NCBI RefSeq assembly: GCF_000784735.1
Contig: NZ_JSYG01000032.1
Span: 227,656-291,655, forward strand
Direction: 5' to 3'
Length of the DNA stretch: 64,000 nt
From: Dickeya undicola
GTDB taxonomy: Bacteria; Pseudomonadota; Gammaproteobacteria; Enterobacterales; Enterobacteriaceae
Position 1 is the first letter of the stretch. Each line of letters opens with the position of its first letter. Shown in pieces: positions 1 through 64,000 of this stretch. Made by a program: the position numbers and the translations under genes. The notes under the pieces were generated by a model that was given only the letters and a program-made list of their open reading frames with translations, did not search any database and was not told the origin of the DNA.

Positions 1-214
1 GCTTCATAATTTCCTGACCCGGACGCAGCCACAGATGGAAAGTATTGCCCAGAATGATCTGAGCGCCGGTGTCTTTCACTTCTTCCGGCGTCATTCCTTT
101 AACGGTGCCGTAGGTGCCGACCGGCATAAACGCCGGGGTTTCTACCATACCACGTTCAAAAACCAGACGACCGCGACGCGCGCGACCATCCGTTTGCAAC
201 AGTTCGTACTTCAC
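1..214 (-). CDS. tgt: Queuine tRNA-ribosyltransferase, N-terminal part (runs off the window)
   Basis: This is the first 71 codons of the enzyme that exchanges guanine 34 for the queuosine precursor preQ1 in tRNAs with GUN anticodons. The visible residues ([21 protein letters not shown], then [11 protein letters not shown] and [13 protein letters not shown]) are the conserved N-terminus of bacterial Tgt as I remember it from E. coli. The start is a GTG at 214, because the conserved protein begins there and no ATG precedes it in frame. It follows queA on the same strand with about 100 bases between them, the usual enterobacterial queA-tgt order. The gene is cut by the window edge, not by mutation. 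Confidence 0.93.
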
Positions 215-310
215 TTAGCCTCCAGCATCAGAAAACAGTCTGATGACGTTATTGATATACCCACAGAACCTGGCCTGCGGTATGAAACATGAAAATGAAT
301 CGACGGCGGA

Positions 311-1378
311 TTATCCCACCTGCTCCTGTTCCGCCGATGGATTACGGGTGATGAACATCGCATCTCCGTAACTGAAAAAGCGGTATTGCTCCGCGACTGC
401 CTGCCGGTAGGCGGTCATGGTGTGGTGGTAACCAGCAAAGGCGGAAACCAGCATAATCAGCGTCGATTCCGGCAGATGGAAATTGGTTACCAGCGCATCC
501 ACCACCCGGTAGTGATAACCAGGATAGATAAAGATACGGGTATCGCCGAAAAATGGTGCGATAACCTCTCCAGTACTGGCCTGCGCCGCGCTCTCCAGCG
601 AACGAACCGAGGTCGTGCCGACCGCAATAACGCGATTGCCGCGCGCCTTGCAGGCTAACACCGCATCCACCATCGCCTGTGGCACCTCGGCATACTCGGC
701 GTGCATGATGTGATCTTCGATGGATTCCACCCGCACCGGCTGGAATGTACCGGCACCAACATGCAGAGTAACGAAGGCCATTTCCACGCCTTTTTCCTTC
801 AGCGCAGCCAGTAGCGGTTCATCGAAATGCAAACCGGCGGTCGGTGCCGCCACCGCGCCGGGGCGCTGGCTATATACCGTCTGGTACAATTCGCGGTCCG
901 CCGCGTCATCCGGGCGGTCAATATAGGGTGGCAACGGCATGTGCCCGATGTCATTGAGAATGGTCAATACATCACGTGTATCGTCAAAGCGAATTTCGAA
1001 CAACGCGTCATGACGTTCCAGCATGGTGGCTTTCACGCTCTCATCTTCGCCGAGCAGCAGTTCAGTGCCAGGTTTTGGTGCCTTGGATGCACGGACATGC
1101 GCCAGCACACGCTGGTCATCCAGCATTCTTTCCACCAGCACTTCCAGCTTGCCGCCGCTGGCCTTACGTCCGAACAGGCGCGCCGGAATCACCCGGGTAT
1201 TGTTGAACACCAGCAGATCGCCCGGCTGTAATTTATCGAGCAGATCGGTAAAGACGCCGTGCGCGAGCGCGCCTGTGGGGCCATCCAGCGACAACAGACG
1301 GCAACCGCTGCGTTTTGCCTGCGGATAACGGGCAATCAGAGACTCAGGCAATTCAAACGAAAAATCGGCAACACGCAT
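311..1378 (-). CDS. queA: S-adenosylmethionine:tRNA ribosyltransferase-isomerase QueA
   Basis: QueA transfers and isomerises the ribosyl part of S-adenosylmethionine onto preQ1 in tRNA, giving epoxyqueuosine. The protein starts [19 protein letters not shown] and contains the family blocks [28 protein letters not shown] and [10 protein letters not shown]. At 355 residues it has normal length. I chose the ATG at 1378 rather than the ATG two codons upstream because family members begin at MRV. It lies just upstream of tgt in the same direction and diverges from acpH. Confidence 0.95.
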
Positions 1379-1538
1379 GACCATTCACTTAATTTTCGAC
1401 ACAGTGGAACACAAGAAGCGGCCTAGTCTAGAGCCCGTCGGGACCGGCTGCAAGAAATAAGCGGGACAGCGCGTCGCCTTCCTCTATACTTGCCGCATTG
1501 ATTACACCGCTTTACCTTTCAGGGACCGCACCGACGCC

Positions 1539-2144
1539 ATGAATTTTCTTGCACATCTGCATCTCGCCACGCTGGCCCAAAGCTCGCTGACCGGAAATCT
1601 GATGGCGGATTTCGTGCGCGGCAACCCCGACAACCTTTACTCACCCGATATCGTCGCCGGTATCCGTCTGCACCGTCGTGTCGACGTGTTGACCGACAGC
1701 CTGCCGGAAGTGCGTACCGCCTGCCGCCATTTCAGTACCGACTATCGCCGGGTTGCGCCAATCACGCTGGATGTACTGTGGGATCACTTTCTGGCGCGCA
1801 GTTGGTCAACGCTGGAACCGGCGATACCGCTACCACGCTTCGTCGCTCATGCAGAGCAGCAGATCGCCCCCCATCTGGCTGATAGTCCGGAGCGCTTTCG
1901 CAACCTGAATCATTATCTGTGGCCGGAACGCTGGCTGGAACGTTACGCCGAACTGCCGTTTATCGCCGACGTATTGCACCGCATGTCGGTACGTCGACCG
2001 AAGCTGGCAGCGCTTTCTGGATCATTCGGCGATATTGAGCGTCACTACCATCAATTTGAAACATTATTCTGGCAGTTCTATCCTCGTATGATGCATATGG
2101 CAAAAACAGGTCAGCTTGATGGCCCGGCTGACGCCGCACAGTAA
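1539..2144 (+). CDS. acpH: ACP phosphodiesterase AcpH
   Basis: AcpH removes the 4'-phosphopantetheine prosthetic group from holo-acyl-carrier protein. The 201-residue protein begins [10 protein letters not shown] and has [18 protein letters not shown] and [10 protein letters not shown], the HD-like metal-binding pattern of the family. Gene order (divergent from queA) is as in E. coli. A -10-like tatact lies near 1485. The ribosome-binding site is poor: the nearest purine run, aggga, is more than 10 bases before the ATG. Confidence 0.92.
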
Positions 2145-2321
2145 CGCGAGGAACAGCACGCAGGCTGTTCATTTGTCAGTGAAAAGAATTATCAATTGAT
2201 TCGATAGACAAAAGCTATCTTATTGATTGGTCGCTTTCGCTTTATTCACCGGCAGGCTGTACCTATACTTACGGCGTTTATTACATTCACCTATCATTAA
2301 CAGCTATTTACAGGAGTAATT

Positions 2322-2924
2322 ATGGTCCTGGTAACTCGTCCTGCCCCCGACTTCACTGCCGCTGCCGTACTGGGAAGTGGGGAAATCGTTGAGAATTTCA
2401 ATCTGAAAAAGCACATCAACGGTAAACCGGCTGTGATCTTCTTCTGGCCGATGGACTTCACCTTTGTATGCCCTTCCGAGCTGATCGCGTTCGATCACCG
2501 CTACGAAGAGTTCAAGAAGCGTGGTGTTGAAGTGGTTGGTGTGTCTTTTGACTCTGAATTCGTGCACAACGCCTGGCGTAACACCCCAGTCGAAAACGGC
2601 GGTATCGGCGCAGTGAAATACGCGATGGTTGCTGATATCAAGCGTGAAATCCAGAAAGCTTACGGTATCGAACATCCGGAAGCCGGTGTAGCACTGCGCG
2701 GTTCTTTCCTGATCGACAAAAACGGCATCGTGCGTCACCAGGTGGTGAACGATCTGCCGCTGGGTCGTAACATCGATGAAATGGTGCGTATGGTTGACGC
2801 GCTGCAGTTCCACGAAGAGCACGGCGAAGTGTGCCCGGCTCAGTGGGAAAAAGGCAAAGCGGGTATGGGCGCGTCTCCGGACGGCGTTGCAAAATACCTG
2901 AAAGAAAACGCCAACAATCTGTAA
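2322..2924 (+). CDS. Typical 2-Cys peroxiredoxin (AhpC/TSA family)
   Basis: A cytosolic thiol peroxidase that reduces hydrogen peroxide and organic peroxides. The peroxidatic Cys50 sits in DFTFVCPSE and the resolving Cys171 in GEVCPAQW, both family hallmarks; the length, 200 residues, is normal. A strong caggag Shine-Dalgarno stands five bases before the ATG. It is monocistronic, ending in a clear terminator. The codon choice looks strongly biased, which fits a highly expressed stress protein (inference). It resembles the E. coli-type AhpC less than the eukaryotic/Helicobacter-like TSA branch, so I give no symbol. Confidence 0.93.
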   Translation: MVLVTRPAPDFTAAAVLGSGEIVENFNLKKHINGKPAVIFFWPMDFTFVCPSELIAFDHRYEEFKKRGVEVVGVSFDSEFVHNAWRNTPVENGGIGAVKYAMVADIKREIQKAYGIEHPEAGVALRGSFLIDKNGIVRHQVVNDLPLGRNIDEMVRMVDALQFHEEHGEVCPAQWEKGKAGMGASPDGVAKYLKENANNL

Positions 2925-2948
2925 TCGGCACATCCGGTATCAGTCATC

Positions 2949-2977
2949 AGCCAGCGGCTTCGTCCGCTGGCTTTTTT
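2949..2977 (+). terminator. Rho-independent terminator of the peroxiredoxin gene
   Basis: A nine-base-pair stem (arms around ccagcgg and ccgctgg) with a short cttcg-type loop is followed directly by six T residues, 25 bases after the stop codon. Confidence 0.9.
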
Positions 2978-3017
2978 ATGCCCACCATCCGGCGGTGGGC
3001 CATGCAGGTCAATACGC

Positions 3018-4370
3018 TCAGCTACGGCGTCGACGAAGCGCGTAACTCACCAGCAGCAGTGCAATCCACACCATACCGGCATACAGCGCAATGCGGGTAT
3101 CCGGAAAGTAGCCAATCAGGCCAATGATAAACACCAGGAACACAATGCCCACCATCGCGGTCGCCGCACCGCCCGGCAACGGAAATGCCAGTGCTTTGGC
3201 CTGCTCACGGCTCAGTTTGCGACGAAAGGCAATTTGTGAGCACAGAATCATGATCCACACCCAGACCGTAGCGAAGGTCGCCAGCGAAGCGATCACCAGA
3301 AATACCTTCTCCGGCATGATGTAGTTGAGGTACACCGCGACTAATAGCGCCAGCACCATCACCACCACCGTAACCCAGGGCGTGCCGCGCCGTGATAGAC
3401 GGCTGAACACCTGCGGCGCATGTCCCTGCTCCGCCATGCCGTGCAACATACGGCCGACGCCGAACACGTCACTGTTGATAGCGGAGAGCGAAGCGGTAAT
3501 CACCACGAAATTAAGGATACCGGCCGCCGCCGTGATACCCATGTGCTGGAAGGTCAGTACAAACGGGCTACCGCTGGTCCCTACCTGATTCCACGGATAA
3601 ATCGACATGATCACGAACAGGGTGCCGACATAAAACACCAGAATACGCCAGGGCACTGAGTTGATGGCACGCGGAATGGACTTATGCGGCTCTTTGGCTT
3701 CACCAGCGGTGATCCCGATAATCTCTACACCACCATAGGCAAACATCACCATCTGCAATGACAGAATCATCCCCATTATGCCGTTGCTGAAGAAACCGCC
3801 ATTGGTCCATAAATTGTGAATACCGGTTGGCTCGCCGCCGTTGCCGATCCCCCAGATGATGATACCGATCCCGGCCACGATCATCACCACAATGGTGGCG
3901 ACCTTGAAGAACGACAGCCAGAACTCCAGTTCACCAAACACTTTAACGTTCATCAGGTTGATGGCACCGATGATCAGCACCACGCTCAACACCCAGATCC
4001 AATGCGGCACCGCCGGAAACCAAACGCCCATGTAGATACCGAAGGCGGTAACGTCGGCAATCGCCACAATCAGCATTTCAAAACAGTAGGTCCAGCCAGT
4101 AATGTAACCAGCCAACGGGCCGAGGTAATCGCGAGCATAGCGGGAAAAAGAACTGGCTTGCGGGTTGCTGACGGACATCTCGCCCAGCGCGCGCATAATG
4201 ATATAGGCAAACACACCGCCAATCAGATACGCCAGCAACACACTAGGGCCTGCCATCTGAATAGCACTGGCCGAACCATAAAACAGCCCGGTGCCGATGG
4301 CAGAGCCCAGCGCGATAAAACGAATATGCCGCGTACTTAAGCCGCGCTTGAGTCTGGATTGTTGTTCCAT
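3018..4370 (-). CDS. proY: ProY-type amino acid permease (APC superfamily)
   Basis: An inner-membrane amino-acid:proton symporter with about twelve membrane helices. The N-terminus ([20 protein letters not shown]) and the [11 protein letters not shown] and [15 protein letters not shown] blocks are those of the ProY/AroP/GabP group. At 450 residues it is full length. It follows brnQ on the same strand as in E. coli, but a strong terminator lies between the two, so it probably has some expression of its own. The substrate, proline, is taken from the E. coli name and is not visible in the sequence. Confidence 0.88.
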
Positions 4371-4397
4371 AAATAAGCAACCCTGTCTTTACAAACG

Positions 4398-4424
4398 AAA
4401 AAACCACAGGCAAATGCCTGTGGT
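4398..4424 (-). terminator. Terminator downstream of brnQ, just before proY
   Basis: An eight-base-pair perfect stem (ccacaggc/gcctgtgg) with a four-base loop; on the minus strand it is followed by six T residues. It sits 24 bases after brnQ and 28 bases before the proY start, so it either separates the two units or acts as an attenuator for proY. Confidence 0.85.
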
Positions 4425-4448
4425 GAAAAAACATCCGTCAAACCGTAC

Positions 4449-5768
4449 TCAGGAATGTGCGGTGACTTCCTGACGACCGGTGATGCGGTCATAAATCGCT
4501 ACCACCAGCAGAATGATCAATGACGGCGGTAGCCAGGCCAGCCCTTGCTCGCTCATCGGCAGGCTCTGCACCCACCCCGGCAGCAACGGCTGAAAAGCGG
4601 ACGATTTAATGCCGTCAACCAGGCCGAACAGCAGACTGACCAGCATCACCGGCGCGATGACATGAGTGCTGTTATTCCACCAGCGGAGCGTGAAGCTCAA
4701 CAGCACCAGCACAATGCACGGCGGATAGATGGCGGTCAGCACCGGCACTGACAACTGAATCAGGTGACTCAGCCCCAGGTTGGACACCACCATCGAAAAC
4801 AGCCCCAGCACAAATACCAGCGTGCGGTAGGACAACGGCAGATACTGAGCAAAGAATTCGGCGCAGGCGCAGGTCAGACCTACTGCGGTCACCATACAGG
4901 CGATAAAAATCAGCAAGGCCAGGAAGCTACTACCCATATTACCGAAGGTGTACTGCACATAAGCGTGCAGGATCTCAGCACCATTCTGCGCGTTCGGCAC
5001 CAGCGAACCGCTGAAAGAACCGAGGTGGAACAGGCTCAGGTAAACCAGCGTCAGCCCCAAACCTGCGATCAACCCAGCCAGAATGGTGTAGCGAGTCAAC
5101 AGCGCTGCATCATTGATGCCGCGTGAATGGGCAGCATTGACAATCACAATGCCAAACACCAACGCACCCAGCGTGTCCATGGTCAGGTAGCCATTCACGA
5201 AACCACTGGAGAACGGCACCTGTTGGTAAGCTTCAGCGGTCGGTGCTGGTGAACCGGCAGGCCACAACAACGCGGCGATACCCAACACAGTCAGCGCGAT
5301 GATTTTTACCGGAGCCAGAATATGTCCAACGGTATCCAGCAAACGGCCGGGATAGAGCGAAATCGCAATCACAATGGCGAAGTAAATCAGGCTGTAAATC
5401 AACAGCGGCGATGCGCCTTCACCCACCAATGGTGCGATGCCGACTTCGAACGATACCGTAGCGGTACGCGGCGTGGCGAACAGCGGCCCGACCGCCAGAT
5501 AGCAAACCGTTGCCAACAGCACGCCAGCTTTTTTGCCAATCGGGTGGCTCAGCGAATCAATGCCACCACCCACGCGGGCCAGCGCAATGACCGTCAGCAC
5601 CGGCAGGCCCACGGCCGTTATCAGGAAACCGAGCGCGGCGATCCACACGTGTTCACCCGCCTGCTGACCGACCATCGGCGGGAAAATGATGTTTCCGGCG
5701 CCGACAAACAGGGCAAAAGTCATAAAGCCTAATGCCACGATATCTTTGGAAGTTAAACGATGACTCAT
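4449..5768 (-). CDS. brnQ: Branched-chain amino acid:sodium/proton symporter BrnQ (LIVCS family)
   Basis: Transports leucine, isoleucine and valine across the inner membrane. The start [20 protein letters not shown] followed by [14 protein letters not shown] is diagnostic of BrnQ, and the mature length of 439 residues is normal. I placed the start at 5768. An in-frame ATG 84 bases further upstream would add a tail encoded partly by a short tandem repeat that other BrnQ proteins do not have. The gene is followed by proY. Confidence 0.92.
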
Positions 5769-5776
5769 ATGTATGT

Positions 5777-5811
5777 TGTTGTTGCCTGTAAAAGTGTTGT
5801 TGCCTGTAAAA
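5777..5811. repeat. Tandem duplication of a 17-base unit upstream of brnQ
   Basis: The unit tgttgttgcctgtaaaa occurs at 5777-5793 and again at 5795-5811, period 18. It lies within the leader of brnQ, 9 bases before the start codon, and so could alter ribosome access. Confidence 0.8.
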
Positions 5812-6135
5812 AATGGTGTTGCCGGCAGAAACCGAGCGCTAAAGCGACGCACGCCAAAAGCGAGACGTCCGTGCGATGTGCAGGATTATGGATGTGAGGA
5901 ATTATTGCACAGCGTTAATGGGGGCTAAGTAAAACGTTTATAGCGATAAAAGGCAATACGCGATCGGTAAACCAGAACATTAATCTAATATTAAACACAA
6001 ACCCAGCATCTCAAATTGTATTTTACCGAACAAACTATACATGATTTGTGCATCAAAACAGTTTTCAGCGCGAAACATAAGCTCATAATTGCAACAGTGA
6101 GCAATGATTATCCATATTGAAAACTTATAGAAATA
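5812..6135. other. Gene-free stretch upstream of brnQ
   Basis: About 320 bases, A+T-rich towards the right side (5930-6130). It must hold the brnQ promoter. I see no open reading frame, RNA gene or known operator in it. Confidence 0.6.
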
Positions 6136-6163
6136 AAAAACGCCGATATTAAGCATCGGCGTT
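6136..6163 (-). terminator. Terminator of the MetE-like gene
   Basis: The eight-base-pair stem acgccgat/atcggcgt with a seven-base loop is followed on the minus strand by a T run (6136-6141), 34 bases after the stop codon at 6197. Confidence 0.85.
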
Positions 6164-6196
6164 ATAAAAAAGTATATTGGCTTGCGGTAGATGTGC

Positions 6197-7303
6197 TTAC
6201 CAGACGCGTTTGGCGATATCCACCACCAGCTTCAGTTTGTCCCACTGCTGCGCTTCCGACAGCGTGTTGCCCTCTTCGGTAGAAGCAAAGCCACACTGCG
6301 GGCTTAAGCACAACTGGTCCAACGCAATATATTGCGTCGCTTCGGCAATGCGCTTCTGCACATCGTCCGCATTTTCCAGCGCCCCGGTCTTGGTGGTAAT
6401 CAGGCCCAGTACCACTTTCTGGTGGCCCGGCTTGATGAAACGCAACGGTTCGAACCCGCCCGCCCGTTCCGTATCATATTCGAGGAAAAATGCATCCACC
6501 TTCACGTCGCCAAACAGGGTTTCCGCCACCGGCTCATAGCCGCCTTCGGAAATCCAGGTAGAGCGGAAGTTACCGCGGCAAACATGCAGACCCACGACCA
6601 AATCGGCCGGCTTGCCTTCCAGTGCCTTGTTCAGCACCTGCGCATAAGTACGACGCAGATAATCAGGATCATCACCACGCTCGCGGATCTGACGCTTCTG
6701 GTCTTCAGAGCACAGATACGCCCACACCGTATCGTCCAGTTGCAGATAACGGCAGCCCGCGCCATAAAACGCATGGATAGCATCATGCCAGGTCTGCGCC
6801 AGATCGTCGAAGTAGTCGGCCAGATCCGGATAAACGGTACTGTCAATGACACTACGGCCACCACGGAAATGCAGCACGCTCGGGCTGGGAATGGTCATTT
6901 TAGCAACGGCGTCACCGGCCACGCTTTTGAGGAAACGGAAATCGTCCAGCATCGGGTGTTGCGGATTAAAGCTGACCTTACCGGTCACTTTTACACCGCG
7001 GGCTTTGGTCTGCACGCCGTTAAACTGAATGCCCTGCTCCGCTTCATAACGTTCTACGCCATTCAGGTTGTCAAAGAAGTCAAAGTGCCACCAGGCGCGA
7101 CGAAACTCGCCGTCGGTCACCAGTTGCAGACCCGCGGCGCGCTGTAACTCCACCGCACGCTGAATTTCCTGATCTTCAACGTGGCGCAATGCGGCAGCAT
7201 CAATCTCACCGGCCTGAAACTGCAAACGCGCCTGCTTGATGGCAGCCGGACGCAATAAACTGCCGACCACATCGGCACGGAACGGAGGAAGGGCTTGTGT
7301 CAT
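6197..7303 (-). CDS. Cobalamin-independent methionine synthase C-domain protein (MetE-C-like, paralogue 1)
   Basis: A 368-residue stand-alone C-terminal methionine-synthase domain (UROD/MetE-like barrel) of the YxjG/YxjH type. Such proteins transfer methyl groups from a folate or other donor to homocysteine. Visible blocks are FRADVVGSLLRP, TDGEFRR, RYLQLDD, LHVCRGNFR and LSPQCGFAS, which carry the His/Cys zinc ligands of the family. I chose the start at 7303 because a good aggag stands before it. A second paralogue lies at 24564. It may be under MetJ (see 7435). The true methyl donor cannot be read from sequence. Confidence 0.85.
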   Translation of the reverse strand: MTQALPPFRADVVGSLLRPAAIKQARLQFQAGEIDAAALRHVEDQEIQRAVELQRAAGLQLVTDGEFRRAWWHFDFFDNLNGVERYEAEQGIQFNGVQTKARGVKVTGKVSFNPQHPMLDDFRFLKSVAGDAVAKMTIPSPSVLHFRGGRSVIDSTVYPDLADYFDDLAQTWHDAIHAFYGAGCRYLQLDDTVWAYLCSEDQKRQIRERGDDPDYLRRTYAQVLNKALEGKPADLVVGLHVCRGNFRSTWISEGGYEPVAETLFGDVKVDAFFLEYDTERAGGFEPLRFIKPGHQKVVLGLITTKTGALENADDVQKRIAEATQYIALDQLCLSPQCGFASTEEGNTLSEAQQWDKLKLVVDIAKRVW

Positions 7304-7434
7304 GTTTAGCTCCTGCACTTCTGACCCCAAATAGCCGATTTCAGGCGCTTGGATTCAGACAAGTCAATTTTTAGATGAATGAGTTTTCAGTAGAAATAGT
7401 TTTTAATAGAAATAATTTCGCCAATGAATTTTAT

Positions 7435-7458
7435 AGCCATCCAGACGGCTAGAAGTAA
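7435..7458. promoter_or_regulatory. Possible MetJ operator (three adjoining met-box-like 8-mers)
   Basis: Against the MetJ half-site agacgtct, the adjoining 8-mers agccatcc, agacggct and agaagtaa match at 5, 7 and 5 positions. They lie 130-155 bases upstream of the MetE-like gene, a sensible place for control by methionine. This is a hand alignment only; chance similarity is possible. Confidence 0.4.
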
Positions 7459-7534
7459 AACTATCCTGTCACGCATTTTTCTCAACGACAATGGAGGAAT
7501 TTTCACGACACATGAAATAAATTCATCTTCATCA

Positions 7535-8509
7535 TCAATTTATTGCAGAAGTACTCGTTGAGGCAGGCGTCATGTCATCAAGACCGAGTGATTGTCTGGT
7601 TTGTTCACGCACCCGTTCCGGCAAGGGTAGGTAACCATCCTGGCTGACCAACGCCTGCCCCGGCGCGGATAGCACGCGTTCCAGAAACGCGGCGGTTAGC
7701 GGCTCCAGCGGTTTTCCGGGCGCTTTATTGACGTAGATATAGAGATAGCGCGTGTAGGGATAACGCCCACTGCGGATGGTGTCGGCGGTCGGTAACACGT
7801 AATCGTCTTTGTCGCTGGCCGCCAGCGGCAACACCCGTACCCCGCTGGCGCGAAAACCGATGCTGGCGTAACCGATGGCGTTGACCGATGCCGCCACCGC
7901 CTGCACCACCGAGGCGGAACCGGGCAACTCATTGACCTGTGGCAGAAAATCACCGCCGCACAACGCCTGTTGCTTGAAGAAACCATAGGTGCCAGAGGCT
8001 GAATTACGCCCATAACGCAACAACGCTCGCTGTTGCCACACGCCACGTAACCCCAACTCCTGCCAGCGTTGTACCGGTTTTCCAGCACCACAGCGGCGAG
8101 TCACAGAAAAGATGGCGTCAAGCTGGCGCACCGTCAGCCCGCTAACCGGGTTGTCCTGATTGACCAGCACCACCAGCGCGTCCAGCGCCACCGGCACCGC
8201 GGTCGGCGCATAGCCATAATGCTGTGCGAATGCTTCGATTTCGCTGCTCTTCATCGGCCGACTCATCGGCCCCAGCTGCGCCGCCCCGGCTGCCAGCGCC
8301 GTCGGTGCCGACGACGAACCCGCCGCCTGAATCTGCAGGTTAACGCCGGGGTAATGCTGGCTGAAATCCGCCGCCCAGAAGGTCATCAGATTCGCCAGCG
8401 TGTCGGAACCCGCACTGGACAAATTACCCGCCAGCATGGCCTGTGGCGCGGCGGTGGCCTGACCGAACAGGCACAACAGCAAGGCAAGCAGGCAGCGGGT
8501 GGATATCAT
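7535..8509 (-). CDS. PstS-like periplasmic phosphate-binding protein linked to phoBR
   Basis: A 324-residue secreted substrate-binding protein. The signal peptide (MISTRCLLALLLCLFGQATA) is followed by LSSAGSDTLANLM and QAAGSSSAPTALAAG, the phosphate-binding loops of the PstS_2 family. I took the ATG at 8509 because signal-peptide architecture starts there. It directly follows phoR on the same strand with no room for a separate transcription unit. No pstCAB permease genes are nearby, so it may serve as a phosphate or Pho-state sensor, or feed a permease elsewhere (inference). Confidence 0.85.
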   Translation of the reverse strand: MISTRCLLALLLCLFGQATAAPQAMLAGNLSSAGSDTLANLMTFWAADFSQHYPGVNLQIQAAGSSSAPTALAAGAAQLGPMSRPMKSSEIEAFAQHYGYAPTAVPVALDALVVLVNQDNPVSGLTVRQLDAIFSVTRRCGAGKPVQRWQELGLRGVWQQRALLRYGRNSASGTYGFFKQQALCGGDFLPQVNELPGSASVVQAVAASVNAIGYASIGFRASGVRVLPLAASDKDDYVLPTADTIRSGRYPYTRYLYIYVNKAPGKPLEPLTAAFLERVLSAPGQALVSQDGYLPLPERVREQTRQSLGLDDMTPASTSTSAIN

Positions 8510-8586
8510 GGGCAGTTTCCGTCGGGTGAGAGGCAAGAACCGGCTATTTTCGGCACTGCGGCGGGGACAATCAAGCCCCGCCGCCA

Positions 8587-9909
8587 TTACAGCTGCGGAT
8601 TCGTGGCGTTCTGACTCAGCACCGAATGGACAATCAGCCGGTTCGGTAACGTGAACATAAAGCGGGAGCCTGCGCCCTCTTCGCTGATAATCTCCAGCCG
8701 GGAGTCATGATGGCTAAGCGCATGTTTGACGATCGCCAGCCCCAACCCGCTACCGCCAGTCTGGCGCGAACGGGCCTTATCGACACGATAAAAACGCTCG
8801 GTCAGGCGGGGAAGATGTTCGGCGGCGATACCCGGACCATTATCGCTGACCTGGAACTGCGCGCCCTGCGGGGTCTGCTGCCAGCACACCTCGATGCGGG
8901 TGCCCTGCGGCGTATGGTTGACGGCGTTATACACCAGATTCGATACCGCACTGCGCAACTGCTCTTCGTTGCCGAACACCTGCAGTTGCTCGTTGACGCG
9001 AAATACAATCTCGTGCCGCCCCTGACTCAGGGTATCGGCTTCACGCTTGAGCAGCCGCAGCATCAGCGGGATATCCACCTTCTCGTTGAGATCGATGGCG
9101 GCGGCGGCTTCGATGCGCGATAGCGTCAGCAATTGCCGCACCAACCCATCCATGCGGCGGGTTTGCTCCTGCATGGTGTGCAACGCCTTAGACTGCAACG
9201 CACCATCCAGCGATTCGTCGTTCATCATCTCCAGATAGCCCTGCAACACCGTCAACGGCGTGCGCAGTTCGTGGCTGACGTTAGCAAAGAAGTTGCGGCG
9301 CGCGCCTTCCAGTTGATGCATTTGGGTTACATCGCGGGCCACCATCAACAGTTGCCCTTCCGAATAAGGCATCACCCGGAATTCCACGTGGTGGGAATTT
9401 TTCAGCGTCAGCGTCAGCGGGCGGCTGAAATCCTGCTGTTGCATGTACTGGGTGAACTCTGGGTAACGCAGCAGGTTGAGAATGTTCTGGCCGTTGTCTT
9501 CCGGCCAGCGAAAGCTGAGCAGGTGCTGAGCCAGGCGGTTACACCAGATGATGCCGCCCTCTTCGGTGGTGATGACCACCGCATCCGGCAACGATTCCGC
9601 TCCACTGCGAAAGCGTTTGATCAACAGCGCCAGCTCACGCCGACGGCGGCGGTTGCGCAGTTGCATCTGATAGAGGCCGTAAAACAGCGGCTCCCAGCTC
9701 CAGCGGCCAGGCGGCGGGGTCATGCTGCGGTCAACCCACAGCCAGTAGGATAAGCGCAACTGGTTATAGAAGTTCCAGCACAGCGCCGCCAGTACCGAGG
9801 CCAGCAGAAACCAGGGCAGATAGCCGATAATCAGCCCCAGCAGCAGACCGGGCAAACAAAAAAAAGCCAGCTCCAGCGCCAGCTTTTTCCAGGACAAACG
9901 TTCTAGCAC
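8587..9909 (-). CDS. phoR: Phosphate regulon sensor histidine kinase PhoR
   Basis: The membrane kinase/phosphatase that sets the phosphorylation state of PhoB. Two N-terminal membrane helices (about residues 10-45) are followed by a PAS region (about 105-195). The HisKA H-box [10 protein letters not shown] has His213, and the HATPase boxes [23 protein letters not shown] and [14 protein letters not shown] come after it. The length, 440 residues, is normal. It follows phoB by 27 bases in the same operon. Confidence 0.95.
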
Positions 9910-9936
9910 GTCAGATTTTCTCCGGGACTCACGCTA

Positions 9937-10626
9937 TCAATAACGTGTTGAGAAACGGTATCCAGTTCCCCGAACGGTCTGAACCATCTTGTCGTGTCCA
10001 CTGGTTTCCAGCGCCTTGCGCAGGCGGCGGATATGGACATCCACAGTACGATCCTCAACATAAACGTTAGTGCCCCATACGTGATTCAGCAACTGCTCAC
10101 GACTATATACCCGTTCCGGGTGCGTCATAAAGAAATGCAGCAGTTTGAACTCCGTCGGCCCCATATCCAGCGCGTGTTCTTCCGTGGTTACCCGATGTGA
10201 AGAAGGGTCCAGGCTCAACCCACGCATTTCAATCACTTCCTCAACCGCCATCGGTGAAATCCGGCGCATTACCGCCTTGATGCGCGCCACCAGCTCTTTG
10301 GGCGAAAACGGTTTGGTAATGTAATCGTCGGCACCCACTTCAAGCCCGCGCACGCGATCTTCTTCTTCACCACGCGCCGTCAGCATCATGACCGGAATAT
10401 CGCGGGTCAGCGCTTCGCGTTTCATGTGCTTGATAAACTGCAAACCGGACCCGCCAGGCAGCATCCAGTCCAGCAGCACCAATTCAGGATAAGGTTCGGC
10501 CAACCGGGTAACGGCGCTATCGTAATCCTCAGCCTCAACCGGCTGATAACCATTCTGTTCCAGCACGAAGCACACCATCTCGCGAATCGGCGCTTCATCT
10601 TCCACCACCAAAATACGTCTTGCCAT
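9937..10626 (-). CDS. phoB: Phosphate regulon response regulator PhoB
   Basis: An OmpR-family activator of phosphate-starvation genes. The receiver domain begins [18 protein letters not shown] and has the phospho-acceptor Asp53 in [11 protein letters not shown]. The winged-helix DNA-binding domain ends with [12 protein letters not shown] and VRGTGYRFS. The start at 10626 (MARR) is that of E. coli PhoB; upstream in-frame codons are not conserved. A Pho box in the promoter indicates autoregulation. Confidence 0.97.
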
Positions 10627-10672
10627 ATCAATCCTGCCGTTAATCGTCACGGTTAGCGTGCGGTGTGCATTA

Positions 10673-10702
10673 TGCGTCAGTTTTATGACAGATTTATGAA
10701 AA
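10673..10702 (-). promoter_or_regulatory. Pho box upstream of phoB
   Basis: On the minus strand the sequence ttcataaatctgtcataaaa followed by ctgacgca reproduces the PhoB-binding repeat (ctgtca-type heptamers, 11-base period) that I remember in front of E. coli phoB. It ends about 45 bases before the phoB start. Confidence 0.8.
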
Positions 10703-11001
10703 ACGGCACCCCCACCACGGTACGTTTTCGCCCCGACAGCCGCCGTATTCAGCCGCTGCCGAAAACTGCCGCCCCGTTTAATTTCTCACATTATCTGCCT
10801 GCAACAACATAGCTAAATCTCGCCTGTCGACGGGAGCCGACACAGATATTTGGGACATGCCCTAAACTGCACGCCTATAATCGCCGATGATAAAGACGCG
10901 GTGTTTCGCCATGACGAACAAGCGCCTTGCCTCACTGACCGCCATTGTCCGCAAGCACCGCCAAAACAACACATCGTTTGCACTCACCTGCAGGGAGTCT
11001 C
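10703..11001. other. Intergenic region between phoB and sbcD
   Basis: About 300 bases without a convincing gene. It should contain the promoter of the divergent sbcDC operon. A gggag Shine-Dalgarno lies eight bases before the sbcD ATG. Confidence 0.6.
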
Positions 11002-12234
11002 ATGCGAATTATTCACACGTCTGACTGGCATCTCGGTCAGTACTTTTATACCCGGAGCCGTGCGCCTGAGCATCAGGCGTTTTTGCACTGGTTGGTTCAG
11101 CAGGTTGAGCAGCATCAGGCCGATGCAGTAATAGTAGCAGGTGATGTGTTCGACAACGGCGCACCACCCAGTTATGCCCGTGAAATGTATAACCATTTTG
11201 TGGTGGCATTGCAGCGTACCGGCTGCCAGTTGGTGGTGATGGGCGGCAACCATGATTCGGTTGCTACCCTGAATGAGTCACGCGCACTGCTGGCCTGCCT
11301 GAATACCCAGGTGGTCGCCGGTTTTGACGGCGACATTCACGAACAGGTGTTGGTGCTGAACAACCGCGCTGGCGAACCCGGCGCGCTGCTGTGCGCGGTT
11401 CCTTTTTTGCGTCCACGCGATGTACTCACCAGCCAGGCCGGCCAGTCCGGCGCACAAAAACAGCAGGCGTTGCAGGATGCCATCGCCCATCATTATCAGC
11501 GCTGTTACCAACTCGCCTGTGAGCAACGTGAAGCGCTGGGCCGCGAACTGCCGATTGTGCTAACCGGCCACCTCACCACGGTGGGCGTCGCCACCTCCGA
11601 TTCGGTGCGCGATATCTATATCGGCACACTGGACGCGTTTCCGGCTCAGGCCTTCCCCCCGGCGGACTACATCGCGCTCGGCCATATTCATCGCCCGCAG
11701 CGGGTGGCGCAATGCGAACACATCCGATACAGCGGCTCGCCGATTCCGCTGAGTTTTGACGAACTGAATCATGAGAAATCGGTGTATCTGGTGCATTTCG
11801 AGCAGGGAAAATTGCAGGACGTCATCGCGCTGACCGTGCCGACCGAACAACCGATGCAATTAGTGAAAGGCAATCTGCCGGAGATCGAGCGCCGTTTGGC
11901 CGGATTTCGCGACTATCACGGCGACAAACCGGTGTGGCTGGATATCGAGATCGCCACTCAGGATTATCTGAGCGACATTCAGCAACGCATTCAGGCGCTA
12001 ACCGAACCGATGAATGTGGAAGTGCTGTTGCTGCGCCGGGCGCGGGAACAGCAGCAACAAATGCTGGTGCAGTTGGAAAAGGAAACGCTGGAGGAGCTGC
12101 AACCTGCCGAGGTGTTTGCCCGACGGCTGGCGCTGGAGAGCGAGCTGGACGAGGCGCGCCAGCAGCGGCTGAAAGGGTTGTTCGAGCGGGTCATTCAGGA
12201 AATTGACGAGCAGCGACGGGAGGCGTCCGCATGA
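11002..12234 (+). CDS. sbcD: SbcCD nuclease, phosphoesterase subunit SbcD
   Basis: The Mre11-like nuclease subunit of the SbcCD complex that opens DNA hairpins and processes double-strand ends. Metallophosphatase motifs are visible in order: [31 protein letters not shown] and [10 protein letters not shown] moved the start to 11002 ([12 protein letters not shown]) because family members start there and a Shine-Dalgarno precedes it. It overlaps sbcC by four bases (ATGA), so the two subunits are translationally coupled. Confidence 0.95.
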
Positions 12235-15200
12235 AAATTCTTAGCCTACGCCTGAAAAATCTCAACTCGTTGCAGGGCGAGTGGAAAATCGATTTCACCC
12301 GCGAGCCGTTCTCCAGCAACAGCCTGTTCGCCATCACCGGTCCTACCGGCGCAGGTAAAACCACGCTGCTGGACGCCATCTGCCTCGCGCTGTACCACCA
12401 GACGCCGCGCCTGAAAGTCAGCCCCAGCCAGAACGAGCTGATGACGCGCCACACCGCCGAATGTCTGGCAGAAGTGGAGTTCGAGGTGAAGAATGTCGCC
12501 TACCGTGCCTTCTGGAGTCAGCATCGCGCCCACAGCAGTCCGGAAGGCAATCTGCAACCGCCCAAGGTAGAACTGGCACTGTGCGCCGACGGCAAAATCC
12601 TCACCGATAAGGTGAACGACAAACTGGCGCTGATCGCCGATATCACCGGGCTGGATTTCGATCGCTTCACCAAATCGATGATGCTGTCCCAGGGGCAGTT
12701 CGCCGCCTTCCTGAACGCCGATGCCAATCAGCGAGCCGAGTTACTTGAAGAGCTGACCGGCACCGACATTTACGGCCAGATCTCGGAGCGGGTGTTCGAG
12801 AAGCACAAAGACGCCCAAAGCAAGCTGGAAACCCTGCGGGCGCAGGTCGCTACGCTGGAATTGCTGAGCGACGAGCAGCGCCAGGCGCTGGAGCAGCAGT
12901 TGGAAGCCATCCGCCAGCAGGAACAATCACTGTCATTGCACCGGGAAGAGGTGCTGGAGCATCAGCGCTGGTACGACACGTTACTGCAACTCCAGCAGGC
13001 GCAACATCAAGCCCAGCAGCAGCGGGCCGCGCAGGAACAATTGCAGCAACAGTCGCAATCACAACTGGATAAACTGCAACGCAGCGAACCAGCGGAAAAA
13101 CTGCGTCCGCGCTTTGATGAACGCGAACGCGCGCTACGGGAAAAACAACGCCTGACCCAGCAGTTGAATAGCGTCCGCCAGCAGATCAGCCGCCAGCAGG
13201 ATGCGCTCAATCTGTTGAAAATCCAGTTGGAAAAAGTGCAGGCCACCCGACAGCAGCACGCCGAGCATCGCCAGCAACAGGAAACCTTGATCAATGAACG
13301 GATCCTGCCGCTCGACCACCACATCGCCACCCAGCAAGCCCAGCGCGCCCAGCAACAGCAAGCGTTAGATAACCTGCTGGAACAGCAGAAAACGCTGATC
13401 GCCAGCCTGAGCAGACTACAACGCCAGCAGGAACAGACACGGCAACGGCTGGAAGACATCGAAAACTATCGCCAGCAACATAGCCGCCACCAGCATTTGG
13501 GCAGCCATATTCCACTGTGGCAGGCGCAATTTCCCCAGCAGCAGAAATGGCAGCAGGACTTGCAGGTGCTGCAAGAAAAAGCGGCGCAGCAGCAGATTCA
13601 GGCGGAGTACCTTGACCAGCAGCGCGCCTCACTGGTTGAAAAACAGCAGGCACAGCAAGGTGCCTGCGAGCGAGCCAGCCAACTGCTGACCGAGCACTTG
13701 CAGCAGGATGAACAGCTGGAAGCGGAGCAACCGCTGGCAGACCTGCGCCAGCAACTGACCCGGCTCATGGCCGAACGCCCGGATCGCCAGCAATTGGCCA
13801 CCAGTGCCGCCGTGCTGCAACAGTTGATGAGCCAGCGCACCCTGCTGGAAGCGCAACAGTTGGACACCCAGCGCCGCATTCAGGCGCTGGAAGATCAACA
13901 GACCCAGCAGCGTCAGGACTATCAGCGCCAGGCCGACCATCTGGCCGACCTCGACAAACGCCACGAACTGGAACTGCGCATCGTCAGTCTGGAACGCGAG
14001 CGCCAGCAACTGCAACCGGGCAAAGAGTGCCCGCTGTGCGGCTCCCCGCATCATCCAGCGGTGGAACGTTATCAGGCGCTGCGCCCTTCGGAAACCCAGC
14101 TCCGGCTACATGCGTTACGTCAGGAGGTGGAGGCGCTGAAAGCCAGCGTGGTGCAGACCGAAACCCAGCTTCAGTTACAAAAACAGCATCGCCTGCAGCA
14201 GCAAAACGCGCTGGATGGCGTTCGACGCGATAACGAGTCGTTACAGTTGCAGTGCCAGTCAGTCAGTGAACGCTTACTTGTTGAGTTCGATCCGCTGCAA
14301 CTGTCGGCCCTGCATCAGTGGATTGAAGAATCCAACACGCGGGAACAGTCGTTGCAAGCGCAGATCGCCAGTCGTGAGCGTAATCAACGCCATATTCAGG
14401 AAAGTAAGGATTTACTCACTTCCGCGCAGCAGCTGCTGGCACAAACCGTGCAGCAACTGGAACTGAATACCCAGCAACAGACCGCTCTGAACGCCTCGCG
14501 GGAAGAGCTGCGGCTGTTACTGGAAAAAACCGAACGCGAGTTGCAACGCCTGCACGACAGCCTCAGCCAAACGCTGGAAACGTTTGAACTCACCGCACCG
14601 ACACTCGCACAGCAGGAAGAGTGGCTGCGTCAGCGCCAGACGGAATGGTTGCGCTGGCAGGAAAACGAGCACGAACAGCATCAGTGCCAGCCGCAACTCG
14701 CCGCGCTGGAAGCGGAAATCATCGCCAGCCAGCAGCGGCAGGAGGAAACCGAAACCGCCATCAAAACCTATCAGCAGCAACTGGCCGACACCCAACGCAC
14801 GCTGGAACAGGCGCAGCAACAGCGCTGGCAATTGATGGGCAATCAGGCGGTGAACGAGGTGCTGAAGCAATTGCGGCAGGTCAGCCAGTCACTGGAGCTG
14901 GAAAGCCAGCAGGCGCAGCAACAGTGGCAGCAGGGTCAGTCGTTGCACAGCCGTCTGAACGGGGAAATCGGCAGCCTGGAGCAGCAAAGCCACCATGCTG
15001 AAACCGCATGGCAGCAGCTTCAAGCCGGGTTTGAAGACGCACTGACCGCCGCCGGATTCGACGATGAAGCCGCCTTCCGCCATGCCTTGCTGGCCGAGGC
15101 CGAGCGCCATCATCTCCTCACGCTAAAAGAGCGGCTCAGCCAGCGTCAACAGCAGGTGGATGCGTTGTTGCAACAGGCGGACAGCGCGCTGGCGCAACAC

Positions 15201-15914
15201 ATGACAACCCGGCCAGAATCGATGCCGGAAGGCATCAGCGACCATGACATTCGCCAGTTGCTCTCCGGCCTTGGTGACATGGTGAAAGCCGAAGCCGCAC
15301 ATCAGGGGGAACTGCGCCAGCAGCTTGCCAGCGATCAGCAACGCCGCGACAAACAGCGCCTGTTGCTGGAGGCCATCGCCCGCGGTCAGCAACAGTGCGA
15401 CGACTGGGGCTACCTTAATCAGTTGATTGGCTCGCAGAAAGGCGACAAATTCCGCCGCTTTGCGCAAGGGCTGACGCTGGATCATCTGGTGTTTCTGGCT
15501 AACCGCCAGCTGTCGCGTCTACATGGGCGCTACCTGCTGCAACGCAAAGCATCCGACACGCTGGAGTTGCAGGTGGCCGATACCTGGCAGGCCGATGCCG
15601 TGCGCGATACCCGCACGCTGTCTGGTGGCGAGAGTTTTCTGGTCAGCCTGGCGCTGGCGCTGGCACTATCCGATCTGGTCAGCACCAAAACCCGCATTGA
15701 CTCGCTGTTCCTCGATGAAGGTTTTGGCACGCTGGACGGTGAAACCCTGGATACCGCGCTGGACGTACTGGATAACCTGAACGCTTCCGGCAAGAGCATC
15801 GGCGTCATCAGTCACGTGGAAGCGATGAAAGATCGCATCCAGGTGCAAATCCGGGTCAGAAAGCGCAACGGTTTGGGCCTTAGCCAGCTCGACAGCGCGT
15901 ATGCAGTGAAATAA
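12231..15914 (+). CDS. sbcC: SbcCD nuclease, ATPase subunit SbcC
   Basis: The Rad50/SMC-like ATPase partner of SbcD. Walker [10 protein letters not shown] is at residues 37-45. A very long Gln-rich coiled coil is interrupted near residue 600 by the zinc hook CPLCG. The C-terminal ABC signature [19 protein letters not shown] and Walker [14 protein letters not shown] complete the ATPase. With 1227 residues it is longer than the roughly 1050 of E. coli SbcC as I remember it; the extra length appears to lie in the coiled-coil arms. Confidence 0.95.
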
Positions 15915-15918
15915 ATTC

Positions 15919-15944
15919 AGCGGGGCGTACCTGGCGTCCCCGCT
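15919..15944. terminator. Hairpin between convergent sbcC and mak
   Basis: The stem agcgggg/ccccgct (seven base pairs, about 12-base loop) sits in the 36-base gap of two converging genes. It has no T run on either side, so termination activity is only likely. Confidence 0.45.
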
Positions 15945-15950
15945 GCATAT

Positions 15951-16862
15951 TTAGCGCGCGTGCGGCCACAGCCAGGCCGCACCGCGCACGCCACTGGAGT
16001 CACCGTGAATCGCCTGTCGAACCGGCGTATCGCACTCGCCGCCAAACACCCATTGTTTCAGTAAACCGGGCACGGTGTCATACAGCCGTTTAACGTTGCT
16101 CATGCCGCCGCCCAGCACAATCACATCTGGGTCTAGTAAATTGACGATATGCGCCAGCGATTTAGCCAGCCGCTGCTCATAGCGTTGCAGTGCCTGCTCC
16201 GCCAGCACATCGCCCCGCCCGGCCAGCTCAATAATTTCATGACCCTGGCGCGTCTGCCCGCTCAGACGCTGATAGTCCATGCCAAAACCGGTGCCGGAAA
16301 TAAACGTCTCGATGCACCCCGTGCGGCCGCAATAACAAGGCATCGATTGCTGATCGCGCCATTCGTCGGCATCCATCCACGGCAGCGGATTATGCCCCCA
16401 CTCGCCCGCCACGCCGTTGCGCCCGATGTGCGCCTGCCCATTTAAGGCGATACCGGCACCACAACCGGTGCCAATAATCACTGCAAACACCTTGTCTGCA
16501 CCCGCCGCCGCGCCATCCACCGCTTCGGATACCGCAAAGCAGTTGGCGTCGTTCGCCACCCGCACTGGCCGCCCTAACAGCTGCGCCAGGTCCTGATCCA
16601 GCGGTTGCTGATTCAGCCACACCGAATTGGCGTTTTTGACCCGGCCGGTTACCGGCGACAACGTACCAGGAATACCGACGCCCACGCTGCCGCGCTGTCC
16701 GGTGGCCTGCTCCGCCATGCCAACCAGATCGGCGATAGATTGCAGGGTTTGCCGATAGTCATGCCGTGGCGTCGCCACCCGGTGGCGGAATGCCTCGCGC
16801 CCTTCGTCCGTCAGCGCAATGACCTCGGTTTTGGTGCCGCCCAAATCAATACCTATTCGCAC
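15951..16862 (-). CDS. mak: Fructokinase Mak (ROK family)
   Basis: Phosphorylates fructose (and mannose in the E. coli enzyme) with ATP. The N-terminal ATP loop [14 protein letters not shown], the ROK catalytic block [20 protein letters not shown] with catalytic Asp, and the zinc-site motif [10 protein letters not shown]...[10 protein letters not shown] are all present. The 303-residue length is normal. Position between sbcC and rdgC is the same as in E. coli. Confidence 0.92.
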
Positions 16863-17038
16863 ATTGCCTCCTGTTTATTCACCGAACTCGCGTATGCCTG
16901 ACGATGACATTATCGTAATCGTACCGCCTCTCACCACAATTCGTTATTATGCCCGCTGCGATTAACCCTTGCGTCCTGAAGCTCGCTTCGTGTGATCACG
17001 AGAAAGCGCGCCAGCGACGCGCCAGTCTGGGAAGAAAA

Positions 17039-17950
17039 ATGCTGTGGTTTAAAAATTTGATGATTTATCGCCTGAGCCGCGATATCAGCCTCTCTGCGGA
17101 CGCCATGGAGACACAGCTGGCCTCCTTCGCCTTTACCCCCTGCGGCAGTCAGGATCTGACCAAAACCGGTTGGGTTTCGCCGATGGGACCGCACGGCGAC
17201 GCGCTGACCCACGTGGTCAACGGTCAGATCCTGATCTGCGCCCGCAAAGAAGAGAAGATTTTGCCTGCGCCGGTTATCAAGCAAGCGCTACAGGCGCGAA
17301 TCGACAAGCTGGAAGGCGAACAGCACCGCAAACTGAAGAAAACCGAAAAAGACGCGCTGAAAGACGACGTGCTGCACAGCCTGCTGCCCCGTGCGTTCAG
17401 CCGGTTTAGCCAGATTTCACTGTGGATAGACACCGTTAATCACCTGATCATGGTGGACGCTGCCAGCGCCAAGAAAGCCGAGGATACGCTGGCGCTTCTG
17501 CGTAAAACGCTGGGGTCGCTGCCGGTGGTGCCGTTGACCATGGAAAACCCGATCGAGCTGACGCTGACCGAGTGGGTACGTTCCGGCCAGACGCCCGCCG
17601 GTTTCACGCTGCAAGATGAAGCCGAACTGAAAGCGGTGCTGGAAGACGGCGGCGTCATTCGCTGCAAGAAACAGGAACTGGTCAGCGACGAAATCGCCAC
17701 CCATATCGAAGCGGGCAAAGTGGTGACCAAACTGGCGCTGGACTGGCAGGAACGCATCCAGTTGGTGCTGGCGGACGATGGTTCGCTCAAGCGTCTGAAA
17801 TTCGCCGATACCCTGCGCGAACAGAACGACGATATCGACCGGGAAGACGTGGCTCAGCGGTTTGACGCCGACTTTACGCTGATGACCGGCGAAGTGGCGG
17901 CATTGATCGCCAACCTGACAGAAGCGTTAGGTGGCGAGGCACAACGTTGA
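17039..17950 (+). CDS. rdgC: Recombination-associated protein RdgC
   Basis: A ring-forming nucleoid-associated DNA-binding protein that restrains RecA. The protein begins [15 protein letters not shown] and carries [12 protein letters not shown] and [15 protein letters not shown], the family landmarks. The start at 17039 is preceded by ggaagaaaa; the longer reading frame upstream is not conserved. The length of 303 residues equals the family norm. Confidence 0.95.
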
Positions 17951-17975
17951 CCGGTAATCAACGTCGGCCTCTGGA

Positions 17976-17992
17976 CGCCGGGTAACCCGGCG
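17976..17992. terminator. Hairpin between convergent rdgC and the chemoreceptor gene
   Basis: A seven-base-pair perfect stem, cgccggg/cccggcg, with a three-base loop and no clear T run. A shared terminator is plausible from position. Confidence 0.4.
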
Positions 17993-18002
17993 CCCTGTTG
18001 AT

Positions 18003-19793
18003 TTACAGCTTAAAGTGGCTGATCGAGGAGTGCAGTTCTTCAGACTGCGACTGCAATGAGGCGAAGGCGGATGCCGCTTCCTGCACCATCGCCGCGTTCT
18101 GCTGCACCATTGAGTCCAACTGCGCCACCGCTTTGTTGATCTCCTGAATCCCGCGCATCTGTTCTCCTGATGCATGGGTGATTTCCGACATCACCGTACT
18201 CACGGAAGACACGCCGCCGACAATTTCGGTCATGGTGTTACCAGCCTGACGCACCTGCCGCGAACCGGTATTCACACTCTCGACGGTGGATTCGATCAGC
18301 GCTTTGATCTCTTTCGCCGCCTGCGCGCTCCGCTGTGCCAGCGAACGGACCTCGCCAGCCACGACCGCAAAGCCACGACCTTGCTCACCCGCACGGGCCG
18401 CTTCCACCGCCGCGTTCAGTGCCAGGATATTGGTCTGGAAAGCAATACCGTCGATCACACCGATAATATCGCCAATCTTGCCAGAAGCCACTTCGATCTC
18501 CTGCATGGTGTCAACAACCTCGGACACCACTTTCCCCCCTGCGCTGGCATCGTTCGCCAACGAGCGGGTACGATCGTTCACCTGCTGGGCGGAACCGGCC
18601 GACTGGGTAACGGTGGCAGAAATCTGCTCCAGTGCGGCGGCGGTTTGCTGCAAGCTGGCCGCGGCCGCTTCAGTGCGGGACGCCAGATCGTTATTGCCGG
18701 TCGCCACTTCGTCGGTCGCGGTTTGCAGCGATGCGCTGATATCACGAATTTGCAGCATGATCATGCTGAGTTTGTCGACAAAGGTGTTGAACGAGCGGGC
18801 GATCTGCGCCACTTCATCATGACCATCGTCTGGCAAACGCAGGGTCAGGTCGTTGGTGCCGTGACTGATATCGTCCATCGCATCGCGAATCTGTAACAGA
18901 CGTTTGAGCGAGGCGTTGATCAGCACACCTAACACCACTGAGCCAAGAACACTGATGATCACCAGCGCGACCACCGACGTCCACAGCAGTGAACCCATAC
19001 CGGCGGTGGCTTCCGCCTTGTCCAGCGCGACCAGCACATACCAATCGGTGCCTGCAACCGGTTGAGCTTTTACCAGCATATCGCGCCCACTGATGCTCAA
19101 CTGCACCGGGTGGTCAGATTTCAGCACCTGTCCCAGATTCACCTGTGGGGCAATCTCGGTTAATTTTTTCAGCGTCAGCTTGGCGTCTGGATGAGCGATG
19201 ATGGTGCCGTCCGCCTGGATCAGAATGCCATAGCTGGCAGGCGTTGGATGGATAGCTTTAACGTTGGCGATAACGCTGTCCATGGTTACATCACTGCCCA
19301 ACACGCCCTTGACGTTACTGCCGTCCAGCACCGGCGCGACAAACGACACCACAATGGTATTGGTTGCCATGTCCAGATACGGCGCGGTCGCGATAGCTTT
19401 ACCTTCTCTCACTGCCTGCTGATACCAGGGGCGGACAGTGGGGTCATAATTGGCAGGAATACCACCGGGGTCGGAGAATTTGGCAGTATGGGTAGCGTAC
19501 CCCATATACACGTTGATGAAGCTGCCTGCCGCCGCCATCTGTTTAAATACCGGAATCGGGTCGTCGCTGGTCAACCCCACACCATTGAGCGACGTAATGA
19601 TTTGTTTTTTAGCCGCCACCCAATCGCTAATAGCCAGGCTATGGCCTGCAGTTACTGCGGTGAGCAGGTTATTGATGGATTCATCGTTATATTTATCAGT
19701 TACCCGGTAATTCAAAGAAGTATTAATTACCAGGGCAACCACAATGATAGCCGTGCATACGGCCAGAATACGAGCGCGAGTAGTTTTAAGCAT
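18003..19793 (-). CDS. Methyl-accepting chemotaxis protein with dCache sensor domain
   Basis: An inner-membrane chemoreceptor of 596 residues. One N-terminal helix (about 9-27) is followed by a periplasmic dCache-type domain (about 30-270, with [16 protein letters not shown]), a second helix, a HAMP linker and a long cytoplasmic signalling coil. The hairpin tip [20 protein letters not shown] is invariant. The C-terminus ends ISHFKL without the NWETF-type CheR/CheB tether, so its methylation would depend on other receptors. WYxxA-type dCache domains often bind amino acids, but no ligand can be assigned. I prefer the ATG at 19793 to the GTG three codons upstream. Confidence 0.9.
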
Positions 19794-20116
19794 AGTGACC
19801 ACATCATTATTGAAATGCTTTTTTAAATAACCACAACGATCGCCTCATGAATCACGAGGCATTCCATTCGAAAAAGTAAAGCGGTTTGCCAGAAGTATCT
19901 CCTCTCTATCACGCAGATAGACGACACCGCCACCAACAGAAAGGCCTTCTCACAGGAAAATACAATGGCTGCTATCAGATTTACAGATTTATCTGAAATT
20001 TTTCATATAAGAAAATAATATGGTTTTTATAATTAATAACAAATCAACAATATAGGAATTTATATATTTTCAAATATCTATATTTCCGCCTGGCAATTAC
20101 CAAACGTCATTATCAC
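19794..20116. other. A+T-rich leader region of the chemoreceptor gene
   Basis: About 320 bases that contain the chemoreceptor promoter. No gene is visible. The right part (19990-20090) is very A+T-rich. Confidence 0.5.
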
Positions 20117-20254
20117 TATACCCCAAATAATTCGAGTTGCAGGACAAAACGTATTGCGTGTTGAACAACGCGAAGCGTTGGCCCTTCAGGGCAAGGCTCA
20201 TGTGAGCCTTGTAACGCAGCCAACACACCTGCAACTTGAAGTATGACGGGTATA
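20117..20254. repeat. Terminal-inverted-repeat element, copy 1 (138 bp)
   Basis: The element runs from tata + ccccaaataattcgagttg to caacttgaagtatgacggg + tata; the first 26 bases are an imperfect inverted repeat of the last 26. Inside is a second palindromic section around caaggctcatgtgagccttg. A second copy in the opposite direction is at 42861-43001. The ends and size fit a small non-coding mobile repeat (MITE/ERIC-like) of soft-rot enterobacteria; I cannot name the family. Confidence 0.75.
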
Positions 20255-20412
20255 TAAAATGGAATAGCAAAACGTTTCGACAATCATATAGCGGCAGAAT
20301 GACAAACAGATGGCACCGCGACATCGATAAGCACAGAGCGTAACGTAATATCAGAAAACGGCTGTCGATATCACTGACAGCCGCTGATGAAGAAAGGAAA
20401 CGATGACCAGAA

Positions 20413-20697
20413 TCAGAGATAACGGCACAGATAGGACGAGGGTTCAGACACCTTCAGTTTGAATTCACTTTTTTCCGGCACGTTGAAGACCGCACCGGCT
20501 TCAAACAGCTGCCATTCCTGCGCGCCCGGCAACAGCACGTTCAACGCACCGCTGACTACCGTCATTTCTTCCGCCTGCCCGGTGCCAAAGGTATAGTCAC
20601 CTGCTTCCATCACCCCGACGCTGGCGCGGCCGATGCGGCTGCCGTCAAAACCGATAGATTTTACTTTCCCTTCAAAATACTCATTTACATTCAGCAT
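20413..20697 (-). CDS. ppnP: Pyrimidine/purine nucleoside phosphorylase PpnP
   Basis: A small cupin that phosphorolyses many nucleosides to base plus ribose-1-phosphate. The residues [49 protein letters not shown] and [10 protein letters not shown] match E. coli PpnP (YaiE) closely. I start at 20697 (MLNVNEYF), giving 94 residues, as in the family. It lies 36 bases downstream of aroL in the same direction. Confidence 0.93.
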
Positions 20698-20733
20698 AAT
20701 GCCCAACCTTTCTGTTAAAAAATCGATTGACCG

Positions 20734-21255
20734 TCAGGCCGCTGGCAGACGTAACGTCTGCACCAGTTCCGCAACAATCACAGCGGGCGCTCGGGTGGCG
20801 TCCACCACATAGTGCGCCACATCCTGATACAACGCCTCACGCTCACTGAGCACCGCTTCCATCTCTTCAGCGATCGGTCGCCCGGTCAGCGTCGGTCGCT
20901 GATGCGCCTGAGGGCTGGCCTCTAACCGCTGCGCCAGCGCCTGTGCTGGTGCGTGCAGGTAAATCACAATCCCCTGCGCACGCATAAACTGACGATTCTG
21001 CTCCAGCAGCACCATACCACCGCCGGTTGCCACAATCCGGTTCGGTGCGGTTACCGCGTGTAGTGCCTCGCTCTCCCGGCGGCGAAACCCCGGCCACCCT
21101 TCAGCAGCGACGACATCCGCCACGGTCAAGCCGCTGGTATACTGCATAAAAATGTCTGTATCGACAAACTCATAGCCAAGCGACCGCGCCAGCTCACCGC
21201 CAACCGTGGTTTTTCCGCACCCTCTGGCACCGACCATAAAAATGGGTTGTGTCAT
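20734..21255 (-). CDS. aroL: Shikimate kinase AroL
   Basis: Phosphorylates shikimate at the 3-hydroxyl in aromatic amino acid synthesis. P-loop GARGCGKTT, shikimate-binding DTDIF and RRRESEAL, and the VATGGGMVL block are all present. The 173-residue form starting [12 protein letters not shown] at 21255 is the normal size; the longer frame upstream is not conserved. I see no convincing TyrR or TrpR box by eye. Confidence 0.92.
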
Positions 21256-21503
21256 GTCACGACCAGTCCTTATTTTTCTCAGGCTTATCATCCGCAACGG
21301 AAACTGCTGCCAACCAGCGCCTGTCATACCAAGAGCAGAATCATACAGGCAATAATCCTTATTAAGAAAGCCTCCGCACGGCCCCGGTATAGGGAAAGCC
21401 ACTTCACGCCAGCTTTCCGTTTAAATTCAGCACAACACGCCATAATGCTTACCAAACATGGCAAGTTACGCCGTAAAAACCGCCGTTATAGCGCGACGAC
21501 CAT
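21256..21503. other. Intergenic region upstream of aroL
   Basis: About 250 bases carrying the aroL promoter, with no reading frame I would call. The ansB terminator adjoins it on the right. Confidence 0.5.
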
Positions 21504-21535
21504 AAAAAACAGTCAGGCCGCCAATCGGCGGCCTG
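21504..21535 (-). terminator. Terminator of ansB
   Basis: The nine-base-pair perfect stem caggccgcc/ggcggcctg with a four-base loop is followed on the minus strand by six T residues, 22 bases after the ansB stop. Confidence 0.9.
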
Positions 21536-21556
21536 TTCATGCGATAAACGCGTGGA

Positions 21557-22603
21557 TCAATAGGTATGGAAATACTCTTGGATCACCGCCGGATCGCTGG
21601 TACGGGTCAGTGCCAGCATCAGCAGAATACGGGCATGAGCCGGGTTAAGAGAATCCGCAACCAGGCCAGGCAGGGCTTCATCTGGCGGCACGATGCCATT
21701 ACCAGTACGGGAGGAGCGCACCACTACCACGCCTTTGTCCAGCGCCTTACGCATACCGGCAATGCCACGCACCGACACCGACCCGGCCCCCATTCCGGCA
21801 TAAACAATGCCTTTTACGCCGTGCTGAATAGCCGCGTCGTACAGGTATTCCGGGTCATCCTGATAGCCATACAGAATATCGACTTTCGGCAGTGAAGTCA
21901 GACCGCGCACATCAAACACAGAGCGAGTGGTATGCAGCTTATCGATACGGTTCTGATAATAAATACGGTTGCCGATCACAACCCCCAGATAACCTTCTTC
22001 ATTTGCCCGAAAACTGTCCAGCGTTGACGCGTTGCTCTTGGTGATATAACGAGCAGAACCGATACGGTCATTGAGCACCACCAGCACGCCACGGCCGCGA
22101 GATTGCTTATCGCTCGCCACACGGACGGCTTCCAGCAGGTTCATCGGGCCATCGGCGCTAATGGCCGTAGCCGGACGCATCGCCGCCACAAACACCACCG
22201 GTTTGTCACTTTTCACCGTCAGATGGAGAAAATAAGCCGACGCCTCCAGCGTGTCCGTACCGTGGGTAATCACCACGCCATCCACATCGTCACGCGCCAG
22301 CAGCGCGTTCACCCGCTGGCTCAGTTTCAGCACCACGTCGCCGGTCATGTTTTCGCTGGCCATGTTGGCGAATTGCTCGCCTGTCACATTAGCCAGTTTT
22401 TTCACATCGGGTACGGCGTTGATCAGCGTATCTACACCAAGCGCGCCCGCCTTGTAACCGGTGGTCTGAGTGCCCGTCGCTGCCGAACCAGCAATAGTCC
22501 CGCCGGTTGCCAGGATGACGATATTTGGCAGTTTATCTGCCGCGTTGGCCGTGAAAGCAAAGAAGAAAACAACAATAAACAGAGATTTAAACCATCGTTC
22601 CAT
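21557..22603 (-). CDS. ansB: Periplasmic L-asparaginase, type II (Erwinia/Dickeya asparaginase)
   Basis: Hydrolyses L-asparagine (and glutamine to some extent) to aspartate and ammonia in the periplasm. A 21-residue signal peptide ends ANA before [18 protein letters not shown]. The catalytic nucleophile is Thr36 (mature Thr15), and the second triad lies in VVITHGTDT. From memory the mature protein differs at only a few positions from the clinically used Dickeya chrysanthemi enzyme; differences I noticed include PDVKK for PEVKK and NVTGEQ for NVKGEQ. It is a single gene with its own terminator and is the best taxonomic marker in the window. Confidence 0.97.
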
Positions 22604-22783
22604 AACAGATTCTCTTTAATGGGTCAGAGGACGATCGGGCTATTCCTGCCCGGAAGCCGGCATCAGCCGATCGTTTTTTATCGAAAAACTCCTTATCTGC
22701 CAGCGGGTAGGCTGGCATCGGCGCTTATGTTGCAGCGCTCCCCAAAGGCTGTATAGCACCTGATGCCCAACAGGAGAGCCAGA

Positions 22784-24463
22784 TCACTGAATAAGCGACC
22801 GATTTTCATCGGCATCCCCTTCAACAAGGCTAATGCGGGCAATGGCATCGCGGCTTGCCTCACGGCGGGCGTCGCCAACCAGTTCCACCAACGTGCCCGA
22901 TCGCATTTCCAACAATCGGTCCGCCTGTTCGAAATAGTGGTCGTCATGGCTGATGGCGATAACGGTTTTTCCTTCCGCGCGCAGTTGTGGCAATAACACC
23001 TGATAAAACACCCGGCGGAATTGCGGATCCTGATCAGCAGCCCACTCATCCAGCAGCAAAATATCGCGTTGCTCCGCTACCGCCAGCAGCAGCGCCACTC
23101 GCTTGCGCTGCCCCTGCGAGAGCGACAGGTTCTGGATGCGCTGCGCCGAGATATGCAGTTTCTGGCGCATAGTGAGCCGGTCGAGCCAGTCGGATACCAG
23201 CGATGTATCCGGAGCGCCACCTTGCGGCCCCAGCAGGTGATCAAACAGGTAAAAATCGGTAAACACCGCCGAAAACAGCGCCTGATATTGCGCCAGCGGC
23301 ACCGGCTGGTTATCCAGCATCAGCTCACCTGACACCGGCGTGTATAGCCCGGTCAGTAGCATCGCCAACGTTGACTTGCCGCTGCCGTTACCGCCGATCA
23401 GGAACACCAGCTCGCCGCGTCGCAGCGTGAGGGTGATCGGCCCAACCTCAAACCCGCCATCGTCGTCATAGCGAAAGCAGACATCGCGCAGCGTCAGGGT
23501 TTGCCACTGGCGAGGGGCGGATGCCGACGAAAATCCAGGCTGATAATCGACCAGCTTCAACTGGCGCAGCTTATCAAACGCGACCTGGGCGCTGACCAGC
23601 GTAGGAAACGCGCCGACCGCCTGTAGTAATGGCGTGCGCAAAAACAGCAGAATAAGGGAATAGGTAGCGGCAACCGCGTTATCAGCCCAGCCCAGGCTGT
23701 TCGCCATAAAGAACACCGCACCGATTGCCCCCAGCATCATGATGTTCGACCAGTTGATGGCGCTCAGGTGGTAGGTATCCGCCCGGATAATATGGTGGCG
23801 GTAGTCGTCGGCATGGCGCTGATAGCCCTGTTCATACAGCTGGCGCGCCCGGTCACGGTTCAGCGACAGCTCTTTGCTGCCGTCGATCACCCGCTGGTAA
23901 TCGTCATGCAGCCGGTTTTCCTCTTCGCGTACCCGGCTGAAATGGCGATACACGCGGGAAACCAGCCAGTAGCCGCCCCAGATGGTGAGCGCTACCCACA
24001 GCGCCGTCACCAGCATCATGCGCGGTGACAGCCAGGCCAGATAGGCAGCGCAACCAAAAGTCAGAATGATGCCCTGCACCAGTTCCGGCAGGCGCACAAA
24101 CGCCAGCGTGATGGTGCGGATATCGCTGGCAAGGCTGGCCTGCAACTGCGCGGGGCCAATCTGCTGCAACCGTTCCAGCCCGGTGTCGAGAATACGTTTG
24201 ATCAGTTGCCCGCGCAGGCGGCAGACGAAATGGTGGCCCAGCACGGTCAGCGCCAGTTGCGAAGCCAGCGTCACCGCCATCAACAAGACCAGCAAGCCGA
24301 TAAACCCCGGCAATACCTCTAATGTCGGGCTAACAGCCTTAATCAGTTGCTGGTTAATGAAGGCGATAAGGCCAATCCCCAGCGCTGCGCTGGCAAGGCT
24401 AAGAAAGATGACGGCCAGAAACGGCCAGCGATACTGCCGGTAGACAAGGTGAAGTAACTCCAT
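22784..24463 (-). CDS. yojI: Peptide-export ABC transporter YojI-like (SyrD/cyclic-peptide exporter family)
   Basis: A fused membrane-ATPase half transporter. The N-terminus ([34 protein letters not shown]) closely follows E. coli YojI, the microcin J25 exporter. Six helices occupy about residues 15-310. The ATPase has Walker [10 protein letters not shown], signature [10 protein letters not shown] and Walker [15 protein letters not shown] role in exporting small peptides or iron-binding metabolites is inferred from the family. It is about 23 kb away from the RiPP cluster, so a link is only speculative. Confidence 0.87.
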
Positions 24464-24563
24464 AATATCCGCTTTTCTGTCACAACGAGCGCAGCCAGTT
24501 TAGTCAGCCTTAACGCGATATCAAGAATTATTCTCACTACGGATTACGCCGCCTTTCAGCCGC

Positions 24564-25664
24564 TTATTCCGGCAGCGTCCAAATTTCACGGGCAATATTC
24601 ACCATATGCCGCAGTTTGGCCCACTGCTGCTCTTCCGTCGTACCTTCATGACAGCGATGTCCAAAGCCGCACTTTGGGCTAATAGCCAACTGTTGCAGCG
24701 GTACGTACAGCGAAGCGGTATTGATCGCCATCTTGACCGAGTTCGGCGCTTCCAACGCCGCACTGTGGGAATCCATCACCCCCAGCACCACTTTCTGACA
24801 GCTTACCTGACGCAGCGGCTCCAACCCGACCGGACGCCGGTCATCGTATTCAATGAACAGGCTGTCCACCGCCAGGTTTGCCATCGCATACCCCATCACT
24901 TCCCGCCCACCGCCATCAACCCAGTTGGGAGAAAAACGCCGACAGCACATGTGCAGGCTGATAAACATATCTGGCGGGCGTTGCGCCAACGCCTGATTCA
25001 ACGTACGGGCGCATCGCTCCAGCAGATCGCGTAAGGCAAACCCCGCCGCGTTTTCCTTTTCCATCACCTGCACGTCGCACAAATGTGCCCAGAACAGGTC
25101 ATCCAGCTGAAGATAGCGGCATCCCTGACGGTAAAACGCCTGAATCACTTTGCGGTATACCATGACCAAATCATCGCAAAACGCGTCCAGCGACGGGTAA
25201 ACATTATTGTTGCGAATCGCCGGATACATCAGCATGTTCGGGCTGGGAAGCGTCTGCTTCGCCATGATTTCCCCATCGTCGCCCACCGCCTGATGCAAAA
25301 AGCGATAATGGGTCAGAAAGGGATGGCCGTCGTCAAAATCGAGTTTACCCACCACCCGCAACCGGCACGGCATATCGCTATCCGGCAGAGAGGCAGCATC
25401 AATCTCAATCCCGGTCAGACAGGAGAAAAAATCGTTAATGCCGTCACGAACACGCAGCTCGCCATCGGTAATTGCACTTAGACCACACGCTTTCTGGCGC
25501 TTGACCACGTTCAGCACTTCTTCGTTTTCGATTTCCGTTAGCTGATCATGGCTCATCAGCCCTTGACGCCAGTGTTGTCGGGCCACTCTCAGGCGATGCG
25601 GCAATAAAAAGCTGCCTACATGCTCAGCATGAAACGGGGGATAAGGTTTTTTCACTGAGCGCAT
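24564..25664 (-). CDS. MetE-C-like methyltransferase, paralogue 2
   Basis: A second stand-alone methionine-synthase C-domain (366 residues). Blocks: FHAEHVGSFLLP, TDGELRVRDGIND, RYLQLDDLFWAHLCD, LHMCCRRFS and ISPKCGFGHR, with the His/Cys zinc ligands kept. It shares the layout of the gene at 6197 but is clearly diverged, which suggests a different methyl donor or acceptor rather than a recent duplication. No neighbour explains its role. The start MRSVKK lacks a strong Shine-Dalgarno. Confidence 0.82.
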   Translation of the reverse strand: MRSVKKPYPPFHAEHVGSFLLPHRLRVARQHWRQGLMSHDQLTEIENEEVLNVVKRQKACGLSAITDGELRVRDGINDFFSCLTGIEIDAASLPDSDMPCRLRVVGKLDFDDGHPFLTHYRFLHQAVGDDGEIMAKQTLPSPNMLMYPAIRNNNVYPSLDAFCDDLVMVYRKVIQAFYRQGCRYLQLDDLFWAHLCDVQVMEKENAAGFALRDLLERCARTLNQALAQRPPDMFISLHMCCRRFSPNWVDGGGREVMGYAMANLAVDSLFIEYDDRRPVGLEPLRQVSCQKVVLGVMDSHSAALEAPNSVKMAINTASLYVPLQQLAISPKCGFGHRCHEGTTEEQQWAKLRHMVNIAREIWTLPE

Positions 25665-26058
25665 CTCACGCGTCCTTTTGGTTTATACGACACGGTTGGT
25701 TTACACAGCTGGTTTACACAACACTGTCGGCGCTTCAATGCGCATCGGTTGACTTGGGTTATCGTTCAGGCGGCGGACTGTTACCGATCCGTTCGCCGAT
25801 GTCAATTGACGGGCGATGATTCTCGCACCGATCACTTGCACTCGACAAATAACAAAATTTAATTATTTCATTGCTACTAATTTAGGTTATTCCACGATAG
25901 CGTATTGACCGGCTATCACCGTTTTTCCTACGCGGCTTTTTTATGCAACAGGAATTGTCCCCACCGGCCGCTATCGTTATGATTCAAAGCTGGTTTTCTG
26001 TCAATCCACCGGTCATACCGTCTTATTATTGTGCACGCCTGCTCGCAAGGATGGCTTT
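25665..26058. other. Intergenic region with short iterated motif
   Basis: Nearly 400 bases between divergent genes. Three degenerate copies of ggtttayacr start at 25680, 25698 and 25711, just upstream of the MetE-like gene, and could be regulator-binding sites. Nothing else is recognisable. Confidence 0.4.
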
Positions 26059-27258
26059 ATGGAATACACGATCCCCTCTGTCTGGACGCGGTTATTAACG
26101 GCAAAAACGCTGGCGCTGATGTTGGCCATCACGTTGCCGCTGCTTGCCGCTTGTGGCCGTACCGCGCTTCCCCCGCTGGGGCAGCCTTCTTTCGATGTTT
26201 ACCAACAGCAAACCGAACAGTGGGTAGAGCAACATCGGACGTTCCAGTCCGACAATCGTCAGCAGGAACTGCGCTGGAACACGCCGCAGGAAACCCGCCC
26301 CGCCGGGCAACCTCGTAAAGGTATCCTGCTTGTGCACGGGCTGGGCGATGCGCCCGGCACCTTCAGCGATGTTGCCCCTGAACTGGCGCGACAAGGATAC
26401 CTTGTCCGCACGGTATTACTGGCCGGACATGGCACCCGCCCAGAGGATATGATTCCGGTGTCGGTTGATGACTGGCGGCAAGTGGTGGCCGAGCAAGCCA
26501 GACAATTGCAGCGTGATGTGGATGAGGTGTATCTGGGCGGCTTTTCTACCGGTGCCAACCTGGCACTGGAATACGCGCTAAAACATCCTGAGATCCGCGG
26601 GTTGGTGCTGTTCTCCCCCGCCATTCGCTCCAATGAAACCTTTGACTTCCTGACGCCGCTGATTGCTCCGTTTCGGGAGTGGCTACGCACACCGCGACCA
26701 GGCGCGCCCGCGCAACTGACAACGCGCTACCTACGGGTGCCCACCAACGGTTTGGCTCAGTACTATCTCTCCAGCCTGGGGGTACGCCGTCTGTTGTGGC
26801 ACCGTGATTACGACCGCCCGGTGCTAATGGTGGTCGCCGAACATGACTCTGTGCTGGATACCGCCTACCTGCGACAGACTTTTCGTACCCACTTCACCCA
26901 TCCCGCCAGCCGTCTTATCTGGTACGGGCAGCCGGACAACGCCATAACCAGCCGGGAACAGGTACGCGGCGATCGTCTGCCGGAGTGGCGCATCAGCCAG
27001 TTTTCTCACATGTCGGTCTTATTCTCACCGGATAACCCGTTGTATGGCAGCAACGGCTCAGTGATCCTCTGCAATAATGGCCCTACGTCGCCGGGTGCTG
27101 ATCAATGCCGCGATCGCAGCCAGTTCTGGTATTCCGACTGGGGTTATCAGGAGGAGGGGAAAACCCACGTGCGGTTGACCTTCAACCCCTATTTTGACTG
27201 GCAGAACGGCATCATGCGGGACGTTTTGGCCGCGTCTGACCAGGTATCACCACATTGA
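26059..27258 (+). CDS. Lipoprotein alpha/beta hydrolase
   Basis: A 399-residue predicted lipoprotein with an alpha/beta-hydrolase fold. The N-terminal segment to residue 32 ends in the lipobox LLAAC. The catalytic domain has oxyanion loop LLVHGLGDAPGTF, nucleophile elbow GGFSTGAN (Ser), acid in VVAEHDSVLD and a likely catalytic His in FSHMSV. Serine hydrolases of this shape act as carboxylesterases, thioesterases or lipases; the substrate is unknown. I use the ATG at 26059 rather than a TTG ten codons earlier. No operon partners are evident. Confidence 0.8.
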   Translation: MEYTIPSVWTRLLTAKTLALMLAITLPLLAACGRTALPPLGQPSFDVYQQQTEQWVEQHRTFQSDNRQQELRWNTPQETRPAGQPRKGILLVHGLGDAPGTFSDVAPELARQGYLVRTVLLAGHGTRPEDMIPVSVDDWRQVVAEQARQLQRDVDEVYLGGFSTGANLALEYALKHPEIRGLVLFSPAIRSNETFDFLTPLIAPFREWLRTPRPGAPAQLTTRYLRVPTNGLAQYYLSSLGVRRLLWHRDYDRPVLMVVAEHDSVLDTAYLRQTFRTHFTHPASRLIWYGQPDNAITSREQVRGDRLPEWRISQFSHMSVLFSPDNPLYGSNGSVILCNNGPTSPGADQCRDRSQFWYSDWGYQEEGKTHVRLTFNPYFDWQNGIMRDVLAASDQVSPH

Positions 27259-27366
27259 CGCGCGGTTGTCATTATTGACCGATATACTGGTGCATCGGCG
27301 GAGGTGATGTCCGATGCACCATCCCCTCACTCACCAGTTCCCTGTTTTTCTCTTCCGGAGGCCTCG

Positions 27367-28023
27367 ATGGATTTAGCCCTGTTTGATCTGGACGAAACCC
27401 TGATCTGTGCGGATAGCACGGGCCTGTGGCTGCGCTGGCTGGAATCACAAGGGTTCGCTGGCGAAGAACTGCTACAGCAAGAGCAGCATCTGATGCAGAG
27501 TTACTATCAGGGCACATTGGCGATCGAAGATTACATGTATCTCTCGCTGTCACCGCTGATTGGCCTGAGCGCCGAAACGGTTTCTGGCTGGGTGGAGCGC
27601 TTTATCCGGCGCGATATCCTGCCCCGGCTTTACCCGGAAGCGCGCGAACGCATGGACTGGCACCGCCAGCGCGGCGACACGCTGATCATTATTTCCGCCA
27701 GCGGCGAACATCTGGTACAACCGATCGCCCATCATCTGGGAGCCCATCATGCGATGGCGATCGGCGTTACGCTGGAAGACGGCCGTTTCACCGGCGACAT
27801 CCACGGCGTGCCGACATATCAGCACGGCAAAGTGATTCGCATACGCGAATGGCTGGCGCACCGCGATGGCGAGCCATTCAACCAGTTGCACGGCTACAGC
27901 GATTCACTCAACGACCGGGCAATGTTGGAATTCGTTGATCAGGCTTACGCTATCAACCCGGCACCTGAACTGGCGACGCTGGCGCAGGAGAAAGGCTGGC
28001 TCATCTGCCGCTGGGAACGTTAG
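27367..28023 (+). CDS. HAD-superfamily phosphatase, subclass IB (SerB-like)
   Basis: A cytosolic phosphatase of 218 residues. Motif I is LALFDLDETLICADS (the two catalytic Asp residues), motif II is IISASGEHLV, and motif III/IV lies in YQHGKVIRI and GYSDSLNDRAMLE. This is the SerB/CicA-like IB pattern, with histidinol-phosphate or phosphoserine-type substrates in relatives. The ATG at 27367 follows a good ggagg. Its 3' end overlaps the convergent lysR gene by 23 bases. Confidence 0.82.
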   Translation: MDLALFDLDETLICADSTGLWLRWLESQGFAGEELLQQEQHLMQSYYQGTLAIEDYMYLSLSPLIGLSAETVSGWVERFIRRDILPRLYPEARERMDWHRQRGDTLIIISASGEHLVQPIAHHLGAHHAMAIGVTLEDGRFTGDIHGVPTYQHGKVIRIREWLAHRDGEPFNQLHGYSDSLNDRAMLEFVDQAYAINPAPELATLAQEKGWLICRWER

Positions 28024-28972
28024 TCGAGCGGCTAACGGAACGGAGCGGCTCCAGCCCGATATCCGCCGCCAGCCGCTGATGCTCGCGATCCAGCTCGTCG
28101 ATAATAAAGGTGATGAAATGGCTTAACGCGGCGGAACGATGCTTGCCCGCCAGCGTCTGCACCTGCAGGCTGCGTTGAGTCAGTGGTTCGCTGCGCACCG
28201 GTTTGAGCAGCAACCCGTCCTCCCGCGCTCGATACAGCACCGAAAAATGGCTACAGGCGGTGATGGCATCCGGTGTCTGTTGCATGAAGTAGTAAAGCGC
28301 AGAAAAGTTGTTGCAACTGAGCGCCGGTTCCAGAAAGGTGCCACTCATCCGGCAGGAGAGATCGAACAATTGGCGAATGGTCGTGCCCTGCTGCGGCAAC
28401 ACCAGCGGAAACCCGTGCAGATCCGCCAGTTGGACTGGTTTATCCGCTAACGGATGATCCGGCCGCATCAGCAGCAACACCGGTGCTGGGTAAGACGCCA
28501 TTACTTCAACACCGCGCTCCGGTGACAGGCTGAACTGAAACGCCACGTCGCATTCGCCATTGCGCACCATTTCCGACACCTGTATCGCGGTGCCAACCTG
28601 TAGGAAGAACGTCACGGCCGGGTTGTCCTGCCGAAAGCGAGCAAACAACCCCGGCAGCAGATCAAACGCCATGCCATCGGTACAGGCGACCCGCACAAAC
28701 GTTCGCCGCACCGCTTTCAGCCCCTGAATCTCAGCAATGGCATACTCCATGTCCATCATGCTTTTACGCACATGGTTTTCCAGAATTTGCCCGGCGTCGG
28801 TCAACACCATGCCCCGTGCATGACGTTCAAACAACGGCGCGCCGATGCGCTCTTCCAGTTTGTGGATCTGTCGGCTGATGGCCGATACCGCCACAAACAG
28901 TTGCTGGCTGGCGGCGCTCAGGGAGCCGGTATTGGCGACCGCCAGAAAATACCTGATTTCATTACTGTGCAT
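28001..28972 (-). CDS. LysR-family transcriptional regulator
   Basis: A 323-residue regulator. The N-terminal winged helix (MHSNEIRYFLAVANTGSLSA, then ASQQLFVAVSAISRQIHKLE) is followed by the effector-binding domain (about residues 90-295). It is divergent from the M20 peptidase/MHS transporter pair at 29146-31853 and most likely controls it. An inverted repeat in the gap (29004-29040) is a candidate operator. The conserved start is at 28972, not the upstream ATG. Confidence 0.87.
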   Translation of the reverse strand: MHSNEIRYFLAVANTGSLSAASQQLFVAVSAISRQIHKLEERIGAPLFERHARGMVLTDAGQILENHVRKSMMDMEYAIAEIQGLKAVRRTFVRVACTDGMAFDLLPGLFARFRQDNPAVTFFLQVGTAIQVSEMVRNGECDVAFQFSLSPERGVEVMASYPAPVLLLMRPDHPLADKPVQLADLHGFPLVLPQQGTTIRQLFDLSCRMSGTFLEPALSCNNFSALYYFMQQTPDAITACSHFSVLYRAREDGLLLKPVRSEPLTQRSLQVQTLAGKHRSAALSHFITFIIDELDREHQRLAADIGLEPLRSVSRSTNVPSGR

Positions 28973-29003
28973 CGTATCGCCTCTCCACCTGCCTCGTTTT
29001 TGT

Positions 29004-29040
29004 GCAAGCAAGGTTTATATTAAAAGCAAAGCTTGCTTGC
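29004..29040. promoter_or_regulatory. Inverted repeat in the lysR/M20 peptidase gap
   Basis: The perfect nine-base arms gcaagcaag (29004-29012) and cttgcttgc (29032-29040) flank a 19-base spacer, between the divergent start codons. Dyads of this size between a LysR gene and its target are often the regulator's site. Confidence 0.45.
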
Positions 29041-29145
29041 AATTATTATTATTGTGGCAATGCTGGCGATGATTTAGAACGTGGTTAATACCATCACTAA
29101 AAAAACACCACTAAAAAAACATCACCACAGACAGACAGGCTCAAC

Positions 29146-30573
29146 ATGACAACACCACAGGTTATTCAACAGGCACTGACGTATTTCGACAGCGGTCGCT
29201 TCCGTGACGTGCTGGCGCGTCGCGTCGCTATCGCCAGCGAAAGTCAGCGCAGCGACCGGGACGCCGCGTTGCAACAGTATTTATCCGAGGAGATCATTCC
29301 GGCCTTGCAGGCACTGGGTTTCGAATTACAGCAAATCGATAATCCGGTCGCGGCTAACCGCCCGTTTTTGATCGCCTCGCGCATCGAAGACGCCGCGTTG
29401 CCCACCGTACTGTGCTACGGTCATGGCGACGTGGTATTCGGTGACGACGAGCACTGGAGCGAAGGGCTTTCCCCGTGGCAACTGGTGGAACGCGAGGGCC
29501 GCTGGTACGGCCGCGGCAGCGCCGATAACAAAGGCCAGCACTCGATCAATATTGCCGCGCTGGAGCAGGTATTTCAGGCCCGTCAGGGGCGGCTGGGCTT
29601 TAACTGCAAATGGCTGTTCGAAATGGGTGAAGAGATCAGCTCGCCGGGATTAGCCGAGCTGTGCCGCCAACATACGCAGGCGCTGCAAGCCGACCTGTTC
29701 ATCGCCTCGGACGGCCCGCGCCTCAACGCTGAGCGCCCGACGCTGTTCCTCGGCTCGCGTGGTTGCGTCAACTTTCGTCTGACCATCCGCGCCCGCGAGC
29801 GGGACTACCACTCCGGCAACTGGGGCGGTCTGCTAAGTAACCCCGGCACGCAGTTGGCTAACGCCATCGCCAGTCTGGTTAACCAACACGGTCAGATGCA
29901 GGTGGCGGCACTGAAACCGCCGCACCTGACGCCAGCATTGCGCACCATTCTGGCGGACATCGCGCCCGGCGGGCAAGCGACGGACCCGGCTATCGACCCA
30001 CAATGGGGTGAAGCAGGTTTGAGCCCGTCCGAACGGCTGTTCGGCTGGAATACGCTGGAGGTGCTGTCATTCCTGACCGGCAACCCGCAGCGGCCGATGA
30101 ACGCCATTCCCGGCCACGCTACTGCGGTCTGTCAGTTGCGTTTTGTCGTCGGCACCGACTGGCAGCAACTGGCGCAGCATCTGCGCGCTCACCTCGACGA
30201 ACACGGTTTCACGATGGTGGAGATCAGCGACGTGCGCGGTACACCGGCGACCCGTCTCGACCCGACCGACCCGCTGGTGAACTGGACGCTCGACCTGATG
30301 CGCCAGACCTGCGATAAAAAACCGGCGTTGCTGCCTAACCTCGGCGGCTCGCTGCCCAACGAGGTATTCGCCGACATTCTCGGCCTGCCGACCCTGTGGA
30401 TCCCGCACTCTTACCCGGCCTGCGGCCAGCACGCGGTGGATGAGCACATGCTGGTCAGCGTTGCCCGCGAAGGTTTGCAGATCATGACCCGCCTGTTCTG
30501 GGAACTGGGGGAACAAGGCCACGCCGTTCTGGCGCAACACCGCGCACACCGTGCCGCCCACGAGCAGAGCTGA
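29146..30573 (+). CDS. M20-family metallopeptidase
   Basis: A zinc-dependent amidohydrolase/dipeptidase of 475 residues. Metal-binding and catalytic blocks are CYGHGDVVFG, GRGSADNKGQHSINI, FEMGEEISSPG and the C-terminal PHSYPACGQHAVDE. Enzymes of this branch cleave dipeptides, N-acyl or carbamoyl amino acids. It is followed nine bases later by a transporter gene, so it probably hydrolyses an imported small peptide or amide after uptake (inference). The exact substrate is not readable. Confidence 0.87.
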   Translation: MTTPQVIQQALTYFDSGRFRDVLARRVAIASESQRSDRDAALQQYLSEEIIPALQALGFELQQIDNPVAANRPFLIASRIEDAALPTVLCYGHGDVVFGDDEHWSEGLSPWQLVEREGRWYGRGSADNKGQHSINIAALEQVFQARQGRLGFNCKWLFEMGEEISSPGLAELCRQHTQALQADLFIASDGPRLNAERPTLFLGSRGCVNFRLTIRARERDYHSGNWGGLLSNPGTQLANAIASLVNQHGQMQVAALKPPHLTPALRTILADIAPGGQATDPAIDPQWGEAGLSPSERLFGWNTLEVLSFLTGNPQRPMNAIPGHATAVCQLRFVVGTDWQQLAQHLRAHLDEHGFTMVEISDVRGTPATRLDPTDPLVNWTLDLMRQTCDKKPALLPNLGGSLPNEVFADILGLPTLWIPHSYPACGQHAVDEHMLVSVAREGLQIMTRLFWELGEQGHAVLAQHRAHRAAHEQS

Positions 30574-30581
30574 GGTGAATC

Positions 30582-31853
30582 ATGACGACAGCATCCGTTT
30601 CACACTACAACACTACGCGCCCCAGCCTGTACAAAACGCTGTTTGCCACCTGCATCGGCAACGCGCTGGAATGGTTTGATATCGCGGTATACGGCTTCTT
30701 CGCCAATTACATCGCCCATGCGTTTTTCCCAACACAAGATCCGGCCGTCTCGCTGTTGCTGGCTTTCGGCAGTTTCGGCGTCTCTTTCCTGATCCGGCCA
30801 CTGGGTGCCATCGTGCTGGGTGCTTACGCCGACCGCGCCGGACGCAAGGCATCGCTGATGCTGTCCATCAGCCTGATGTTGCTGGGCGGCGCGATGATTA
30901 CCTTTATGCCCACCTACGCCAGTATCGGCCTGGCCGCTCCGGTGCTGATTATGCTGGCGCGCTTGATTCAGGGCTTCTCTGCTGGCGGTGAGTTCGGCAG
31001 TTCCACCGCCTTTCTGGTAGAACACTTCCCTGAACGCCGTGCATTTATCGCCAGTTGGCAGTTCGCCACCCAGGGTGCCAGTACCCTGCTGGCCTCGGCG
31101 TTCGGTCTTGGGTTATCGCAATCATTAACCGAGGCCCAAATTCAGGAGTGGGGCTGGCGTATCCCGTTTGCCTTTGGTTTGCTGATTGGGCCGGTGGGAT
31201 TATATATCCGTCGCCATGTGCACGAACCGGCAGGTTTCGAACAAGCCGAGAAAAGCCATGCGCCGATCAAGATCCTGTTTACCCGGCAAAAAGCGTTGTT
31301 TCTGATTGCAGTCGGTCTGATGGTGATTTCCACCGCCATCAACTACATGCTGAACTATGTCCCCACTTACGCTACCAAGACGCTGCACCTGCCGTCCGGC
31401 ACGGCCTTCAGCGCCACGCTGATCGCCGGTATTATTCTGACGGTCGTTACGCCGTTGGTGGGGCTGTGGGCGGAGAAAGTCGGTCGATTGCCGCTGATGT
31501 GGGGGGCGCTGTTGCTGCTGGCGGTCACCATCTACCCGGCGTTCTGGCTGATGACCCAGTACTTGTCGGCCGCGTCGCTGATTGTGGTCGTTGCCTGGAT
31601 GGCGTTGCTGAAGTCGGTATATTTCTCCACCGTACCGTCGATGATGGCCGACCTGTTTCCGATCTCCACCCGCGCCAGTGGCATGGCGATCAGCTACAAC
31701 GTGGCGGTAACCGTATTCGGCGGTTTCGCCCCGTTTATCTGTACCTTGCTGATTAGCGCCACCGGCAGCAGCCTGGCACCAAGTTACTACCTGATGATCA
31801 CCGCGCTGCTGAGCGTACTGGCGCTGTGGCAGGCGCAGTTGCGCCAGCGCTGA
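30582..31853 (+). CDS. MFS transporter, metabolite:H+ symporter (MHS) family
   Basis: A twelve-helix inner-membrane symporter of 423 residues. The N-terminal GNALEWFDIAVYGFFANYI and the loop motif YADRAGRKASLM, plus RLIQGFSAGGEFGSS, are the MHS (ProP/ShiA/citrate) signature. It shares an operon with the M20 peptidase and probably imports that enzyme's substrate. A tgaggtgaa ribosome-binding site overlaps the end of the peptidase gene. Confidence 0.87.
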   Translation: MTTASVSHYNTTRPSLYKTLFATCIGNALEWFDIAVYGFFANYIAHAFFPTQDPAVSLLLAFGSFGVSFLIRPLGAIVLGAYADRAGRKASLMLSISLMLLGGAMITFMPTYASIGLAAPVLIMLARLIQGFSAGGEFGSSTAFLVEHFPERRAFIASWQFATQGASTLLASAFGLGLSQSLTEAQIQEWGWRIPFAFGLLIGPVGLYIRRHVHEPAGFEQAEKSHAPIKILFTRQKALFLIAVGLMVISTAINYMLNYVPTYATKTLHLPSGTAFSATLIAGIILTVVTPLVGLWAEKVGRLPLMWGALLLLAVTIYPAFWLMTQYLSAASLIVVVAWMALLKSVYFSTVPSMMADLFPISTRASGMAISYNVAVTVFGGFAPFICTLLISATGSSLAPSYYLMITALLSVLALWQAQLRQR

Positions 31854-31865
31854 CACAGTACCGCT

Positions 31866-31897
31866 CCCGTCAGGGTGTAACACTTCCCCCTGACGGG
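31866..31897. terminator. Strong hairpin after the MHS transporter gene
   Basis: The ten-base-pair perfect stem cccgtcaggg/ccctgacggg has a 12-base loop and begins 12 bases after the stop codon. There is no T run, so it may protect the transcript end rather than terminate. Confidence 0.5.
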
Positions 31898-32091
31898 CCG
31901 CTCATCGGATGACACAACCGACTGCACTGCACGTTGCCGTGTCAGATAAAGTAGCAATGCGGTCAGGGTAATCAGACAGGCTACACAGAAAGAAAACATC
32001 AGAACGCCCCGATCGCACACTTGCCCCACGCCCCAGCGCCAGCCCAGCCCGTTCAGCAACGCTACAGCCGCGATCGCGGCGTTCGACGGAC

Positions 32092-32622
32092 TCAGGCATC
32101 CGGCAAAGAGGCATCCCCCTCCCCCAACGCACGTTGCAGCAACACGGTATCTACCCAGCGGCCATGCTTCATGCCTACCGAACGCAGCGTCCCGATTTGC
32201 TCAAATCCTAGCGACAGATGCAGTTGCAGCGAGGCCTGATTTTCGCTGTTGCCCACCACCGATATCACCTGGCGGTATCCTTGCTGCTCCGCCTGCGATA
32301 ACGCGGCGGACAGCAAGCGCTTACCGATGCCTTTCCCCATATGGTCCGGGTGCAGATAGATCGAATCTTCCAGCGTGAAACGGTAGGCAACGCGGGTGCG
32401 GTGCATCCCCAGATAACAATATCCCAGCACCTGTTGGTTTTGCGTCGCCACCAGCCAGGGCAACCCGGCATCACGGATTTTCAGCCAGCGCTGGCGCATT
32501 TCCGCCTCATCGGGCGGTTCGGTTTCAAAGGTGGCGAGACTATGCTGGACATGTTGGGCATAAATATCCCTGATGGCGGCGATATGTTCCGCCCGTGCAT
32601 CCTCAATTACAATGGAACTCAT
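32092..32622 (-). CDS. GNAT N-acetyltransferase (phosphinothricin/methionine-sulfone type)
   Basis: A 176-residue acetyltransferase. The core motif A SIYLHPDHMGKGIGKRLLSA (acetyl-CoA pyrophosphate loop) and the WLVATQNQQVLGYCYLG and VVGNSENQASLQLHLSLGF blocks place it with PAT/MnaT (YncA) enzymes. These acetylate L-phosphinothricin, methionine sulfone or sulfoximine. It is a single gene with no informative neighbours. Confidence 0.85.
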   Translation of the reverse strand: MSSIVIEDARAEHIAAIRDIYAQHVQHSLATFETEPPDEAEMRQRWLKIRDAGLPWLVATQNQQVLGYCYLGMHRTRVAYRFTLEDSIYLHPDHMGKGIGKRLLSAALSQAEQQGYRQVISVVGNSENQASLQLHLSLGFEQIGTLRSVGMKHGRWVDTVLLQRALGEGDASLPDA

Positions 32623-32881
32623 TGGTGTATCCTTGTCAGAACAGCGAGTTAGCTATTAAGCTGAACCCTGTTACCGCATCAACCAACGTGTGCGGAAACA
32701 GAACTTCAGCTAGCTTAACCAATGCCCGATATCGGCAACAGACGCAAACACTTATGTCTGTCATATGTCCGCTATAAAAGAAAGTTTGATATGGCCAGGT
32801 TGAATCTGGAACGGCAGGAAACCTTTACCACGGTGATACGCAACAGTATCGAAGCAATCAGGGAAATGGTGTTGGCTAGGA
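32623..32881. other. Gene-poor region next to a gene remnant
   Basis: No supported gene. A weak dyad (gttagctattaagctgaa near 32648 against ttcagctagcttaac near 32705) may be a degraded element end. Confidence 0.35.
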
Positions 32882-33055
32882 TGCGGTATCGTGCCGAAGC
32901 TGTCGGTGGGTTCTGACGCACTGGCGTCGGCGTTTCATGTGTGGCCACTGAATGCGGCGCTACACCGAACACGGGCTATCGTCATGCGACAGGATAAGCC
33001 GTTGAATAAGGCGTCACGTCTGGTACTGGAAAGGCTAAAAAAAGGAAAGACATAA
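32882..33055 (+). pseudogene. Probable remnant of a LysR regulator, C-terminal end
   Basis: This frame reads CGIVPKLSVGSD and ends NAALHRTRAIVMRQDKPLNK before a stop. That matches the last beta-strand and helix of a LysR effector domain (the usual RxxGIVxRxxxPLSPAA pattern). There is no start codon or DNA-binding part in front, and the upstream sequence is in another frame without LysR features. I read it as decay of a former gene, with modest confidence. Confidence 0.4.
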
Positions 33056-33138
33056 AAACAGTTAATCACCCGATAATTTATCAGGCCGCTACTCTATTTT
33101 CGAAACCACAAAAATCACGTCGATTATTTTTTTGCTTA

Positions 33139-33735
33139 TCATCCCGGTTGCGGTAATTCACTTCTGCTGCCCGGCAGCGTCCAGGAAACATCACCCGATT
33201 TCGACCCTATCAGCTGCTGTATTTTCTCGTAAACCTCAGCTGCCGACATGCCGCTATATAAGCCCTGGCTATAATAACCAAACTCGGCATTATTAACTTG
33301 CGAACGGGAACCGATCAGACTTGCATCAGTAGACGTAACACGTTTACCGGTAAACACGTCATAACTTTCACTTTGACCATCCGGATATTTCACCACGGAA
33401 ACCAATACGCCGCCATACAGCGGAATACCTGTCATGCGCAGCGAACGTTCAACGGAAGATTCGTGTTGCTGTTTCTGAAGTTTTTCTTTAGTCAGCCGCT
33501 CATCCAGCGATTTAGTACGATCGTTCACATCACTGGTATCACCAGAATTGTTATCCGCCAATTGATTATTTTGCGAATCATTCGTTTTGCTGGTTTTAAA
33601 GGAACCAGATTTATTTATTCCAATAACATCAGTGCTGGTGTTGTCCCCCAACACGCCAAGGTTGCTATTGGCGACATAGGTCGGCTGTGTATAAGAAGAT
33701 GTAATACTTTGGTTCTGAATACCTGATATGGCCAC
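33139..33735 (-). CDS. Uncharacterised Ser/Thr/Asn-rich protein
   Basis: I do not recognise this 198-residue protein. The first 75 residues are rich in Ser, Thr, Asn and Gln and look disordered (ISGIQNQSITSSYTQPTY, then SKTNDSQNNQLADNNSGD). A charged helical stretch follows, then a folded part (about 100-175) with IPLYGGVLVSVVKYPDGQSE and YSGMSAAEVYEKIQQL. No signal peptide or membrane helix is visible. It starts with GTG at 33735 behind a strong aaggag. A disordered polar N-terminus would suit a type III-secreted or extracellular protein, but that is only a thought. Confidence 0.7.
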   Translation of the reverse strand: MAISGIQNQSITSSYTQPTYVANSNLGVLGDNTSTDVIGINKSGSFKTSKTNDSQNNQLADNNSGDTSDVNDRTKSLDERLTKEKLQKQQHESSVERSLRMTGIPLYGGVLVSVVKYPDGQSESYDVFTGKRVTSTDASLIGSRSQVNNAEFGYYSQGLYSGMSAAEVYEKIQQLIGSKSGDVSWTLPGSRSELPQPG

Positions 33736-34194
33736 GATGTCACTCCTTTTTTATTTTTAACGATAACATGCCTCTAAGGGCACTGATTTATTACGACGCA
33801 CCAACACCAGCACACCGAAAGAAAAGCAGCATACCCGCCGAAGCGAGTATCAAGCAGGACGGTTCAACCGATTCATGCCGTCCAAAACTATCAGGAAATA
33901 GAAGCGTGGTTGACGAACCACAACAAGGCCAGTCTCATTTTTCACTTCGCCTTTTTTGCATCACACTGGCGGAATAGAAAAGACAGACCTACATATAAAA
34001 TATATCGGCCAATCTATTTTTTCATTAATACAAAAAAAGCATAAAAACGCTCATGAAACGACCACCTCAGCAATATTTAGTCATGAGTGTAAAGACAAAC
34101 CTGACAGTTCCTTAGCATTTCAGCGGCTTGTCATGTTTTCGTCATCTGCCGCTGTTATCTTGACGCCAGCTGACTCCCCCAGAAAGACAAGACA
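33736..34194. other. Intergenic region upstream of the sia operon
   Basis: About 460 bases, partly A+T-rich, between two divergent genes. It must hold the promoters of the sia operon and of the uncharacterised gene. No reading frame here looks real. Confidence 0.5.
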
Positions 34195-35430
34195 ATGAGT
34201 GCCTTACCGCCACAGGAACATCGATTACGTTTCGTTTCCTTCCCAAGTGCACGCGACTTGTGTATCACCACGCCGGATGTATCTCCCACCACGGATAACG
34301 CCACCGTATTGCACCTGTTTGGCCGCCATAAGGATCTGGTTAGCCTGCCGGTGGTGGAAGAAGGACGTCCGTTCGGCCTGATCAACCGCCACAGCTTTCT
34401 GTCACAGATGGCCCGCCCTTACTACCGCGAACTGTATGACCGAAAAAGCTGTATCGCCTTCATGGATAAAACCCCGCTGATCGTCGAAGCCGCCGCCTCG
34501 CTGAGCGACGTGGCAGATAAGGCGGTAATCAGCGGCGACCGCTTTCTGGCTGACGGCTTTATTATTACCGAAAACGGCCGCTATCTCGGTATCGGCCTGG
34601 GTATCGATCTATTCCGCATCGTGTCGGAAACTCATGTCCGCCAGCATCAGCACATCGTACAAAGTATAGAATACGCCAGCGTGATCCAGGGGGCGATGCT
34701 TACGCCATTCCGACAGACGATGACCGATACGCTGAAAGACGGCTGTCTGGTTTGGGAACCGCGCGATTGTGTTGGCGGCGACAGTTATGCCTTCAGACGC
34801 TATGACCACGGCTGGCTGGCGGTGCTCGCCGACTGTACCGGTCATGGCGTGCCCGGTGCCTTCATGACATTGATTTTCAACTCGGCGCTGGAACAGGCGC
34901 TGGCCCAGCATCGCCCGGACCAACCGGGGCTGCTGCTTGGCGGCATCAATCGCTATATCAAGGACACGCTGGGGCAAAAGAGCGGCTATCCGGGGCAAAC
35001 CACGGCTTCTGACGACGGCTGCGATGCGCTGGTGGTGTACGTGAATACCGCTGAGCAGACGCTCAATTGGGCCAGCGCCCGGATGACGGCGTTTCTGATC
35101 GAGTCGCAAAGCGGCGAGCTGCTGACGCTCGACAGCGACCGCATGGGCGTGGGTTATACCAACACGCCATACGATTACAGCTGGCCCGCCTTTCAACGCC
35201 CGCTGTCATCACAAGACCTGTTCTTTGCCACCACCGATGGCCTGCTCGATCAAATTGGCGGCGAGCGCCAGATCAAATTTGGGAAGCGCCGCCTGCAAAA
35301 CCTGCTGCAACGCGTCAAAGCATTACCCATGAACGCGCTGGCAAACCAACTATTACAACACCATCATACCTGGCAGGGCGCACAGGAAAGACGGGACGAT
35401 CTTACATTTTGGGGCTTCAGGCACCCGTGA
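34195..35430 (+). CDS. siaA: SiaA-type PP2C/SpoIIE phosphatase with CBS-like N-terminal region
   Basis: A 411-residue Ser/Thr phosphatase that would dephosphorylate SiaC. The C-terminal PP2C part (about 165-411) has WEPRDCVGGDSYAF, LADCTGHGVPGAFMT and DLFFATTDGLLDQIGG, with metal-binding aspartates conserved. In front lies a CBS-like pair (LVSLPVVEEGRPFGLINRHS, then FLADGFIITENGRYLGIG). Pseudomonas aeruginosa SiaA is, as I recall, a membrane protein with a periplasmic sensor and HAMP domain. This one has no membrane helix, so it should sense a cytosolic signal. First gene of the siaABCD-like operon. Confidence 0.82.
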   Translation: MSALPPQEHRLRFVSFPSARDLCITTPDVSPTTDNATVLHLFGRHKDLVSLPVVEEGRPFGLINRHSFLSQMARPYYRELYDRKSCIAFMDKTPLIVEAAASLSDVADKAVISGDRFLADGFIITENGRYLGIGLGIDLFRIVSETHVRQHQHIVQSIEYASVIQGAMLTPFRQTMTDTLKDGCLVWEPRDCVGGDSYAFRRYDHGWLAVLADCTGHGVPGAFMTLIFNSALEQALAQHRPDQPGLLLGGINRYIKDTLGQKSGYPGQTTASDDGCDALVVYVNTAEQTLNWASARMTAFLIESQSGELLTLDSDRMGVGYTNTPYDYSWPAFQRPLSSQDLFFATTDGLLDQIGGERQIKFGKRRLQNLLQRVKALPMNALANQLLQHHHTWQGAQERRDDLTFWGFRHP

Positions 35431-35457
35431 ACATTATCAACCAGGTAAAACCGGAAC

Positions 35458-36009
35458 ATGTCCGAAACGAAGTACACAGAATTTTTTGACCTCACCCAAC
35501 AGCAAAATATCGCGCTGTATTATGTGGGGTACTTTTCACAAAACATCATCTGCTCATTGGCGGAAACGGTGCGGCTGCAACTGGAAAAAAGCCGGGTGCC
35601 GCCCAATGTACGCCGCAAGCTGTTTTCCAGCTTTGTGGAAATGGTGCAGAACATCATTCATTACTCCGCCTCGGCGCTTACGTCGGAAGAACAGGAAAAC
35701 GAAATCCGTCACGGTTCCGTGTGTATCGGCGTTGAGGCAGGAAAATACTTTTTGTTGAGCGCCAACCGGGTGTATCCGGCGGATGCGGAGAAACTGCGCC
35801 AGCGGCTGGAGCCGCTATGCGCGATGACGCTTGATGAAATCCGGCTTGCCTATAAGGCCTCACTGCGTGAAGACATTCCGACTGCCAGCAAAGGCGCAGA
35901 TATTGGCCTGTTGACCGTGGCCCGCGACGCCAGCGAGCCACTGCAATTCACCTTTCGTAGCGATGCCACCACCGGGCTCTCCACGTTTTATCTGAAGGCG
36001 CTGATCTAA
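35458..36009 (+). CDS. siaB: SiaB-type anti-sigma-like protein kinase
   Basis: A 183-residue HATPase-fold kinase that would phosphorylate SiaC. The N-box-like FSSFVEMVQNIIHYSASAL and the GADIGLLTVARD G-box are visible, and the length fits the SiaB family. It is placed 27 bases after siaA and 2 bases before siaC. With SiaA it would form an opposing kinase/phosphatase pair. Confidence 0.82.
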   Translation: MSETKYTEFFDLTQQQNIALYYVGYFSQNIICSLAETVRLQLEKSRVPPNVRRKLFSSFVEMVQNIIHYSASALTSEEQENEIRHGSVCIGVEAGKYFLLSANRVYPADAEKLRQRLEPLCAMTLDEIRLAYKASLREDIPTASKGADIGLLTVARDASEPLQFTFRSDATTGLSTFYLKALI

Positions 36010-36011
36010 CC

Positions 36012-36431
36012 ATGACAGACATAATAACAACGGACAATCTTCACATCGTCGGCACAGCCAGTACGCCGACAGTGGACTTTCGTTTTGACACACACCAGCT
36101 TTCGTTATCCGGCGAGTCTTACCCGGAAAATGCAGCGGCATTTTACGGCCCGCTGATTGAACGCATTCAGCGCTACCTGCAGACTCGTCTTGCCAGCGCG
36201 ACAGCGCAATCAACGCGCGTTGACGTGCATGTGTCGCTACCCTACTTCAACAGTTCCAGCACCAAAATGCTGTTCAGCCTGTTCAATATGCTCGATCAAG
36301 CCGCACAGCAGCAGCTTCCCATCGCGCTGCACTGGTATTACGACCAGGAAGACGACATCGCCGAGGAGTTCGGGCAGGAGCTGCATATCGATTTTTCGGC
36401 ACTCGAATACCACCCTCACATTCTGGAGTAA
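36012..36431 (+). CDS. siaC: SiaC-type phosphorylation-switch protein (DUF1987)
   Basis: A 139-residue partner-switch protein. The motif YFNSSSTKMLFSLFNMLD carries the likely regulatory Thr84, equivalent by motif to the phospho-threonine of P. aeruginosa SiaC. The region SLSGESYPENAAAFYGPL is the DUF1987 start. In the known system unphosphorylated SiaC binds and activates the diguanylate cyclase SiaD. It lies directly between siaB and siaD. Confidence 0.85.
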   Translation: MTDIITTDNLHIVGTASTPTVDFRFDTHQLSLSGESYPENAAAFYGPLIERIQRYLQTRLASATAQSTRVDVHVSLPYFNSSSTKMLFSLFNMLDQAAQQQLPIALHWYYDQEDDIAEEFGQELHIDFSALEYHPHILE

Positions 36432-36435
36432 CGGC

Positions 36436-37161
36436 ATGAGTAGCTATGAACTGTTCACCCCCGAATATGACATCCTGTTGTCAGCCCGCAACATCGCCGC
36501 GCAGGCCGATATGCCGGCGGAGGTGTACCGGGAAAGCCTGATTATGCTGGCGGAACACTATCAACGGTTGGTGCGTGAAACCCACCGACTGATTACCCGC
36601 AGCGACCGTGCTGAGCGGGAACTGACCCGCCTCAATACCCAACTGCACCAATTGGCGGTGGAGCTGGAATACAAAGCCACCCATGACCCGCTGACCGATG
36701 TATTCAACCGCAGCGCGATCATCGATCTGGTCGACCATGCGCTGGAACAGGATCAGGCCGCGCTGATTGTGCTGGATATCGACCATTTCAAGCAGGTCAA
36801 CGACGCTTACGGCCATCCGACTGGTGATGCGGTGATCTGCTCGCTGATCGCCCGAATCCGTGACGTATTGCAGGGGAAAGGCAGCATTGGCCGCGTCGGC
36901 GGCGAGGAGTTCACCATCCTGCTGGATGGCTATACGTTGATGGCGGCGGTAGATGTCGCGGAACACATCCATGCCAGCCTGAATGACACAGCGCTAGACG
37001 CGCTGCCCCAGCAGAAGGTAACCGCCAGTTTCGGCGTCAGTTGGGCACCAACGCACACCGGATTCGACACGTTGTACAGCACCGCCGATACCGCGCTGTA
37101 CCAGGCTAAACATCAAGGCCGCAATCGGGTGGAATACATGCCGATCGACGCGGTAAGCTAA
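36436..37161 (+). CDS. siaD: SiaD-type diguanylate cyclase (GGDEF)
   Basis: A soluble 241-residue cyclase making c-di-GMP. A helical N-terminal part (about 1-75, coiled coil) precedes the GGDEF domain. That domain has the start motif HDPLTDVFNR, metal-binding VLDIDHFKQVND and active-site RVGGEEFTILLDG. I see no RxxD inhibitory site at the usual place, five residues before the GGEEF. The start at 36436 has a ggag in front; the longer frame overlapping siaC is a shadow. It is the output of the operon, probably for aggregation or biofilm. Confidence 0.87.
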   Translation: MSSYELFTPEYDILLSARNIAAQADMPAEVYRESLIMLAEHYQRLVRETHRLITRSDRAERELTRLNTQLHQLAVELEYKATHDPLTDVFNRSAIIDLVDHALEQDQAALIVLDIDHFKQVNDAYGHPTGDAVICSLIARIRDVLQGKGSIGRVGGEEFTILLDGYTLMAAVDVAEHIHASLNDTALDALPQQKVTASFGVSWAPTHTGFDTLYSTADTALYQAKHQGRNRVEYMPIDAVS

Positions 37162-37224
37162 ACGACCTGGCTGCCCAGAGCAATCCGGGCAGTACGAGGC
37201 ATTCATCGATCGCGGTTTCTCAGA

Positions 37225-37566
37225 TCAGTTTTTCTTCACAAACTCAGATTTCAGCTTCATTGCGCCGAAACCGTCGATTTTGCAATCGATATTGTGATCA
37301 CCTTCCACCAGACGAATCCCTTTCACGCGGGTGCCGATTTTCAGCGTCGATGAACTGCCTTTGACTTTCAGATCCTTGACGACGGTAACGGTATCGCCAT
37401 CCGCCAGCAGGTTGCCGTTGGCGTCGCGCACCACCAGCCCTTCTTCCTGTACACCGTCATCGCCCTGCATCGACCACACGTGCCCGCATTCAGGGCAATT
37501 AAGCATGGCATCATCCTGCCAGGTATATTCTGACTGACATTTTGGGCAAGCGGGCAACTGTTGCAT
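37225..37566 (-). CDS. yjdM: PhnA/YjdM family zinc-ribbon protein
   Basis: A 113-residue protein with an N-terminal zinc ribbon ([10 protein letters not shown] ... CPECGHVW) and a small SH3-like domain ([33 protein letters not shown]), nearly as in E. coli YjdM. Despite the old name PhnA it is not a proven phosphonate enzyme in enterobacteria. I start at 37566, where conserved homology begins. Confidence 0.9.
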
Positions 37567-37915
37567 ACAAATCCTCGTTAAAACCAAATAAGTTAAATAA
37601 TATTTAAATATATCAATGGATAAAAAATCCCATGTTTATTATTTTATCGCCTTTCCTCGCTTGCCGACAGCAAAAAGAGCCTGATAAATCAATATTTCTC
37701 ATCCTTTGCCATCAAAGCCACTCAATTCATTCACTTTTCTTTTCGTCACCGCGTGGACCACATGGTCACATCGGAACCGGGTTTTTCAATACACGCCAGT
37801 CCGCGTAGTCCGTTATATTTTGCTTACATCTGTGGAGAAAACGTCAGTTTAATAAAACAATAGCTTAGGTACACTGAACACCTCTCATTACAATTGCCGT
37901 CATGGATAACAACCT
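37567..37915. other. Intergenic region with promoters
   Basis: About 350 bases, A+T-rich on the left, between divergent yjdM and the MFS gene. No gene or RNA is recognisable. Confidence 0.5.
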
Positions 37916-39136
37916 GTGGAAACCGTTTCCCCGCTTAAAAACCCCACCTTTCTGTGCTTCTGGATCGGACAAATCGCCTCTTCCTTTGCATTTCAGATGC
38001 TGGTGGTCGGGATTGGCTGGCAGATGTATGACCTGACCAACAGCGCGCTGAATCTGGGCCTGGTCGGTCTGGCTCAATTTCTGCCGCAGCTGGCGCTAAC
38101 CCTGGTTGCCGGGCACGCGGTGGATCAGTACAACCGCCGTGTGATTATCCTGTGCTGCCGCCTGCTGATGGCCGCCACCGTACTGGTGCTGGTACTGGGC
38201 AACGTCACCCATACCATCAGCGCCACCATGATTTATGCCTGTTCCGCGCTGCTGGGTGCTACGCGGGCCTTTGAAATGCCCGCAACACAGGCGCTGCTAC
38301 CAAACCTGATTGCGCCCGGCCTGCTGTCCCGCGCCGTGGCGCTGATGGCCTCCGCACGTGAAGCCACCGTTATCGCCGGCCCGGCGCTCGGTGGCCTGAT
38401 TTACCTGATCGGTGCCACCACCCTTTACGCTTCCAGCGTAGCCTGCTTTCTGATTTCGTTTCTGGTGCTGCTCAACCTGCGCTACGAGTACAAGGCACTG
38501 GCCCGTACACCGGTGAGTCTGGAAAGCCTGTTTGGCGGCATGAACTTTATCCGCCGTAATCCGGTGATTCTGGGGTCTATCTCGCTGGATATGTTCGCCG
38601 TGCTGCTCGGCGGCGCCACCGCACTGCTGCCCATCGTCGCCAAAGATATCCTGCACACTGGCCCGTGGGGACTGGGGCTGTTGCGTTGCGCGCCTGCGCT
38701 CGGTGCGGTACTGATGTCTGTCTACCTGAGTCGTCGCCCACTCACCCGCAACGTCGGAAAAATCATGTTCTCGGCGGTGGCGATGTTCGGCGCGGCCACC
38801 ATCGCGTTTGGCCTGTCCACCAATCTGTTTCTGTCGCTGTTCGCGCTGCTGTTTCTCGGCGCGTCCGATATGGTCAGCGTGGTGATCCGCTCAACGCTGG
38901 TGCAACTGGAAACACCGGATGACATGCGTGGCCGGGTCAGTGCCGCCAACTCCATCTTCATCGGCACCTCCAATCAACTGGGGGAATTTGAGTCCGGCGT
39001 GACCGCCGCCTGGCTGGGGGTGGTGCCCGCTATCGTGCTGGGTGGTGTCGGCACCCTGTTGGTAGTGGCGATATGGATGAAATATTTCCCGACGCTGACC
39101 CAACGCCAGACGCTGGAGGCGGGAGAAAACACGTAG
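37916..39136 (+). CDS. MFS exporter, EntS-like (MFS_3 family)
   Basis: A twelve-helix transporter of 406 residues. NPTFLCFWIGQIASSFAFQM, MYDLTNSALNLGLVG and the loop HAVDQYNRRVI resemble the enterobactin exporter EntS and related siderophore or metabolite exporters. It starts with GTG at 37916; a nearby ATG is out of frame. It converges on the isocyanide operon and is the obvious candidate for exporting that product (inference). Confidence 0.8.
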   Translation: METVSPLKNPTFLCFWIGQIASSFAFQMLVVGIGWQMYDLTNSALNLGLVGLAQFLPQLALTLVAGHAVDQYNRRVIILCCRLLMAATVLVLVLGNVTHTISATMIYACSALLGATRAFEMPATQALLPNLIAPGLLSRAVALMASAREATVIAGPALGGLIYLIGATTLYASSVACFLISFLVLLNLRYEYKALARTPVSLESLFGGMNFIRRNPVILGSISLDMFAVLLGGATALLPIVAKDILHTGPWGLGLLRCAPALGAVLMSVYLSRRPLTRNVGKIMFSAVAMFGAATIAFGLSTNLFLSLFALLFLGASDMVSVVIRSTLVQLETPDDMRGRVSAANSIFIGTSNQLGEFESGVTAAWLGVVPAIVLGGVGTLLVVAIWMKYFPTLTQRQTLEAGENT

Positions 39137-39198
39137 ATCCTGCCGGTTCAATAACGGGGCGAACTCGCCCCGTTGAACCACGTATCGTACTGTGACAG

Positions 39199-40962
39199 TC
39201 AAAACACCTGCACCCGCCATAACTCGCGACTGCGCGATGCTTCGGTCATCGGCAGTCGGCCGTGTAGCGTCTGCCAGTTATCGATGATCAGCAGGTCGCC
39301 CTGATCCCAGTCATGGGCAATCATGCAGCGCTCATCGTACACCAGCCGGTCAAGCTCTTCGATGAGGGCACGGCTTTCCTGCCCGGAAACGCCTTCCACC
39401 TCGACGGTAAATTTCTGTAATTCAGAATCGCTGCCTTCCTGATAACGGAACGCCTTTTGGCCGGTTTTCGGGTGCGCATACACCAGCGGATAAGTGCGAG
39501 GTTTACCGCCGAAATAGGTCATGGGGGTGTTATAGGTGATGTGAATGTCTTCCCATTTTTTCACAACATCCGGGCCAACCATTTCCATCACGATACGGCC
39601 ATCCACCACCGTGGTGCTGCCTTCGCCTTTCTTCGGCGGGGTTTTGCAATACAACATGAAACGCTCTGCGGTAAACCAGGGGTTGCCGCCGACCTGTTCG
39701 TGATCCAGCCGGATCATGCTCAGGTCCCAGTGTATCGGCGTTTTCTCCAGCGAATGCACGAATCCATTCGGCTTTTCTTCCGGTTTCACCACATGCACCG
39801 CACCGAACTGCCACTGGAAAACCTCGCCGAACGGCTGGCAAAACGTTTCCAGTTGCTCACTACGCTCAAACTGCACGCCCTTGATACACACAAAACCGAA
39901 CTGAGCAGACAGGAAAGCCAGGAATGTCGGTGACAATGCCTCAACCCCCAGCCCTTGTGGGTCGTCGATTTTCAGGCCGAACAACGGCTGCTTGAGCAGT
40001 TCGTAGGTAAATTTTCCGGCACTGGCGTCCCCACTTTCTACATATACCCAGGGATGTCCCTGATAGGTTACCAACACATGGCGGTCTTTATCGACGCTGG
40101 CGTGCCCCAGCAGCGACACATTCCCCGCCGCCGACAGCACCGGCACGCTGTGCCACGGTTGACGCACGGTGGAAAGGCCATCGGCAAAACCGAAGGTAAA
40201 TTTCGGGCCATCGTTGTCATACTGATGAACCGACAGACGAATAGCGTCAGGAAAAGCCCGTTCCACCAGCGCACTTAACGCCTGGCCGCGATACATCATT
40301 TGATAGGCTTTTTCCGCCACGCTATTCAGGTAATCTTCATTCGACTGCTGAGGCTGCCGGTTCAGCCGCACATCGTTATACAAATAACTGCAGATTTTAT
40401 CGTGCGTCGCTGCCAGCTCATCATGACTCCTGACGCGTTTGATAAAATCAGTTATTCCCTTGTACGGTAACCCGGCCGACTTAATCAACGCTTTACGCGT
40501 TTCCTCATCCGAGCGGGCATCAGGGAAGAAATCGCCAAGAGCTTTCCATTCAATATAAGGTGACTGAATCAACGTGCGTAACTGATGGTTATATTCTTCA
40601 CGGGTTTGATCAGGAACCTCGACAATATCATTAAAGGTTGTACCATCACTTAAAATAGTTACCTGACAGCCAGGTTTATATAATCCCTGAATCGCTTTCG
40701 CCAACGACTCCAGGCGATTGATGGAAATCACATCGCCATAATCCGGCAAAATACCAAAAGACTTATCGACAACATTGGGAGATTTACAGGGGAAACCCGG
40801 CAGGACAAAGCTGACAGGTTTAGACGTGTGCAGGAAGGCGCTAATTTGTTTTTCCAGCACTGCACGCCCCTCCGGTTCAAAACGATCATGTGGTGCCTGA
40901 ACCAGATAAGATTTTACAATGTCGGCTATCTTACCGACCGTTTCATTCAAACTATCGTGCAT
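39199..40962 (-). CDS. Isocyanide synthase fused to Fe(II)/2-oxoglutarate oxygenase (PvcA-PvcB / IsnA-IsnB fusion)
   Basis: A 587-residue two-domain enzyme. Residues about 1-315 are a PvcA/DIT1-type isocyanide synthase (FVLPGFPCKSPNVVDKSFG, LPDYGDVISINRL, TILSDGTTFNDIV), which turns an amino-acid amine, usually of Tyr or Trp, into an isonitrile with ribulose 5-phosphate. Residues about 330-587 are a TauD/PvcB-type oxygenase with iron ligands His411 and Asp413 (HWDLSMIRLD) and His567 (HGRLPMTEASRSREL). PvcB relatives desaturate the side chain. In most bacteria these are two genes. A ggag precedes the ATG. Last gene of the operon, 176 bases after the HAD gene. Confidence 0.87.
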   Translation of the reverse strand: MHDSLNETVGKIADIVKSYLVQAPHDRFEPEGRAVLEKQISAFLHTSKPVSFVLPGFPCKSPNVVDKSFGILPDYGDVISINRLESLAKAIQGLYKPGCQVTILSDGTTFNDIVEVPDQTREEYNHQLRTLIQSPYIEWKALGDFFPDARSDEETRKALIKSAGLPYKGITDFIKRVRSHDELAATHDKICSYLYNDVRLNRQPQQSNEDYLNSVAEKAYQMMYRGQALSALVERAFPDAIRLSVHQYDNDGPKFTFGFADGLSTVRQPWHSVPVLSAAGNVSLLGHASVDKDRHVLVTYQGHPWVYVESGDASAGKFTYELLKQPLFGLKIDDPQGLGVEALSPTFLAFLSAQFGFVCIKGVQFERSEQLETFCQPFGEVFQWQFGAVHVVKPEEKPNGFVHSLEKTPIHWDLSMIRLDHEQVGGNPWFTAERFMLYCKTPPKKGEGSTTVVDGRIVMEMVGPDVVKKWEDIHITYNTPMTYFGGKPRTYPLVYAHPKTGQKAFRYQEGSDSELQKFTVEVEGVSGQESRALIEELDRLVYDERCMIAHDWDQGDLLIIDNWQTLHGRLPMTEASRSRELWRVQVF

Positions 40963-41138
40963 AATTCCACTCCATTAATATTGGGTGTTTCCCATCGTTT
41001 TCATTCAACAAGAAAACAATGCGTCGGATATTTCTTGCACTTACAGATAATAAACAGGCACGCCATTTCATTCTGAAATTGCGTCGCCAGAAAAATAACA
41101 AGACCAGATAAAATATAAAGCCAACGTATTCTTAGAGC

Positions 41139-41807
41139 CTATCCCACCAGGCGTAATTGGCGCAGACAGGCATTCAACTCCGCCACGTCATGACAAACAT
41201 AATTTGGCTGCCAATCGGCCATGTTATCAACATCGCCATAACCCCATGTGACGTAAGTGACGGCAACGTCAGCACGGTTTGCTGTTTGTACGTCAATCGA
41301 TGTATCGCCCACATACAGACACTGTTCGCTCGTCGTTTCCAATGCGGCCATCACCTGTTGCAAGCCGCGGCTATCCGGCTTAAGCGGACGATCAGACCGG
41401 GCACCATAGAGCAACGCAAAGGTATCCGGCGGGAATAGCGCCTGCACAATTCGGTGAGACAACACCTCATCTTTGTTGGTTAATACCGCCAGCCTGACGC
41501 CTTGTGCTTTTAGCGCCGCAGCCAGTTCCTTCACACCAACATAGCAAACGGTATCGTGCAGACAATGCGCCTGATACAGCGCGTGGTAGCGTTGCGACAA
41601 CGCCATCGTATCGCTGATGCCATGATGTCTGGCGGCCGCAGCCAACATGTTTCCCGACCCGCCGCCAATATGCGCCCTGACAATGAATGCCGGGTCCGGC
41701 GTGACGCCTAATCCCCCCAGCGCCTGACGCAAGGCAAATGCAATGCCGGGCAAGGTATCGACCAGCGTACCGTCCAGATCGAAGATCACGGCTTTATTTA
41801 CCGACAT
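41139..41807 (-). CDS. HAD phosphatase, phosphoglycolate-phosphatase-like
   Basis: A 222-residue HAD hydrolase with motif I AVIFDLDGTLVDTLPG, motif II LAVLTNKDEV, Lys in RPLKPDSRG and motif IV YVGDTSIDVQTANRA. It lies three bases after the stand-alone isocyanide synthase gene. It may process a phosphorylated intermediate or by-product of the ribulose-5-phosphate-dependent reaction, or simply be a Gph relative; context favours the first but does not prove it. Confidence 0.83.
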   Translation of the reverse strand: MSVNKAVIFDLDGTLVDTLPGIAFALRQALGGLGVTPDPAFIVRAHIGGGSGNMLAAAARHHGISDTMALSQRYHALYQAHCLHDTVCYVGVKELAAALKAQGVRLAVLTNKDEVLSHRIVQALFPPDTFALLYGARSDRPLKPDSRGLQQVMAALETTSEQCLYVGDTSIDVQTANRADVAVTYVTWGYGDVDNMADWQPNYVCHDVAELNACLRQLRLVG

Positions 41808-41810
41808 AGC

Positions 41811-42818
41811 TTACTCCGCGCTGACTTGAGTGCTGACGTAATGAAACGGGCGGCCCGACTTGAAGATGAGGTGATATTGGCGCTCATCCACATTGCTGCG
41901 CTTTTCCAGATAAATGTCGGCCCCGCGTTTCACCGCCACTGAATGCCACGGCGTCCGCCAGCGATCTTTTACCGGTGCCAGTTTTATGCCGATTTTTTTG
42001 GAAATGCGGAATTGCGGATGAATCGACAGACGCACCGCCTGCGGGAACTTCTCTTCCAGATGTTTGCTCCAGGCTTCACTGCGCTGGATGACCCGGTAGG
42101 CAGCTACACGAGCCACTTTCTGGATTTGAGCATTACTGACGCCGGTAAACTCCTCCATGCCACCGTAATCCTCACACAGAAAACGCGTCACGCCGCGATA
42201 CATGGAAGCCGCTTCAGGCTCCTCTTTAACCCGGCTCTTCAGCGCCAGTAACGATGTGCCGTACTGAATCATCAATTCTTCCCGCAGAGAATCGAGATCC
42301 TTGATGCCCGGATAGGTATCAATCAGGTCATACATAAAAAACATACCCGGATATTTTTTCGTGCAATAGTCGCTGATCACATCCGTGTACGCTTTCACCT
42401 GACGGTCGGGGATTCGGACCACATCGGAAAAAACATAGCCGTCAGAACAAATTCCGATAACAGCACCAGGCTGGTAAACACGGCGAATGTCCTGACACAA
42501 TTCATGTAAATTATCCAATGCATACAGCTCTGCATAATCAGGAAGATGGCTGAGGGTTTTTTTGCGATTCGGCGACTTTCCCGGAAAGGCAGGAAGAATC
42601 ATGACTATTGGCTGTTGCTGGTTGACCGCCTGTATGATGGTATCAAGATGAGGTGCGATTTCATCCTCATACCGGCAATTATTCGGGTTTCCCTCCTCTA
42701 CCAGGCAGCGGCGGGCGAATATCGTTTCAATAATTGCTAACGCGATGTCTTTCGCGTCAGCTTTCACCAAAAAATCATCGACGCTATTTAGCCGATGTTC
42801 TTTTTTCTGAATAGGCAT
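41811..42818 (-). CDS. Isocyanide synthase (PvcA/DIT1 family), stand-alone
   Basis: A second isocyanide synthase, about 335 residues. Family blocks are MILPAFPGKSPNRKKTLSHL, PDYAELYALDNL, YQPGAVIGICSDGYVFSDVV and RTPWHSVAVKRG. It is only distantly like the fused domain at 39199, so the pair may act on different amino acids or one may have changed function. I favour the ATG at 42818 because aaagg stands eight bases before it; an in-frame ATG at 42851 is possible but has no ribosome-binding site. The first gene of the operon. Confidence 0.82.
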   Translation of the reverse strand: MPIQKKEHRLNSVDDFLVKADAKDIALAIIETIFARRCLVEEGNPNNCRYEDEIAPHLDTIIQAVNQQQPIVMILPAFPGKSPNRKKTLSHLPDYAELYALDNLHELCQDIRRVYQPGAVIGICSDGYVFSDVVRIPDRQVKAYTDVISDYCTKKYPGMFFMYDLIDTYPGIKDLDSLREELMIQYGTSLLALKSRVKEEPEAASMYRGVTRFLCEDYGGMEEFTGVSNAQIQKVARVAAYRVIQRSEAWSKHLEEKFPQAVRLSIHPQFRISKKIGIKLAPVKDRWRTPWHSVAVKRGADIYLEKRSNVDERQYHLIFKSGRPFHYVSTQVSAE

Positions 42819-42860
42819 ATTCATAACCTTTATATATGACCTCACCATCATTCATTCGAA

Positions 42861-43001
42861 TATACCCGTCATACATCAAGTTACAGGCGTGTTGGCTGCA
42901 TTACTCGGCCCATTTCATGAGCCTCGCCCCTTCGGGGCCGCTGCTAATAGCATTCAAAACACAAACCGTTTTGCCCTGAAACTCGAATTATTTTGGGTAT
43001 A
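42861..43001. repeat. Terminal-inverted-repeat element, copy 2 (141 bp), opposite orientation
   Basis: This runs from tata + cccgtcatacatcaagtta to ctcgaattattttggg + tata, the reverse orientation of the copy at 20117-20254, with the same ends and size but a diverged middle (a ccccttcggggcc hairpin). It lies directly in front of the isocyanide operon, so that operon's promoter is inside or beyond it. Confidence 0.75.
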
Positions 43002-43789
43002 ATAGGTATGTCAGCGATATTAATTCCCTATTCACTAATTACCGTAGCGCATAGGACTTCCCCTTTCATATTTCGTCAACTCATTTAAATACCGACCATC
43101 ATTAATCAAGGCAATTAATAATCAATCTTTTAAATGAGAGCATGAAAGAAGATTTATCTGTGAAAAAATCGTTGTGAGCTTAAGTTGATACTCTCTGATC
43201 GTCAATAGAACTTATTGAATATGAAATTCATCTTTTTTGAACAATCTGAAATTCTCCACAGAAAACTATTTACATGTGAAATTTATAATAAAATAATAAA
43301 TGCAATTAGAATATATTAATTAATTCCCAAAAAGAGGGGAACGAACGACAATATTCACACACAAACAATAAGGAAATAATAAGAAAAAAATTTCCACCCT
43401 ATGATTCCATACCCAAAATAATTCGATTCATTACCGAAGAGAACCCCCTCCCGAATTGCACCTCCATGAAAATAACCGACAAGTAACCACGAGAAAAAGA
43501 GCAACATGTCATCACACTATCAGCATAGGTACATTTAGTGCATTTATTGTCTCCTTTTTTTCCCGTCAATTCCCTGATAGTCACGGGTTATGCACTACCT
43601 GATTTATCCGGTGCAATTTCCTTTCCGTGTACAGAACAATGTTCGGATATGATTCACAGTGAAAATATTTCATTTCATCTCATGCTAATTATTTTTATTA
43701 AACCCAATTGTTCATGGCTACATATTTGTAACAATATATTTACCATGTGAGATAGCATGATGTGTTTGAATCCTCCGCACGTGCCACTA
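43002..43789. other. A+T-rich gene-free region with a solitary repeat end
   Basis: Almost 800 bases of low G+C without a credible gene. At 43409-43430 the string atacccaaaataattcgatt repeats one end of the 141-bp element nearby (one or two mismatches) without its other end. The rest looks like acquired or decayed DNA plus the isocyanide-operon promoter. Confidence 0.5.
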
Positions 43790-44701
43790 CTACACGCGCC
43801 AGGGAATTGGCACCAGTAATGCTTTCAGTATTTCAACGAACCGTTCCATACGTGCTGCACGTCCTGCCCGAGGCCCCAGCAGGGCGACCACATCCGCGTT
43901 AGGCAGTTGCCAGTCAGGCATCACCTCGACCAGCCTTCCAGCTTTCAGATCGTCAGCGACAGCCCACTCGGAACGCTGAATCAGGCAAAGCCCGGCGACG
44001 GCCCAATTTCTGACCACCTCGCCGTCATTACTGGTAAAAACGGGCCTGATACGCACGGTCTTCGTCTCACCCTCGGCACGTCGGGCAAATCCCCACAACG
44101 ACGCATCCGCCCGGTCTTCCCGCAACACGCCGCATACGTGGCGGGGAAGATCCATCGGATGCTCAGGCATCCCGTGTTGCGCCAGATAGTCAGGCGCGGC
44201 GCACAGAATTCGGCGATTGGGTGCCAGCGGCCGCAACGCCAGGCTGGAGTCGGTCAAGGGACCGACATGGATCAACACATCCCAGTCATCGATATCCAGC
44301 GTACCAATCGGTGCATCCGACAGCATCAGCGAGGGTTCGATGGTCGGAAATTGCCGACACATGCGTGTTACCGCTTCCGCCACATAGGCTCGCCCAAACC
44401 CCAGCGGGGCCAGCACTCTTAGTGGACCAATCACCTCGTTTCGCCGTTCAGCAAGCAGGGCGGCGATCCCCTCGATATGGTCCAACACCTCCGCCCCTTT
44501 TTCCGCCAGCAAGGCCCCCTCCGCCGTCAGGTGGTAGCGGTGACTGGAACGGTCGACAAGCTGAACCCCCAGGCGCTGTTCGAGGGCCTGCAAGCGTTGC
44601 GTCACCGCCGGTGCCGTTACATCCAGCGCACGTGCCGCCGCAGCCAGTGAAGGGGCACTGGCAAGAACGGAAAAGAAATGAAGGTCCCGTGAAGTGATCA
44701 T
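43790..44701 (-). CDS. LysR-family transcriptional regulator
   Basis: A 303-residue regulator with an N-terminal winged helix (SRDLHFFSVLASAPSLAAAA, VTQRLQALEQRLGVQLVDRS) and an effector domain of the CrgA/DsdC-like group (RNEVIGPLRVLAPLGFGRAY). I place the start at 44701; the long frame upstream is not LysR. It is divergent from the two amino-acid enzymes at 44802-46884 with 100 bases between, so it probably regulates them. Confidence 0.85.
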   Translation of the reverse strand: MITSRDLHFFSVLASAPSLAAAARALDVTAPAVTQRLQALEQRLGVQLVDRSSHRYHLTAEGALLAEKGAEVLDHIEGIAALLAERRNEVIGPLRVLAPLGFGRAYVAEAVTRMCRQFPTIEPSLMLSDAPIGTLDIDDWDVLIHVGPLTDSSLALRPLAPNRRILCAAPDYLAQHGMPEHPMDLPRHVCGVLREDRADASLWGFARRAEGETKTVRIRPVFTSNDGEVVRNWAVAGLCLIQRSEWAVADDLKAGRLVEVMPDWQLPNADVVALLGPRAGRAARMERFVEILKALLVPIPWRV

Positions 44702-44801
44702 TAATGTCAGTCTTAACAACAGATGCAGTTTTAGTAAATTCCATTCTAAATGGCGACAGGGTAAAAATCTCATACCGACAGAGCAAAATGAGAACAACAC
44801 G

Positions 44802-45947
44802 ATGACATTGACCGATCGACTATCGGCTTTACCTACCCCCTCGCTCGTACTCGACGAAAAAATCATGCTGTCCAATATCGCGCGCCTGCGCGATCGCCCT
44901 GAATTTGCCGGTATCACCTTACGTCCCCACCTGAAAACGGCAAAATCGGTGGAGGTCGCGCGCCGGGTACTCACCGATGGCACCGGACCAGCAACCGTTT
45001 CAACGCTGCGTGAAGCAGACGTGTTTTTCGAAGCAGGTATCAAAGACATCCTGTACGCCGTGGGTATTGCACCGCAGAAATTGCCCCGTGTCGTACAGTT
45101 GCTCAAAGCCGGTTGTAACCTGACCATCCTGCTGGACTCGATGGAGCAGGCACAGGCGGTCGTTGATGCGTCTCAAACATCCGGCATCCGAATCCCGGTG
45201 CTGCTTGAGGTTGACAGCGACGGCCATCGCAGTGGTTTGCCGCCGGAATCATCGCTGCTCATTGAGATCGGTCGCCTGCTGCATAACGGTGGCGGATTGT
45301 TGCAAGGCGTACTAACACATGCGGGAGAAAGCTATGGTGCAGTCGGTGCCGATGCCCACGCGGTGTTTGCCGAACAGGAGCGCCATGCGGCGGTGACCGC
45401 AGCAGACAAGCTGCGTCAGGCTGGCTTGCCTTGCCCCATCGTCAGCATCGGTTCAACCCCCACCGCGCACGCCGCCCGCAATCTGACGGGTGTGACTGAA
45501 GTACGGGCTGGCGTCTACGTCTTTTTCGATCTGGTGATGGCCGGGATCGGCGTGTGCCAGACCGACAATATCGCCCTGTCGGTGCTGACCACCGTCATTG
45601 GTCACCAGTCCGCACGCGGCTGGATCATGGTCGACGCCGGTTGGATGGCGCTCTCGCGCGATCGCGGCACCGCCAATCAGGCGGTCGATCAGGGGTACGG
45701 CCTCGTCTGCGATGACCACGGCAAGATCATCCCCGATCTTATCGTCACGGCGGCCAATCAGGAGCACGGCATTGTGGCGCTACGTCCCGGCAGCGACAAA
45801 CCACTGCCTGACCTGCCGGTCGGTACGCGGTTGCGCATTCTGCCGAATCACGCCTGCGCGACAGCAGGCCAGTTTGACGCCTATCAGGTTATTCCTGCGC
45901 AAGCGGACGCGCCGCTGTCGCAATGGTCACGTTTCGGTGGATGGTGA
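44802..45947 (+). CDS. D-threonine aldolase / D-serine dehydratase-like PLP enzyme (DSD1 family)
   Basis: A 381-residue fold-type III PLP enzyme. The PLP-lysine lies in LRPHLKTAKSVEV, and the C-terminal metal site is PNHACAT (His and Cys ligands), as in metal-activated D-serine dehydratase and D-threonine aldolase. VLTHAGESYG and SIGSTPTAHAA are also typical. It acts on a D-configured or beta-hydroxy amino acid; which one cannot be read. It is ten bases ahead of the next gene. Confidence 0.82.
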   Translation: MTLTDRLSALPTPSLVLDEKIMLSNIARLRDRPEFAGITLRPHLKTAKSVEVARRVLTDGTGPATVSTLREADVFFEAGIKDILYAVGIAPQKLPRVVQLLKAGCNLTILLDSMEQAQAVVDASQTSGIRIPVLLEVDSDGHRSGLPPESSLLIEIGRLLHNGGGLLQGVLTHAGESYGAVGADAHAVFAEQERHAAVTAADKLRQAGLPCPIVSIGSTPTAHAARNLTGVTEVRAGVYVFFDLVMAGIGVCQTDNIALSVLTTVIGHQSARGWIMVDAGWMALSRDRGTANQAVDQGYGLVCDDHGKIIPDLIVTAANQEHGIVALRPGSDKPLPDLPVGTRLRILPNHACATAGQFDAYQVIPAQADAPLSQWSRFGGW

Positions 45948-45957
45948 GGTAAGTATC

Positions 45958-46884
45958 ATGTTTTTAATAAATGAGAAAGACAGTGCCGCATTGGCCAGCC
46001 ACGCGATGGCCTATGATGCGGTGCACAGTGCGCTGATCGATGCGGTACACCCTGCCACCGCCAACTTCCCCGTTGTCCACGGCCACGGTTCCGACCCTGG
46101 CAACCGGTTTACCGTAAAGTCTGGTGCGACACCGGAGCTGGCGGGGCTGAAAGTCGGTTCTTACTGGCCAGGAAACCTTGCCAACGGGTTACCGTGCCAT
46201 AACTCAATCATCTTCCTTTTCGACCAGTCGAGAGGCGTTATCGACTCAGCGGTAGAAGCAGGAACCCTGAATGCCTATCGCACCGCCGCTGCCGATGCGG
46301 TGGCTACTGATGCGCTGGCGCGCGCCGACGCCTCGGTACTGACGGTTTTCGGCACGGGTCATCAGGCGCGTTACGAGGCCGAAGCGGTAGCACGTATTCG
46401 CCCAATCAAGCAGATTCTGGTGGTCGGGCGTTCTGAAGCAGCCACTCAAAACATGGTGGATGCCCTGCGTGCCAAGGCATTGCCTGCCCAGTCTTGCCAG
46501 GCGGAAGCAGCCTGTCGGGCAGCGGACATCATCATCACCGCCACTACCGCCAGAGCGCCGCTCTTTGATGCTGCCTGGGTTCGCCCCGGCACGCACGTCT
46601 CGTCAATGGGCTCGGATGCCGTCGGCAAACAGGAACTGCCGGTCGAACTACTGATGGCTGGCCGGTTATTCTGCGACCTTCCCGCGCAGTCTCACCGTAT
46701 TGGCGAATTCCAGCACGCCAGCGACGATAAGGCCGTTTTCGCCATTGGCGATGTACTTTCCGGCAACGTCACCGGCCGCGAAGCGGCGTCGGACATCACC
46801 GTGTTCGACAGTTCCGGCCTGGCAATCCAGGACCTGTATGTAGCCAAAGCCGTGATTGACACCTGGCGACGCCAACACGCTTAA
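45958..46884 (+). CDS. Ornithine cyclodeaminase / mu-crystallin family protein
   Basis: A 308-residue NAD(P)-dependent enzyme. The substrate region FTVKSGATPELAGLKVGSYW and the nucleotide-binding TVFGTGHQARYEAEAVARI fit the family, which includes ornithine cyclodeaminase, alanine dehydrogenase, ketimine reductase and the EutC/BhcD-type imine reductases. Next to a DSD1-family enzyme it may reduce or form an imine from the same beta-hydroxy amino acid (compare the beta-hydroxyaspartate pathway), which is inference. The start at 45958 follows a tgaggt. Confidence 0.82.
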   Translation: MFLINEKDSAALASHAMAYDAVHSALIDAVHPATANFPVVHGHGSDPGNRFTVKSGATPELAGLKVGSYWPGNLANGLPCHNSIIFLFDQSRGVIDSAVEAGTLNAYRTAAADAVATDALARADASVLTVFGTGHQARYEAEAVARIRPIKQILVVGRSEAATQNMVDALRAKALPAQSCQAEAACRAADIIITATTARAPLFDAAWVRPGTHVSSMGSDAVGKQELPVELLMAGRLFCDLPAQSHRIGEFQHASDDKAVFAIGDVLSGNVTGREAASDITVFDSSGLAIQDLYVAKAVIDTWRRQHA

Positions 46885-46910
46885 ACTGCTATACACCAAC
46901 CTCACTGCAC

Positions 46911-46941
46911 ACCGGATGCCGCCCCATCAGGCATCCGGTTT
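46911..46941 (+). terminator. Hairpin terminator after the cyclodeaminase-family gene
   Basis: The perfect ten-base-pair stem accggatgcc/ggcatccggt with a nine-base loop begins 26 bases after the stop codon. Only a short T tract follows. Confidence 0.65.
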
Positions 46942-47377
46942 GACGTTCAGCCAACGACCTCGGGCCTGAAAGCCGAGTACGGAAGGATAGCGAACATATC
47001 AGAATATTATTTAATAATAAGTAACGGGCATTAAGGAAGGAGCACTAAGAAAAAGAGCATTAGCACCTGTTAACACATACAAAGTAAGTAACACATGGCA
47101 AATAAATATAAATATAATTAGTAGCAGACTAATACACCAATAAAATTTAATCACCATTGTATAATTTAAAAACCATCAAGATTATTTTTCAATCACAGAT
47201 AACACGGATGAAGAATTTTCATTTTAATTATCTACAAAATCATTAGTAATGATTATGTAAAGCCAAGAGATTATTCCCTGCATTTATATTAAAAAAAAGA
47301 TATAAACACCTAATTAACCATACAGAAACTAAGTGAACAGAGTTTTATCTCAAATCATAAGACATCTTTTAACATTA
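46942..47377. other. A+T-rich gene-free region before the RiPP cluster
   Basis: About 435 bases of strikingly low G+C with no reading frame of note. It separates the D-amino-acid genes from the RiPP operon and probably marks the left edge of an acquired block; upstream regulation of the cluster would be here. Confidence 0.5.
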
Positions 47378-47406
47378 TTGACACAATTAACTGTAGCCAA
47401 TAATAT
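47378..47406 (+). promoter_or_regulatory. Sigma-70-like promoter of the RiPP operon
   Basis: A perfect -35 hexamer ttgaca (47378-47383), exactly 17 bases, then taatat (47401-47406, four of six consensus positions). Transcription would begin near 47413, leaving a leader of about 60 bases before the precursor gene. Confidence 0.7.
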
Positions 47407-47474
47407 TTGTCACGCGGAACAAACACATCCCGCTTAATTCAAAAAACTCAATGTGAAACTATAAGGAAAGTAAT

Positions 47475-47597
47475 ATGGATAAGGCTCAAGAATTAGAGTT
47501 GGCAGTTGCTGAATTGAATGCAGAAAATGCTGAAGCTGAAAATGAAATTCTGCTGGATGTAACCTGCATGGTTTCTAATAAAGAGTGGCAAGAATAA
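47475..47597 (+). CDS. Candidate RiPP precursor peptide (40 residues)
   Basis: A 40-codon gene starting MDKAQELELAVAEL and ending DVTCMVSNKEWQE. The first 27 residues are acidic, Ala/Glu/Asn-rich and helical, as expected of a leader. The last 13 hold one Cys (31), Thr30, Ser34, Asn35, Asp28 and Trp38, residues that the downstream enzymes could modify. A good aaggaaa ribosome-binding site precedes the ATG. It is the first gene behind the promoter, followed by a stem-loop and then the modification operon. There is no Gly-Gly or other clear cleavage site. The call rests on context and composition; I do not recognise the sequence. Confidence 0.75.
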   Translation: MDKAQELELAVAELNAENAEAENEILLDVTCMVSNKEWQE

Positions 47598-47603
47598 GAA
47601 AAA

Positions 47604-47622
47604 GTGGCCGCAATGCGGCCAC
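47604..47622 (+). terminator. Stem-loop between precursor gene and modification genes (attenuator candidate)
   Basis: The perfect eight-base-pair stem gtggccgc/gcggccac with a three-base loop stands six bases after the precursor stop. The tail is only ctttcatt, so read-through is expected; such a loop usually raises the amount of precursor mRNA over enzyme mRNA. Confidence 0.65.
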
Positions 47623-47693
47623 CTTTCATTAGGTCATTTCAAACAGAAATCAAAACCATACTTTACTTTTCAGTAATAGAAAGGTATTCATTT

Positions 47694-48779
47694 ATGAGCA
47701 ATATAGTCGATGGAATTGACAGTATCCGTTCAATATCTATAGATGAATTGAAAGACAATAATGGCTTTCTTCTGGTTGATGTAAGAGAAAGTCATGAATA
47801 TCTTGATGGTACTATTCCCAAGGCACTTACTATTGGACGTGGATTTTTAGAAATAGAATTGAAGAAAAGAAAAATAGAACTAGATAAACCCATCGTCCTC
47901 TTTTGCGCAAGTGGCTTACGCTCCAGGTATGCTGCATTAAGTTTAACGCTTCTTAATTATTCGAATATCTACTCACTACAGGGTGGATTTGAAGCCTGGA
48001 AAGCTCAGGGGAATAAAATTGAATATCCACTGAGTCTTAGTGATAAGGATAAAAAACGTTACGCAAGACATCTGTCGCTGCAAGACATCGGTTCTGATGG
48101 CCAGTTTAAAATTATGCAAGCGAAAGTACTGGTTGTGGGTGCCGGAGGGCTCGGCTCATCATGTCTTCTGTATCTCGCAGCCGCCGGTGTTGGTGAAATT
48201 GCTATTGTCGATCATGATATTGTTGACCTGAGCAATTTACAACGGCAGGTTATTCATAACGAGAACATGCTGAAAAGGAAAAAAGTTGACTCTGCATTGC
48301 ATACTCTTCGAGCACTAAACTCTGAGATCACAATAAATACTATTGATGATCGGGTTACGCCAGAAAACATTGATGCATTAGTTGACAGTTATGACGTCAT
48401 CGTAGATTGTACCGACAACTTTAAAGCGCGATACATTATTAACGACGCAGCTGTCGCCGCTGGAAAGCCTGTCGTTTCTGCAGCCGTATTTCGCTTTTCC
48501 GGACAAGTAATGACACGCTCGAATAACCAAGCACCGTGTTATCGCTGTGTCTATCCAGAAGCCCCGCCTGCGGAATTAGCCCCCTCCTGTACAGAGAATG
48601 GCGTTATTGGCGTTATCCCTGGAATGCTCGGGATATATCAGGCAAACGAAGTACTGAAGATCATTCTTGGGATTGGCGAGTGTTTAAATGGAAAATTATT
48701 AAAAATAGATATGCTCAACAATCAACACCTGTTGTTAACCACGAAAAAACGCCCTGGATGTCAATGCCATAATAATTAA
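47694..48779 (+). CDS. Rhodanese-ThiF/MoeB fusion, sulfur-carrier activating enzyme
   Basis: A 361-residue fusion. Residues about 10-108 are a rhodanese domain with the persulfide loop CASGLRSR (Cys71). Residues about 115-361 are an E1-like ThiF/MoeB domain with VLVVGAGGLGSS, DHDIVDLSNLQRQV, the zinc-binding CYRC ... CQC pairs and the PSCTENGVIGVIPG block. MoeZ/MOCS3 proteins have these domains in the opposite order. It should adenylate the C-terminal glycine of the carrier encoded next and load it with sulfur to a thiocarboxylate. Start at 47694 from domain fit. Gap to the next gene is 15 bases. Confidence 0.87.
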   Translation: MSNIVDGIDSIRSISIDELKDNNGFLLVDVRESHEYLDGTIPKALTIGRGFLEIELKKRKIELDKPIVLFCASGLRSRYAALSLTLLNYSNIYSLQGGFEAWKAQGNKIEYPLSLSDKDKKRYARHLSLQDIGSDGQFKIMQAKVLVVGAGGLGSSCLLYLAAAGVGEIAIVDHDIVDLSNLQRQVIHNENMLKRKKVDSALHTLRALNSEITINTIDDRVTPENIDALVDSYDVIVDCTDNFKARYIINDAAVAAGKPVVSAAVFRFSGQVMTRSNNQAPCYRCVYPEAPPAELAPSCTENGVIGVIPGMLGIYQANEVLKIILGIGECLNGKLLKIDMLNNQHLLLTTKKRPGCQCHNN

Positions 48780-48794
48780 TGGAGCAGTGTTACG

Positions 48795-49055
48795 ATGATT
48801 GATATATCTCTACCAGAATCAATAAAAGGCATAATTAAGATAACAACAGACTCTAAAAACCTTAATGATATCTTACTTGAAATTAGTAGTGTAAATCCTG
48901 ATGCATTTAAATTAATAGCCATTGAAAAAAATGAAAGCTGTAAATTAAAACCTTTCATTACTCTTTTCATTAACAATGCGATGTCGGTTGATAGTAACCC
49001 AGTTCTAACCGATGGCGATCACTTAACATTTGAAGTGGCTATTTCGGGAGGTTAA
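48795..49055 (+). CDS. MoaD/ThiS-like ubiquitin-fold sulfur carrier
   Basis: An 86-residue beta-grasp carrier that ends VAISGG, the Gly-Gly tail required for adenylation and thiocarboxylation. PVLTDGDHLTFEV is the typical penultimate strand of MoaD/ThiS proteins. Placed right behind its E1-like enzyme and upstream of YcaO/TfuA, it is the likely sulfide donor of the cluster. A ggag precedes the ATG. Confidence 0.85.
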   Translation: MIDISLPESIKGIIKITTDSKNLNDILLEISSVNPDAFKLIAIEKNESCKLKPFITLFINNAMSVDSNPVLTDGDHLTFEVAISGG

Positions 49056-49057
49056 TC

Positions 49058-49642
49058 ATGGACGCAAAAAAGTTACAAAAAGCATATGTGTCGATGCTAT
49101 ATAGCAATAACTATCGGATAAGCGATGCTGATACAGAGTATCAGTTCCTCGCCCAGACAATGGACAGCGAAAGGCTGCTCGTTGAACGCGCAGCCAGACA
49201 GCGTAATTTGCGTACTGTACTTTATTCAGATATGCATTTTACTCCGCGTTTTTTTAGCAAAGAACAGCTTCTCTCCCTGGTAATAGCATATTGTGAGTCA
49301 GACAGTTTCTGGAACTGGAACAGCAGGACGCTTATTGAAAGCTTTTGCGCATTTGTTGTCAAAAAATCCGTCCTGACTGAAGAAGAGAAAACTATATTCC
49401 TGGTTGATGGAATTTATTCTGGCATCTCAACAAATTCAGAAAACTCTCCCTGGAAGTCGAGAGTAAGTCATATCGCCGATAAATCGATAACTGAAGAGGT
49501 TATCCTCGAAAGGTATTTTTCATTATCATTATTAAGCAAAGCAACACATCTCTCTGATGTCAAATTTGAGAATAAAAAAGCATGTTTACGCTTACACAAT
49601 GAAAACGGGAAAGTCGCGATTTCACTTAAGGAGACAGCATGA
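49058..49642 (+). CDS. Unknown protein, candidate MNIO partner / precursor-binding protein
   Basis: I do not recognise this 194-residue protein. It is mostly helical, with several aromatic residues (MLYSNNYRISDADTEYQF, SDSFWNWNSRTLIESFCAF) and no membrane segment. Its stop overlaps the MNIO start by four bases (ATGA). MNIO enzymes commonly need a partner encoded next to them that binds the leader peptide, so I infer that role. The sequence does not obviously look like DUF2063. Confidence 0.6.
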   Translation: MDAKKLQKAYVSMLYSNNYRISDADTEYQFLAQTMDSERLLVERAARQRNLRTVLYSDMHFTPRFFSKEQLLSLVIAYCESDSFWNWNSRTLIESFCAFVVKKSVLTEEEKTIFLVDGIYSGISTNSENSPWKSRVSHIADKSITEEVILERYFSLSLLSKATHLSDVKFENKKACLRLHNENGKVAISLKETA

Positions 49643-50472
49643 GTTCATTCGTCGGATTAGGGATTGATTATACTCACAGCTATGGCCATAAATTAAGTGA
49701 GCTATTACAATTATCTCGGCATGGAATTAGCCACTTATCTGTTGTTGCTATTCCAGATCTCGCCGTAGCTAAAACATTTCGTCAGACTTTTATTGATTAC
49801 CCAATCATACACCATTTTTCCGGTATGGAACCTGCGGGAATTGATGGATTACGGCCTGATGTATTGGAACGCCAAAGTGAAATCAGTAATGAATTGCAAG
49901 CAGCATGGTGCCTGGAAGATATTGGCATTTGGAATGTTGGTCCTTACAATCTTCCCTACTTCGCCGCCCCCGTACTTTGTGAATCCGTCCTGGCAATGAC
50001 CATCGAGGGGGTAAAACGTATTCAGCAAGTCTCTCGTATTCCGTTCTGTGCTGAAATTCCCTCGTTCAGTATCGCCGCAGGCGACATGACGCTGGGTGAG
50101 TTTTTTCATCGTCTGGTTGATGCGACTCAATGTGGTGTCGTGTTAGATATCAGCCATGTCTTTTCTTATGCGATCTATTATGGCCTAAAACCGGAAGATG
50201 TCTTAACTAGCCTGCCACTTTCTGCCGTTAATGAGATTCATATTGCAGGTGGTAGCGTTCATCCTAAACATCATTGGCGTTATCGTGATACGCACTCAGA
50301 AAAAATTGTTGCTGAGGTTTTCCCTTTACTAGAACAAGCCATTACGCAATGTACTAACCTTAAAGCTATCACCTATGAGTTAGGGATCGGAATTTCAACT
50401 GAAGTGATCGTAACGGACCTGGGGAATATAGATAATGCCTGTCAAAGGATGAATTTCTCCCCTTCATTCTGA
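49639..50472 (+). CDS. MNIO (DUF692) multinuclear iron oxidase
   Basis: A 277-residue TIM-barrel oxidase of the DUF692/MNIO group, as in MbnB and related peptide-modifying enzymes. Metal-ligand blocks are IIHHFSGMEP, FCAEIPSFS, VVLDISHVFSYA and EIHIAGGSVHPKHHW plus a late DTHSEK and TYELG. MNIOs use iron and oxygen to rearrange Cys (oxazolone/thioamide, excision) or modify Asp/Asn in peptides. The precursor has a single Cys31 that could be the target. It has an aaggag ribosome-binding site. Confidence 0.85.
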   Translation: MSSFVGLGIDYTHSYGHKLSELLQLSRHGISHLSVVAIPDLAVAKTFRQTFIDYPIIHHFSGMEPAGIDGLRPDVLERQSEISNELQAAWCLEDIGIWNVGPYNLPYFAAPVLCESVLAMTIEGVKRIQQVSRIPFCAEIPSFSIAAGDMTLGEFFHRLVDATQCGVVLDISHVFSYAIYYGLKPEDVLTSLPLSAVNEIHIAGGSVHPKHHWRYRDTHSEKIVAEVFPLLEQAITQCTNLKAITYELGIGISTEVIVTDLGNIDNACQRMNFSPSF

Positions 50473-50513
50473 CTTAAAAATAAATATAATAGCACTGGTT
50501 AATAAGGCAATGT

Positions 50514-53500
50514 ATGGATACTAACAACACGACTATCCTGTTATTTGATAGTGCAAGAAAAAACGAAATCGTAAAGCTGACGGAAATATCCAATGTAGAG
50601 ATATTGCATCCACATACAGTTAAAATCTCCAGCTTGCTGGCCAGTGAACTTTTTTCTTGCTCAGGAAAAGACCTTTCCCGCGTTGTTTCCGCCAGCTATC
50701 TTGACGCGTTATCCCAAGGCTACGATAACGTGAGAAAGAGAGTAGCCAAAAAATTTAGAACCTGTCATGTGGAGGCACATGCCTATTCTTCTGCTGAAAA
50801 TGAATTTTCTCATGCGCTGCATACAGCTTTAACCAACTTTTCCGACGAAACTGAAAAACCTTACATATTGGCATCAGTCGGTCATGATTTCGGTCGTCAA
50901 CGTTTTCCCGGCTCATCGACGGAAACAATCGGTGTGGCTCTGTTATTAAAAAACAACACCATTCCAGGCAAAACACCGGCAGGCAATGGCAATATAGAAT
51001 TTATTGTCAGGGAGTTTGACTATCCAACACGTAATAATGCTGGAGCGTCTGACACCATAAAAGGCACCTCTGCCGCTGTCGTTTACCTCGCGGGGCTGGC
51101 TGCTAATCTACGCGACTTTCTTATAACGTTGGGAAATCCTCACGATCGCCTTGCGCTGCACGCCGGTATGATTTACCTGAGTGAGGCATATCAGGGATTG
51201 TATTTGTTTGAAAACAAGGCACTGCCGCAACCACTGCCACAGTGTTGGGATCTCAATGTCGGCAGGTCAACACAGGTAGAAGCCATCTTCACATTGCCGT
51301 CAACAAGCGCGGGAGTGAAGATAGGTCTGGCCGCCAGTTTTCAGGGGAGTATCGCACGCACAACCCGGTTAACAACAATAATCGATGGTCAAAAAATCAT
51401 TGGGGAAAATGGAACACTACTTATTTCTACCGAGCAGTTGAGCCAGCCAGGCGAGCATACGATAAGATTACAAGTAGAAGGGCTGTTCGATCGGATAACC
51501 TTCGCCTCTCAGGAAACCCTCGTCACAGAAATAACGTCTTCCACTCCTCTGATTAAAGCTGATGATGATGTCATTGTTGGCATTTCTGCCAGTCATGATG
51601 CGTCGGCCTGCCTGCTGGTCAACGGTAAAATTCGTTATGGCATTCAACTGGAGCGCCTTACGCGAATTAAACATGATGGACGAAATATTCTCGACACTAC
51701 CCTGGCGGTAGATTATTGCCTGTCAGCAGCAGGCCTTACTTACAATGACGTGAACTGTTTTGCCTATAATATTCAGGCTGCCACACCGGAATATGTCGGC
51801 CTTAATCAGCCGATCCATGCTGCAGATTTCACCCTGTTTGATCCGTTCTCCGCCAAAGCCGTCTTTGCCAGCCACCATCTGTGTCATGCCTTTGCCGCCT
51901 GGTCTGGTTCGAAATTTAACCAGGGTAATGTGCTGGTCGTTGATGGTTCAGGCGGAACCGTCGTGGGCCAGGACGATCTTTTATGCAATGGCGAAGAATT
52001 TTCCACCTACTTGAATACCGGTCTACATGGAATTAAACCGCTGTTGCATGTCGTATCGCATTATTCTTTTGATCAGCGGGGCTATCAACTCGTAAACCGG
52101 GAATACAGCCCATCATTTAATATTAGAAATGGCAGTTTTTCCCTTGGCGAAGCCTATGCTTCCGTGAGCCAGTTCGTATTTAATTCCTGGCAGGCATCAG
52201 GTAAATTGATGGGATTAGCGCCGTATGGCACACCTGAGTATGCGAATGAAATCGCGGTTGAAACACCTTCAGGCCTATCGTATGGCTACGAGTGGAAGCA
52301 AAAATTTACTGAAAAGAAAGCGAATCCTATGGATTACGCTAATCTGGCAGCCTCGGTGCAAGCCGTGTTAGAAAAAGGAATATTTTCCCGCCTGGAGCGT
52401 TTCCAGATTACGAATAACACGCCGCTGGTCATGACCGGTGGCGTGTCATTAAATTCCGTCGTCAACTTCAAAGTCCGCAATCATCTTAAATTAAAAGACT
52501 TTTATCTATTCCCCGCACAACATGATGCTGGTATCTCCATCGGTGCAGCCTGTGCCGCCTATTATAAACGGCATGGAAAAACCCTGAATGATGCCTTTAG
52601 CCATGACTATCTGGGCAAAATTTATCATTACCGGGATATTGCTTTTGCGACTAACCGTTTTGCTGACAGAATAACCCTCACTCCGATTGATACTGCCGCA
52701 CTGGCAGAGCGATTAAACGCCGGACAAGTCATCGGGTATTTTTCCTGTAATAAAGGTTCTGAATTTGGTCCACGCGCGTTAGGTGCTCGCTCGCTGCTGG
52801 CAAGTCCATGTTCCATGGACACCTGGAAATTCATCAACAAGTGGGTGAAATTCCGTGAAGACTTTCGCCCCTTTGCCCCAATGGTCGCGGCTGAGCAGCT
52901 TAATCAGTACTTTGACGGGGATGGTGAACACAAATATATGCTCGAAGTTCTGCCGGTTAAAAAAGAATATCGAGATAAACTCGCCGCAATCACCCATGTT
53001 GATGGTACGGCACGGGTACAAACAGTCTCGGAACATGACAATGCCGAGATCCACGCGTTATTGAATGCCTTTGGTGAACGCTCTGGATTTCCAGTCTTGC
53101 TGAACACGTCATTTAATGTCCGTGGACAACCAATCGTTGAAGAACCACAGCAGGCAATCGAAATGTTGCTTTCAACCCATATCGATGCCGTGATATTTGG
53201 CGACTATATTGTTGAATTGCGTAAGTGGGAATTAGATGAAGAAAACCTGCCAGGACTATTACGTCTCAGCCCTGGTTGCAAGCTGCACAGCACACTGGAA
53301 AAAAATGAAGCAAAGTACTGGGTTACTCACGACTATCAAGGAATGTCAAAATTAATCAGTGCGCAACTTTATCAATCATTAACGGAACTGCTCAGGCTCC
53401 ATTATCTAGCTGATGTGCAGAACGCCTATGCTGCACTTCCTTTAACACTCAGAAAGCAGATAAATAAGTATATTCAGCTGAAATGTCTGACTCTGGCCCA

Positions 53501-53531
53501 TGATTTTTCAGCCGGGAGGAATGAACATTGA
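50514..53531 (+). CDS. O-carbamoyltransferase (NodU/TobZ family) with extra N-terminal region
   Basis: A 1005-residue enzyme. From about residue 352 it is a carbamoyltransferase: VGISASHDASACLLV, LERLTRIKHDG, SHHLCHAFAAW, VVDGSGGTV, a mid GGVSLNSVVN and the C-terminal YrdC-like nucleotide site with SEFGPRALGARSLLASP and FRPFAPMV. It transfers carbamoyl from carbamoyl phosphate to a hydroxyl via carbamoyl-AMP. The first 350 residues do not belong to NodU proteins of usual size (about 550-600); they include SVGHDFGRQRFPGSSTETIG and have no function I can name. The gene overlaps ycaO by four bases. Confidence 0.85.
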   Translation: MDTNNTTILLFDSARKNEIVKLTEISNVEILHPHTVKISSLLASELFSCSGKDLSRVVSASYLDALSQGYDNVRKRVAKKFRTCHVEAHAYSSAENEFSHALHTALTNFSDETEKPYILASVGHDFGRQRFPGSSTETIGVALLLKNNTIPGKTPAGNGNIEFIVREFDYPTRNNAGASDTIKGTSAAVVYLAGLAANLRDFLITLGNPHDRLALHAGMIYLSEAYQGLYLFENKALPQPLPQCWDLNVGRSTQVEAIFTLPSTSAGVKIGLAASFQGSIARTTRLTTIIDGQKIIGENGTLLISTEQLSQPGEHTIRLQVEGLFDRITFASQETLVTEITSSTPLIKADDDVIVGISASHDASACLLVNGKIRYGIQLERLTRIKHDGRNILDTTLAVDYCLSAAGLTYNDVNCFAYNIQAATPEYVGLNQPIHAADFTLFDPFSAKAVFASHHLCHAFAAWSGSKFNQGNVLVVDGSGGTVVGQDDLLCNGEEFSTYLNTGLHGIKPLLHVVSHYSFDQRGYQLVNREYSPSFNIRNGSFSLGEAYASVSQFVFNSWQASGKLMGLAPYGTPEYANEIAVETPSGLSYGYEWKQKFTEKKANPMDYANLAASVQAVLEKGIFSRLERFQITNNTPLVMTGGVSLNSVVNFKVRNHLKLKDFYLFPAQHDAGISIGAACAAYYKRHGKTLNDAFSHDYLGKIYHYRDIAFATNRFADRITLTPIDTAALAERLNAGQVIGYFSCNKGSEFGPRALGARSLLASPCSMDTWKFINKWVKFREDFRPFAPMVAAEQLNQYFDGDGEHKYMLEVLPVKKEYRDKLAAITHVDGTARVQTVSEHDNAEIHALLNAFGERSGFPVLLNTSFNVRGQPIVEEPQQAIEMLLSTHIDAVIFGDYIVELRKWELDEENLPGLLRLSPGCKLHSTLEKNEAKYWVTHDYQGMSKLISAQLYQSLTELLRLHYLADVQNAYAALPLTLRKQINKYIQLKCLTLAHDFSAGRNEH

Positions 53532-54694
53532 AAGCAGTAGCTCATCCCGGCTTAAGGCGTTATACCGAGAAAGAAGTTCTGGCACTTGCTCTACCACTGC
53601 GTAAGCGTTTAGGTATTTCAAGACTCACGTCTGTCGGTGAGTTTATTAATCTTCCGGGTATATCTATCGTTAATGCCGTGAGAACAGAGATAAAAAAAGG
53701 CCAAATTTCATCCACACAGGGGAAAGGTCGTAGTCTAATCGCTGCGACCTGCAGCGCACTGATGGAAGCGTATGAACGGCACTGTGCTTGCTGGTGTGAT
53801 CATGCCATTTTCCCTCATCAGGCAACCAGGGACGATAACAAGACACTGCAACGATTAGGTTTCGCTCCGGAATGTGATATTCAGCAATGGATAAAAGGAT
53901 ATGAATGGCATTCAGGTCGCGAGCTACGCCTCCCAGCTATTGAAGTACAATTTCCCTATCATGGTTCCGACAAGCATAACGCGAATATACAAGCGCATAC
54001 TTCCGGACTGGCTTGCGGTGGCAGTCTGGAAGAAGCGATCTGTTTTGCGATCATGGAGTCGATAGAGCGTAATACGACATCGTTGTTCTACAAGCACTGT
54101 CTATCCAAAATCTGCGCAGACTTCGTTGATCTCTCGACGATTTCCAGAGCATCGACCATGACGCTGTGGGAACATCTTAACGATAAAGGGTACGAGAGTT
54201 TCGCGTTGCGCATACACGGTCCCTTACCCACTTACTATGTTGCGCTGTATGATCCTGTCAGTATGGGACCAAAGTTTATGATTGCTGGTTCTGCGTCAGG
54301 TTTTACCGAATCTGACGCGCTGGATGCCGCAATGATGGAAGCGATTCAGGGGCTGGTAGTAAGTTTGCAAGCCTCCCGGGAAGATTTAAGCCGACAGAAG
54401 AAGAAGTACCGCTCGCAGTCTTTCTTTGAAACATCGAAATTTAACAAGTTGAAGGCGTTATTCCACAAACATTATGCCAACGTAACGATGCCATCATTAG
54501 AACGATCCTCCTCAGAGCAATCGCCCGACACGCTAACAGCTGCGACACAATTTCTTGTGAATATTCTCGAAAAGCAAGAAATAGAAGATGTTTATATTGT
54601 GGACTTATCGCTGAGTGACGTACCTTTTCATACGGTTAAAGCCGTTATTCCTGGCCTGTATGATTGGCATGTTAATCCTGGTCGTGTGGGGTAA
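53528..54694 (+). CDS. YcaO cyclodehydratase / thioamide synthase
   Basis: A 388-residue YcaO-fold enzyme that activates peptide backbone amides with ATP. The ATP/Mg sites are in STQGKGRSLIAATCSALMEA-YERH, GLACGGSLEEAICFAIMESI-ER and the later DALDAAMMEAIQG. The C-terminus (WHVNPGRVG) lacks the Pro-rich tail of azoline-forming YcaOs, as is usual for TfuA-dependent ones. The start is a TTG at 53528 behind gggagga, overlapping the previous stop. TfuA follows two bases later, so the pair is likely to make a thioamide, with azoline as alternative. Confidence 0.9.
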   Translation: MKAVAHPGLRRYTEKEVLALALPLRKRLGISRLTSVGEFINLPGISIVNAVRTEIKKGQISSTQGKGRSLIAATCSALMEAYERHCACWCDHAIFPHQATRDDNKTLQRLGFAPECDIQQWIKGYEWHSGRELRLPAIEVQFPYHGSDKHNANIQAHTSGLACGGSLEEAICFAIMESIERNTTSLFYKHCLSKICADFVDLSTISRASTMTLWEHLNDKGYESFALRIHGPLPTYYVALYDPVSMGPKFMIAGSASGFTESDALDAAMMEAIQGLVVSLQASREDLSRQKKKYRSQSFFETSKFNKLKALFHKHYANVTMPSLERSSSEQSPDTLTAATQFLVNILEKQEIEDVYIVDLSLSDVPFHTVKAVIPGLYDWHVNPGRVG

Positions 54695-54696
54695 TT

Positions 54697-55362
54697 ATGC
54701 TTTTTTCACCTAAACGTAAACCGATCGTATTTGGTGGTCCTTCAGTTTCATCGATTAAACAGCATGACGATGTTATTGAATATCGCCCACCGATTCAGGG
54801 TGGCGAACTGGCTGCATTAACAGGTAGCGGTCACCCAGTATTAATCGTTGATGGTTTATTTGGCACGAAAATGTCCGTAACCGTAGTTGAGTGTCTGGAA
54901 TTTATTCAAGCCGGAGGGCTATTGCTGGGCTGCTCTAGTATGGGAGCACTGCGCGCTGCCGATTGTTATACAGTTGGGATGGTTGGCGTAGGGCAGATTT
55001 TTCAGGGTTATCTTATGGGGTATTACCACTCTGACGCAGATGTTGCATTGCGTTATCACTCAGTTAGTCATGAAGAAATAACACTATCATGGGTGCATAT
55101 AGACCATATCACCCGCCACCTCGTCATGAAAAAACAGTTTTCATCACTCACCGCCCGACTTATTTTAGCAAAAATACGCTCTATTAGCTGGTATGAACGT
55201 TATATTGACCAGGTAGTAGAAATCATCCAGTCTTTCTCACCGCAGATCAAGGATAGTGAATTAAGAACACTATTTAGCGATGACGCTTTGCATCCTAAAA
55301 AAAATGATGCTCAATTAGCGATTAATTATCTGACTCAATTTTATCTGGCAAGACGTGAGTAA
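54697..55362 (+). CDS. TfuA-family YcaO partner
   Basis: A 221-residue TfuA-like protein: IVFGGPSVSS, EYRPPIQGGELAAL, VLIVDGLFG and the signature LLLGCSSMGALRAADCYTVG. TfuA supplies or positions sulfide for YcaO-dependent thioamidation (methyl-CoM reductase thioglycine, thioamide peptides). Here a dedicated carrier and E1/rhodanese in the same operon could be its sulfur source. It is adjacent to ycaO with a two-base gap. Confidence 0.88.
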   Translation: MLFSPKRKPIVFGGPSVSSIKQHDDVIEYRPPIQGGELAALTGSGHPVLIVDGLFGTKMSVTVVECLEFIQAGGLLLGCSSMGALRAADCYTVGMVGVGQIFQGYLMGYYHSDADVALRYHSVSHEEITLSWVHIDHITRHLVMKKQFSSLTARLILAKIRSISWYERYIDQVVEIIQSFSPQIKDSELRTLFSDDALHPKKNDAQLAINYLTQFYLARRE

Positions 55363-55368
55363 TAAAAA

Positions 55369-56703
55369 ATGAAAAACAGTCATTGGTTAAAAAGCATCGG
55401 TTATCTGGATAGCTCTTTCCGTGCGATGCAATCCACATCAAATCAGTTAAGTCATCTGTTAGTCGGTGCATTAGGCGGGATGTTTAGCTCTGCAGTTTCA
55501 CTACGCGTGTCTATCGCGTTTTATTCATCAATCATCCTCGAAGTGCCATCGGGTTTACTCGCCGATAGGCTGGGGCATTTTAGAAGCGTTGCTTTGGGTA
55601 GCTATTTTACCGCATCGGCCCTGCTGACGCTTTTTTTCTCACTGATAAGCACCCACGATGCTGGCTTACAAATAGCGCTGTTGATCCTTAGCTCATTTCT
55701 CAGCGCTATCGGCATGAGCCTGATTTCGGGTGCCTATCAGGCAATGCTGCAAGACATGATAGACAACCAAATCATTAAGTATGGTGGGGAAAGTGGGCTA
55801 CGAACAAAAGCACTTCTACTTTCACAGCGATACGGTAAAGAAATTGTGTCGATTGTTCCGATCATCTTTCTGCTCATTCTGCTCGTGATGTATCGAACTA
55901 TCGGGTATGCAGAAGTGATGCTGTTTATCCCTGCAATTATGTTTATAATTCTTGGAATCTGGTTATGGCGTTACCCGAAAAAAAATAACACACACTTTAT
56001 TTTCACTGAAAATAACCATAAAGCCAATAATAAAAATACGCTTAGAAATTTCATTTCTTGTCTCAGAGCAATGAGCCGAGAGCAGTTGATCATGCTGATT
56101 AAAATCTCGATAATAATCGTTTTACTTAATTTCTCAATGGTCCACGTCCATACGTACTTGATGGTAGCGGAATTTAGGGAATATAACATCATGAACATTA
56201 GTATTATTTACCTTATCCCTTTATTCTTGTTTATTGCCTCCTTTGATGCCGCCCATTATGTTAAGGGTATAATCGTGCCACGTGCTGCGGCAAAATTTGA
56301 TGATAAGTCACTGATTATTTTTTCCTTCAGCAGCCTCGTATTATTATCTGCCGGTTGCTATTTCCTCTATATTTACTGCGATGGTATACTTTCACTTATT
56401 TTATATGTTTTGTTTTTCCGTGCTTGTGTCACCATGGGACAGGACGTTGCCATCAGTAATTTACTGGCTCGTCTTCCTGAAGAGATTCGGGCATTCACCC
56501 TTAGCCTGGTGATGAGTTCCGTGATTGTTCTATACGGTGCATACTCTGTCTATTTAACATTTATCGGTATTGGTGCAGAACCCGCACAGAATGTTTTGAT
56601 AGAAATTCTGGTAATTGCTTTAATTGGCGGCGTTTTCTCACTGTCACTAAAAATAGTGCCGTTGAATGAACCTGATGGTTCTGAACTGCAAGCATCAAAT
56701 TAA
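55369..56703 (+). CDS. MFS transporter of the RiPP cluster
   Basis: A 444-residue membrane protein with about twelve helices. The first loop SIILEVPSGLLADRLGHFRS is the MFS motif A. It resembles drug or peptide-export MFS proteins. In the operon it is the only transporter, so it most likely exports the mature peptide and thereby gives immunity (inference). Six bases follow tfuA. Confidence 0.83.
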   Translation: MKNSHWLKSIGYLDSSFRAMQSTSNQLSHLLVGALGGMFSSAVSLRVSIAFYSSIILEVPSGLLADRLGHFRSVALGSYFTASALLTLFFSLISTHDAGLQIALLILSSFLSAIGMSLISGAYQAMLQDMIDNQIIKYGGESGLRTKALLLSQRYGKEIVSIVPIIFLLILLVMYRTIGYAEVMLFIPAIMFIILGIWLWRYPKKNNTHFIFTENNHKANNKNTLRNFISCLRAMSREQLIMLIKISIIIVLLNFSMVHVHTYLMVAEFREYNIMNISIIYLIPLFLFIASFDAAHYVKGIIVPRAAAKFDDKSLIIFSFSSLVLLSAGCYFLYIYCDGILSLILYVLFFRACVTMGQDVAISNLLARLPEEIRAFTLSLVMSSVIVLYGAYSVYLTFIGIGAEPAQNVLIEILVIALIGGVFSLSLKIVPLNEPDGSELQASN

Positions 56704-56725
56704 TAATCAAACCGGGAAAAGAAGC

Positions 56726-57286
56726 ATGAACACAGAAAAAACAAAATTATTCTCCACTGCCAGAACGGATGTTTACTGCCTTACAACGGACTTTTCCGAG
56801 CAGTTTCAACTTTTCTTAGTCGAAAATCGGGATAATTTCGCACCATTTGAACCATTGCGCACTGAAGATTACTTTTCGCTTGAGAGCATCAGGCAGCGTA
56901 TTACCGATGCTCAAACTGATTTTAAAGCAAGGAAGTGCCTATTGCTTGTGTTCACTATCAAAGGAGAAGATAAGATCATCGGGAGCATTAATTTTACAAA
57001 TTTTGTTTACGGTGTATTTCAGGCCGGTTACTTAGGCTTTTCAATCGATAAATCATATCAAGGGCAAGGGTTGATGCATGAAGCGTTGGAAAGCGCAATC
57101 ACCTATGTCCATGAAAACTACGGTTTGCATCGTATTATGGCTAACCACCTTCCCAACAATTTACGTAGTAAAAATATATTAGCAAGACTTGGGTTTGTAA
57201 ATGAAGGATTTGCTAGATCCTATTTAAAGATAAATGGAAAATGGCAAGATCACGTTCTGAATTCATACATAGCGCCTGAAAAATAA
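56726..57286 (+). CDS. GNAT acetyltransferase, RimJ/RimL-like
   Basis: A 186-residue N-acetyltransferase. The acetyl-CoA loop is YLGFSIDKSYQGQGLMHEAL and HRIMANHLPNNLRSKNILAR with LGFVNEGFARSYLKINGKWQ is the RimJ/L C-terminal pattern. In this cluster it may cap the N-terminus of the trimmed peptide or detoxify the product for self-protection, as MccE does for processed microcin C. The start is at 56726; the frame overlapping the MFS gene is not conserved. Confidence 0.83.
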   Translation: MNTEKTKLFSTARTDVYCLTTDFSEQFQLFLVENRDNFAPFEPLRTEDYFSLESIRQRITDAQTDFKARKCLLLVFTIKGEDKIIGSINFTNFVYGVFQAGYLGFSIDKSYQGQGLMHEALESAITYVHENYGLHRIMANHLPNNLRSKNILARLGFVNEGFARSYLKINGKWQDHVLNSYIAPEK

Positions 57287-57300
57287 AAAGGATAAATAAC

Positions 57301-58089
57301 ATGGACAAGAGCGAAATCAATCGGTATCTCAAGAAATCATTTGCTGATATCACTACGCAGATTTCTGATATTTATGGTGTTGATTCGACAGAACGTTTAT
57401 CCGATTTTATGGCCGGGATGTTGGGTGAATCTCATAGCAAGCCATCACACCCGCTGCAAAAACCACGTCTACTGTTTTTCCCTGGCCTTGACAACGGTCC
57501 ATGGATTGATGAAAGTTCAAATGAAGCAACTGCACAGGTCGCTAACCTGCTGACCGAACACTTTCATCCGATTAAAGAGGAATTCACCGCAGCAACCAGT
57601 CAATTGAAAGCGTACTCATCCAGTAATCTATTTAAAAACCTGTCACAAAAAGACTGGTCATCCATTTCACTTTGGAGCCGAGGGAAGTTCAGTGAACAAA
57701 TAGCTCACTTCCCTACTATAGAAAAATTAATCGGTAAATTTGAAGACCTTCTTTTTCCGTGGCGAGGAGAGGTTACGTTTATGCGGTTAAAAGCCGGAGC
57801 CTGGCTGCCTGAACATTATGACTGGACTAATGCACAGATAACCTGCCATTTTGGTATTAATATCCCTGATGATTGTGGCCTAATCGTTGCGGGAGAAGAA
57901 CGACGCTGGGAAGAAGGAAAGTCTATTTTTTTCGACCATAGTTTCCTTCATCATGTATACAATCATTCTGCGAGTGATCGTGACATCTTATTAATTAATT
58001 TTTTGCATCCTGAGCTCACTGATGCAGAAATTCATGGAATAAGACTATTAGGCCCGGTTCTGGCAAAAATCAGCGATCCCCCCCAATGA
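57301..58089 (+). CDS. Aspartyl/asparaginyl beta-hydroxylase-family dioxygenase
   Basis: A 262-residue Fe(II)/2-oxoglutarate enzyme of the Asp/Asn beta-hydroxylase (LpxO/AspH) group. The core is LKAGAWLPEHYDWTNAQITC, then VAGEERRWEEGKSIFFDHSF with LHHVYNHS; the likely iron ligands are His of PEHYD and His of HHVYNHS. Hydroxylating Asp28 or Asn35 of the precursor would create the hydroxyl that the carbamoyltransferase needs, which is an attractive but unproven sequence of steps. It is the last gene of the operon. Confidence 0.83.
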   Translation: MDKSEINRYLKKSFADITTQISDIYGVDSTERLSDFMAGMLGESHSKPSHPLQKPRLLFFPGLDNGPWIDESSNEATAQVANLLTEHFHPIKEEFTAATSQLKAYSSSNLFKNLSQKDWSSISLWSRGKFSEQIAHFPTIEKLIGKFEDLLFPWRGEVTFMRLKAGAWLPEHYDWTNAQITCHFGINIPDDCGLIVAGEERRWEEGKSIFFDHSFLHHVYNHSASDRDILLINFLHPELTDAEIHGIRLLGPVLAKISDPPQ

Positions 58090-58228
58090 ATGAGGTAATT
58101 AGTATTCCCTCAAAATGCGTAATCTGGGGGCAACAGTATTCAACAGGCTACACATGTGGCTTAGCCGCGACACGATCCAACCTGCCCAGCGTCACCGTCC
58201 CCGCCATTCAGCGGGGAAAGCCAACTCT

Positions 58229-58810
58229 CTACTGCTGTGCCGAACGTCCGTAATAGGCGGTGAAACTGGCTTTAGCCAGCATGTTGCCGTTGATCATGTA
58301 GCCACCGAGTGCCGGGCTAGCGTCTTTGGGAACATCCAGTGTTTTGGTCTTCAGCGCATAGACGGTGAAAACATAACGATGCGGTTTGTCACCTACTGGC
58401 GGACAAACGCCGCCCCAGGCCTCCACGCCGTAGTCGATACGCACCTGATGCGCACCAGTTGGCAAATGTTTGCCACCGATTTCACCAGCGTTAGCGGCAA
58501 GACCATTTACCTTCGCCGGAATATTAATCACCATCCAATGCCACCAGCCAGAACCGGTCGGGGCATCCGGATCATAAACCGTGACGGCAAAACTCTGAGT
58601 CCCTGCCGGTGCACCGTGCCAGTTTAATGCAGGAGACTGGTTCAGCCCGCTACAGCCAAAGCCGTTGAACTCAAAGCTGGCAGGCAGCGTGCCATCAGGT
58701 GTAATGGATGGACTGGATAATGTCAGGGTATCCGCCTGTGCTGCGGCGGTCATCAACAAACCGGCGAGCAACGGCGCGCAGGAGCGGAACAGAGGTGAAC
58801 GTGTTTTCAT
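58229..58810 (-). CDS. Periplasmic YbhB/YbcL family (PEBP-like) protein
   Basis: A 193-residue secreted protein. The signal peptide (MKTRSPLFRSCAPLLAGLLM, ending AAAQA) precedes a Raf-kinase-inhibitor-like fold: NQSPALNWHGAPAGTQSFAV, VYDPDAPTGSGWWHWMV and GVCPPVGDKPHRYVFTVYAL. Bacterial members have no firmly known function. An aggaat stands before the ATG at 58810. It diverges from an araC-type gene that may control it. Confidence 0.87.
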   Translation of the reverse strand: MKTRSPLFRSCAPLLAGLLMTAAAQADTLTLSSPSITPDGTLPASFEFNGFGCSGLNQSPALNWHGAPAGTQSFAVTVYDPDAPTGSGWWHWMVINIPAKVNGLAANAGEIGGKHLPTGAHQVRIDYGVEAWGGVCPPVGDKPHRYVFTVYALKTKTLDVPKDASPALGGYMINGNMLAKASFTAYYGRSAQQ

Positions 58811-58993
58811 ATTAGTATTCCTGTGACTCATGGTAGGCTGGGTTTGCCATTCATCGCCATGCCGTGCACGACGGCTGTATTGGGGATGAATATCAGACAC
58901 AGACTGATCTGTGCCGCTAATGGTAGCGCGCCGATGTCATTACCATTGCTCCGGCTCGCGCAACCTTTGTTCCATTTTCACCACGGATACCGC

Positions 58994-59830
58994 ATGACGC
59001 TGACCGACGACTCCAACCCGCCCCTGATGCATTCGGCCGAGCCGGTGCCCCGTCATCTGCTACCGCTTTCCCATCAGATTATCGCCCGTAGCCAGTATGC
59101 ATTGCGCACAGTGGTTATACGTACTGACCTGATTGGGATGGTCGTCTCTGGCACAAAACAGTTACTGGCACCGGAAGGCAGCAACACCTTTGCACCCGGC
59201 GAGTTATTTATATTGCCGCGAGGCACCCAGTGGGACGTGATCAACGACCCAGCCCCGCAAGGGCGCTATGTTGCGCAGATTCTGAACCTGCAACCAGAAA
59301 CGGTGACACGTTTCCATCAATGTTTCGGTCAGTTTGCGGCACTAACACCGGTGCGGAACTTCGCCCGAGTCACAGAGAGCAGCACGATAAAGACCACATT
59401 TATGCGTGCCGCCGACGCGCTGAGCGATACCGAGTGTTCGGCGACGTTAAGCGAACACCGCGTACTGGAGGTATTGCTTTTGTTAGCCGAGCAATACGGC
59501 ATTGTGCTGACCCCACCGGGATCATTGAACTGGAGCGAGCGAGTGCGACGCCTGGTGGCGCAGCGCCCCTATGATCACTGGTTGGCTGACCGGGTAGCGC
59601 AAGCCTTATCCACCACCGCCAGCACGTTGAACCGTCGGCTGGCGCAGGAAGGCAACACCATCACTGCCTGCGTAAGGGAAACCCGGCTGGAAGCGGCAAT
59701 GGTGCTGCTGCAATCATCGGATCGACCGGTCGCCGCTATCGCTCTTGATGTCGGCTACGAATCTCACAGTAAATTCACCGCAGCTTTCCGCCGCCGTTTC
59801 GGCGTAGTGCCATCGGCGTTGCGCGATTAG
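58994..59830 (+). CDS. AraC-family transcriptional regulator
   Basis: A 278-residue regulator with an N-terminal cupin-like part (LFILPRGTQWDVINDP) and a C-terminal double helix-turn-helix (ADRVAQALSTTASTLNRRLA and VAAIALDVGYESHSKFTAAF-RRRFG). The start at 58994 (MTLTDDSN) is my choice; an ATG at 58934 would add 20 residues. It lies 183 bases from the divergent PEBP gene, its probable target. Confidence 0.83.
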   Translation: MTLTDDSNPPLMHSAEPVPRHLLPLSHQIIARSQYALRTVVIRTDLIGMVVSGTKQLLAPEGSNTFAPGELFILPRGTQWDVINDPAPQGRYVAQILNLQPETVTRFHQCFGQFAALTPVRNFARVTESSTIKTTFMRAADALSDTECSATLSEHRVLEVLLLLAEQYGIVLTPPGSLNWSERVRRLVAQRPYDHWLADRVAQALSTTASTLNRRLAQEGNTITACVRETRLEAAMVLLQSSDRPVAAIALDVGYESHSKFTAAFRRRFGVVPSALRD

Positions 59831-60573
59831 CACAAAGAGACGGGTGGCAGAGGTACTTACACATTGTTTCAATACACATTATTTCGATCATGCTCGAAGA
59901 ATGCAGTTCCCCCGCTGGTTTTCCTGCCTTAAAGACTTCGTTATCATGCAACCAGCATACAAACGAAAGCCATGTTGGCCGCACATCCCCGTATCACCGG
60001 GTGAGAATCAGGCCCACCAACCGTAAAGTACCGGACTTCATGAGAGATAATGAGCATCGCCAGTATCATTAACTCATTAAAATTTAAGAAGATGGACATC
60101 ACAACGCGATGAGTACACCAGAGAGTTTAGACGCCCACACCCCCATGATGCAGCAGTACTTCTTAATCGATGTTAATACATTGAAATATAAGTATAAAAA
60201 TATTACCAAGTAGACTATAGCTTACTTATGGCATACATTCTGGGTGGTATGACTGTGGTTTGAAAGAAGCAGATGACAAGCTCCTCTTAGAGTAAAAAAC
60301 TAAGCATTGGTTGTTTACTCACCATCATTCAATAGATACACTATTTATAGGGACTTACAACGGCATATGGAAAACAACACATGTCTATTCCCAGTAATAT
60401 GTAGTTTTATGATGAAGGTAGAACATTAATTACGATGGTTTAAAGCACAAAAGTAGGATGTAGATAGAACCCGAAGCTTGTAACCGTAAAAATGTTTGCC
60501 TAATCAACAGAAGCTGTAAAATGGCTTTATGAATGATAAACAAAAGAGTTATATTTTATAAAATAGGAAAAAC
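59831..60573. other. Gene-free junction to the low-G+C mobile region
   Basis: About 740 bases. G+C falls sharply from about 60000 onward. I find no tRNA, direct repeat or reading frame that I can support; the left boundary of the mobile segment is probably here. Confidence 0.45.
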
Positions 60574-60825
60574 ATGAAAGCTTACACACTTAAAGAAAAT
60601 AAAGATTCCGGTGAACTTCACCTTTTTGAAGGGGATATGTATCCAAAAGATTCAGAATATAAATGTAATTCAAAGGCAAAATCCATATGTAAAAAAATGG
60701 ACAAATCAGATAGTAAAGAAAATCGTTTCACATGTGCTACTGAACAAGAAGCAAGGGAGAAAATCGCTAAAATTGGGCGAAAAGTTTGTGGGACATGTGT
60801 AAGCCATTTATATGAATCCTACTAA
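60574..60825 (+). CDS. Small Cys-containing protein of unknown function
   Basis: An 83-residue, Lys-rich protein starting MKAYTLKENKDSGELHLFEG. Five cysteines (CNSKAKSIC, FTCATEQEA, CGTC) suggest a small zinc-binding fold. A good agga ribosome-binding site precedes it. The family is unknown to me. It lies in the low-G+C segment ahead of the mobilization genes. Confidence 0.6.
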   Translation: MKAYTLKENKDSGELHLFEGDMYPKDSEYKCNSKAKSICKKMDKSDSKENRFTCATEQEAREKIAKIGRKVCGTCVSHLYESY

Positions 60826-60915
60826 GATTTATTAGTCGAGTTTGTATTTATTTCATCATAAAATGGTTCTTAACATTAAACCAATGGAAAATTATCCTTC
60901 GGATGTTATTACTAT

Positions 60916-61428
60916 ATGAAAACAATAGCTAAAATAATTATTGTCTTACACATCACTTTAGTTATTGGGATTTTAGCTGGCCTTATTATCGACAACAGCT
61001 TAATTTCAAAGCATCCCGAAGGATATCTTTTTACTTCCATTTGCATTATCTCATTCGGCATTTATTTATTGCAAAAACACAGGGCATCATACAAAATTCT
61101 GAATGATTTAATTCTCGCTATATCAGCCGGAATTATTGCCTCTGAATATTTATTTTTCGGCAATAAACAATTTGATATTATCCCTGTTTTAAGCTTGAAA
61201 GATAGCGATCCACAAACATATTATTTAATGATATCAAAATTTATAGTAGTAACCTGTTGCCTTACAGCAAAAGTTTTTATTACCCTAAAAGAATTTTTAA
61301 GTCTCAGAAAAAATGAAAAATTATCTGGCAAATATCCAAGTGCGATAAGAACGTTTTTCTCATTTATCAGAAAGATTTTTCCTGCAAAAATCAAAAACAA
61401 AGTCCAAAACAAACACCACGACACATAA
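60916..61428 (+). CDS. Small membrane protein of unknown function
   Basis: A 170-residue protein with four hydrophobic segments (about residues 5-26, 38-51, 63-82 and 105-123) and a basic C-terminal tail (FIRKIFPAKIKNKVQNKHHD). No conserved motif is recognisable. Topology suggests an inner-membrane protein with a cytoplasmic tail. The ribosome-binding site is weak. Confidence 0.55.
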   Translation: MKTIAKIIIVLHITLVIGILAGLIIDNSLISKHPEGYLFTSICIISFGIYLLQKHRASYKILNDLILAISAGIIASEYLFFGNKQFDIIPVLSLKDSDPQTYYLMISKFIVVTCCLTAKVFITLKEFLSLRKNEKLSGKYPSAIRTFFSFIRKIFPAKIKNKVQNKHHDT

Positions 61429-61716
61429 TGTTATGAATATATCGCTGATTAAAACAGAGACATTAAACAAAGCAACATAATTTTCAGTGCTGTTCCAGTT
61501 ATTGACGGCTAAAACATTCATTATTATAAAAAGGATGCTACCGATGCAAACTTTAATAGATTCCATATACCCTCACATGTTTCAGAATTACTAATAAACA
61601 ACTTTAAATTAATTTTTTTGAATGTCAACACTATTACCCATACAATAACAAAGGGTAGGTTTGGTTTGCATTTATTAAATACCTATCATTTTGAATATTT
61701 TTAAAAGGATTATAGA

Positions 61717-62685
61717 ATGCGCAATGAGAATTTATACTTAATAGATACAATAAAAAGAAGAATATATGATTTTGATAGCTACAAAAATGAATTTAATAAG
61801 AAAAAAACTCTTATTTCATTAGATAGCAACTGTTGCACTGATTTGTTGTGTAACTATTGGTCAAGTCGGTTTGCAAAATTGTATGGTTATGAAATGTGTG
61901 CAAACTACTCGGCCTTAGAAGGTAATTCGTCTTCTTTTGATGATGAAACCCAAAAATACATACGCTATTGTTATATAACAAAAGCAAAACTTGAGAGTTA
62001 TGGATATAATTTTCAACGACAAGAGTTTACAAAGAGTTTCCTTGATGCTTTTAACCATCCAGCAACGGATATCCATAATAGTGGAATTCAATTTCTTAGA
62101 AGAGTTTATGAAATAGAGGATTTAAATTTAAAAGTTATCATCGATAATTTCCTAAGTTTTGGTCCTGTCACCAAATCCAAACAACATTTAATTAATCCAT
62201 TCTTGGTTCATACTGCATTGTTTTATTCATACAGAAACAAAGCGAATATAAAAGATACCCCAGCGACTTTTTTGAAGAAACAGCAATATGACAATCCCAA
62301 AAAGAAAACAAAGGATCAAATAGCTTATAATGTATATATGGACTGCTATATTCTCTTCCACACATTTCACTTACCTGTTCAAATGAGTAACGTTATTAGA
62401 ACCACACCTATGCGGTTAGAACCTTATATGTCATTACCTATTGCAACATTTGATAAAGGAATGATGCTATTCGCAAAAGCTTTTTTTACTCTTTATAATA
62501 TATTTGACAAGAATTATTTTGAAATAAGAAACAACTTAGAACCAATTTTTGTTAAAAAAGATATTATAAATAAGTTATCAGAAGAAGATATATCAACATT
62601 ACGAAGTGAATGCTATCCTTCCGCTGACGACGAATGCATAAAAGAAATAGTATATGAATTATTAGTAAACCGATTAGTGTTTTAA
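61717..62685 (+). CDS. Unknown 322-residue protein of the mobile segment
   Basis: I do not recognise this protein. It is hydrophilic, and very low-G+C in base use. KKKTLISLDSNCCTDLLCNY near residue 30-50 vaguely resembles the first strand and Asp/Asn of PIN-like nucleases, but the other acidic residues cannot be matched with confidence. A clear aaagga precedes the ATG and a strong terminator follows, so it is a real, separately transcribed gene. Its place next to mobilization genes suggests element cargo such as a defence gene (inference). Confidence 0.6.
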   Translation: MRNENLYLIDTIKRRIYDFDSYKNEFNKKKTLISLDSNCCTDLLCNYWSSRFAKLYGYEMCANYSALEGNSSSFDDETQKYIRYCYITKAKLESYGYNFQRQEFTKSFLDAFNHPATDIHNSGIQFLRRVYEIEDLNLKVIIDNFLSFGPVTKSKQHLINPFLVHTALFYSYRNKANIKDTPATFLKKQQYDNPKKKTKDQIAYNVYMDCYILFHTFHLPVQMSNVIRTTPMRLEPYMSLPIATFDKGMMLFAKAFFTLYNIFDKNYFEIRNNLEPIFVKKDIINKLSEEDISTLRSECYPSADDECIKEIVYELLVNRLVF

Positions 62686-62707
62686 CCTTTATATATCTGC
62701 AAGGTAT

Positions 62708-62746
62708 GACTAAACGAAGCGGAGCTTCGTTTAGTCTCCTTGTTTT
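62708..62746 (+). terminator. Strong terminator, 13-base-pair stem
   Basis: The perfect arms gactaaacgaagc and gcttcgtttagtc flank a three-base loop (62708-62736), followed by tccttgttttt. It is 22 bases after the 322-residue gene. Confidence 0.88.
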
Positions 62747-62892
62747 TCGCCGTTCCGTTGAAAAAAGAAAATCAAAGTCGAATCCAAAAGATTGACTTAC
62801 TCTGTATTTCTAATATAACTGTATTATAAGTGTTGCAAAGGAATTGCTCACTATAAGCGAATACAAACATACACATATGAAAAGGAGTTTCT
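62747..62892. other. Possible oriT / relaxosome region upstream of mobC
   Basis: This A+T-rich stretch holds an imperfect inverted repeat around ttataagtgttgcaa and aattgctcactataag (62832-62859). Origins of transfer of MOBP elements usually lie directly upstream of the mobC-relaxase pair and contain such repeats. I cannot identify a nick site. Confidence 0.35.
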
Positions 62893-63294
62893 ATGAGTAA
62901 TACAATAACCTTATCCTATACAAATAATTTCCAGCCTATTTGTCTTCATAAAACAGAAAAGTCACCGAATGAATCATTACGAATACATTGTGTCAGTGTT
63001 CGATTTAATAAAGAAGAACTGGATATTCTCAATAAAAAGAGAGGTGACAAAAGCAAAGGTGAATGGCTTAGATTAACCTCTCTTAATAGGCCTCCTCCTG
63101 TCGTTCCTGCTATAAATATTGAAGCCTGGAAATCACTGTCTGACATATCACAGAAGCTGAATCGTCTTATAAGCCATCTTGATACAAAAAGTAGTAATAG
63201 TGAGTTAACCAAAACAGAGATCTTCGCAGTCAAAAAACAAATCAATCAGCTTCGTTCGTGCCTGACAGCTTCTTCCGTTCTGCCAGGCAGGTAA
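62893..63294 (+). CDS. MobC-like mobilization accessory protein
   Basis: A 133-residue protein with a ribbon-helix-helix-like start (RIHCVSVRFNKEELDILNKK, GEWLRLTSLN) and the conserved block PAINIEAWKSLSDISQKLNR, typical of MobC/relaxosome proteins that bind oriT. It has a strong aaggag ribosome-binding site. The relaxase gene follows after seven bases. Confidence 0.75.
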   Translation: MSNTITLSYTNNFQPICLHKTEKSPNESLRIHCVSVRFNKEELDILNKKRGDKSKGEWLRLTSLNRPPPVVPAINIEAWKSLSDISQKLNRLISHLDTKSSNSELTKTEIFAVKKQINQLRSCLTASSVLPGR

Positions 63295-63301
63295 GTCTTG
63301 C

Positions 63302-63991
63302 ATGAAAGGGATGCAACGGATAAAGAGGCATAAGAACTTTATCAATGTCGTAAAGTATGTGTTGAAGCCAGGTTCTCATCACAGAAGTGATCCTGTGGTT
63401 ATTGGTGGCAACATGACAGGTGATTGTGCCAATGAACTGATAGCTGAGTTTGATACGGCCAGCAGGCTCAGAACCGACATTGCAAAACCTGCATGGCACA
63501 ACTCGCTTCGTCTTCCTCAAGGAGATAAGCTTTCAAACGAACAATGGAAATCGATAGCTGATGATTACATGCACCGTATGGGATTCAATGACACTCATCT
63601 TCGTTGTTATGTATTGCATGACGATCCCGTTGGTCAACACATACATATCATTGCTAACCGAATAGATTCGGTATCAAGTAAGGTTAACTTAGGTAGACAT
63701 GAAAGCCTTAAAAGTGGTCGTATAATCCAGGAACTTGAAAACAAATACAGTCTCACTATCACAAAAAGCCCTGAATTACTAAAACCTACAGATACTGGAA
63801 AAGAAACAAACAAAGCAATTCCCCAAAAATCAAAAAAGATTTCCCGGAATGAAGCAATGTTTGAACAAAGAACAGGTGAGATCTGCAATAAGCAGCAGTT
63901 ACAAATGCTCCTTGATAAAAGTTTGGCAGATTCACCAGATGTGAAAACTTTCCTAATAAGGCTTGAGGAAGCGAAAGTTTCGAGGGTGTAA
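63302..63991 (+). pseudogene. MOBP-type relaxase, apparently frameshifted near the window end
   Basis: A 229-residue N-terminal relaxase. Catalytic features: early Tyr in VVKYVLKPGS and the histidine triad His106, His113, His115 in YVLHDDPVGQHIHIIANRID. Relaxases of this family are normally much longer. The frame ends LEEAKVSRV-stop at 63991, while the next frame continues open to the window edge (SFEGVIKI or FEGVIKI), as the family would read after EAKV. A lost T in the gttt run at about 63980 would explain this. A true short protein cannot be excluded. Confidence 0.65.
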
Positions 63992-64000
63992 TTAAAATTG

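Follow-up and report, generated by a model that had tools for sequence, protein, structure and literature searches.

The window analysed here, a 64,000-nucleotide stretch of Dickeya undicola DNA, carries an operon at positions 47475-58089, consisting of one 40-residue peptide gene and ten enzyme or transport genes (A to K), all on the forward strand. Pfam and NCBIfam matches supported ThiF plus rhodanese, MNIO, carbamoyltransferase, YcaO, TfuA, MFS, GNAT, and Asp/Asn hydroxylase assignments; the small carrier-like protein (C) and the 194-residue protein (D) had no match of their own in these collections. In the list below, Std names refer to the std RiPP of Streptomyces thermodiastaticus JCM 4840, described in a bioRxiv preprint of May 2026 (PMC13174530).

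47378..47407, +: putative promoter (-35 TTGACA, 17-18 nt, AT-rich -10), conserved in 4/4 operon-bearing genomes of the genus
47475..47597, +: A, precursor peptide of 40 residues with C-terminal SNKEWQE (core SNK, follower EWQE), a motif as in StdA (PMC13174530)
47599..47627, +: hairpin after A, stem identical in four genomes
47694..48779, +: B, rhodanese-ThiF/MoeB-type E1, predicted to activate sulfur (Pfam/NCBIfam, alignment)
48795..49055, +: C, likely MoaD/ThiS-like sulfur carrier ending in GG (weak profile matches)
49058..49642, +: D, MNIO partner protein, StdD relative (aligns with its positional counterpart in Streptomyces; predicted fold)
49639..50472, +: E, MNIO (DUF692), StdE relative (Pfam/NCBIfam; 42% identity to the S. 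thermodiastaticus MNIO)
50514..53531, +: F, subtilase (S8) domain fused to a NodU-type carbamoyltransferase, StdF relative; triad D12, H34, S186
53528..54694, +: G, YcaO of the thioamidation type (Pfam/NCBIfam)
54697..55362, +: H, TfuA (Pfam/NCBIfam)
55369..56703, +: I, predicted MFS exporter (family match; an MFS gene also lies in the S. thermodiastaticus locus)
56726..57286, +: J, RimJ-like GNAT N-acetyltransferase (Pfam/NCBIfam, PDB matches, tree)
57301..58089, +: K, PF05118 aspartyl/asparaginyl beta-hydroxylase family oxygenase (Pfam, alignment)

From B onward, the intergenic spacings were 15, 2, -4, 41, -4, 2, 6, 22, and 14 bases, confirming the tight packing (-4 to 41 bases after the first enzyme gene) that an earlier note on this DNA had reported for the ten genes and the peptide gene. 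For B, we regard ATG 47694 as a better start than GTG 47604. The same note had placed the operon behind one promoter; in favor of this, TTGACA at 47378 and the -10 element are kept in 4/4 operon-bearing genomes of the genus, but a promoter scan yielded no more sites than did shuffled sequences (26 vs 25.7). The hairpin 3' of A is likely a partial terminator that sets the ratio of precursor to enzymes. All eleven genes recur in three further genomes of the genus, where the encoded proteins are 77-98% identical, gene by gene, and the arrangement is therefore not due to chance. Moreover, a SNKEWQE-stop pattern occurred in exactly the 4/9 genus genomes carrying the full-length carbamoyltransferase. 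Across the genus, precursor and enzymes thus go together, contrary to the lack of co-conservation that the note had named as refuting its proposal. When E. coli genomes and plasmids were searched by megablast DNA identity, the operon had no match; in viral contigs, three stretches fitted a pattern, none of them coding for a relative. Homologs from Xenorhabdus, Photorhabdus, and Erwiniaceae were found as single proteins, without gene context.

In the std system, the YcaO-TfuA pair StdGH thioamidates Asn, with sulfide; both the conversion of Lys to homocitrulline by carbamoylation and the removal of EWQE were demonstrated for the entire S8-NodU protein StdF; and the partner-MNIO pair StdDE places hydroxyls on both the beta and the gamma carbon of homocitrulline (PMC13174530). 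According to the same preprint, which lists 97 StdA orthologs, the mature std-family product, the leader peptidase, and the biological role are still under investigation. The window shares with std the SNKEWQE precursor end, the MNIO partner, MNIO, S8-NodU fusion, YcaO, TfuA, and MFS genes, and the order D-E-F-G-H-MFS is identical; a GNAT gene also adjoins the S. thermodiastaticus cluster. Given SNKEWQE and all std enzyme families in the same order, we conclude that the operon is a member of the std family, whose chemistry can be read from PMC13174530. The earlier proposal of an undescribed RiPP class was thus abandoned, the core gene set being already published. The window differs from std in its extra rhodanese-E1, MoaD/ThiS-like carrier, and PF05118 oxygenase, in a leader that looks unrelated, and in its Gram-negative host. 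In the main text of PMC13174530, ThiF, rhodanese, and acetyltransferase do not occur, and "hydroxylase" occurs once, in the reference list. Accordingly, the claim of an unusual gene combination falls for the core set but stands in reduced form for the E1/carrier relay, the RimJ-like GNAT, and the second oxygenase, which are new beyond the std description in that main text.

The features of a std-type RiPP were examined individually. The YcaO-TfuA pair was present, the MNIO was recognized by family, and its presumed RRE-type partner by alignment and predicted fold. The structure model of D (pTM 0.87) had the TglHI complex as its top PDB match, but no PDB match reached E <= 0.001. The S8-NodU-like fusion in F was supported by predicted fold: the model of the N-terminus (pTM 0.85, mean pLDDT 79) gave a best PDB match at E 7e-10 and TM 0.63, and among the 50 PDB matches listed, all were subtilase-family by title. 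D12, H34, and S186 of F were invariant across 12 aligned enterobacterial rows; His and Ser also aligned in P. fluorescens and three Streptomyces, and Asp aligned in P. fluorescens and was shifted one residue later in the Streptomyces sequences.

Eleven loci, representing only six lineages (four loci from one genus, three from Streptomyces), were then compared. In their precursors, Ser and Lys were kept in 12/12 and the residue before Ser was variable, a conservation that is partly circular because 6/12 precursors were found via the SNKEWQE pattern itself. Among the 18 stretches returned by the motif scan, 12 came from genomes lacking a related MNIO, and these we regarded as matches by chance. 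The scan recovered the S. thermodiastaticus strain of the std cluster, whose contig with the motif also encodes an orthologous MNIO. The counts include Burkholderia TSV86 (L052), whose contig ends 1.3 kb after E. That locus looks partial, since the operon proteins had no match in the short remaining stretch, and the assembly had, in place of an F ortholog, just a generic carbamoyltransferase (37%), and no better GNAT than a weak match (3e-7). A Piscinibacter gummiphilus plasmid (NZ_CP136338.1) resembles the window in its rhodanese-E1, partner, MNIO, carbamoyltransferase, YcaO, TfuA, GNAT, and second oxygenase, but its exporter is a C39-ABC protein in place of the MFS, and tblastn found no carrier in the cluster. 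Its precursor also differs, with ARQKPW after the core SNK; a single open frame of 1438 residues encompasses F and G, and by alignment it lacks the subtilase His and Ser. This single case, with a follower other than EWQE and without the His and Ser, is as expected if SNK is the true core and the subtilase takes off EWQE.

A GNAT gene was found in 10/11 loci (window counted), and RimJ, an N-terminal protein acetyltransferase, was the best NCBIfam model for 4/4 cluster GNATs tested. The odds of such a gene falling within 10 kb by chance were about 0.4-1.3% per genome, a range unaffected by the use of 4 matches for S. eurythermus where 3 are listed. A single-clade origin of the cluster GNATs was not supported (three label changes; one origin in 0% of 200 bootstrap trees, with long branches), and the case for their role therefore rests on repeated association. 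MccE was among the PDB matches of J (8e-7). On this basis, J would probably acetylate Ser at the N terminus once the leader is off, whether for immunity or as the final step. In the available text of PMC9239234, the microcin C operon has an MFS exporter, MccC, and a GNAT immunity protein, MccE2; relative to that description, the window is alike in its small peptide, MFS export, and GNAT, but differs in having no nucleotide-transfer product and wholly different modifications.

A second oxygenase, of the Fe/2OG type, was present in 8/11 loci (PF05118 in the window, DUF6445 elsewhere) and adjoined the GNAT in 6/8. When K was aligned with AspH, in which two His presumably bind Fe and two Arg 2OG, both His and one Arg aligned; the second Arg position is Thr, kept in 4/4. 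The NCBIfam matches of K were lipid hydroxylases, below cut-off. The second oxygenase would add a hydroxyl to the product. It is quite conceivable, though short of probable, that the product is of the same std type and that GNAT and oxygenase are plain tailoring enzymes with no immunity role: the two genes adjoin each other in Dickeya-group, Piscinibacter, and Sandaracinus loci, as expected for two tailoring steps, and N-acetylation would shield a tripeptide from aminopeptidases. However, the three Streptomyces loci keep a GNAT, encoded on the opposite strand, although neither oxygenase family has a match there, and GNATs of differing ancestry look like exchangeable resistance genes.

We also considered whether the product might be a metal-binding peptide and not an antimetabolite, its thioamide and hydroxyls chelating metal. 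Methanobactin and bufferin bind copper, several MNIO pathways give metal-binding peptides, and the MNIO relatives in NCBIfam include methanobactin and bufferin maturases. We consider this unlikely, however, as no TonB receptor or metal-responsive regulator is present among the window's ten proteins, and the sole Cys of the window precursor, kept across the Dickeya group, is missing from other relatives.

As for sulfur, B has a ThiF domain and a rhodanese Cys loop (CxSGxRS), and its score against a MoeB-type E1 model of NCBIfam exceeded the cut-off. The C-terminal GG of the carrier was invariant in 6/6; a profile of C against PDB sequences gave three matches up to E 1, all ThiS/MoaD and weak (E 0.06-0.43), and the Burkholderia copy matched moaD_arch at 3.9e-5. 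Window C alone (P0003) had no ThiS/MoaD match, the Pfam ThiS model included. Rhodanese-first B lay beside the precursor gene in 7/11 loci (four genera), and C in 6/11 (three genera). An E1 of S. barringtoniae was set aside as a cluster gene; its domain order is ThiF-first, which we take to be that of the housekeeping MoeZ. The relay is absent beside 3/11 clusters, including the published one, and is therefore not required for the chemistry. We infer that C feeds sulfur to YcaO-TfuA. That B and C instead ride along in the operon and serve thiamin, molybdopterin, or tRNA thiolation would suit the MoeB-type score of B, but is quite improbable in view of their recurrence beside the precursor gene and the failure of window C to match the Pfam ThiS model. 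Least credible is an undescribed class with azolines, the earlier note's alternative to a thioamide: YcaO is present, but both SNKEWQE and the set of enzymes agree with std, and azoline formation is unlikely because such a YcaO-TfuA pair belongs to the thioamidation type. For G, the best-scoring NCBIfam model was McrA-glycine thioamidation, which likewise points to a thioamide.

Thioamitides (thioviridamide-like) likewise undergo backbone thioamidation by YcaO-TfuA, and AviMeCys-forming enzymes accompany that pair. Unlike them, the window is expected to have one Asn target, and its ten proteins include no lanthionine-type/AviMeCys-forming or decarboxylase enzymes by Pfam/NCBIfam. Separately, PMC8864124 mentions "thiostreptamide-like" genes of D. 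zeae, which may or may not correspond to the window operon.

Taken together, these data make it probable that the operon is a std-family RiPP pathway, likely yielding a small exported peptide in which Asn is thioamidated and homocitrulline dihydroxylated; the operon's own E1/carrier pair is predicted to supply the sulfur. Rhodanese-E1 (B) would adenylate carrier C at its C-terminal GG and load it with sulfur in the form of a thiocarboxylate, and YcaO-TfuA (G, H) would use this sulfur to thioamidate the Asn of SNK. F would convert Lys to homocitrulline and, by its subtilase domain (predicted fold and triad), remove EWQE; D-E would then add two hydroxyls to homocitrulline, one each at its beta and gamma carbon, and K would add a further hydroxyl, most likely at the Asn beta carbon. 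The leader may be cut at or near Ser by a peptidase not found in the operon, after which J would acetylate Ser, by then the N-terminal residue; self-immunity as in microcin C/MccE is the most likely purpose. The MFS protein would carry the product out. The earlier prediction of a short thioamide peptide with a carbamoylated and hydroxylated side chain, exported by the MFS protein, agrees with the chemistry shown for std.

More tentatively, the product may be a ribosomal tripeptide antibiotic, in which a thiocarboxylated carrier supplies YcaO-TfuA with sulfur, an interchangeable second oxygenase hydroxylates thio-Asn, and a RimJ-derived Ser cap confers self-immunity; in this reading, the N-terminal acetyl cap would explain the family's conserved, so far unmodified Ser. 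For the std family, the 11-locus comparison adds three testable leads, namely, a RimJ-like GNAT and a second oxygenase that both recur, the oxygenase from either of two exchangeable families, and a dedicated relay for sulfur. The last of these may answer how such YcaO-TfuA enzymes obtain sulfur in the cell.

Gene calls and domain-model searches bore out both the coordinates and the gene list of the earlier note. The operon lies on the forward strand:

47475-47597, + strand: precursor peptide gene (A), 40 aa
47694-58089, + strand: ten further genes (B to K)

From B onward, successive genes are spaced by 15, 2, -4, 41, -4, 2, 6, 22, and 14 bases. Domain-model searches assigned B to rhodanese plus ThiF (an E1-type protein), E to MNIO (PF05114), G to YcaO, H to TfuA, I to MFS, J to GNAT, and K to PF05118. 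F is a carbamoyltransferase (PF02543 and PF16861) with an N-terminal extension of ~345 residues, C is a small protein with GG at its end, and D (194 aa) gave no family match in these searches. A GC-rich hairpin (47599-47627), with a stem identical in four genomes, lies between the precursor gene and B, and scores as terminator-like on both strands. A PvcA/DIT1 (Pfam PF05141)-TauD oxygenase fusion next to an MFS gene (39199-40962, - strand, and 37916-39136, + strand), 6-10 kb upstream of the operon, possibly represents a second small biosynthetic locus.

The precursor ends in SNKEWQE, as does that of the std cluster of Streptomyces thermodiastaticus JCM 4840, described in PMC13174530. There, it is reported that the Asn of SNKEWQE is thioamidated by YcaO-TfuA; that StdF, an S8-NodU fusion, converts Lys to homocitrulline by carbamoylation and also cuts off EWQE; and that StdDE (partner plus MNIO) hydroxylates the beta and gamma carbons of homocitrulline. 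According to its authors, work on the mature product, the leader protease, and the activity is still in progress. StdB and StdC are never mentioned in its main text, which refers to StdA and to StdD through StdI; the window has its E1 and carrier genes exactly in the interval between the A and D positions. Apart from the product, the defining std features were found in the window at the levels of sequence, synteny, and predicted fold, and by these the operon is a member of the std family with a distinct accessory set. Its chemistry in this host would be that of the Streptomyces work, from which it is drawn wholly by analogy. Besides PMC13174530, our literature searches found neither a description of the TfuA, YcaO, and MNIO combination nor the string SNKEWQE. 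Dickeya zeae MS_2018 was reported in PMC8864124 to carry genes similar to RiPP-like thiostreptamide, possibly the antiSMASH view of this operon type.

The fold assignments concern F and D. Residues 1-350 of F, modelled from 12 sequences, gave a pTM of 0.85 and a mean pLDDT of 79, with some stretches below 50. All 50 PDB matches listed were subtilase-family by title, the best having E 7e-10, TM 0.63, and an rmsd of 6 A. D12, H34, and S186 were invariant in the 12 aligned rows. Pseudomonas fluorescens has all three subtilase triad residues at the aligned positions; in three Streptomyces the His and Ser align and the Asp falls one residue later. In Sandaracinus the whole triad is readable by eye. 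By alignment, Piscinibacter F is missing His and Ser, and its precursor is also without EWQE; this single case fits a predicted role of the subtilase domain in EWQE removal. On the Piscinibacter plasmid, the carbamoyltransferase and YcaO form one 1438-aa open frame (L056:9218-13534) with a later annotated gene start, and a C39-ABC exporter lies upstream. D aligns with the Streptomyces protein at the StdD position. Its model (pTM 0.87) had no PDB match reaching E 0.001; the best was the TglHI complex (E 0.02, probability 0.99, TM 0.53), and the MbnABC complex ranked eighth (E 0.46, probability 0.54). Because the other chains of these entries are MNIOs, matched in the PDB by E, we infer that the chains matched by the D model would be the partners TglI and MbnC.

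Further loci were sought by scanning genome contigs with the reverse-translated SNKEWQE motif plus stop, which yielded 18 stretches. Six of the 18 genomes (S. thermodiastaticus, S. eurythermus, S. barringtoniae, P. fluorescens PfR37, Burkholderia TSV86, and a Sandaracinus MAG) had a close MNIO relative on the same contig (38-52% identity, E 2e-58 or better); the remaining 12 had none at E ≤ 0.001. Adding the Piscinibacter plasmid, found via its MNIO, and the window's genus (four genomes) brought the total to 11 loci in six lineages. The family is sporadic: in samples drawn from larger groups, each count including the centre genome, it was present in 1/394 genomes of the window's order (E ≤ 1e-30) and, at E ≤ 1e-40, in 3/391 of the window's family, 2/343 Streptomyces, 1/348 Pseudomonas, 1/249 of the Burkholderia family, and 1/144 of the Sandaracinus class.

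Partner and MNIO were present at all 11 loci; carbamoyltransferase, YcaO, TfuA, and GNAT were each present at 10 (for GNAT, five of six lineages), the exception throughout being Burkholderia. That locus holds precursor, E1, DUF6445, carrier, partner, and MNIO, followed by no operon gene before the contig end. No carbamoyltransferase ortholog was found elsewhere in the TSV86 assembly, and we read the locus as partial or decaying. A rhodanese-first E1 occurred at seven loci (the window's genus, P. fluorescens, Burkholderia, and Piscinibacter). In S. barringtoniae a ThiF-first gene, which may simply be housekeeping, adjoins the cluster; no E1 was found at the remaining three. The carrier was present at six.

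Twelve precursors were collected, six through the motif itself and six otherwise (window, three genus relatives, second Sandaracinus copy, and Piscinibacter). SNKEWQE ends 10 of them; a second Sandaracinus gene (L049:11097-11309, - strand), beside the SNKEWQE one, ends in SAKEWQD, and the Piscinibacter precursor (L056:7356-7529) in SNKARQKPW. Given that Ser and Lys are kept in 12/12 and Asn in 11/12, while the preceding residue varies (V, T, L, N, or S), the core is probably SNK, in agreement with PMC13174530.

B and C likely constitute a dedicated carrier system, judging from their sequences. In our reading of the alignment, the rhodanese loop of B has the sequence CASGLRS, and Cys pairs are also present. 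C alone gave no ThiS/MoaD-family match in domain-model or PDB sequence searches; a six-sequence profile gave three PDB matches up to E 1, all ThiS/MoaD and weak (E 0.06-0.43). The Burkholderia copy matched moaD_arch at 3.9e-5 and ThiS at 0.009. The tail IA[IS]GG was found in 6/6 rows (first Ile with reservation), with A, I, G, and G invariant. Literature searches found no carrier-fed YcaO-TfuA among the papers listed; one of them is weak, since ThiS also matched the ordinary word "this" and the listing covered 12 of 540 papers; in the available portion of PMC6511847, "sulfur carrier" occurs only within a reference.

The closest named relatives of the carbamoyltransferase, MNIO, and partner in the protein collection were Dickeya proteins (86% identity each), which makes a Dickeya host most likely. 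A full-length carbamoyltransferase was found in 4/9 genus genomes, exactly those with the SNKEWQE-stop DNA pattern, and in the three other than the window's, synteny extends over the full set of eleven genes (77-98% identity). The operon is flanked upstream by an ornithine-cyclodeaminase-like gene and downstream by a PEBP-family gene. In operon-free G008, a 180-bp match to the upstream gene's 3' end lies 54 bp from the PEBP-family match; in G002, ~2.5 kb of other DNA separates the flank matches, and G001, G003, and G006 match on the downstream flank only. Because of these flank matches and a G+C content of 42.8% (vs 51.8% for the window), we read the operon as a putative acquired island.

RimJ is the ribosomal protein S5 alanine N-acetyltransferase. 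For the GNATs (ACETYLTRANSFERASE), it was the best NCBIfam model in all four scored (window, Piscinibacter, S. thermodiastaticus, and Sandaracinus), each below the cut-off. The window's genus has a second, native RimJ-like protein 42% identical to J; in the PDB, J is also related, more weakly, to MccE of microcin C. The cluster GNATs do not form one clade, which points to probable recruitment on more than one occasion. Their repeated association with the cluster is unlikely to be accidental, since a RimJ-like gene would fall within 10 kb by chance in only ~0.4-1.3% per genome (estimate from six genomes). RimJ-type enzymes act on protein N-termini; if the leader were cut just before SNK, Ser would become the N-terminus, and so J could cap it.

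Eight loci had a second oxygenase. At the four loci from the window's genus it belongs to PF05118; in P. fluorescens, Burkholderia, Piscinibacter, and Sandaracinus it is a DUF6445 protein. The three Streptomyces loci gave no tblastn match to either. The oxygenase adjoins the GNAT at six of the eight (the window's genus, Piscinibacter, and Sandaracinus). The best PDB relative of K was AspH (1.5e-20); two His and one Arg align, and the other Arg is Thr. The four DUF6445 proteins (three aligned, the fourth read) display, in our reading, an H-x-D ... H ... R pattern, typical of Fe/2OG enzymes. The preferred candidate target of K is Asn, by beta-hydroxylation. With one or the other of two different oxygenase families occupying this position, both probably supply the same needed modification.
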